A stretch of DNA of 36,476 nt, taken from an uncultured Candidatus Saccharibacteria bacterium (GTDB lineage Bacteria; Patescibacteriota; Saccharimonadia; Saccharimonadales; Saccharimonadaceae). The notes under the pieces were generated by a model, which did no database searches, had not been told where the DNA came from, and was given only the letters and a program-made list of their open reading frames with translations. The translations under genes and the position numbers were made by a program. This document shows, piece after piece, positions 1 to 36,476 of the stretch; position 1 is the first letter of the stretch; the number at the start of each line of letters is the position of its first letter. The stretch spans positions 1-36,476 of the forward strand of contig CAMZFK010000005.1 of NCBI GenBank assembly GCA_947306055.1, read 5' to 3'.

Positions 1-33
1 TCGCGGTTTATTTCTCTTATTACCTTCCATCAT
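1..33 (-). CDS. 5' end of a minus-strand gene running off the left edge (MMEGNKRNKPR...)
   Basis: Minus strand reads TGA-TACAAT-N6-ATG with ATG at 33..31 and 11 open codons to the edge; same promoter-start layout as other genes here. Confidence 0.5.
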   Translation of the reverse strand, partial: MMEGNKRNKPR

Positions 34-81
34 ATTTATATTGTATCATAAAATTCTTTTTTATGGTAAAATAAAGACATT

Positions 82-157
82 AGGGGTGTAGCTCAGTTGG
101 TAGAGCACCGGTCTCCAAAACCGGGTGTCGCGAGTTCAAGTCTTGCCGCCCCTGCCA
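82..157 (+). tRNA. tRNA-Trp (anticodon CCA)
   Basis: Acceptor AGGGGTG/CGCCCCT, anticodon stem CCGGT/ACCGG with loop CTCCAAA, T arm GTTCAAG, encoded GCCA end. Confidence 0.95.
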
Positions 158-165
158 GTATTATT

Positions 166-1188
166 ATGAAATTACAAAGACGATATCGTAAAATACGGAT
201 TATTTTAGTTGCAGCCCTTTGCATTGTCACTGCGGGGATAGTAGTGATTAATGCTTTAATGAAAGTATATCATCAAAAGATAAACGAACGGCCTACTGAT
301 CTAGTGGCCGGTTTTTGTGCTGGAATTGAAGATTTGCCCCCTGAAATCACCCTAAATGGTGATGGAGCGATGACTTTGACCGTAGGAAATGCTTATGAGG
401 AGCTTGGTGCAGAATTTTTGGATGACTGCGACGAGGTAGAGCTTCAAATTGCTGGAGCCGTAGATACCAACACTCCGGGCATATACACCATAAGTTACGA
501 AGCTACAGATTCTTCGCAAAATCACACCATCGCGACGCGTACGATTACCATTGTCCCTGAATATCGTGGGGTAATTTACCTCACTTTTGACGATGGTCCA
601 GGAGCTTATACTAACGAGCTCTTGGATATTTTGAAAAAATACAACGTCAAGGCGACTTTCTTTGTGACTGGCGCGGGTGACGACGCGACGATTTTACGCG
701 AATACCAAGAAGGTCATGCCGTAGGTTTGCACACAGCTTCACATAATTACGCATACATTTACCAAAATATGAATAATTTCTTCGCGGATCTAGAAGCCGT
801 AGGGAGTCGCGTAAAAAATATTACGGGTGAAGATTCATACTTGATTCGCTTCCCGGGCGGAAGCTCGAATACTGTTAGCTCTCGCTATGATGGCGGTACA
901 CGTATTATGAGCAAATTGGCTTCAGAAGTCGAGCGTCGCGGATATACATATTTTGATTGGAATATTTCTTCGGGGGACGCCGGAAGTGCGACTTCCGCAG
1001 ACCAAGTTTATCGTAATGTAGTTTCAAGGCTAACTGACGGCGGCGAATTTGTAGTGTTACAACACGATATCAAGAAATTTTCAGTAGACGCGGTCGAGAG
1101 AATTATCAACTATGGTCTTTCTAATGGTTATACTTTTAAGAAATTGACCAGCTCTGCTTTTTCTGCACATCACGGCATAAATAATTAA
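166..1188 (+). CDS. Membrane-anchored polysaccharide deacetylase (NodB domain) with an N-terminal Ig-like DUF5011-type domain
   Basis: YLTFDDGPG motif, HTASH motif, N-terminal TM segment. The ORF-track start at 97 lies inside the tRNA; ATG166 is the plausible start. Confidence 0.88.
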   Translation: MKLQRRYRKIRIILVAALCIVTAGIVVINALMKVYHQKINERPTDLVAGFCAGIEDLPPEITLNGDGAMTLTVGNAYEELGAEFLDDCDEVELQIAGAVDTNTPGIYTISYEATDSSQNHTIATRTITIVPEYRGVIYLTFDDGPGAYTNELLDILKKYNVKATFFVTGAGDDATILREYQEGHAVGLHTASHNYAYIYQNMNNFFADLEAVGSRVKNITGEDSYLIRFPGGSSNTVSSRYDGGTRIMSKLASEVERRGYTYFDWNISSGDAGSATSADQVYRNVVSRLTDGGEFVVLQHDIKKFSVDAVERIINYGLSNGYTFKKLTSSAFSAHHGINN

Positions 1189-1225
1189 TACACATTCTCA
1201 AAAAGTGTGTTACAATATAGGTATT

Positions 1226-1720
1226 ATGGAAGGTAAAAAATCAAAGTCACGAGCGCTGCTCATCTTCGGTGCGCCTTGTAGTGGCAAGACTACTTTTAGT
1301 GAAAAATTCGCTAAGAAGTTTGACATTGCCTATTACAATTTTGATGAGATCAGAGCTCAACAAAGATTGACTCATAAGAATATCATTCTTATCATGAGTC
1401 TTCTCGCGCGCACTGGCAAGACATTAATTTTTGAAGGTGGTCTTGATACCGAGAAAGATCGCGAAGAAGTCTATAACCTCCTTCGTGCCGCAGGCTACGA
1501 TTTTTCATTGATTTGGATTCAGACCGACGTCAGCACGATTAAGTCACGCCTAAAAAACAAATACAAGTCTGTCAATATGGCTAAAGAAGTGTATGACACT
1601 ACCGTTTCCGCAATGGAGGCTCCAACGGAGATAGAAAGACCAATAATTCTATCCGGCAAGCATACCTTTGAGACTCAGACTAAGCATGTACTTGCTGGTT
1701 TAGCTGATGCGAATAGATGA
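1226..1720 (+). CDS. P-loop kinase (AAA_33/zeta-toxin-like ATPase)
   Basis: Walker A GAPCSGKTT; preceded by TGT-TACAAT 9 nt before ATG1226; TGA stop. Confidence 0.7.
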   Translation: MEGKKSKSRALLIFGAPCSGKTTFSEKFAKKFDIAYYNFDEIRAQQRLTHKNIILIMSLLARTGKTLIFEGGLDTEKDREEVYNLLRAAGYDFSLIWIQTDVSTIKSRLKNKYKSVNMAKEVYDTTVSAMEAPTEIERPIILSGKHTFETQTKHVLAGLADANR

Positions 1721-2252
1721 TCCAGAATTTGGTGAAGTATTAGTCCGTAAAAGCCCGCTTGCACGCGGAGTGAGGTTTTCGATTTCCACTTCTGGGAGGT
1801 TGCAGATGTCTGTACCGACGTATACTTCTGCTTTTCTTGCGAAAAGATTTCTAAACTCAAATCGCGCGGTTATCCGCGAGAAGCTTCCAATTAAAGACCC
1901 ACGCGAGCAACGTGCGCGCGACTATCAGAAGAAGCTCCTTTCAAAAAAAGCCAAAGAATACCTTCCTTATCGCCTAGAATATTATGCGAAGCTTTATGGC
2001 TACACTTATGACAAATGTCGCTTAACCCATGCCAATACTCGGTGGGGGAGCTGTTCGTCTAATAAGACGATTTCCTTAAACATTGGGCTGATGAAAGTCC
2101 CGGAGCCTTTAAGAGATTACGTAATTTTGCATGAACTAGCGCACTTAAATCACATGAATCACTCTAGAGATTTCTGGGCCGAGGTAGCTTTGCATGACAA
2201 AAACTACAAGACACACGAAAAGAAACTCAAAATGCTTAATCCTGGAGTATAA
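1707..2252 (+). CDS. YgjP-like zinc metallopeptidase
   Basis: WGSCSS and HELAHLNHMNHSRDFW motifs. Confidence 0.88.
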   Translation: MRIDDPEFGEVLVRKSPLARGVRFSISTSGRLQMSVPTYTSAFLAKRFLNSNRAVIREKLPIKDPREQRARDYQKKLLSKKAKEYLPYRLEYYAKLYGYTYDKCRLTHANTRWGSCSSNKTISLNIGLMKVPEPLRDYVILHELAHLNHMNHSRDFWAEVALHDKNYKTHEKKLKMLNPGV

Positions 2253-2583
2253 TCGAGACTTCGGTCCCAAAGCCAACCCGTGATTTGACTTTTATGCGGT
2301 CGCCAGAAAGGATTTTGCAGGCCGTCTTAGATAAAACGGTGCCAGTATCAGTAACGATGATCTTATCTTTTCTGACGGAGACGTTAATGGAGCCCTGTCT
2401 CGTACGTTCAAGCGCAGATTTGAGGTTTTTGTCTAAATCTTTTTCTAACTGCTCTCTTTTTGCTTTTTCATTGATTGATATTGTTGTGTCTGGAAAATCG
2501 AGATTCAAAGATACGCCTACTTTTGAAGCGATAGGTAGGTATTTTTGGTAAATTTTGTGAATAATTTCTGCAATACGTTCCAT
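2236..2583 (-). CDS. Small hypothetical protein with weak resemblance to the C-terminal part of a GHKL ATPase
   Basis: Complete ORF with TATAAT upstream on minus strand; segments INVSVRKDKIIVTDTGT and VKSRVGFGTEVSIIL. Confidence 0.6.
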   Translation of the reverse strand: MERIAEIIHKIYQKYLPIASKVGVSLNLDFPDTTISINEKAKREQLEKDLDKNLKSALERTRQGSINVSVRKDKIIVTDTGTVLSKTACKILSGDRIKVKSRVGFGTEVSIILQD

Positions 2584-2646
2584 TTCTAATGAAGATTATA
2601 GCACATATCATAAATACTTATGCTATAATGAGAAAAAGGAGTTAAT

Positions 2647-3141
2647 GTGGAGCTTAAAAAAAGTTTTAGTCGACGCAAACTTTTGGCTATCATTTATGTT
2701 GTTTTTGCTTTTTGTTATTTTGTATTTGGCTTGCAGTCGGCTAGAGCATTTAGTTATCATACTTCTGCGGAATTACGAATTCCAGCCATTGGCCTTGTTT
2801 CCGATGTGACTACTTTAGCACTCGACAACCACACCTTAAATACACCAGATGAAATTGTGGGGAGTTTTTCAAAGACAAAAAATAACACCCTTCTCGTGGG
2901 ACATTCTACGACGGTTTTTAAAAATCTTTCTGAAGTAAAAATTGGCGATAATGTCTTCTACGACAATAAGGAATATTTGGTGATTAGTGCTACTACGTAT
3001 CCGAAAGAGGAAATCAATATGAATCGCTTGCTAGCATACACGGATAGTGAGGCCATCAAGATCATGACTTGCTCAGGGGAAATCTTTTATAATGGCGATG
3101 CTTCGCATCGACTAATTATTACTGCCGTATTAGTTCAATAG
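2647..3141 (+). CDS. Sortase family protein (GTG start)
   Basis: N-terminal TM, LVGHSTT (catalytic His), IMTCSG (catalytic Cys); SD AAGGAG and TGC-TATAAT upstream. Confidence 0.82.
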   Translation: MELKKSFSRRKLLAIIYVVFAFCYFVFGLQSARAFSYHTSAELRIPAIGLVSDVTTLALDNHTLNTPDEIVGSFSKTKNNTLLVGHSTTVFKNLSEVKIGDNVFYDNKEYLVISATTYPKEEINMNRLLAYTDSEAIKIMTCSGEIFYNGDASHRLIITAVLVQ

Positions 3142-5074
3142 CAAATCCGCCACCTGGCGCAAGATATATATCTAGAATGTCGCTTCTTCCGACGTGTTTT
3201 TCTGAAATATTTATGCCAAACGGGTTCTCTCGGTAGTGTGCGTCTGGCGAGTCGCAGTAAAGTTTGGCCCTATAAACTCCGTCGTCCAAAAAGCTCAGAT
3301 TAATGTGCACGCTGCGACTATTTTCGTCTGTTACGCCACCGATGTACCAATTCTCACTATCCCTATCCTTTCTCGCTACGACGTAGTATTCGCCGACCTC
3401 ACCAGCAAGCGGGATGGTCTTGGCAAAATTAACCGGCACGTTTCTTATGAAGTTGAATGCGTCAGGGAAGCGCTCTTCATAAATAAAAGGTCTGTCCGCA
3501 GCCATCGCCATGCCAGAATAAATAGTAACAAAATAAGCCAGCTGGCGGGCAATTGTAGTAGAAATACGTTTTACATTATTGGTAATATCTAAAATGCCAC
3601 TTGTATAATCCATGCCGCCCGACAAAAGTCTTGTGTATGGTAAATAACATGCGTGCGAAGGCAAAAGCGCTCCGCCTTCATATTCTTGGCCACGAGCCCC
3701 CTCGCGACTAAGCAAATTCGGGAAAGTACGCTCGATGCCAGTGCCTTTGATCGGCTCATGGATGTCTAAGCAAATGTGCTTTTTTGCAGCTAGTTCAAGT
3801 GTTTTTTGATAATGGTTCACGCCGAGTTGCGAGTGATGAAATTCACGACGGCCGTTTATCACCATCATACTACCAGCATAGCCAGTTTTGATATAATGTA
3901 CATCATTTACCGCATAATAGTTGTAGGCATCGTCTAGCTGCTGTTCATAATTATCTACAAAGCCGACCGTTTCGTGATGACCCACAATCTCAACTCCTTT
4001 AGCCTTAGCATAATTTGCCACCTCTTCCAGGTTGAAATCTGGTGTCGTAGTTGTAAATTTGTTGTTGACACCATTTTCAAGCCAATTACCCTCCCAGCCG
4101 TCATTCCAACCTTCGATAAGGAGGCCGCTTATTCCTAATCTTACAGCAGCGTCAATATACTCTTTGGCGTGAGCAGTAGTCGCTCCGTGCCTCTCGCCTG
4201 GGGCCCAAGTCCATTCACCGACATACATTGCCCACCAAATACCAATAAATTTAAGTGGTTTCACCCATGAAAAGTCAGATTTTGGTGGGTCATTTAGAGC
4301 GTAAATCATTCTATTTGTAGTAAGCTCCAAGCACGAGTCTGCGATCATAATGACACGCCACGGCGTCTTAAAAGGTAAATTTACATGCGCACGGGTCCCG
4401 TCCGATAATGGCGTGATATCGGATTTGAGTGCGTAATTATTGTCCAATACTAACGTCATTGAACCATAGTCATAGAGCGCTGCTTCATGGATTGCAAGAT
4501 AAAATCCGTTTGGGGTACGCATTGTGAGTGGGGTATGCACGGGGTGCGCTAAATCATAAACTAAAGTCTTCTCGTAATTATATTCGTAGCGGTCTGGCTG
4601 ATAGGCTGGGATTTTCCATGCCGTAGTGTTTAGGTCGAGTTTAAATTCGGTCTGTTCGTCTTTTATGGTGATTCTTTGAAATTTTGGCTGCGGTGGAATT
4701 TCGTAGCGAAAAGCTACGCCTTCATCAAAAACCCTAAAACGCACAGTGAAAATCCGGTGAGATTTCTCGGATTCCGAAAGATAAAAGGCTGCTTCTTCGT
4801 AATGGTCGCGGATCTGGCTTTCTTCGCCCCACGGCATGTTGAAGGTCTCGTCATGGATGCGTCTAGTGGTGCGGATTAGCCTTAGCCCGTTTTGGAATGG
4901 CTCCTCACCACAAAGTGACAACCCCAAATTCGACGGCCTAATGATGGGCTTTTCATCTTTTGAAATAGTATAAAAAATTCGATTGTCTTTTAAGGTGAAT
5001 TGACACTTAATTCTGCCATTTGGCGAAATAATTTCTTTGATCGCAGTATCGTGCCATTTTGCCCACTTAAACAT
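3119..5074 (-). CDS. Glycoside hydrolase family 97 (SusB-like alpha-glucosidase), no signal peptide
   Basis: LLIEGWNDGWEGNW, YIKTGYAG, DIHEPIKGTGIERTFPNLLSREGARGQEYE resemble the GH97 catalytic region. Confidence 0.88.
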   Translation of the reverse strand: MFKWAKWHDTAIKEIISPNGRIKCQFTLKDNRIFYTISKDEKPIIRPSNLGLSLCGEEPFQNGLRLIRTTRRIHDETFNMPWGEESQIRDHYEEAAFYLSESEKSHRIFTVRFRVFDEGVAFRYEIPPQPKFQRITIKDEQTEFKLDLNTTAWKIPAYQPDRYEYNYEKTLVYDLAHPVHTPLTMRTPNGFYLAIHEAALYDYGSMTLVLDNNYALKSDITPLSDGTRAHVNLPFKTPWRVIMIADSCLELTTNRMIYALNDPPKSDFSWVKPLKFIGIWWAMYVGEWTWAPGERHGATTAHAKEYIDAAVRLGISGLLIEGWNDGWEGNWLENGVNNKFTTTTPDFNLEEVANYAKAKGVEIVGHHETVGFVDNYEQQLDDAYNYYAVNDVHYIKTGYAGSMMVINGRREFHHSQLGVNHYQKTLELAAKKHICLDIHEPIKGTGIERTFPNLLSREGARGQEYEGGALLPSHACYLPYTRLLSGGMDYTSGILDITNNVKRISTTIARQLAYFVTIYSGMAMAADRPFIYEERFPDAFNFIRNVPVNFAKTIPLAGEVGEYYVVARKDRDSENWYIGGVTDENSRSVHINLSFLDDGVYRAKLYCDSPDAHYRENPFGINISEKHVGRSDILDIYLAPGGGFAIELIRQ

Positions 5075-5119
5075 AATCTAAATATATCATATCTAGCACT
5101 ATTATGCTATAATATGTAT

Positions 5120-6607
5120 ATGACAAAGGGGAACGAAAAGGGCGGGAAACCTTGGGCAAAGATTGCTGTTTTTAGTATACTTATCTTTTTATTGATTTCT
5201 GTTGGGACCTTTTTCGGCGTGCAATTTTTCACGAAAACTGGTATTTTTAAAATTCCTGGCGTAGTATATTATGACGAAAGCTTAGACGATGAAGAACTAG
5301 CAATTTTGAAGACAATTTTCACCGACGAGGTAGTACTTGATAAGGACGTGGCCGTCTCGGCAGAAAACTACCTATCAAGACCAGAGTTAAAGCCTGGCGA
5401 GTTCCTCTATCAAATCGTAATTCCGGTGACAGATTTTTATAGTTCTGAGACAAATATCGATATAGCGGAGCCCTATGAATTATTTAGAAATAGCAACTAC
5501 GAGATTATTAGCGTAGAGGACTTGGATTTTTCAAAAAAAATACTTTCAATTAATAACGAATACTATCTTGATAGCTTTGACTCTGGAGCAGTCTTCCATG
5601 TCGTTAAGTTTGATTCTGAAGCCTACGAGGAGGAGATTGCCCCGCTCATCGGTGACACTTTCTCAAAAACTTGGCCGGACAAGGCAAGTGTTTTGACTTT
5701 TGCTCAGACCGGAGTAACGGCGCTTTCTCGTAGGATGAATGCGAAATTGAGTGAAGTCGGCGATGCGACTTATTTTGCCAAAAATATCGGCGATTTCTTG
5801 GCGTCTTTTGACCTTACGCATACGTCAAATGAATCTTCGTTTACGAGTTTTGCCACATCAAAAAACATCTGTTCGGACAAGCGTTTTATTAATACTTTGA
5901 CGGCGATCGGCCTAGACATTGTAGAACTCACCGGCAATCACAACCAAGATTGTGGTGACGATGCAGCGATTGACACTATTTCAATTTATGAAGCTAACGG
6001 CATCAAAACTGTCGGCGGCGGTAGGACGGCGGATGAAGCGGCGGTACCACTTAATATTTCCGAAAAGGGAAATAATATCACGATGCTTGGATTCAACCTA
6101 TCTACCGGCGGAGCGACGCTTGATAACACGCCTGGTGCTAATCAATATTATGAGGATGTCGCAAAGAGACAAATTGCGGAGGCCAAGGCTCGTGGTGATT
6201 TCGTACTCGTAGACGTCCAATATTACGAATGCAATAATTACGCCTCAGAATACGAAGACCCGATTTGTGACCGTGCGAATTCTTCCGCTGGCGACCAAAT
6301 AGGGTTCTTTAGAAGTATTATCGATCTTGGTGCAGATATGGTAGTCGGGACCAGTGCGCATCAGCCACAGACTTTTGAGCTATATAACGGCGGAGCAATC
6401 TATTATGGTCTTGGCAATCTGTTTTTTGACCAAATCTGGTGGCCAGGCACGACTAGAAGCCTAGTACTTGTAAATTACTTCTATGAAGGCAAATTATTGC
6501 AGACTAAAATCGTACCGACCATCTACGATGAGACGATGCAGACGAAACTCTTAGACGAGGAGACCAGCAAATGGTTCATCGAAAGGCTGACAAGCGTTCA
6601 TCCATAG
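5120..6607 (+). CDS. CapA-family protein (poly-gamma-glutamate/capsule synthesis-like metallophosphatase fold), membrane anchored
   Basis: ELTGNHNQD, GTSAHQPQTFELYNGGAIYYGLGNLFFDQ; N-terminal TM; TATAAT-N6-ATG5120. Confidence 0.85.
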   Translation: MTKGNEKGGKPWAKIAVFSILIFLLISVGTFFGVQFFTKTGIFKIPGVVYYDESLDDEELAILKTIFTDEVVLDKDVAVSAENYLSRPELKPGEFLYQIVIPVTDFYSSETNIDIAEPYELFRNSNYEIISVEDLDFSKKILSINNEYYLDSFDSGAVFHVVKFDSEAYEEEIAPLIGDTFSKTWPDKASVLTFAQTGVTALSRRMNAKLSEVGDATYFAKNIGDFLASFDLTHTSNESSFTSFATSKNICSDKRFINTLTAIGLDIVELTGNHNQDCGDDAAIDTISIYEANGIKTVGGGRTADEAAVPLNISEKGNNITMLGFNLSTGGATLDNTPGANQYYEDVAKRQIAEAKARGDFVLVDVQYYECNNYASEYEDPICDRANSSAGDQIGFFRSIIDLGADMVVGTSAHQPQTFELYNGGAIYYGLGNLFFDQIWWPGTTRSLVLVNYFYEGKLLQTKIVPTIYDETMQTKLLDEETSKWFIERLTSVHP

Positions 6608-7584
6608 ACAGTCAAAAGACCAAGGCAAGCCCTGATTCTATTAGGCGTCCTCTTGCTGCTCGCATTGTCACTATCATTTTAATTTTTATATCTGCTATGA
6701 TTTTGGTTCTCGTAGTAAATCTTCTTATAGCGTTGGTAGCATTTACCAACATTCCTTCTGTAGACACAAATTCTGGGACGCTTTCAGGCGCGGATGAAAG
6801 TTCCGAAATAACAGAGATAAGCTTAGAAAATTTAACTGATTTACCGATGTCGCCTAAGCGAATCGATTTTCAGCCCGTCATAGATCATTGGGCCGCGTCT
6901 ACTGGTGGCAATAAAAGTGTGCTAGTTTATGATTTAGACCTCAACGAAATAGTTGGGATATACAATCCTAATAAGTCCTATGGCACCGCTTCGCTTTATA
7001 AATTGTTCGTCGTATATGAGGGCTATCGCCGAGTACAGGCCGGGGAATGGGATAAAGACGCAAAAGCTGGTAGCACTGGTAACACTATCTCGAAATGCCT
7101 TGACCTTGCAATACGCCAGTCCAACTCTCCTTGCGCAGAGACTTTATGGGCAATGATTGGGCATAACACGCTAGATGAGATAATTAAGAACGATTTTAAT
7201 ATTACGGACTCAAATATTTCTAATCTCAAATCAAATGTGACAGATATTTACAAAATACTGAAGATTTTTTACGAGCACAGGGACATTACCGACGAATTTT
7301 TAATCGCGCAGATGAAAGATTCTTTCTTAAACCAACCCGTGACGACATATGACTGGCGCAGGGGGCTTCCGAGCGGATTTTCGAAGGCTACCGATGTCTA
7401 TAATAAGGTCGGCTGGGACTATGATGCCGACAAAAAACGTTGGAATATCTACCATGATGCGAGCATCGTGGAATTTCCAGACCTAAATCGTCGTTTCATC
7501 GTCGTCGTGATGACAAACTACGTGTCAAACCAAAGCATCCGAAATCTCGGTACGGAAATCGAAAAGCTAGTACGTGCTGAATAG
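6571..7584 (+). CDS. Membrane-anchored class A beta-lactamase-like serine hydrolase
   Basis: SLYK (SxxK), QSNS (SxN), KVG in place of KTG; N-terminal TM. Confidence 0.8.
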   Translation: MVHRKADKRSSIDSQKTKASPDSIRRPLAARIVTIILIFISAMILVLVVNLLIALVAFTNIPSVDTNSGTLSGADESSEITEISLENLTDLPMSPKRIDFQPVIDHWAASTGGNKSVLVYDLDLNEIVGIYNPNKSYGTASLYKLFVVYEGYRRVQAGEWDKDAKAGSTGNTISKCLDLAIRQSNSPCAETLWAMIGHNTLDEIIKNDFNITDSNISNLKSNVTDIYKILKIFYEHRDITDEFLIAQMKDSFLNQPVTTYDWRRGLPSGFSKATDVYNKVGWDYDADKKRWNIYHDASIVEFPDLNRRFIVVVMTNYVSNQSIRNLGTEIEKLVRAE

Positions 7585-8547
7585 TTGCGCCCAGTAAGTC
7601 TTGTATTCGGTATCTGGAGCGAAGACGAAGCCGACAGACATCTTAGTGTATTTCGGATTTAAAATGTTTTCACGGTGAGACTCTGAATCCATCCAAAGTT
7701 TTACGACCGAAGTCGGCGAGACGGCCGCATTGCCGGCAGCAAGATTCTCGCCGCTAATATCACTTCCGCTAGGCGCAGGGCAAGCCGTGTTCCACTCGCT
7801 GTCATCTGGGCGCGTATGTTCATATCGTGTCACTATTTCTTTGGCGCGAGTATCTGCTGCTTCTTCGCAGGCAGAAGACCAAGACAAAGGCGATAAATCA
7901 TTATCTTTCCTAATATCGTTTACGATATTTAGGACTTCCTGTTTCCATTGCTCTACCGGTGGCTCTACTACATCTACCGTGATGGTATCCTTATACTTAC
8001 CATCATAAGTACCGGCAGTGACTACCGTACTACCGACGCCTTTGATTATTGGCGAGCGGCATTTTTTACTATCATATCCTAGCCAGCTACGAGCAGAATC
8101 ATAAAATCCCGCAATTACATCGGTGTTCGAAGTCTGCCAATACATATTTCCAAGGTCGTAGACTTCGCCACCAAGACATATGTCTACATCCGTCGTGGCA
8201 TAGATTACCATAGAAGTTTCGCCCCAAATTTCGCCATCTGGGATTTCTCTAATCTCCTTAGATATTATTTTTGGCTCGGAAGTGAGGCCAGATTCTTCAT
8301 GCTCTTTGTCATTCTGGGCAACGATATTATTACTTAGCCAAATCACACCAGCGACTAACGCTCCGATAGTTAGGACGATATTAAAAATGCTATATCCGAT
8401 TAGTTTCCTAGGGCGAAGCAGCGACTTGGTCTTGGCACGCCTATGTACTCGATAAATGTATCGACAAAAGGCAATGTCCATCAAGAGTACTGCGGCTAGT
8501 GAAATGATTAGTAATATCGTGAATAATTGCATTTTATTTCCTATCAT
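7567..8547 (-). CDS. CAP/SCP (YkwD-like) domain protein, membrane anchored
   Basis: LNIVNDIRKDNDLSPLSWS...HTRPD...GENLA...SESHRENILNPKYTKMSVGF. Confidence 0.9.
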   Translation of the reverse strand: MIGNKMQLFTILLIISLAAVLLMDIAFCRYIYRVHRRAKTKSLLRPRKLIGYSIFNIVLTIGALVAGVIWLSNNIVAQNDKEHEESGLTSEPKIISKEIREIPDGEIWGETSMVIYATTDVDICLGGEVYDLGNMYWQTSNTDVIAGFYDSARSWLGYDSKKCRSPIIKGVGSTVVTAGTYDGKYKDTITVDVVEPPVEQWKQEVLNIVNDIRKDNDLSPLSWSSACEEAADTRAKEIVTRYEHTRPDDSEWNTACPAPSGSDISGENLAAGNAAVSPTSVVKLWMDSESHRENILNPKYTKMSVGFVFAPDTEYKTYWAQLFSTY

Positions 8548-9760
8548 ATTTATGTAATTCGTCCGTGGCTGGGATAATCGTTACTATATCTGAAATAGTA
8601 AAAAGTCTATATGGGTAGTTATTGATATATATTGTGTAGATCTCACCAAGTGTAAAACTGCTCGCGCCGGCAATCAAATGGTCAAAAACCTTCTTTGAGA
8701 TGTGAGATACTACGGTCTTGCCGGCAGAATCTTTGATTTCTATCTTGGTGCCAGCTAGAAATGTCGTCCCAAAATCAAAATTCACATTAAAAATGCTTGA
8801 ATCTCGTCCTAGAGTTTCGGTTATATCGCCGGCCCCCACGGCAATGACGGTCCCGCCGTCCATAATGATATTAATCCCAGGGTCCAGCGAGCTATTTTTG
8901 CCATTAATCGGCCCGTCGATGGCAATATTGCCGCCCTTGATACGAATGTAGCCGTTACTATCGATACCGTCGCCACCGGTATTTAGATAGATATTGCCAC
9001 CAGTTATATTCACTGCGCATTCTGCATCGACGCTCGCGTCCGGAGCTTCGCTATTTACGGCGTTAATTCCATCATCGGAAGAGTCGATTGTGATTTCTCC
9101 ACCGTCTATCGCTACGATTTTTGCTTCTATCCCTTCGTAGCTGCTCGTGACATTGATTTTGCCTCCTAGGATGATCAGCGCATCGTTTGCGCGCAAGGCA
9201 TCATCCGCGGCTTTGATATTGTAGGTCCCGCTATTTATCTTTAGATTGTCTTTACCGACAATACCATCTTGAAAATTAGCGACGATGTTCAAGGTCCCTT
9301 CGCCAGCAAACGCGAGATTTGCCCTAGAATAAATCACCCCTTTGACTTCGTATTCTTCTAGGTATTTTTGGCCGTCTATCAAGGTATTCTCACCTACGAG
9401 CTCGATCAGCAAATCATCCGCCTCCTTACATACTATTGCTGGGCCAGATGAATTTTTGATTAGGACGTTGTCCAAGATTAGTCGCACCTCTCCATCTGGT
9501 ACGTCGATGATTAGCGAATCGTCCTTCAGATTTCCCGTGACATGATAATTACCAGATTTATTGATGATTTTAGTCTCGCCAAGTACGAGATCATAATACC
9601 GGTATTTATTCCAATTGATTTTTTGATCATTGTCATATAGGCCGGATGCTATAGTGGCATTTTCTGGGGCTAATTTTTCATTAATAAACACCGCGCCCGC
9701 CACAATTGCCGCGAGAAACGCCATTCCGATAGCTAGTAGACCTATACCTTTTTTGGTCAT
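8534..9760 (-). CDS. Cthe_2159-type carbohydrate-binding beta-helix protein
   Basis: Repeating G/D-rich beta-helix strands (KINVTSSYEGIEAKIVAIDGGEITIDSSDDGINA); N-terminal TM; next to DUF4956 and VTC genes. Confidence 0.82.
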   Translation of the reverse strand: MTKKGIGLLAIGMAFLAAIVAGAVFINEKLAPENATIASGLYDNDQKINWNKYRYYDLVLGETKIINKSGNYHVTGNLKDDSLIIDVPDGEVRLILDNVLIKNSSGPAIVCKEADDLLIELVGENTLIDGQKYLEEYEVKGVIYSRANLAFAGEGTLNIVANFQDGIVGKDNLKINSGTYNIKAADDALRANDALIILGGKINVTSSYEGIEAKIVAIDGGEITIDSSDDGINAVNSEAPDASVDAECAVNITGGNIYLNTGGDGIDSNGYIRIKGGNIAIDGPINGKNSSLDPGINIIMDGGTVIAVGAGDITETLGRDSSIFNVNFDFGTTFLAGTKIEIKDSAGKTVVSHISKKVFDHLIAGASSFTLGEIYTIYINNYPYRLFTISDIVTIIPATDELHKYDRK

Positions 9761-9765
9761 AGGGA

Positions 9766-10437
9766 TTATATTTCCTCTTCGAGCACCGGCTCTGACAGCA
9801 AAACTTTGAGATTACAATTCTTGACACGGATTTCGTCTAGGAAGGCCTTTTCTTTGACGCCTCGTTTTAGCTTGATATCATACGTCAGATTATAAAGACT
9901 CCCCATATTGACGGTTTTCATCGTGACGAGCTTCGCGTGTGAGGTGTATTTTTTGAAAATATCCTCAAATGCGTCTTCATAGTCCAAATCTTCAGGGATA
10001 ACGATTTTTAGTATGCGCTCTTTTCTGTCTGGCTCGAGGAGCGGCGTAAAGCTGAAAAAGAGAATTACCACAATCGCCGCCGCAGTGATTACTGCCGCAA
10101 AGAGCACATGACCCATACCGAGCGCCAAGCCCACCATCATCGAGAAAAAGACCGCAAGGAGATCTTTTGCTCGCCCCTGAATCGAGCGAAAACGGATCAG
10201 CGAGAAAGCGCCAAGAATAGCGATAGAGGTACCGAGGTTGCCGTTTATCATGATCATTACTGCCATCACAAGTAACGGCAAGGTCGCCAGCGTGACCAAA
10301 AATCCCTTCGTCGTCTGGCTAGTCGCACGATGAGTGATGGCGATCGCCACCCCTAAGACGACCGCGGAGGCCGCACAGATGAGCGCCGTAGTGATCTCTA
10401 GCCCGTTGGGATTGGTGCTAAATATACTATTAAACAT
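9766..10437 (-). CDS. DUF4956 membrane protein
   Basis: Multi-TM N-terminal half, GNLGTSIAILGAFSLIRFRS, soluble C-terminal domain; position in VTC cluster. Confidence 0.85.
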   Translation of the reverse strand: MFNSIFSTNPNGLEITTALICAASAVVLGVAIAITHRATSQTTKGFLVTLATLPLLVMAVMIMINGNLGTSIAILGAFSLIRFRSIQGRAKDLLAVFFSMMVGLALGMGHVLFAAVITAAAIVVILFFSFTPLLEPDRKERILKIVIPEDLDYEDAFEDIFKKYTSHAKLVTMKTVNMGSLYNLTYDIKLKRGVKEKAFLDEIRVKNCNLKVLLSEPVLEEEI

Positions 10438-11149
10438 GCTTTTCCTTTCTTATTAATTCATATATTTTACCAATTTTCGAAAAACTGCTTGGGTAAACCT
10501 TCTCTTTAGATAGAGTTTTGACTAGCCAAAGCGGCATCACCCCATTTGCCTTAATTTCCATTATAATATTTTTTTCGTTATTAAAATAGTGTTTATCATT
10601 AGCTTTTTTAAAAAACTTCAGGTTTTTGGTACGATAACTTAAATTCTCATCGAAAGTTACCCTTAAATTATCCTCGCCGGTGAAGCTTGTGCGGTCATAA
10701 TGGACCAGGATTTTTGGCTTCAATTTCAGATATTCTACTAGATAATCTACCTCTTTTGCTATCTGGAGGTCGGACTGTTGCTCTTTTTTGGCTAGTTCGA
10801 CGGCCGTCTTCTTATTTGCAGCGAATTTCTCGTAGTCTTCAAGCTTCAAGAGCACTCGGCGCTTATATCCGAGACTCGGGCCCTTACCTCTTAATTTGGT
10901 CTTGATTTCCAAAAAAACTTTGTCGTATCCGCCATACGAGCGAGCCCGCAGCTTCTCTTTGAATTCGGGATGCTCGATGGATTTGATAATCAAATCGTAA
11001 TTATCGGTATCAAAATAGATATTAAACACCGAAGAATGGTGGTATTTGTCACGCTGCATGATGCGCTTTACTGCCCGCAAAATCTCTTTCTGCTGCTTCG
11101 CAGAAATCAGATATTTCTTCTCCACGCGATCAAAGATTTTGATATCCAT
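10430..11149 (-). CDS. VTC-domain (polyphosphate polymerase-like, CYTH/TTM superfamily) protein
   Basis: RVEKKYLIS, SVFNIYFDT, FKEKLRARSYG, FLEIKTKLRG, VHYDRTSF, MEIKANG. Start revised to MDIKIFDRVEKKY (minus ATG at 11149), TATAAT-N6-ATG. Confidence 0.87.
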   Translation of the reverse strand: MDIKIFDRVEKKYLISAKQQKEILRAVKRIMQRDKYHHSSVFNIYFDTDNYDLIIKSIEHPEFKEKLRARSYGGYDKVFLEIKTKLRGKGPSLGYKRRVLLKLEDYEKFAANKKTAVELAKKEQQSDLQIAKEVDYLVEYLKLKPKILVHYDRTSFTGEDNLRVTFDENLSYRTKNLKFFKKANDKHYFNNEKNIIMEIKANGVMPLWLVKTLSKEKVYPSSFSKIGKIYELIRKEKHV

Positions 11150-11209
11150 ATTATTATTATAAAGCATAAGCGTAGGAATTCTAAGCTTGACTTTTTTAGC
11201 CTTGTGTGG

Positions 11210-11215
11210 TATAAT
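11210..11215 (+). promoter_or_regulatory. Extended -10 (TGG-TATAAT) for the orphan lipoprotein gene
   Basis: tgTGGTATAATtaagg; predicted TSS about 11222. Confidence 0.6.
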
Positions 11216-11220
11216 TAAGG

Positions 11221-11256
11221 TGTATAGATAAAAGAGTTCACTCTTGAAACTATACA
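11221..11256 (+). repeat. Nested inverted repeat at predicted 5' end of mRNA
   Basis: TGTATAG-ATAA-AAGAGT-TC-ACTCTT-GAAA-CTATACA. Confidence 0.75.
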
Positions 11257-11314
11257 AAAAAGCACATTAACAAGACTAGAAGTGAGAATATATATTTAAA
11301 AGGAGGGAATATAT

Positions 11315-12004
11315 ATGAAGAAATATACTAGGTTTTTATTAGCTGCGTTAGCAGCAATCATCCTTGTTGGCTGCCTTGCGCCCGCTGAAAGCGCGTACGC
11401 GATGTACGCTTACAACGAGGAAGAAATGCGGAAGTCAACCGCAAGCGAAATTAGGTACCTTTACGAATTTCATGTTATCCCTACGGGTGATATGAAAGAA
11501 TTTGGGTACGCCGAGGATGTGACGTACGGAGAAGTCCTGCAATACTATTATAATGGGATCCTTCCCATTAAGAAAAAGTATGCTGGACAGAAGAAAGCTC
11601 AGAAGTGGGCAAAGAAAATCGCCTACGAACTTTCACTTGACTTTCCCGAGCAAGCTGATGTAATATATTCGTGGCTTACTGATGGGAAGTATGAGGCCTT
11701 TAACCTAGACGAGCCTGCAAATATGGATTGGGCCTACAGGATGGGATATCTATCCTGTCGATATTACGAGACAGAGGAGACGGCCTACATGTTTAAGAAC
11801 TCAGGGGACGACTTTGAGTACGATTTCAACAATGGGCGTTTCCGAAGCATCACGAGCCAGGGGCCCTCCCCTTACATGAGGAAATATTTTGGGCTCGAGG
11901 CCGGAGATGACTACGCTAAGAGATATCTTGCGGTTGTTTTCATGAAGCCTATCATCATATATTGCGAGTACGCTACGCGTTCAGAGGTGGAGGTGATAGT
12001 CTAG
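11315..12004 (+). CDS. Orphan secreted lipoprotein, unknown function
   Basis: Signal peptide with lipobox LVGC; SD AAAGGAGGG; own promoter and terminator. Confidence 0.8.
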   Translation: MKKYTRFLLAALAAIILVGCLAPAESAYAMYAYNEEEMRKSTASEIRYLYEFHVIPTGDMKEFGYAEDVTYGEVLQYYYNGILPIKKKYAGQKKAQKWAKKIAYELSLDFPEQADVIYSWLTDGKYEAFNLDEPANMDWAYRMGYLSCRYYETEETAYMFKNSGDDFEYDFNNGRFRSITSQGPSPYMRKYFGLEAGDDYAKRYLAVVFMKPIIIYCEYATRSEVEVIV

Positions 12005-12019
12005 TCTTGTTTTGAGATT

Positions 12020-12053
12020 GGGAGTAACGAAGTTACTCCCATTTTTATTTTTT
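12020..12053 (+). terminator. Intrinsic terminator
   Basis: GGGAGTAAC-gaa-GTTACTCCC followed by ATTTTTATTTTTT. Confidence 0.92.
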
Positions 12054-12079
12054 GCTTGTTTTATTTATTTAACTTATGC

Positions 12080-12094
12080 TATACTTAGATTATG
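12080..12094 (+). promoter_or_regulatory. Leaderless promoter of giant surface protein: TGC-TATACT-N6-ATG
   Basis: tatgctatacttagattATG. Confidence 0.65.
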
Positions 12095-15000
12095 CGGAAA
12101 GTGAGGTGTAGGGTTGTATCTAGTGTAGCTATCGTCGGCTTTTTGGTCTATCTACTATCTCTTGCCGTCATGCCTGGTAATGCTTTTGCTGCGAGCACTG
12201 AAGGCGGGGGGTGGGTATCTCCTGGTGGCGATACAGGCGGCAGCGGCGGCAGCGGCGGCGGCGACGTCAATTGTGATGGCAACGATACATCCTCAGTCAA
12301 ATGCACCGGCAAATCATGGATTTTTTATAAAAGTCAGAAATCTGAATCCGAGGCCAAGGTTATACCACTATATATACCATTTAATATTCTCGTGAATACT
12401 AGTGGTAGCAATCTTACCGTCGTGAATGACCTCTACGGTGGTGGCATCCCGAAGATTTGTGCGGAGCACACAGAGCAAAATGGTGGGTTTTGGCACTATG
12501 GAATCAATGGAATGGGCAAGACGCCTGCGAATGGCAGAGAAGGGGGGTTTTCGTATGTCATCAGTAACTGGAGCAGTTATAGCAGGTATGCTAATAGGTA
12601 CAGCGTAGATGTCGGTAGCTGGGGACACTGGGGAACTATACCGTATGGGACGTATGATGGATATGCGATAGAACAGATGAAGAACAACGTATCGCAGACG
12701 ATTAACGATGAAAATGGCGAGGTATTTTATCGGGCTGGAGGCGATGATAATATTCGTTCATATATAGACACTAAGCCTTTCGATACTAATCGGGCATATA
12801 CTACATATGTGTTGGATGGGAGCGGCAATCCAAAATTAGATGAAAACGGCAATAAAGAGCCAAACTATCCGCTTTTGGCTTATCGGAAGGCTTGTGCTTA
12901 CTCCGCCACTAATGACAGAGACAAGGCAGACTGTAATAATGCCACATCTATTCCTAAAGGTACTTCGGCGTTTTGTTACTGGGATGGCATGGACGAAACT
13001 AAGTTCCTTTCTACCAAACTTACGGCGAAGTATAGCACTGGGGATACTATCGAAAGCATCAATACCTCTATACGGGAGGAACCTAATAGTAAGACTGAAA
13101 CCATCGGCACTAAGGAGGTTGAAAAGGGGAGCTATATAACTCTTGAATTCGTGCACGGATTGTATGCCGACCAAGCTGATACAAACGTCGAATACGAAAT
13201 AACAATGCGTGCAGATGGTTTGGACTCGGGGAGCGTCAGGATAAAACGAGAAAATAACGGGACTTTTATAACGAATCGTGACACCGTGACAGATAGTGGG
13301 GCTATTTCTACACGCTACTCTAAGACTATTAGTGGGGCTCAATATTTCGCTCCATATGACGATAAGAATTATCTCAAAAAGAATAACTACACCATCTACG
13401 GGGACAGAGTTGGTTCTTTTAATATCTGCGAAGTAATTAAGCTTAGTAGTGGCTTTAGTACTGGTGGATGTATCAATCTTAAGGTCACAGAGGATCCTCC
13501 TTCTGGCGGTGGCGGTAACGATGTCATTTTTTCTAGATCCACTGTAAGTGTATATGATGGTGCAGAAGTCATTGAAGCTGATACCGGTCTAGTCGGATAC
13601 CCGTGCAAAATTACTAGGCAAAATGGCTTTCACCGAGTCAGTGATTGCTCTAATGCAACTCGAAGTGTTACCGCAAATAATGGCCAGCCGATAAGGGTGC
13701 TCCGTGGGGATGTCATCGATATAACTTTTACCCATGACGTGTACTCAATGAATCCCTTATATAGTGACTACACTTTTTGTAGCTATTCCGATGGTAGTGT
13801 ACAGTCATGCGTAACCCCGGCGCTAGCCTATAGTCTCGAAAGTCCAAATACTAACGGTATTTATATAATCGAGACAAACGCGAGAAATGGCTATGGCTAC
13901 ACAGAAGTGGGGTGGCGTAGCGGGCAGTATTTTGTACCTAATATGACCGGCGATCATTTTAACACCCATAATTACGAACTTCAATTCAATAATCTAGGAT
14001 CCTATTTACTATGCGACAGCATGAGCATACGTGCGTACAACTCATACTACTACAACAACACCAGCACCACATCGGCATGCGCCAAAATTGAAGTGATTGA
14101 GGCTCCGATACTTACTCAAGGCTGCGCGAGCTGGACTTATCTTACGAATTATGCTACATCAGGTACTTCTGTTGGGTGGAATGAGGTGTTAATACTGGGT
14201 AGCAATGGCAACATTATCGATGCTAGAGCTTCCGGCTACGGATGGAAACATGGTCAAGGCGAATCAGATAGCTCGACCGTATACGCTAAGCCCGGCGACA
14301 AGGTAACATTCATAGACTGCTATTTCCCAGGGCTTCAAAAGAGTCTGTTTAGACAAAAGGTCACTTCTGTACATGGAGCGCATAATTCTTACCCGACCGC
14401 CCCATACAGCACCAGGAATACTAATGTTCAAGCGAATGATTCGGTCTTTGGAAGTTGGACCAATTTATATACCGTCAGGACGACTAAGAATTCTCCAAAT
14501 ATGCTTTCTGGGCAGTCCATACCGAGTAGTGCCACCTTTGATCCTGGGTTTACTCGCTCGTTTGACAAAAATGATCGTACGCCTATACAAGAAGATAAAT
14601 TGATCTACACCGTCACAGCAAGCGATACTGGCAAATATTTCATGGAGCAGATTAACAGCGGCTCGCCTTCGTATGTATCGCGGACAAATCACGGGCGTGA
14701 AAGTTGGATTTGTACTTGGCCAAATTATGGCGGTGGGTGCTGCTCACATCATACGTGGGACGTCGTATCTACTTGGTATACCGACAAGGACGGCGACATC
14801 GTAAGCAGCGGTACTGAAGGTGCTAGCAAGCATGAAACATACGGTTGGGTTTGCGATGAATGGTTAGCCCCATGCTACACTTCCCACCAAAATGATTACA
14901 TCACGCAGTCCAGAGATAATAGCTCTGATTACGACCGTGTCTGGCTGAAGGTTCCATATAATTTTACTAATTCTGCGAGCCTGCAACTTGGGGTTTCGGC

Positions 15001-16444
15001 AAGCACACCAGTCTATGCCGGCGAGACTGTCAAAGTAAATGAAGCCAAAGTAAATGTTAATACCAAATTTAATTCCGTTCTTGGCACCACTTATGCCACC
15101 AAGGTAGATGGGGCCGAGGCCCGACTGATTGCGTATGTTTCATCTACTAATAGCGGTAACGAAATGCGCACTGGTACTCGTGGGACTAATTTGTGTTCAC
15201 TATTATCATCAAGTCAGTGTTCTACCGTGAAAAGCACTACTTCTACTACCCTAAATTCAAACAGCAATTTAAGTGGCTCCACAGAATCTTTTGGCTTCAA
15301 CAATATATATAATGTCTTTGATGCAAATGCTGGTAATTATATGTGCTTCAGGATGGCCGTATATCCGTCCGCTAGTGGCGGTGATACTAATATGAATCCT
15401 AATGGTGATGGGCAGTGGTATCTCTCAGCTCCACAATGCAGGATTATAGCAAAAAAGCCTAGTTTCCAAGTCTATGGCGGGAGCCTGTATTCTGCAGGTT
15501 CAATTAAGACATCCAGAAGTCTGAAGCGTAATCTATTAGGCATCTATGGCTATACGCCGATGGGTTCGCCAAGTAATACTACCGTCTTTGGCTCCTGGGT
15601 AGAGCAAAGCGTGGTCTCGCTTGGTGCAGTAACACTCCTATCTTCTGGAGCGAGCACCGGTCTAAATAATACTGCTGTCGGTAGCGGGGGCCCAGATGCG
15701 TCTGATAATTTCTGTAAAAATCGCACTCCTCTTAGCTTCGCTAACTATTCTAGCGTGTCAAACGCTTCTCTCGATATGTCGCTTTGCCCTAACTCTTCAG
15801 TAACCGGCTTCGCCGAGATAGCTCCGACCAACGTGAATCGAGAATCGCTGATAGATTTCTTCAGCACCGGCTCGCCAAACGTACCGGCCGGGATTTCGGT
15901 GAACTTGAATAATGCCAATCATTATTCTGTGATAAATAGTGCTACTGGCGTAAAAATCCGTTACACACATTCTAGTGGGAATTTAACACTTAATGGTGCT
16001 ACTATCGGAGCAAGTACTACCCACGTAGTGAGAGCCAACGGTAACGTCACAATCAATGGTAATATTTCATACACCAATAATACTTTTGGGTCCGCCAGCG
16101 AAATACCAAAACTCATCATTTACGCAAGAAATATCGTCGTAGATTGTCGCGTGACCACTTTAGACGCCATACTTATCGCGGAAAACAATGTGAATACTTG
16201 CAATAGTGGCAATATCAACTCTAGCCTCAATTCTAATCAGCTTAATATCCGTGGGATGGTTATCACCAACACTATGAGTCTAAATCGTACCTATGGGGCC
16301 GCGACTGGTCGCCAATCTGGCACCCCAGCCGAAACCGTGAACTACGACACTTCGGCTATCCTGTGGGGTAGATTTATGTCTGGCGCCGCCGAGTCCGATA
16401 CTCTTGTCACAACTTACCAACACGAACTTGCCCCAAGATATTAG
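12092..16444 (+). CDS. Giant (1450 aa) secreted/surface protein with internal repeat modules
   Basis: Signal sequence MRKVRCRVVSSVAIVGFLVYLLSLAVMPGNAFA, Gly/Ser linker, paired Cys, Asn/Ser/Thr-rich; C-terminus YQHELAPRY; no LPXTG. Confidence 0.85.
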   Translation: MRKVRCRVVSSVAIVGFLVYLLSLAVMPGNAFAASTEGGGWVSPGGDTGGSGGSGGGDVNCDGNDTSSVKCTGKSWIFYKSQKSESEAKVIPLYIPFNILVNTSGSNLTVVNDLYGGGIPKICAEHTEQNGGFWHYGINGMGKTPANGREGGFSYVISNWSSYSRYANRYSVDVGSWGHWGTIPYGTYDGYAIEQMKNNVSQTINDENGEVFYRAGGDDNIRSYIDTKPFDTNRAYTTYVLDGSGNPKLDENGNKEPNYPLLAYRKACAYSATNDRDKADCNNATSIPKGTSAFCYWDGMDETKFLSTKLTAKYSTGDTIESINTSIREEPNSKTETIGTKEVEKGSYITLEFVHGLYADQADTNVEYEITMRADGLDSGSVRIKRENNGTFITNRDTVTDSGAISTRYSKTISGAQYFAPYDDKNYLKKNNYTIYGDRVGSFNICEVIKLSSGFSTGGCINLKVTEDPPSGGGGNDVIFSRSTVSVYDGAEVIEADTGLVGYPCKITRQNGFHRVSDCSNATRSVTANNGQPIRVLRGDVIDITFTHDVYSMNPLYSDYTFCSYSDGSVQSCVTPALAYSLESPNTNGIYIIETNARNGYGYTEVGWRSGQYFVPNMTGDHFNTHNYELQFNNLGSYLLCDSMSIRAYNSYYYNNTSTTSACAKIEVIEAPILTQGCASWTYLTNYATSGTSVGWNEVLILGSNGNIIDARASGYGWKHGQGESDSSTVYAKPGDKVTFIDCYFPGLQKSLFRQKVTSVHGAHNSYPTAPYSTRNTNVQANDSVFGSWTNLYTVRTTKNSPNMLSGQSIPSSATFDPGFTRSFDKNDRTPIQEDKLIYTVTASDTGKYFMEQINSGSPSYVSRTNHGRESWICTWPNYGGGCCSHHTWDVVSTWYTDKDGDIVSSGTEGASKHETYGWVCDEWLAPCYTSHQNDYITQSRDNSSDYDRVWLKVPYNFTNSASLQLGVSASTPVYAGETVKVNEAKVNVNTKFNSVLGTTYATKVDGAEARLIAYVSSTNSGNEMRTGTRGTNLCSLLSSSQCSTVKSTTSTTLNSNSNLSGSTESFGFNNIYNVFDANAGNYMCFRMAVYPSASGGDTNMNPNGDGQWYLSAPQCRIIAKKPSFQVYGGSLYSAGSIKTSRSLKRNLLGIYGYTPMGSPSNTTVFGSWVEQSVVSLGAVTLLSSGASTGLNNTAVGSGGPDASDNFCKNRTPLSFANYSSVSNASLDMSLCPNSSVTGFAEIAPTNVNRESLIDFFSTGSPNVPAGISVNLNNANHYSVINSATGVKIRYTHSSGNLTLNGATIGASTTHVVRANGNVTINGNISYTNNTFGSASEIPKLIIYARNIVVDCRVTTLDAILIAENNVNTCNSGNINSSLNSNQLNIRGMVITNTMSLNRTYGAATGRQSGTPAETVNYDTSAILWGRFMSGAAESDTLVTTYQHELAPRY

Positions 16445-16465
16445 TACTATTTTGAATTTTTGTGG

Positions 16466-16471
16466 TATAAT
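16466..16471 (+). promoter_or_regulatory. Extended -10 (TGG-TATAAT) for tRNA-Gln
   Basis: ttTGTGGTATAATtg, about 11 nt before the tRNA 5' end. Confidence 0.6.
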
Positions 16472-16482
16472 TGTACTTACGT

Positions 16483-16557
16483 TAGGGCGTCGCCAAGTGG
16501 TAAGGCAGTGGGTTCTGGTCCCACCATTCGAGGGTTCGAATCCTTCCGCCCTAGCCA
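16483..16557 (+). tRNA. tRNA-Gln (anticodon CTG)
   Basis: Acceptor TAGGGCG/CGCCCTA, anticodon stem GTGGG/CCCAC with loop TTCTGGT, GGTTCGAATCC T arm, encoded GCCA. Confidence 0.95.
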
Positions 16558-16567
16558 TTTTTTGTGA

Positions 16568-16582
16568 TATAATGTCTTTATG
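16568..16582 (+). promoter_or_regulatory. Leaderless promoter TGA-TATAAT-N6-ATG
   Basis: ttgTGATATAATgtctttATG. Confidence 0.7.
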
Positions 16583-17539
16583 TCTAGAAAAAAGATCTTC
16601 TCACTAGAGCAGCTCCAGACTCTAACTTCAGAAGAAATTATTGATAAAATCCAACACGAAAATTATTCACTTCTAAAAACCCTTGGAGCAGAAAAACTTC
16701 GCACCGAAATGGCTCCGGTAGGGAAAGTTTGCACTCTCGTCATTAATCTTCTACTTGGCACTACTAGCCCACGCAAAAGCCCTAAACTCCGTACCAAAAT
16801 TGCTAGAAAGCGACTGGTAAAAATCCTTTCAAAAATCGCACCGGGGGATTATGCGGATTTTCCCAAGGACAACAAAAATGGTATGGTCGTCGGGTTTAAC
16901 CATCCTTCACTAGCTGAAATCGTCCGGATTATTTCTATGAAAATCGACCTCATGGGGGATAAACCGATGCTATTTCCTGTAAATCTGCCATGGTATGAGA
17001 CGCTTTCTGCCAACTATGACAAGATTTTCGAACTCGGCATCATTATTACCCCGACGATTACGCCTTCGACGTGGGCAAAAATTGGTCTCAAAGAGGATGA
17101 TGAACGTTTTGAACCTGCGAGCAGAATTAAGCATGATTTTCGCAATATCTATACTAATCTGTCACACGAAATCATCAAAAAAGGCGGCGTGATTTTTGTC
17201 GCGCCAAGCGCCACTAGACAGGCGACAGTTTTTAAAAATAAGGCCGTCTACGACAAAAAAGAATCCATAATCCCCACAATGTCCATACTCGCGCTTGAGC
17301 TATTAAAAGATCCTGATACTAAGTGTGATTTTTTGCCAATGGCAGTTTTGCCACCAAAAAAATATAAAAAAGGTTTGAACTTTTTCAAAAAATATCGTTT
17401 AATACCTGGCGAGATTATGCCAGCTGATGATATCCGCAAAAAATATTTCAAGACTAAAAATCCGTCGAGGCTTGAGGGGTTTGACTATGATTTTCATGCT
17501 AAGATAGCAGAGAAATTACCAAAAGAATTTTGGTATTAA
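16580..17539 (+). CDS. Acyltransferase-like protein (tentative PlsC-like)
   Basis: GMVVGFNHPSLAEIVRI resembles the NHxSxxD block, GGVIFVAPSATRQ resembles the EGTRS block; family call tentative. Confidence 0.5.
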   Translation: MSRKKIFSLEQLQTLTSEEIIDKIQHENYSLLKTLGAEKLRTEMAPVGKVCTLVINLLLGTTSPRKSPKLRTKIARKRLVKILSKIAPGDYADFPKDNKNGMVVGFNHPSLAEIVRIISMKIDLMGDKPMLFPVNLPWYETLSANYDKIFELGIIITPTITPSTWAKIGLKEDDERFEPASRIKHDFRNIYTNLSHEIIKKGGVIFVAPSATRQATVFKNKAVYDKKESIIPTMSILALELLKDPDTKCDFLPMAVLPPKKYKKGLNFFKKYRLIPGEIMPADDIRKKYFKTKNPSRLEGFDYDFHAKIAEKLPKEFWY

Positions 17540-17560
17540 TGTGTTATAATCATAAGCAGA

Positions 17561-19303
17561 ATGACTGACGAACCATATTTTTATCATCCCTTAGAAAATA
17601 TCGAGGATATTGATGATTTTGAGGCGGCAGTAGAAAGAAAAAATTTCACCTATTCAGTCTCACCGGAGCGTCCTTATACTTATTGGACTCTGGAATTATA
17701 TGACCAAAACAATGGGGTTCGTGGTGGTGGCGGGCTTGGTATTCTTGCTGCAGACACTAGGCGAGTTGCCGAGCAGATGGGCATTCCACTTGCACTCATT
17801 ACGCCGTTTTATCCATATGAACCTCGTCAAGTTTTACAGGGGAGTCAGGTAGTAGACGAACATTTACCGGTAGATTATCATAAATTTGGTTTTAAACTGA
17901 TCGATACTGTCAATATTAAATGTTGTGGGTATTTGTGTCAACTTGAAGTCATAGAAAAACGTTTCAAAAACACTCGCATCATTTGTGTGACTGAGCCAAA
18001 TTTCGGGGAGCTTTACTCTGGTATGAGTGGCTCGGACCACCGGCTCTATCAAGAAATCTCTCTCGGGTTTGGGGGATACGCCGCATTGAAACTTCTCGGC
18101 TTGAAGCCTGCCATCATGCAGCTAAATGAAGTTGCGACGTTTTTTGCTGCTTTGGCTAGGCTCGACGAGCTAGCATCGAATGGTATGGATTTTTACGAAG
18201 CGATGGTTTATACCAGAAAACACACGCTCTATACCAATCATACCCTAGTCCAAGCCGCTGAAGCTGAGTTTAGTGAGGAACAATTCGCTCGTTTTGTGTA
18301 TCCGAATATTAAATCACCCGCTGTTTTAAAGTGGTTAAAGGACAAATTTGTAAATGGTAAGCTCAAATTATCCTCTGTAACAATTGAAATTGCTGAGCTT
18401 AGAAGCGGCGTATCCAAGTTGCACGCTCGCGTGGCAAATTATCATGATATTGCTGGGAACAAAGTCAAATTCCGTGCCATTACTAATGGTATCGACATGG
18501 AAAAATGGGTCATGCCAGAAATTTTGGACTTTTATAAAAGCAGCGGCATCTTAGAAAAAAACACCATGCCGTCTGTTGATTATATCGAAAAGCTCAACCT
18601 TTTATCTGCAAGCAAAATTCGTAATTTTAAGCGTGCTGGGCGAAAAATTTTAAACAAAACCCTTGAGACGAGACCTGACCAAAATGGCAAAATTCTAGAA
18701 TTTAGCGACAATGATTTTATTTTTGATTTCAAACGCCGATTCGTAGACTATAAACGCCCAGAACTCCCTTTCAAAGATCCATCGAGGCTTCGTTCTATCC
18801 TAGAACAGCGTGGTGCACATTATATTTTGACCGGTCGAATCCATACTGGCGACCATATTATGAGCGAGAAGCTTCGCAGCCTTCTTAGCACTGTCGCGGC
18901 AGATAGTTATCTCTCTACGCACGTCCACTATATCGCTGACTATGACGAAAAATTAGCCTATGGCTTATCAGTAGGCTCAAATGTCGCAATTAATGTCCCG
19001 ATTGTAGGGTTGGAAGCCTGCGGGACTTCCTGGATGAAAGATGTCGCCAATCTAAACCTCTTGATTTCAACGCACGATGGTGGCGTCGCTGATGCTTCGT
19101 CCGAGAGTTATCTCAGTGTGCGTGGGGCGACCGAGGAGGCCGAACTAGACGAGCTCTACCGCCGCATGGAAGAAGCTATTTTGTCTTCCTATAATGATTT
19201 TGACCTAGAATTCTTGCTCAAAAAACAACTCGCGGCGTATTTGCCGACAATTTCTGGCGCAAGAATGCTAAAAGATTATCTTGACTATTTATTTGCATCG
19301 TAG
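17561..19303 (+). CDS. Alpha-glucan (glycogen/maltodextrin) phosphorylase, GT35 short type
   Basis: GGGGLGILAADT, QLNEVATFF, FDFKRRFVDYKRPEL, HYILTGRIH, LEACGTSWMK (PLP-lysine region). Confidence 0.87.
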   Translation: MTDEPYFYHPLENIEDIDDFEAAVERKNFTYSVSPERPYTYWTLELYDQNNGVRGGGGLGILAADTRRVAEQMGIPLALITPFYPYEPRQVLQGSQVVDEHLPVDYHKFGFKLIDTVNIKCCGYLCQLEVIEKRFKNTRIICVTEPNFGELYSGMSGSDHRLYQEISLGFGGYAALKLLGLKPAIMQLNEVATFFAALARLDELASNGMDFYEAMVYTRKHTLYTNHTLVQAAEAEFSEEQFARFVYPNIKSPAVLKWLKDKFVNGKLKLSSVTIEIAELRSGVSKLHARVANYHDIAGNKVKFRAITNGIDMEKWVMPEILDFYKSSGILEKNTMPSVDYIEKLNLLSASKIRNFKRAGRKILNKTLETRPDQNGKILEFSDNDFIFDFKRRFVDYKRPELPFKDPSRLRSILEQRGAHYILTGRIHTGDHIMSEKLRSLLSTVAADSYLSTHVHYIADYDEKLAYGLSVGSNVAINVPIVGLEACGTSWMKDVANLNLLISTHDGGVADASSESYLSVRGATEEAELDELYRRMEEAILSSYNDFDLEFLLKKQLAAYLPTISGARMLKDYLDYLFAS

Positions 19304-19309
19304 TATACT
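19281..19309 (+). promoter_or_regulatory. secE-nusG promoter: TTGACT-N17-TATACT
   Basis: TTGACTatttatttgcatcgtagTATACT, overlapping the 3' end of the phosphorylase gene. Confidence 0.7.
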
Positions 19310-19316
19310 ATTGACA

Positions 19317-19338
19317 AGTCTGGTATCAGACTTTTTTT
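19317..19338 (+). terminator. Hairpin plus U-tract between phosphorylase and secE (terminator or 5'-leader hairpin)
   Basis: AGTCTG-GTAT-CAGACT-TTTTTT. Confidence 0.75.
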
Positions 19339-19353
19339 AATATAAGGAGTAAA

Positions 19354-19755
19354 ATGGCAAAACCTAAAATCACTCGCATTAAAGCAGGCGAATCAGGCAA
19401 AGTGGCCACGGCAAAAAAGCCAAAAAAGGCCGCAGATAAACCTGCAAAAGTAGAAAAAAACGAGAAAGTTACTAAGGTTGCAAAGCCTGCAAAAGTAGCA
19501 GAGAAAGCAGAAAAGCCGGCAAAGATTTCCGAAGAAAAAGGCGCTAAGAAACCATTTATATTAGCCCGTCCTTTCGTCTATCTTGGTCGATATTTACGTG
19601 ATTCTTGGCGCGAAATCCGCCAGGTCCGTTGGCCAAATCGCAAAGCTACTTGGAAAATGGTCATTGCCGTATTAGTCTATACAGCTTTGTTTGTAGTGAT
19701 TATTTCACTTCTTGATATGTTCTTTACTTGGTTATTTAGTTTAATTATAAAATAA
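19354..19755 (+). CDS. secE: Preprotein translocase subunit SecE with Lys/Ala-rich N-terminal extension
   Basis: SWREIRQVRWPNRKATWKMV plus one C-terminal TM; upstream of nusG; SD AAGGAG. Confidence 0.95.
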   Translation: MAKPKITRIKAGESGKVATAKKPKKAADKPAKVEKNEKVTKVAKPAKVAEKAEKPAKISEEKGAKKPFILARPFVYLGRYLRDSWREIRQVRWPNRKATWKMVIAVLVYTALFVVIISLLDMFFTWLFSLIIK

Positions 19756-19764
19756 GGAGATAAA

Positions 19765-20313
19765 ATGGCAGTAAACCGCTATGATGATACTAGGGCGTGG
19801 TACGCAATTTCCACCTATAGTGGCTACGAAGATAAGGTGGCAGACTCAATCAACCAGCGTACTGGCACCGTGGAGATGGCCGATAAAATTTTTGAAGCCA
19901 TCGTACCAAAAGAAAAACAAATTGAAATCAAGAACGGTAAGCGCAAAGTCGTAGATCGCAAGATTTTGCAGGGTTACGTGCTCGTCGACATGAAGCTTTC
20001 GGATGAAACTTGGTATATCATCCGTAATACTCCAGGGGTAACAGGCTTCATCGGTACTGGCACTCAGCCAACTCCTGTTTCCGAGAAAGAGATTACCAAG
20101 ATTAAGAAGCGTATGGGCGTAGAGGATCCAAAGTTCTCCGTCAAATACGAAATTGGCGAGGTTGTCTCTATTACTGATGGCCCATTCAAGGGCTTTGATG
20201 GCACCGTGTCTGAAATTGATGCCGCTAAGGGTAAGCTCAAGGTTATGGTATCGATGTTTGGGCGCGAAACTCCAGTCGAGCTTGATGCTTTACAAGTAAA
20301 ACAGCTTAACTAG
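19765..20313 (+). CDS. nusG: Transcription termination/antitermination protein NusG
   Basis: WYAISTYSGYEDKV, GYVLVDMKLSDETWYIIRNTPGVTGFIGTG, KOW motif VSITDGPFKGFDGTVSEID. Confidence 0.97.
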   Translation: MAVNRYDDTRAWYAISTYSGYEDKVADSINQRTGTVEMADKIFEAIVPKEKQIEIKNGKRKVVDRKILQGYVLVDMKLSDETWYIIRNTPGVTGFIGTGTQPTPVSEKEITKIKKRMGVEDPKFSVKYEIGEVVSITDGPFKGFDGTVSEIDAAKGKLKVMVSMFGRETPVELDALQVKQLN

Positions 20314-20394
20314 TCAAGAAAAAGGTGCCCCCGAGGGAGTAAGACTCGGCCTAGCGGCCCGGAGCGCTCCCGAGGGGGACACTTTTTCTTGACT
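20312..20394. repeat. 83-bp imperfect palindrome overlapping nusG stop codon; probable bidirectional terminator/structured RNA
   Basis: AGTCAAGAAAAAG...CCCCCGAGGGAG ... CTCCCGAGGGGG...CTTTTTCTTGACT with inner CTCGGCC/GGCCCGGAG. Confidence 0.88.
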
Positions 20395-20417
20395 TTGTTT
20401 ATCTTATTTGGTATAAT
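20389..20417 (+). promoter_or_regulatory. rplK promoter TTGACT-N17-(TGG)TATAAT
   Basis: TTGACTttgtttatcttatttggTATAAT. Confidence 0.75.
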
Positions 20418-20471
20418 TATCACGTTACATAAATGCTTCTAAATTAATTAATTTAAACAAAGGATTTTAAG

Positions 20472-20900
20472 GTGGCAGAGAAAAAAGTTATCGGGAATTT
20501 GAAACTTCGTATCCCTGGCGGCAAAGCTACGGCTGGGCCTCCGGTTGGTTCTACTCTTGGTCAGTGGGGCCTCAATATGATGGATTTCATTAACCCATTC
20601 AACGAAAAAACCAAAGATTTCATGGGCAAGAACGTAATCGTTCATATCCGTGTTTTCGAAGATCGTACGTTTGACTGGACCTGTCTTGGTCAGCCTGTAG
20701 ATGACCTCATCCGCGAGGCTATCAAGATTGAAAAGGGTTCTGGTAAGCCAAACGTAGATAAGGTTGGCAAGATCACCCGCGCACAACTTGAAGAAATCGC
20801 CAACAAGAAGATGGATCAACTAAATGCTATCGACCTTGAAGGTGCCGTAAAAGTAGTCGCTGGTACTGCTCGTTCTATGGGTGTAGAAGTGGTAGACTAA
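20472..20900 (+). CDS. rplK: 50S ribosomal protein L11 (GTG start)
   Basis: KLRIPGGKATAGPPVGSTLGQWGLNMMDF. Confidence 0.97.
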   Translation: MAEKKVIGNLKLRIPGGKATAGPPVGSTLGQWGLNMMDFINPFNEKTKDFMGKNVIVHIRVFEDRTFDWTCLGQPVDDLIREAIKIEKGSGKPNVDKVGKITRAQLEEIANKKMDQLNAIDLEGAVKVVAGTARSMGVEVVD

Positions 20901-20911
20901 TTAAATTTAGG

Positions 20912-20939
20912 AAAAGCGAGTCTTAAGGGCTCGCTTTTT
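20912..20939 (+). terminator. Intrinsic terminator after rplK
   Basis: AAAAGCGAGTC-TTAAG-GGCTCGCTTTTT. Confidence 0.88.
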
Positions 20940-20955
20940 GTTACCCCTGTTAAAC

Positions 20956-20984
20956 TTGACATTTTCACAAAAGTAAGCTATAAT
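20956..20984 (+). promoter_or_regulatory. Consensus sigma70-type promoter TTGACA-N17-TATAAT
   Basis: TTGACAttttcacaaaagtaagcTATAAT. Confidence 0.85.
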
Positions 20985-21032
20985 GGTGTTATTATGTAGT
21001 TTTGTGTCTACTCATAGAAGGGGGGAAATTTA

Positions 21033-21530
21033 ATGACACAAGTAGATTTAAGGAAAGAAGACGACGTAAGACTGGGAATGGATATGTGGCACAAATACGC
21101 CATGTTCTATCGTACAGATAGGATAAAATACCAGTTCTACGTATCAATGGGACAAATAATGGTGGAAGTGTTCGGGGCACAAAGCAAAAAAATACAGCGA
21201 ATAAGTGCTGATGTGTCCCGGACGTATCCCGAAATTCCTTTTTTGGAGATTCTCTCCGAGGAGGAAGCTAGGGCATACCTGGAGGATACCAGCCGGCCAC
21301 TTCGGCTGGCTTTGGTTTATAACCTTAGCAATCTGCCGTACAATCATGCTTTTAATACTGTGCGCAGCACAATATTAAAGTTTGAGGACTACCTGCAGGC
21401 TAAGGGGGTAATAGAGGGCGACGACATCGCAGAGGAGGGGTATAAACCTCACCTAAATGTTGATTTGAGCGCCGCAATCCTCCTCCTTCTTCCGAGAAAG
21501 CAATGTTATCGGAAGAGAAAATTATTATGA
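21033..21530 (+). CDS. Orphan hypothetical protein, 165 aa
   Basis: Strong SD AGAAGGGGGG, own consensus promoter and terminator; no family recognised. Confidence 0.75.
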   Translation: MTQVDLRKEDDVRLGMDMWHKYAMFYRTDRIKYQFYVSMGQIMVEVFGAQSKKIQRISADVSRTYPEIPFLEILSEEEARAYLEDTSRPLRLALVYNLSNLPYNHAFNTVRSTILKFEDYLQAKGVIEGDDIAEEGYKPHLNVDLSAAILLLLPRKQCYRKRKLL

Positions 21531-21578
21531 TAGTTCCTGATCTGAGCAATCAGGTCACCATCGTTTCTTCTTCCTCTT

Positions 21579-21612
21579 GGGGGCCTTGAAATTTAAGGCT
21601 CCCGTTTTTTAT
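21579..21612 (+). terminator. Intrinsic terminator after the 165-aa ORF
   Basis: GGGGGCCTT-gaaattt-AAGGCTCCC-GTTTTTT. Confidence 0.85.
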
Positions 21613-21699
21613 TTGCATTTTTAGAGAATTTTTGATATAATATCAGGTAATTATTAACCGTGGGAGAGCTTTGCTCGCTAGCACCACAGAAAGGAAATT

Positions 21700-22617
21700 A
21701 TGGCCGAAGAAGAGGTCAAAAATACTACTGAAATCGCTGAAGTCGCAGAGACTCCAGCTCCAGCCGAAGAAGTAAAAGTCGAAGAAGAGACTTTTGCTAA
21801 ATCTGGCAAGAAATCTAAGAAACATATCGAAGAAGTGAAGGCTGAAGAAGAGCGCCAAGCACGTAAGCTTGAGCACGCTAATGCCGAAGTCAAGCCAAAG
21901 GGCGCAAAGCCTGTGACTCGTCCACGTATCGAGCGCCGCGGTAAGAAATACCAAGAAGCTGCAAAGTTAGTCGAGAAGGGCAAACTTTACGGGCTAAAAG
22001 AAGCTATCGAATTAGCTATCAAGACCAGTCCTGTTAAATTTGATGCTGCCCTTGAAGCTCATGTTCGCCTTGGCGTAGATCCTCGCCAAGCCGACCAAAA
22101 CATTCGTACGACTTTGGTACTTCCAAACGGCAATGGCAAGACTGTCCGTGTAGCTGTATTTGCTCCACTCGATGTAGCTAAAGCTGCTAAGGCTGCTGGT
22201 GCCGACATTGCCGAAGACGAAGAGTTCTTGAAACAACTCGACAAGGGTGAAGTAAACTTTGACATTCTTATTTCTACCCCTCAATACATGCCAAAGCTTG
22301 GCAAATACGCAAGGCTTCTTGGCCCTAAGGGTTTGATGCCAAATCCAAAGGCTGGCACCGTGACCATGGATGTAGAAAAAGCCGTAAAAGAAGCAAAAGC
22401 CGGTAAGGTAGAATATCGCGTCGACAAGCAATCAATTGTACATATCGGGCTTGGCAAGACCTCTTTTGGTGCTGATAAATTGCTCGAGAATGCTAATGCC
22501 TTCTTTGAGAGCCTAAAAGCACAGAAGCCTGCTTCTCTTAAAGGCACCTATGTAAAGTCTGTGTTCATCACGACTACCATGGGTCCTTCAATCTCAATCG
22601 AAAACCTTTATAATTAA
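21700..22617 (+). CDS. rplA: 50S ribosomal protein L1 with charged N-terminal extension
   Basis: [56 protein letters not shown]. Confidence 0.97.
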
Positions 22618-22630
22618 AGTTTTTCACAAT

Positions 22631-22664
22631 AAAAACCCGCGGAGTAAATGCTTCGCGGGTTTTT
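22631..22664. terminator. Bidirectional intrinsic terminator 1 (rplA / rplL convergence)
   Basis: AAAAACCCGCGGAG-taaatg-CTTCGCGGGTTTTT. Confidence 0.92.
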
Positions 22665-22680
22665 AGATTTATTGTTTATA

Positions 22681-22716
22681 CAAAAATCCGCAAAGCGTTT
22701 GCCTTGCGGAATTTTG
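22681..22716. terminator. Bidirectional intrinsic terminator 2
   Basis: CAAAAATCCGCAAAGC-gttt-GCCTTGCGGAATTTTG. Confidence 0.85.
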
Positions 22717-22751
22717 TTACAATTAGCTAACTTTGCCATAAAAGGCGATAA

Positions 22752-23126
22752 TTAAGCGAGTTCGACAGTCGCACCAGCCTCTTCGAGAGCTTTCTTCAAA
22801 GCTTCGGCATCGTCTTTTGCGACTTTCTCTTTGACGGTTGCTGGAGCACCATCGACGATAGCTTTTGCTTCGCCGAGGCCAAGACCAGTAGCCTCTTTTA
22901 CAGCCTTGATGACTGCAATCTTTTGTGCACCTGCGTCTTTCAAGACAACATCGTATTCGGATTTGCCTTCATCAGCAGCAGCGCCATCAGCACCACCAGC
23001 AGCGACAGCTACAGCTGCGACTGGCTCGATGCCATATTCATCTTTAAGTAAGGTTTTGAGTTCATTGACTTCGAGAACGGTCATATTGACAAGCTCTTCA
23101 GCCAACTTTTTGATATCAGTAGCCAT
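22752..23126 (-). CDS. rplL: 50S ribosomal protein L7/L12
   Basis: [64 protein letters not shown]. Confidence 0.97.
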
Positions 23127-23147
23127 ATTATTCCTTTCAAATTAATA

Positions 23148-23645
23148 TTATTGGTTGCTTTCTGCGTGCTTTTCAACACCAGAGACAATCCCATTGATAC
23201 CAGAGAGAAGTGTATCCACAACTTGTGCGATAAGTTCGTTCTTGGTCGGGAGAGAGCCAAGCGTAGTGACTTCTTCTTTAGAAAGGCTTGCGCCTTCACC
23301 ATTAAAGCCACCAACAAGCTCGACTTTGTCGTGAGTTTTTGCAAATTTGGTCAAAACTTTGGCTGCATCGAAATCTTCGTCAGAACCAACTGCATAGAGA
23401 AGTTGGCCAACGAGATTTGAGGCGTCAGTGTCTTTATAGGCTGCGATTTCTTTCATCGCAACTTTTACGAGACGGTTTTTGACAACTTTGATTTTAATGC
23501 CAGACTCGCGAGCGAGCTTACGAAGCTCCTGTAATTCGGCGACGGTAAGACCTTGGTATTTCGCATAGACCACCATCTTTGAATTACTTAAAAGCTCAGT
23601 AAGATCAGCAACCAATGTAGTCTTTTTATCTTTTGAAATTGCCAT
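23148..23645 (-). CDS. rplJ: 50S ribosomal protein L10
   Basis: VYAKYQGLTVAELQELRKLARESGIKIKVVKNRLVKVAM; upstream of rplL. Confidence 0.96.
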   Translation of the reverse strand: MAISKDKKTTLVADLTELLSNSKMVVYAKYQGLTVAELQELRKLARESGIKIKVVKNRLVKVAMKEIAAYKDTDASNLVGQLLYAVGSDEDFDAAKVLTKFAKTHDKVELVGGFNGEGASLSKEEVTTLGSLPTKNELIAQVVDTLLSGINGIVSGVEKHAESNQ

Positions 23646-23697
23646 AAAAAGTTCCTTTGGTTATTGTTGATATTTAGTTAGCTAATTGTTAAATAGC

Positions 23698-23767
23698 GTC
23701 ACCAAATAAATACAAGAATTTGCCTCGGTAGCATTATTAAGTTCACACCGCTACTGTCTTTGGTAAC
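23698..23767 (-). ncRNA. Ribosomal protein L10 leader (autoregulatory element)
   Basis: Minus strand GTTACCAAAGACAGTAGCGGTGTGAACTTAATAATGCTACCGAGG...TTTGGTGAC, with outer stem GTTACCAAA/TTTGGTGAC and inner GTAGC/GCTAC; TGC-TATAAT just upstream. Confidence 0.85.
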
Positions 23768-23794
23768 TCCTTTAATTATAGCACACTTTTCGAT

Positions 23795-24358
23795 TTAAGA
23801 CAAGCCTTTTGACGTCGCAAACTGAAAAATTGCCCCCACAGATGCGATCCCTAAGAGGAGTGGGAAATAGTATATTTCGCTACTGATTGGAGTGAGTGTG
23901 AGAATCCCCATCGTCAAGGCGTACGAACCCGCAGCTGCAGTAACTATAATAATCGCCGGCTTCATCATTGCGACCGTAAGCCCTGCCACGATGATGCCTA
24001 TAACGCCGCCTATGGCCAGCGTCTGTATATCTGTCCCAAAATACTGAACTGTAATTATCATTGTCAAGCCGAAACAAATGCCACCGATACAGAGTTTTTC
24101 TATAGTGAAGCCAAGCAATGCTAGTAGTAGACCTCCAGCGATTGGGATTAAATTTTGCCAAAGCCCATTTTCAGAAATTGCTGGCACCATAGAATTTATG
24201 GTTGGGAGCAAATACGTCGTAGCGCGCACGCCGATCAAAAACCAGATGATGAAGAAAGCGATTTTTTTGATACGATAGCCACCGAGAAGTATAGCGAGCC
24301 CCATAGCTAGAAAAACTACGACTTGCCAAGTATCTAATGTCTTAATAGCATCTTCCAT
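23795..24358 (-). CDS. Polytopic membrane protein (possibly TM7S3/TM198-like)
   Basis: About 7 hydrophobic segments; ATG revised to 24358 (MEDAIKTLDTW), preceded by TATAAT-N7. Confidence 0.65.
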   Translation of the reverse strand: MEDAIKTLDTWQVVVFLAMGLAILLGGYRIKKIAFFIIWFLIGVRATTYLLPTINSMVPAISENGLWQNLIPIAGGLLLALLGFTIEKLCIGGICFGLTMIITVQYFGTDIQTLAIGGVIGIIVAGLTVAMMKPAIIIVTAAAGSYALTMGILTLTPISSEIYYFPLLLGIASVGAIFQFATSKGLS

Positions 24359-24404
24359 ACGCTTTATTATATACCAAAACCGCAAGATAATGTATAATAT
24401 TTAT

Positions 24405-25568
24405 ATGAATGATTTTGATTATCTTAAACCTGGTGAGGTCTATCTAGATGGAGCATGCCAGAGCCTGAGGCCGCGCGTAGTGGTCGACACTCTAAATAAA
24501 TATTATTACGAGCATAACTCTTGTGGCGAGCGAGTAAAATACAAATGGGGAAAAGAGACTGACGAAAAAGTCGAGATGACCCGCGAAAAAGTTTTGAAAT
24601 ATGTTGGACTTAAAAGCAAGAAGTACACTGTTTCATTCACGCTCAACACTACTTATGGGATTAATCTGATTCTGTCTCAATTAAAGGCCGGCGTATTTGA
24701 TAAAGTGATGACTAGCGAAATTGAGCATAATTCACCATTTCTTTCGACAATCGCCTGTGCTAAACGCCTCAATATCCCACGCGAAGTAATGAAGCGGGAT
24801 GATGATGGCTCCATTAATGTTTCCGACTATGATTTTACTCGCGCCATCGTGGTGGTAAATTGCGCTAGTAACTTCGACGGAAGAAAATTGGGCAATCTTG
24901 ATGAGATTATTAAGGCCGTCCATAAAGCTGGAGGCATCATTATTATCGATGCGGCGCAAGCCATGGCGCATTCCGTAGATGTTCTACGGGGTAAAGAAGT
25001 TGACGCGATTTGTTTCTCAGCACACAAGCTTTACGCTCCATCACTCGGCGTAATTGTCTGGCGAGATGACTTATTAGATAAATTGGATTACGGCTTTGTG
25101 GGGGGCGGGATGGTCGACGACGTAAATGTCGACTCGTTCGTAGCTTCTGCCGAGAATAAGGAGCATCGCTATACAAGATTTGAATCTGGGCTTCAGGCTT
25201 GGGGCGAAATTATTGCACTTGGGGCTGCGCTAGATTGGTTGGATAAGTTACCGAAAAGTGCTTTTTCGAATTTACACAAAAACACTAGTGAGCTTTATCA
25301 ATTTTTAAAGAGCTCTGGTAAGGTTCATTTGGTAAATAATTCAGAAAACCCGACGATGTCATTTTATATTGAAGGTGTCGACTCGCATCTGCTCGGCGAA
25401 GCGCTTTCGCGCGAAAATATTATGGCTCGAACTGGATACTTTTGTGCGCATTATTATCTAGACCACGTCTTAAATTTGCCACCACTAATTCGTTTTTCTC
25501 TCGGTCTACATAATACGGCGGAAGATATCGAAAAGGTCAAAAAAGTACTCGAAAAAGTAATCAACTAA
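24405..25568 (+). CDS. Cysteine desulfurase-like class V aminotransferase (SufS-like)
   Basis: CFSAHKLYAPSLGV (PLP Lys), ARTGYFCAHYYL (catalytic Cys), EIEHNSP; TATAAT-N6-ATG. Confidence 0.88.
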   Translation: MNDFDYLKPGEVYLDGACQSLRPRVVVDTLNKYYYEHNSCGERVKYKWGKETDEKVEMTREKVLKYVGLKSKKYTVSFTLNTTYGINLILSQLKAGVFDKVMTSEIEHNSPFLSTIACAKRLNIPREVMKRDDDGSINVSDYDFTRAIVVVNCASNFDGRKLGNLDEIIKAVHKAGGIIIIDAAQAMAHSVDVLRGKEVDAICFSAHKLYAPSLGVIVWRDDLLDKLDYGFVGGGMVDDVNVDSFVASAENKEHRYTRFESGLQAWGEIIALGAALDWLDKLPKSAFSNLHKNTSELYQFLKSSGKVHLVNNSENPTMSFYIEGVDSHLLGEALSRENIMARTGYFCAHYYLDHVLNLPPLIRFSLGLHNTAEDIEKVKKVLEKVIN

Positions 25569-25596
25569 CGTTTATTTGTGCTACAATAGTTGTATT

Positions 25597-26649
25597 ATGG
25601 TGTGTATAGCTGCATTTATTATTTTGGCCGTCATTGGTATTTTCGTGGCGGTGATATCAATCTTTAAGCCAACAGTAGGGAAATCCTACCTCAAGATGTT
25701 TAAGAAGGCTTGGGGATGCCTCTGGAAAAAGGTTCGCTTGCAAAAATGTGAGACCGGCTTTAAGGATGACGTAAAGAATACTCTGCTTAGCCGCGTGATT
25801 GTCAAACATCCTAAGTGGGTAAAACCTCTATCCGCAGTAGTGGAAGTGCTTTCTGTGGTCATTGTAGTCGTAGCCGTTTGGGCTATTTTGACTGCGATCA
25901 AGTCGCTTCTTGCGCTCTGGGCGCTTGGCAGCTGCAATGTGACTACCCCTTCAAAATGCTCGCTCGGAGCAGAAATCTGTTCGATTGATGAAGATGAACC
26001 ATCTAATATATTTGAGGCGACTGGAAGATGGTTTACCGAGTGGGGAGAAATATTTGAAGCTATACCTGATAAATTCCGTACGTACAATACCAGTGATTAT
26101 GATTTTAATTATATTACAGCAAATGATATCGCTGGCGTCGAAAGACCAGTCGCTATCGATATTTTCGATCCGGGTTGCATAGTGTGCCTAGAATCATATA
26201 TTAATCAAAAGAATAGCGGGTTCTTTGATGAATACGAAGTGCACCTTGTGCCATTTGCTATTCAAGATGCAGATGGTTCCTATAAGTTCGAAAACTCTGA
26301 CGTCGTGGTCCGTTATATGTTTGCTGCTGAACAACTCCGTTCAAATCTGGCTATCGAAATCCTTGATAGAATATTTACTAGCAAAGATTCGGAAGGGGTT
26401 CCTTATCAGACTCGATTCAATGACTATTATACAGAGGACGAAGCCGCCTCGACTGTCGAGGGCTGGTTGAAAGAATTCGGAATTGACGATGGAGAAATTG
26501 AAGAAATTCGGAAAGTTGCAAACTACGAAGAGACCACGACTAAGATGTCTGAGAACCGCAACATTATCGAAAATACTTTAAAAGTCAGAGGTATTCCTAC
26601 GATGATTTACGATGGAAAAAAACATACTGGTCTTTGGGCAAAAAAGTAA
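25597..26649 (+). CDS. Membrane-anchored thioredoxin-fold protein (DsbA/DsbG-like)
   Basis: Two TM segments, then CxxC in DPGCIVCLESY and cis-Pro-like RGIPTMIYDG. Confidence 0.68.
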   Translation: MVCIAAFIILAVIGIFVAVISIFKPTVGKSYLKMFKKAWGCLWKKVRLQKCETGFKDDVKNTLLSRVIVKHPKWVKPLSAVVEVLSVVIVVVAVWAILTAIKSLLALWALGSCNVTTPSKCSLGAEICSIDEDEPSNIFEATGRWFTEWGEIFEAIPDKFRTYNTSDYDFNYITANDIAGVERPVAIDIFDPGCIVCLESYINQKNSGFFDEYEVHLVPFAIQDADGSYKFENSDVVVRYMFAAEQLRSNLAIEILDRIFTSKDSEGVPYQTRFNDYYTEDEAASTVEGWLKEFGIDDGEIEEIRKVANYEETTTKMSENRNIIENTLKVRGIPTMIYDGKKHTGLWAKK

Positions 26650-26764
26650 TTTTTACAACATTTTTAAGCTTATCGGTGTTTTTCTGGTGGAAAACTTTTT
26701 AAAAAAATCCTTGACTTTATTTTAGCTAAGATATAATATAATATTAATACTATATTTAGACGGG

Positions 26765-27292
26765 ATGCGAGGAATGTCTGAAATACCAGAAAAACAAATA
26801 AAGAGATTAAGGAGCCTACTTGGTGAGGCCGAGACTAGTTTATCCGCAGCAAAAGAACTTTTGATTTCTATTCTTGGAGATGGAGAGAAGATTTCTGCTC
26901 CGAGAGATACTGTCGTATCCAGTCCAGAAGGTAAAGTTATCGAAGGTATCTTTGATGGGCAGATTATGATTGGGCCTGATGGCAAGAATTATCCAGTCCC
27001 AGCAAATTATGCTTCGAAGTCCAAGCTTGTAGAAGGCGACATCATGAAGCTTACTATTACCGACGATGGCAAATTCTTATACAAGCAGATTGGTCCAGTT
27101 GAGCGTAAGACTGTAATTGGCACGCTCAACCATCACGATGACAAATATTTTGTAGAGGTAGCTGGGCGCGAATATCAGATTCTTTATGCATCAGTGACTT
27201 ATTTTAGACTTCATGAGGGTTCACAGGTTTCTGTGACTATCCCGGCGAATAACGCCGATGCAACTTGGGCTGCCGTTGAGGCCGCTTTGTAA
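26765..27292 (+). CDS. Conserved-looking hypothetical protein upstream of dnaX (start 26765 or 26774)
   Basis: Complete ORF joined to dnaX through TAATG; coiled N-terminus and beta-rich GxxY/P domain. Confidence 0.7.
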   Translation: MRGMSEIPEKQIKRLRSLLGEAETSLSAAKELLISILGDGEKISAPRDTVVSSPEGKVIEGIFDGQIMIGPDGKNYPVPANYASKSKLVEGDIMKLTITDDGKFLYKQIGPVERKTVIGTLNHHDDKYFVEVAGREYQILYASVTYFRLHEGSQVSVTIPANNADATWAAVEAAL

Positions 27293-28677
27293 TGAAAGCA
27301 CTATACCGTAAATATCGTCCACTAAAACTTTCCGATGTAATTGGAGAAGAGCAGGTTACTTCTGTTTTATCTAATTCTATCAAGCAAGGGAAGATTAGCC
27401 ATGCTTATCTTTTTATTGGCCCAAGAGGGACCGGTAAGACATCGGTTGCACGTATTTTTGCGCACGAAATAAATGGGTTTCCCTACGAGCTTGAGGACGA
27501 ATATGTCGATATTATTGAAATAGACGGCGCGAGCAATCGCGGCATCGACAATGTCCGAGAGCTTTGCGAGAAAGCCATGGTTTCTCCGACCAAGGGAAAA
27601 TACAAAGTATACATTATCGATGAAGTACATATGCTGACCAAGGAGGCTTTTAATGCGCTCCTTAAGACTTTGGAAGAGCCGCCGAAGCACGTAATTTTTA
27701 TTATGGCTACGACCGATGCATACAAGGTGCCGGTGACGATTACTTCTAGGGCGCAAACTTACACTTTTAAGCTCGCCGACGAAAATACCATGTTTGCTCA
27801 CCTCAAAAAAATCAGCGAAGCGGAGAATATCCAGATTGCTGATGACGCCCTTAGGATGGTAGTAAGGCGCGGTGGCGGATCTTTTAGAGACTCGATTTCT
27901 CTACTTGATCAAATTTCAACTTTATCCGACAAAGAAATCACCAAGGAGATGGTCGAGCTCGCCATGGGCCTACCTGAAGACGAGAAAATCTCTGGATTAA
28001 TCCAAGCGTATTCCTCTGAAAATGTTGTAAATATTACAACATTATTAAAGGATCTTTTCGCTTCTGGTGTAAAAGCTGAAACTATCGCCAGCGAAATGAT
28101 TTTTAATATCATGCAGGGGTCAGATCCAAAGCTTTTTTCTTTACTCGCTAAACTCCCCGAGGTTAAAGCTCCTTTTGCGGAAGCAAAACTCCTCGCCACA
28201 CTATGTAGTAGTCTGACGACAGTTCCAGTTGCTCAAGCTGCAACCACTTACACGCCACCGGTCACGATGGCTCAACCTGCGGTTACGCCACAAAATATTA
28301 ACACCCCAAAGACTACATCTCCTACCACGAGCGTAAATACTGCTAAAAATACTGGCGGCGCGAAGAGCTTCGATTGGGGTAATTTCTTGAATCGAGTCAA
28401 AGAGCTAAATGATGCTATTTATTCACAGCTCAAAAAATCACAATATACATTTTCTGGTGGAGAATTAAAAATCTACCCAAATTCCCAGATTGCGAAGACT
28501 ATCTTGTCTCGCAATAATAATAAAAAAATTTTAGATGATGTTGGTGGTGTAAAAATTACAATCTGCAATAAAGATGAGCAACCTGAAAATACGACGAAAG
28601 ACGCGTTGATTTCTAAGATTTCTGATATAATGGGAGGTGAGGTACGAAATGACGGAGAAGGAGGAAACCCATTCTAA
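27292..28677 (+). CDS. dnaX: DNA polymerase III subunit gamma/tau lacking the zinc module
   Basis: YRKYRPLKLSDVIGEEQV, GPRGTGKTSVARIFAHEI, DEVHMLTKEAFNALLKTLEEPP. Confidence 0.95.
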   Translation: MKALYRKYRPLKLSDVIGEEQVTSVLSNSIKQGKISHAYLFIGPRGTGKTSVARIFAHEINGFPYELEDEYVDIIEIDGASNRGIDNVRELCEKAMVSPTKGKYKVYIIDEVHMLTKEAFNALLKTLEEPPKHVIFIMATTDAYKVPVTITSRAQTYTFKLADENTMFAHLKKISEAENIQIADDALRMVVRRGGGSFRDSISLLDQISTLSDKEITKEMVELAMGLPEDEKISGLIQAYSSENVVNITTLLKDLFASGVKAETIASEMIFNIMQGSDPKLFSLLAKLPEVKAPFAEAKLLATLCSSLTTVPVAQAATTYTPPVTMAQPAVTPQNINTPKTTSPTTSVNTAKNTGGAKSFDWGNFLNRVKELNDAIYSQLKKSQYTFSGGELKIYPNSQIAKTILSRNNNKKILDDVGGVKITICNKDEQPENTTKDALISKISDIMGGEVRNDGEGGNPF

Positions 28678-30019
28678 AGATCCTAGTGGGCGCATACCGC
28701 CACAGGATGTAGTCGCTGAGAAGTCTCTTCTTGGTGCGATTATGCTGTCCGATGAAGTATTCGCAAATGTTTCCACCCTCATCCGTGCAAGCGACTTTTA
28801 CGACGAACGGCATAAACTGATTTTTGAAGCAATGTCGAATCTATACGATAGCCATAGACCTATCGACCTGCTGACTCTTACTGCTGAATTAAAATCTACC
28901 AAAAATCTAAAGACTATTGGCGGAGCACCGTACTTGACTGAGTTATCAAACTTCGTCCCAGCGGCTTCTCATGCCATGGCCTATGCCGAAATTATTGAAA
29001 AGACTTCGACTAGACGTAGGTTGATCAAAGCTGGCACCGAAATCGCCAACAAAGCTTATAGCGACGATGCTGACGCACAGATTTTAATTGGGGATGCCGA
29101 AAGAGAATTATTCAATGTTTCAGATAAGATTGTCCGAAGTGACTATGTGCCGATGGAAGAGCTCCTTGCGGATGCTTTTGACAGAATCGAAGAACTCCAC
29201 AAAAATAAAGGTGCGCTAAGAGGGCTAAAGACCGGTTTCCGTGATTTGGACAAAAAGACTGCTGGCCTTCAACAAGGAGATTTAATCATTATCGGTGCTC
29301 GCCCAGCAATGGGTAAGACCACTTTTGCGCAAAATATTGCCTATAATATCGCCAGTATCAATAAGCGCGGCGTACTATTCTTCTCAATGGAGATGGCTTC
29401 AAACGAAATTATTGAACGCATGATTTCGGATGTATCCGGAGTTGATAACTGGAAAATCCGTACCGGCAACCTTTCTGACGACGAATTTCAAAAAGTCGGT
29501 GATGCGCTCGGAGAAATGGACGAAATCCCAATTTATATTGATGACACCAGTTCGATGACGATTGTAGAGTTACGTAATAAAGCTCGCCGCGCGATGCATG
29601 AACACGATATCGGCGTGATTATTATTGACTATCTCCAGCTTTTGCAGGGTTCTGATCGTTATAAAGGTCAACGTACGCAAGAAGTCACCGAAATTTCGCG
29701 TGGGCTAAAGATTCTTGCCCGCGAACTAAAGGTACCAGTTGTAGCTCTAGCTCAGCTTTCTCGTTCGGTGACTGGTCGTGAAGATCCAAGGCCTGTTTTG
29801 TCCGATATTCGTGAGTCTGGTTCTATTGAGCAAGACGCTGACCTTGTGATGTTCTTGCACCGTCCGGACTACTACCGCCAAAATGACGATAACTATGAAG
29901 AGACACATATCACGGAATTAATTATTGCTAAGCATCGTCACGGCGCAGTCGGAAAGATTGAGCTTTACTTCCACCCAGAATTACTACGTTTTATGTCGCT
30001 CGACAAAACCAGAGAATAA
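28649..30019 (+). CDS. dnaB: Replicative DNA helicase DnaB (alternative GTG start 28637)
   Basis: GRIPPQDVVAEKSLLGAIM, GARPAMGKTTFAQNIA, IIIDYLQLLQG, SDIRESGSIEQDADLVMFLHR; SD GGAGGTGAGG. Confidence 0.97.
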   Translation: MTEKEETHSKDPSGRIPPQDVVAEKSLLGAIMLSDEVFANVSTLIRASDFYDERHKLIFEAMSNLYDSHRPIDLLTLTAELKSTKNLKTIGGAPYLTELSNFVPAASHAMAYAEIIEKTSTRRRLIKAGTEIANKAYSDDADAQILIGDAERELFNVSDKIVRSDYVPMEELLADAFDRIEELHKNKGALRGLKTGFRDLDKKTAGLQQGDLIIIGARPAMGKTTFAQNIAYNIASINKRGVLFFSMEMASNEIIERMISDVSGVDNWKIRTGNLSDDEFQKVGDALGEMDEIPIYIDDTSSMTIVELRNKARRAMHEHDIGVIIIDYLQLLQGSDRYKGQRTQEVTEISRGLKILARELKVPVVALAQLSRSVTGREDPRPVLSDIRESGSIEQDADLVMFLHRPDYYRQNDDNYEETHITELIIAKHRHGAVGKIELYFHPELLRFMSLDKTRE

Positions 30020-30035
30020 GTGTTATAATGGTAAT

Positions 30036-31475
30036 GTGAAGAAAATTATAATTTCTAAACTTTTTTTATACCGTTACCGGTTTATTATCGGGTATATACT
30101 TTTAGGCCTAGCATTTATTGGTTTACTTCTTGCTTTGCCATTATTTGCCCAATACGGCCTTTCTACAGGAGAAATGGAATCCGCCACGAGTTCTTTCAAT
30201 CTCAGTGCCGATGCTCCATTAAATGGCGATTTGGTAGATTTGCCATACCGATTATTACAAAAGCTGTCAATTACATTGTTTGGGCTAACTCCATACGCAA
30301 TAAAATTGCCTAGCATTATTATTGGTCTCTTTTTGGGCTTGCTGTTGATCCTTTTGCTTAATAGATGGTTCAAAAATAACATTTCACTTCTAGCTTCCTG
30401 CCTCGTAGTATTGTCGACTCCATTCCTATTTTTGGCCGGCTCGGGGACTCCGCTAATCATGTTGGTTTTCTGGCCTACGCTTTTATTGTGGCTCGGCTCA
30501 AAGATTCAAGGAGAGAACAAGCCTAGGCCAATTTATTCCTTTATATTCGGCATTGCTTTGCTATTTTCGATCTTTACTCCATACATGTTATATTTTGCTA
30601 TTTTCTGCGTATTTTTTGTATTCATCCAGCCGCATCTTCGCTTTATCGTTAAAAACTTGCCGAGAATACCACTAATAATCCTTGGGTTGTTTGTCCTCGG
30701 CGGGATTGCGACTCTAACTATGAATATCATCAACCAACCATCGACCATCATGGAACTCCTTTTTGCGAAAAACTACGAAATTTCCTCGTTCTTTAGTAAT
30801 ATTGGCGACGGTTTTTCTTTGGTGTGGTCGTGGCGCGGACTAGCTAGTGGCGTATTTTTGGCTCCGCTGGTCGGTCTACCTGTGTTCGCCCTGGTCTTGA
30901 TTGGGCTATTCTCGACGGCTAGAGGATTCTTTGCCTCACGTAATTCTATCGCGTCACTGCTTATTGTCTTTACGGTCGTTATTACCGGCTTTAAGCCAGA
31001 TTCGATCGTCTTTTTACTACTCCCGATTTCAATTCTAACTGCGCATGGTCTAAAATATGCTCTCGAGAAATGGTACGGTCTTTTCCCGGAGAATCCATAT
31101 GCTAGAGTAGCTGCAATCATACCACTCTCCGTATTGTTTGGAGTGATAATCATACCTAGCTTATTGCAATATATTTATGGCTATCGTTATAATCCTAATG
31201 TAGTCAGCGAGTATAATTACGATTTAATCACTATTCGTAAAAATCTTACTAATGAGACGCTCCTAGTGCCCAATAATTATGATTTTTATAAAATTCTAGA
31301 ACATTCCAGCAACATTGAGGTTATCGACGAATTGCCGGAGAGTCCACAAATTCAAAAATTAGCGATTTTGCGCGGCAGAAGCGAAGGGTCGTTATACCAA
31401 CTGGACAAAATAATTACCTCGCCACTCTCGAAAGATTCTGATATAATATATCTATATACTGAAAAAGGAGAATAA
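30036..31475 (+). CDS. Multi-TM glycosyltransferase family 39-like (ArnT/PMT-like) membrane protein, GTG start
   Basis: Many TM helices and SADAPLNGDLVDLPYRLLQKL...TPYAIKLPSIIIGL; TGT-TATAAT-N6-GTG. Confidence 0.65.
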   Translation: MKKIIISKLFLYRYRFIIGYILLGLAFIGLLLALPLFAQYGLSTGEMESATSSFNLSADAPLNGDLVDLPYRLLQKLSITLFGLTPYAIKLPSIIIGLFLGLLLILLLNRWFKNNISLLASCLVVLSTPFLFLAGSGTPLIMLVFWPTLLLWLGSKIQGENKPRPIYSFIFGIALLFSIFTPYMLYFAIFCVFFVFIQPHLRFIVKNLPRIPLIILGLFVLGGIATLTMNIINQPSTIMELLFAKNYEISSFFSNIGDGFSLVWSWRGLASGVFLAPLVGLPVFALVLIGLFSTARGFFASRNSIASLLIVFTVVITGFKPDSIVFLLLPISILTAHGLKYALEKWYGLFPENPYARVAAIIPLSVLFGVIIIPSLLQYIYGYRYNPNVVSEYNYDLITIRKNLTNETLLVPNNYDFYKILEHSSNIEVIDELPESPQIQKLAILRGRSEGSLYQLDKIITSPLSKDSDIIYLYTEKGE

Positions 31476-31477
31476 AA

Positions 31478-31774
31478 ATGGGACAGACGATGGACCAGAT
31501 GAAAATGATTAACCAACTTCGCAAGGCACAAAAAGAACTCAAAAATGAGATTGTAGAGGTCGAGGCTGGGGATGGCGCTGTAGTTGTTCAAATTACCGGC
31601 GAACTAAAAGTTAAAAAAGTAACAATTGACCCTGAAAAAGTCGACCTTGATGATATTCACGAACTTGAACGTTGGATTGAGAATTGTATGCGTGATGGTT
31701 TTGCTAAGGCACAAGAGATTGCTACAGACAAAATGAAACCACTCATGGGTGGCTTGTCTGGACTTGGATTCTAA
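31478..31774 (+). CDS. YbaB/EbfC nucleoid-associated protein
   Basis: MKMINQLRKAQKELKNEIVEVEAGDGAVVVQITGELKVKKVTIDPE; SD AAAGGAG. Confidence 0.92.
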   Translation: MGQTMDQMKMINQLRKAQKELKNEIVEVEAGDGAVVVQITGELKVKKVTIDPEKVDLDDIHELERWIENCMRDGFAKAQEIATDKMKPLMGGLSGLGF

Positions 31775-31776
31775 AA

Positions 31777-32382
31777 ATGCTGCCTCAGGCACTAAATGAC
31801 GTAATAGAAGCCCTCGGTATGCTTCCGGGAGTAGGGCCACGTACGGCTGAGCGATACGCCTATTATCTTTTTAAGTCTAACGACAAAATTGCAGAAAATA
31901 TTTCGACCGCCCTTTTTCATCTGCATTCCGGGGTAAAACTTTGTCCCGTGACTTTCGCACTAATCGACGCAGACGAAGACTTATCGCCATTTTACACTGA
32001 CCCTAAACGCGACAAACAGACGATTTTGGTAGTAGAAGAACCGCTTGATATTTACGCTATTGAGCAAACAAAGGCCTATACTGGCACCTATCATGTGCTT
32101 GGCGGGGCGATTTCGCCGATTGACGGTATTACTCCGGAACAATTGCATATTTCCGAGCTGATTAAGCGCGTTAAAGACGACGGCGTCAAAGAAGTAATTA
32201 TCGCGACTAACCCTTCTGTAGAAGGGGAATCTACCGCGCTCTTGATTGAAAAGTTATTGCGTAATGAGAATCCAGAACTAAAAATCACGCGTCTAGCAAG
32301 AGGTTTACCGCTCGGCATCGACCTCTCGTATGCAGATCAGATCACCCTCTCTGCAGCACTCGAAAATCGTACTGATCTCTAG
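31777..32382 (+). CDS. recR: Recombination mediator RecR with degenerate zinc finger
   Basis: LPGVGPRTAERYAYYL, ILVVEEPLDIYAIE, YHVLGGAISPIDGI, TNPSVEGESTALLI, TRLARGLPLGIDLSYAD. Confidence 0.95.
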   Translation: MLPQALNDVIEALGMLPGVGPRTAERYAYYLFKSNDKIAENISTALFHLHSGVKLCPVTFALIDADEDLSPFYTDPKRDKQTILVVEEPLDIYAIEQTKAYTGTYHVLGGAISPIDGITPEQLHISELIKRVKDDGVKEVIIATNPSVEGESTALLIEKLLRNENPELKITRLARGLPLGIDLSYADQITLSAALENRTDL

Positions 32383-32807
32383 ATTACGTTTCGGCGATGG
32401 TTGACTTTGTAGGCACGAATCTTAGCAAATTTGGCAGCTAAAACATCCGTAGACCATTTATCACCTAGCATTACGGCAAACTTTGGTTCAACACCAGAAT
32501 CTTTTATTGCTTCCGTCAATTTTGTGCTAAGCGGCTTCTTGGCCCACCAAACACACGGGACATCAATCGGTTCACAAAACTTTTTCATCATTTTTTTGCG
32601 TCCATTATTTGAAATAATGATAATTTTTACACCTGCAGATTTGACGCTTTTAACCCATCCTGCCAATTCCTCGGCTGGCTCCTTTTCTGAATGAAGCCTC
32701 AGCGTATTGTCAAAATCACAAAGAATTAATTTGACATTTTCTTTTACTAGCAACTCTGGAGTAATCTCTTCAAATCTTTCAAATTTTTTGTCTGCATGTA
32801 AACACAT
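32379..32807 (-). CDS. YqeG-like HAD IIIA phosphatase
   Basis: LCDFDNTL, IISNN, KKP, MLGDKWSTDVLAA. Confidence 0.88.
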   Translation of the reverse strand: MCLHADKKFERFEEITPELLVKENVKLILCDFDNTLRLHSEKEPAEELAGWVKSVKSAGVKIIIISNNGRKKMMKKFCEPIDVPCVWWAKKPLSTKLTEAIKDSGVEPKFAVMLGDKWSTDVLAAKFAKIRAYKVNHRRNVI

Positions 32808-32826
32808 GTTATAATAATACCATATA
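32807..32826. promoter_or_regulatory. Interleaved divergent promoter between YqeG-like and NrnA-like genes
   Basis: CATGTTATAATAATACCATATATG: + TGT-TATAAT-N10-ATG and - TGG-TATTAT-N6-ATG. Confidence 0.65.
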
Positions 32827-33812
32827 TGTATTCTGTTTTCACTGATTTTATTAAAGACAAAAAATCTATCACCATTATCCAGGCAGAAAATCCCGATGGC
32901 GATTCTCTTGGCTCGGCGATCGCTCTGGATTATATTTTAAGCGACATCGATGTGACGCTTTATTGTCCAGTAGATATTCCTAAGTATCTGCATTATTTTC
33001 CAGACTGGTCAAGGGTTACAAATGAGTTCAATTACAAATCTGACGGATATATCATCGTAGATACGGCAGCAGAAGTATTGCTATCTAAGCTTCTTGAGGA
33101 TACCGCCATCCGCAATCGTCTATATTCTGCGCCAGTCTTAGTGCTCGACCATCATGAGACGGAAGACGACTTGAATTTCCCGCACCAAAGCATCATTGAA
33201 GTACGACCAGCTTGCGCTGAGCTGATTTATGAAATTGCTAAGACTGAAAATTTGCCAATCGATAAATCTGCTGCTGAGGCAATCTTTTCTGGAATATTAT
33301 CAGATACACTAGGATTTACGAGCTCGTCTGTGACCGATCGGACTTTTGAAATCGCCGCCGAGCTTACCCGCATCGGAGCGAACATCAGCGAGCTCGAGGA
33401 GCGTCGTCGTGAATTTATGAAAAAATCACCACGGATTCTAGATTATAAGGCAGATTTAATCAAGCGTATCGATTACTCATTAGATAATGCACTTGCTACC
33501 GTCCATATCCCTTGGGACGATATTCAAGAATATTCAGACGAGTATAATCCAAACGTCTTAATCCTAGAAGAATTGCGTCTTGTCGAAGGGGTACGAGTAG
33601 GTGTGGCAGTCAAGACTTATCCTGACGGTAAAGTCACCGGCAAAATTCGCTGCTCTAACGATGCGGCAATCGCCGATAAGATTGCGGAATTTTACGGTGG
33701 TGGCGGTCACCCGTACGCGGCAGGATTTAGAACATATGACACGTCTTATGATGAAGTCGTAAAAGATTTAGTGGATTTGGTCCCAAAACTTTTGGAGGAA
33801 GAGAATGTTTAA
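32826..33812 (+). CDS. DHH/DHHA1 phosphoesterase, NrnA-like
   Basis: AENPDGDSLGSA, IVDTAAE, LDHHETEDD, GGGGHPYAAGF. Confidence 0.9.
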   Translation: MYSVFTDFIKDKKSITIIQAENPDGDSLGSAIALDYILSDIDVTLYCPVDIPKYLHYFPDWSRVTNEFNYKSDGYIIVDTAAEVLLSKLLEDTAIRNRLYSAPVLVLDHHETEDDLNFPHQSIIEVRPACAELIYEIAKTENLPIDKSAAEAIFSGILSDTLGFTSSSVTDRTFEIAAELTRIGANISELEERRREFMKKSPRILDYKADLIKRIDYSLDNALATVHIPWDDIQEYSDEYNPNVLILEELRLVEGVRVGVAVKTYPDGKVTGKIRCSNDAAIADKIAEFYGGGGHPYAAGFRTYDTSYDEVVKDLVDLVPKLLEEENV

Positions 33813-34566
33813 TAAGATAAAATACGGTTTATTGCGTCGACCACTCGAGTTATGTAAAACTCATGATTTTTGTAAAAGTGGCTCTCCGAAGCTTACGGTA
33901 GTATTTATCCATGGTATAGCGGCGGACTCATCAAGTTTTTCTAAAGCTATCCGCTATCTCGAAGGGACAATGTCGATGCAGGATGTAAGATTCGTGGCTT
34001 TTGATTTACTTGGCGCAGGGAAGTCTTACAGAGCTGATAAGCTTAACTATGATTTCGGTGAGCAACTTGAGGCTCTCGACAATTCCATCAAGAAACTCAA
34101 TTCGGATGTTCCTATTGTTATAGTTGCTCATTCGATGGGAACAATGCTTGCTACGCGTTTTTTGGATAATCACCGCAAGATTATTAAGAGTCTCATTTTG
34201 GTATCACCACCAGTCTATCGCGCCGAAGATATCAAAAATCCATTATTTGAACAGGCGATGGCCGGTTTTCGTGAAGTAGTTGGACGGAAAAATCGTGAAA
34301 TACTAAAAAGTAAAGCATTTAATTCTGAAATTAAAAATATAGTAATGAATACAAAAAATTATGATTATCTCCTAAATATATCTAAGCCATCTGTATTGAT
34401 TTACGGTAAACTAGATGAAATAATCGCGCCGTTCAATATCCCGACGCTTCTAAAGAAAAATCCCAACATCACAGCCATACAGACGAGCGATTCGCATAGC
34501 ATTTCGCACGAAAAATATGCAAAGATTCTTGAGATATTAGAAAGGACTTTGAATGAGACTATATAA
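33805..34566 (+). CDS. Alpha/beta hydrolase
   Basis: VFIHGIAADSSSF, VAHSMGTMLA nucleophile elbow, SDSHSISHEK. Confidence 0.88.
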   Translation: MFNKIKYGLLRRPLELCKTHDFCKSGSPKLTVVFIHGIAADSSSFSKAIRYLEGTMSMQDVRFVAFDLLGAGKSYRADKLNYDFGEQLEALDNSIKKLNSDVPIVIVAHSMGTMLATRFLDNHRKIIKSLILVSPPVYRAEDIKNPLFEQAMAGFREVVGRKNREILKSKAFNSEIKNIVMNTKNYDYLLNISKPSVLIYGKLDEIIAPFNIPTLLKKNPNITAIQTSDSHSISHEKYAKILEILERTLNETI

Positions 34567-35971
34567 TACTCTTACTCGAAAATTAGAAGACTTTAAGCCT
34601 ATTGGCGACATCGTAAAGATTTATACTTGTGGGCCGACGGTCTATAGTTTTCCGCATATTGGAAATTATGCAGCGTACACGTATTGGGACTTGCTTGTCC
34701 GTACGCTTAAGGCGAACGGCTACAATGTGAAGCGCGTACTTAATCTGACGGATGTAGGACATCTCACTTCAGACGGAGACGAGGGCGAAGACAAACTCGA
34801 AAAAGGCGCCGCGCGCGAGGGAAAGTCGCCTTTTGAAATTGCAGATTTTTATTCTAAAGTATATCTCGATAATTATGCGAAGCTAAATCTTTTGCCAGCA
34901 GATATTGTAGCGCGGGCAACGGATTATATCGAGGAAGACAAAGCAGCTGTGGACAAAATGCTAGCTAGTGGGTTTGCCTACGAGACGACCGATGGCGTTT
35001 ACTATGATACCTCCAAATTCCCAGGGTATGCTGATTTTGCTAGGCTGAATCTCGAAGGCTTGCAGGCTGGTGCGCGCGTAGAGTTTAGTAATGAAAAAAG
35101 AAATGCGGCGGATTTTGCAGTGTGGAAATTTATCCAGCCAGGCGAAAAGCACGCAATGCGTTGGGATTATCTTGGGCGGCCTGGCTATCCTGGTTGGCAT
35201 CTAGAATGCTCGACCATCATTCAAAAAGAGCTCGGGCAGCCGATTGATATTCATACCGGTGGAGTTGATCATATTCCGGTGCATCACACTAATGAAATCG
35301 CGCAGTCTTATGCGCTTTCCGATAAGCCACTTGCAAATTACTGGATACACTGCGATTTTATTACGATTGATGGTGAAAAAATTTCAAAATCGCTTGGCAA
35401 TACTTACACCTTGGAGGATTTAGCTGAGCGCGGATATTCGCCGATGGACTATAAAATGTGGCTTCTTATGGGACACTATCAGGGCACTAGGAATTTCACG
35501 TTTGATAGCCTTGAGGGCGCAAAGAATCGCAGAAATAATTGGCGCGCGAGAATCGCCGAGTGCTATCAGGGTGATACATCGACGGGTGACGCCGCTGGGG
35601 GGACCCCCGCCGGAGCCCCTGCGACGGTGGGGGAAACTGCGGCGGCAGGACCCGTCGAGATTCCGTCTGCTTTCAATCGGATTCTCGCCGCGGTGAATGA
35701 GAATCTTAATTCGGCGGAGGCGTTTGCAATTATTGACAACTCCGACCTAACACTTTCTGATTGGGAAAAGGTCGATGAATTGTTTGGACTTAAATTAATT
35801 GCCGATACACCAGATGTCTCGGCAGAAGTTTACGATTTGATTCGTGAGCGCGAGGCGGCACGCGAGGCAAAAGATTTTGCTAGGTCAGATGAAATTCGCG
35901 ACCAGCTCGCCGCGCAAAATATCCTGGTTCGCGACACCGCAGACGGCTCGATTTGGCAATATATCAAATAA
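34553..35971 (+). CDS. cysS: Cysteinyl-tRNA synthetase
   Basis: YTCGPTVYSFPHIGNY, WHLECSTI, HTGGVDHIPVHHTNEIAQS, KISKSLGN. Confidence 0.97.
   Translation: MRLYNTLTRKLEDFKPIGDIVKIYTCGPTVYSFPHIGNYAAYTYWDLLVRTLKANGYNVKRVLNLTDVGHLTSDGDEGEDKLEKGAAREGKSPFEIADFYSKVYLDNYAKLNLLPADIVARATDYIEEDKAAVDKMLASGFAYETTDGVYYDTSKFPGYADFARLNLEGLQAGARVEFSNEKRNAADFAVWKFIQPGEKHAMRWDYLGRPGYPGWHLECSTIIQKELGQPIDIHTGGVDHIPVHHTNEIAQSYALSDKPLANYWIHCDFITIDGEKISKSLGNTYTLEDLAERGYSPMDYKMWLLMGHYQGTRNFTFDSLEGAKNRRNNWRARIAECYQGDTSTGDAAGGTPAGAPATVGETAAAGPVEIPSAFNRILAAVNENLNSAEAFAIIDNSDLTLSDWEKVDELFGLKLIADTPDVSAEVYDLIREREAAREAKDFARSDEIRDQLAAQNILVRDTADGSIWQYIK
35580..35662 (+). repeat. GC-rich low-complexity insertion within cysS
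   Basis: GC-rich segment with GGGGGG/CCCCC runs encoding STGDAAGGTPAGAPATVGETAAAGPVE. Confidence 0.7.
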
Positions 35972-36349
35972 TTACTTGCGTTTCAGGCCGAGAAATCCGA
36001 TACCGATAAAGGTCATCCCGGCAAAAAATAGAATCATGATTTTGACCTCAAGGGTATATTTTTCTGTTGCGTCATAGCCTGAAACTATTTCTTCGCAAAG
36101 TCTTGTCTCGGCTGGAGAATAAACCTCCTCGGACCCTGGCGCGCCGTTGCACACCTTATAAAGTATATCGGCGGCATGTGGCCTATTATCATAATCCAAT
36201 CTCCACTCTGTCCATCTTGCGCACAGAAAAAGAGTAACTGCGGCAAGACCCAAGAATGCTATACTAAAAATTATACTTATTATTTTACCAAAAGGTATCT
36301 TTTTGATTTTGTGTTCTTTTTTAAAATCCTTTTCCTTATCTTCTTCCAT
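35972..36349 (-). CDS. Small two-TM membrane protein, unknown function
   Basis: Complete ORF; minus TGA-TATAAT-N6-ATG; two hydrophobic segments flanking a Cys-containing loop. Confidence 0.7.
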   Translation of the reverse strand: MEEDKEKDFKKEHKIKKIPFGKIISIIFSIAFLGLAAVTLFLCARWTEWRLDYDNRPHAADILYKVCNGAPGSEEVYSPAETRLCEEIVSGYDATEKYTLEVKIMILFFAGMTFIGIGFLGLKRK

Positions 36350-36364
36350 AAGGAAATTATATCA

Positions 36365-36476
36365 TTACTTGTAATAGCGCGACAAGAACTCGGTTTTATA
36401 AGAATTAAAAGTGTCATCCATGAGGCTTTCGCGGATTTTATCCGTGAGACTTACAACGAAATGTTCATTATGGATA
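36365..36476 (-). CDS. tgt: 3' end of probable tRNA-guanine transglycosylase (truncated by window)
   Basis: Minus-strand translation HNEHFVVSLTDKIRESLMDDTFNSYKTEFLSRYYK* resembles the Tgt C-terminus (HN...IR..I..g.f..fk.eFl.rY). Confidence 0.65.
   Translation of the reverse strand, partial: IHNEHFVVSLTDKIRESLMDDTFNSYKTEFLSRYYK

Follow-up and report, generated by a model that had tools for sequence, protein, structure and literature searches.

The locus studied here raises the question of what a VTC-domain protein, a relative of the yeast polyphosphate polymerase, does in a bacterium of reduced genome when it is encoded together with a DUF4956 membrane protein and two anchored surface proteins of the Cthe_2159 and CAP families. 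We analysed a window of 36,476 nucleotides (contig CAMZFK010000005.1 of assembly GCA_947306055.1), which comes from an uncultured Candidatus Saccharibacteria bacterium. Its genome assembly has 523 kb in 21 contigs and is 78% complete. The nearest named records to the DUF4956 protein of the window come from ruminant-gut MAGs of Candidatus Saccharibacteria, with identity up to 83%. A PADLOC search gave no defence-system match.

A sequence-only reading had placed the four genes in one minus-strand operon under a single leaderless promoter. The operon is real and its coordinates were exact (Table 1); open reading frames and Pfam searches confirmed all four families, with every match above the curated cut-off (E values 1.8e-36 for VTC, 2.2e-14 for DUF4956, 4.6e-54 for Cthe_2159 and 4.2e-19 for CAP). 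The VTC gene shares 8 nt with the DUF4956 gene, a 5-nt gap separates DUF4956 from Cthe_2159, and Cthe_2159 and CAP have 14 nt in common. We observed no Shine-Dalgarno sequence before the VTC start, and a -10 hexamer (at least 5 of 6 positions) lies 4–12 nt before this start in 46 of the 67 relatives versus ∼18% in shuffled sequences, the commonest spacing being 6–7 nt. Because the position of the hexamer recurs in this way, the leaderless reading is well grounded, and a leaderless start of the operon is plausible. A generic promoter scan of the window did not list the site.

Table 1. Features of the VTC operon in the window
Feature	Position	Strand	Basis	Remarks
VTC gene	10430-11149	minus	PF09359	239 aa
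DUF4956 gene	9766-10437	minus	PF16316	223 aa
Cthe_2159 gene	8534-9760	minus	PF14262	
CAP (YkwD-like) gene	7567-8547	minus	PF00188	
-10 element TATAAT	11156-11161	minus	sequence and positional conservation	6 nt upstream of the VTC ATG; promoter of leaderless type

Convergent with the operon and beyond its end are a PGA_cap gene (5000-6607, plus strand) and a beta-lactamase2-fold gene (6571-7584, plus strand), the latter overlapping the 3′ end of CAP by 18 nt; many relatives have comparable genes (cluster C2) close to the operon, and the two could possibly form a second surface module. Divergent from the operon are genes for an unmatched 229-aa secreted-type protein (11315-12004) and for a secreted-type protein of 1450 aa that likewise lacks a Pfam match (12092-16444, plus strand). 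The window also has a complete GH97 glycoside hydrolase (3119-5074, minus strand), in a reduced genome, and members of its cluster, C7, occur near the operon in 15 loci.

The linkage of the first two genes was nearly absolute. VTC was present in 67 of the 295 class genomes and DUF4956 in exactly the same ones, while the remaining 228 had neither; the two genes were adjacent in the same order at all 67 loci. Within the genus of the window, 58 of the 76 sampled genomes have the operon. Among 196 clostridial genomes, DUF4956 was found in 94, VTC in 97 and both in 92; in the 2 genomes with DUF4956 alone the match does not reach the cut-off of that family, and of the 5 with VTC alone at least 4 have a partial match. 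At each of the 39 clostridial loci that we read, VTC immediately precedes DUF4956, with Cthe_2159 close by in 21 and CotH in 7. Three of 14 control genomes (Corynebacterium glutamicum, Bacteroides ihuae and Methanosarcina acetivorans) matched either family, and each of them matched both.

The third gene is variable. Cthe_2159 is directly next at 59 of the 67 class loci and within reach at 60, CotH takes this place at 4, all in one other genus (g8), and neither was found at 3; hence 64 of the 67 Saccharibacteria loci carry one of two unrelated families, both extracytoplasmic. CAP, in contrast, was within the fetched flanks of just 31 of the 67 class loci and of none of the 39 clostridial loci. 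The sequence-only reading would have been refuted by unconserved VTC catalytic residues and a lack of co-occurrence of the four genes in relatives, and neither was observed. The co-occurrence stands for VTC, DUF4956 and largely Cthe_2159, but not for CAP; from its distribution we rejected CAP as a core component, and it is a lineage accessory. CAP is usually preceded by a gene for a 7-TM protein that Pfam does not recognise (cluster C6, e.g. L048:7599-8549), which occurs at 29 loci, nearly always directly before CAP; the window and L056 do not have this gene. In about half of the loci, a gene that fuses an ABC ATPase with an FtsX permease lies near the operon together with a two-component system (cluster C4; e.g. 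L035:7142-10237), an arrangement reminiscent of the peptide-sensing Bce-type modules.

Next, we considered whether the VTC protein has an intact active site. It scores 126 bits against PF09359 (cut-off 23), carries this domain alone in Pfam, and is soluble, with no TM segment and a net charge of +19. In 42 divergent relatives, R8, K12, R68, R70, K83, K96, R153, R163, E198, K200 and K225 are invariant, and these align to R196, K200, R264, R266, K281, K294, R361, R373, E426, K428 and K458, respectively, of Vtc4. Every tunnel residue needed by yeast Vtc4 is thus invariant; replacement of R264, R266 and E426 inactivates the yeast complex (PMC9911596). The AF2 model (pLDDT 91) has the TTM tunnel fold, and its top PDB match is Vtc4 with AppNHp-Mn (3g3r; TM 0.77, E 1.9e-15). 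From the intact residues and the fold, we predict that the protein is an ATP-dependent polyphosphate polymerase. The literature gave no demonstration of VTC activity in a bacterium, which counts against this reading.

The DUF4956 protein has four TM segments by hydropathy scan and five helices in an AF2 model of moderate quality (pLDDT 76), which also shows a C-terminal alpha-beta, cytosolic ACT/ferredoxin-like domain; the protein has an invariant RFR motif (R82, F83, R84). Comparison of profiles with hhalign gave 87% probability over 139 collinear columns with MgtC, for which only two clostridial sequences were used; none of 80 control membrane proteins exceeded 10%. The alignment spans the membrane region and the ACT-like domain, so that DUF4956 appears to resemble MgtC/SapB, a likeness new in this analysis; it differs from that family in lying below Pfam detection (the search reported no PF02308 match), in its RFR motif and in its constant VTC partner. 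The authors of a study on Streptococcus intermedius independently call the homologue SIR_1592 MgtC-like with an ACT domain (PMC12345266). A fold search with the DUF4956 model returned no whole-fold match at E 0.001, and we detected no relation to the Vtc1 channel, which counts against a VTC-like machine. We predict that DUF4956 is a membrane partner or a conduit for polyphosphate.

Both surface proteins are anchored and acidic. Cthe_2159 has one N-terminal TM segment, an ectodomain of net charge -22, a 184-bit match to the beta-helix profile PF14262 and the invariant acidic turns SYEGLEA, DDGINA and GDGIDSNG. Its solved relative, Cthe_2159 of Clostridium thermocellum (PDB 4peu/4phb; E 2.9e-19 to 4peu over the beta-helix domain), binds acidic polysaccharide (PMC6712302); the window protein differs from it in having a TM anchor and in the place of its gene within a VTC operon, and we found no literature that links Cthe_2159 with VTC/DUF4956. 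The CAP protein has two N-terminal TM segments, an ectodomain of net charge -18, and invariant H244, E267 and H291.

A candidate operator was observed upstream of many of these operons. We defined a box as the direct repeat TTTAAG-N4-6-TTTAAG with at least 11 of 12 positions matching. In Saccharibacteria, the box precedes VTC at 16 of the 41 loci with a clear intergenic region and 6 of 9 OmpR-type regulator genes of the same loci, against 1 of 263 other genes (p 9e-15 and 1e-9, respectively, ignoring the relatedness of loci). The clostridial counts were 12 of 32, 4 of 13 and 1 of 90 (p 2e-7 for VTC and 7e-4 for the regulator, relatedness again ignored). Perfect repeats precede the VTC operon at L037, L044, L049, L050, L075, L079 and L082 in Saccharibacteria and at L226, L228, L231, L232, L240 and L245 in Clostridia, and many of these loci also have the box before a nearby OmpR-type regulator gene. 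At the leaderless promoters of Saccharibacteria, the box commonly begins 38–42 nt before the start codon, which places it over the -35 region, the binding site of OmpR/PhoB-type activators. It was present in 23 of 30 genomes having a close orthologue of the regulator versus 5 of 35 others (p 4e-7), a close orthologue meaning at least 61% identity, a line set after the identities were known. When relatedness was removed the association was a trend only (∼4.8 pairs in favour and 0.7 against; median p 0.125). The TTTAAG repeat, new in this analysis, is probably a conserved operator of an OmpR-type regulator in two phyla. The window, whose genome is 78% complete, shows neither the box (best 9 of 12) nor a regulator match; it has lost or never had this control.

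The operon is the Cthe_2159-partner variant of a known, uncharacterised Pel-accessory cluster. In streptococci, clostridia and bifidobacteria, a VTC/DUF4956/CotH set clusters with pel, in a group described as cotH-PPP(VTC)-DUF4956-DUF4832 (PMC7112168; SIR_1591-1594, PMC12345266). The two arrangements have in common contiguous VTC and DUF4956 genes and an extracytoplasmic partner; that of the window differs in its partner (Cthe_2159, plus CAP, instead of CotH), in its order VTC-DUF4956-Cthe_2159, in its reduced Saccharibacteria genome, and in the lack of pel genes, since PelG was not found above the cut-off in any of 76 genus genomes or in the window's own genome (78% complete). Sub-threshold PelG matches, in frames of ∼550 aa and confined to the C-terminal part, were taken as cross-hits to flippases and rejected. 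The three-gene arrangement was stated not to be found outside pel loci (PMC12345266); for the g8 Saccharibacteria, where VTC-DUF4956-CotH is present and no Pel gene was recognised among the neighbours tested, this may not hold. NELoc-2 of Clostridium perfringens (PMC2879425) likewise has VTC, a small membrane protein (annotated tubulin/FtsZ) and CotH in a row, but with linked HEAT-repeat and chitin-synthase-like genes and with CotH where the window has Cthe_2159; its order VTC-DUF4956-CotH-739 aa-HEAT is common to locus L246. From the yeast complex (Vtc1/3/4; PMC9911596), with which it shares the TTM polymerase fold, all the catalytic residues of Vtc4 and a constant membrane partner, the window system differs in lacking both an SPX domain and a TM domain of the VTC1 type; its partner in the membrane is a separate MgtC-like protein.

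These data led us to a main reading, to which we give a probability of about 0.48, that the operon may encode a bacterial VTC-like machine in which cytosolic polyphosphate synthesis is combined with membrane transfer and a surface acidic beta-helix. It is supported by the VTC/DUF4956 linkage, the invariant catalytic residues and the Vtc4 fold match, by the alternation of the third gene between extracytoplasmic families together with the acidic ectodomain of Cthe_2159, and by the specificity of the box for VTC and regulator promoters and its association with the presence of the regulator. The absence of PPK1 from all 76 genus genomes (7 of 14 control genomes match) supports it further; PPK enzymes are those to which polyphosphate synthesis in bacteria is ascribed. 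It is weakened by the finding that deletion of SIR_1593, the VTC homologue of S. intermedius, abolished neither aggregation nor Pel (PMC12345266).

The same proteins could instead serve an intracellular store, with VTC making cytosolic polyphosphate, the MgtC-like DUF4956 only regulating through its ACT domain by nucleotide or phosphate state, and the surface genes co-transcribed for regulatory reasons. The hhalign similarity, the lack of a TM segment in VTC and the phosphate-metabolism role suggested for the S. intermedius homologues (PMC12345266) all fit, but a pure store would not need the extracytoplasmic third gene kept at nearly every locus, and we consider this explanation unlikely. A similarly low probability is given to the proposal made for the Pel-linked set, that the module is a regulator or assembly factor which phosphorylates or tunes an exopolysaccharide. 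The clustering with pel (PMC7112168), the altered Pel level and aggregation upon deletion of the DUF4956 and CotH homologues in S. intermedius (PMC12345266), the glycosyltransferase of NELoc-2 (PMC2879425) with the gene order that L246 shares, and the binding of acidic polysaccharide by Cthe_2159 (PMC6712302) would agree with it; on the other hand, the genus genomes gave no PelG, the four-gene operon has no polysaccharide synthase, and the VTC/DUF4956 pair persists without such genes. The idea of a surface-polymer module stands as far as surface proteins adjoin VTC/DUF4956, while its polymer, as PelG is absent from the genus sample, is more likely the VTC product than a co-encoded polysaccharide. 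The role in host adhesion that the sequence-only reading suggested is speculative.

It is also conceivable, though quite improbable, that the VTC protein, instead of being a polymerase, is one of the TTM hydrolases, such as a tripolyphosphatase. Many TTM proteins are phosphatases (PMC4641920), and E10, invariant within an RxExK motif, would from the register of RxTxK and ExExK occupy an acidic-patch position of TTM phosphatases, which is Thr198 in yeast Vtc4. However, Vtc4 too has basic residues at the positions of R8, K96 and K200, and K225 is invariant, the equivalent of the catalytic Lys458, whose counterpart is dispensable in the phosphatase AtTTM3 (PMC4641920).

We compared the histories of the loci in a concatenated VTC+DUF4956 tree, where the Saccharibacteria split into six groups among Bacillota (the long branches L068 and L070 are uncertain in placement). 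A single Saccharibacteria clade was rejected (p-AU 2e-6), whereas the two groups inside the genus of the window are compatible with one clade (p 0.24). By this tree the operon entered Saccharibacteria more than once, a result new in this analysis, and repeated lateral acquisition in the gut from gut Bacillota appears the simplest reading.

In the proposed VTC-like machine, the cytosolic VTC enzyme would make polyphosphate from ATP, and DUF4956, with its ACT-like domain as a sensor or docking part, would receive or gate the nascent chain and pass it across the membrane; for the yeast complex it is established that synthesis is coupled to translocation (PMC9911596). Through its invariant acidic turns, and probably with the help of Ca2+, the anchored acidic Cthe_2159 may hold or organise at the surface a polyanion that is exported or membrane-associated, a place that the CotH kinase-like protein would take in other clades, with CAP as a surface add-on of the lineage. 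In relatives, the TTTAAG repeat at the promoter is probably the binding site of an OmpR-type two-component system. ATP is scarce at the cell surface, and one might imagine exported polyphosphate as an extracellular phosphoryl donor for CotH-type kinases (or held on a Cthe_2159 scaffold), under a dedicated two-component system common to Saccharibacteria and gut Clostridia; this extension is highly speculative.

The system is under-described, as had been suspected: an intact VTC site, a VTC/DUF4956 pair nearly inseparable in both groups sampled, and surface-protein neighbours in Saccharibacteria go together with no assigned function that we could find in the literature. The probable conserved operator offers a handle on a testable regulator, and Corynebacterium glutamicum, with matches to both families, could be a laboratory model. 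If the polymerase is coupled to export, the operon would be a second bacterial route placing polyphosphate at or outside the membrane, and, if so, the host-dependent Saccharibacteria would have acquired this route repeatedly from gut Bacillota.
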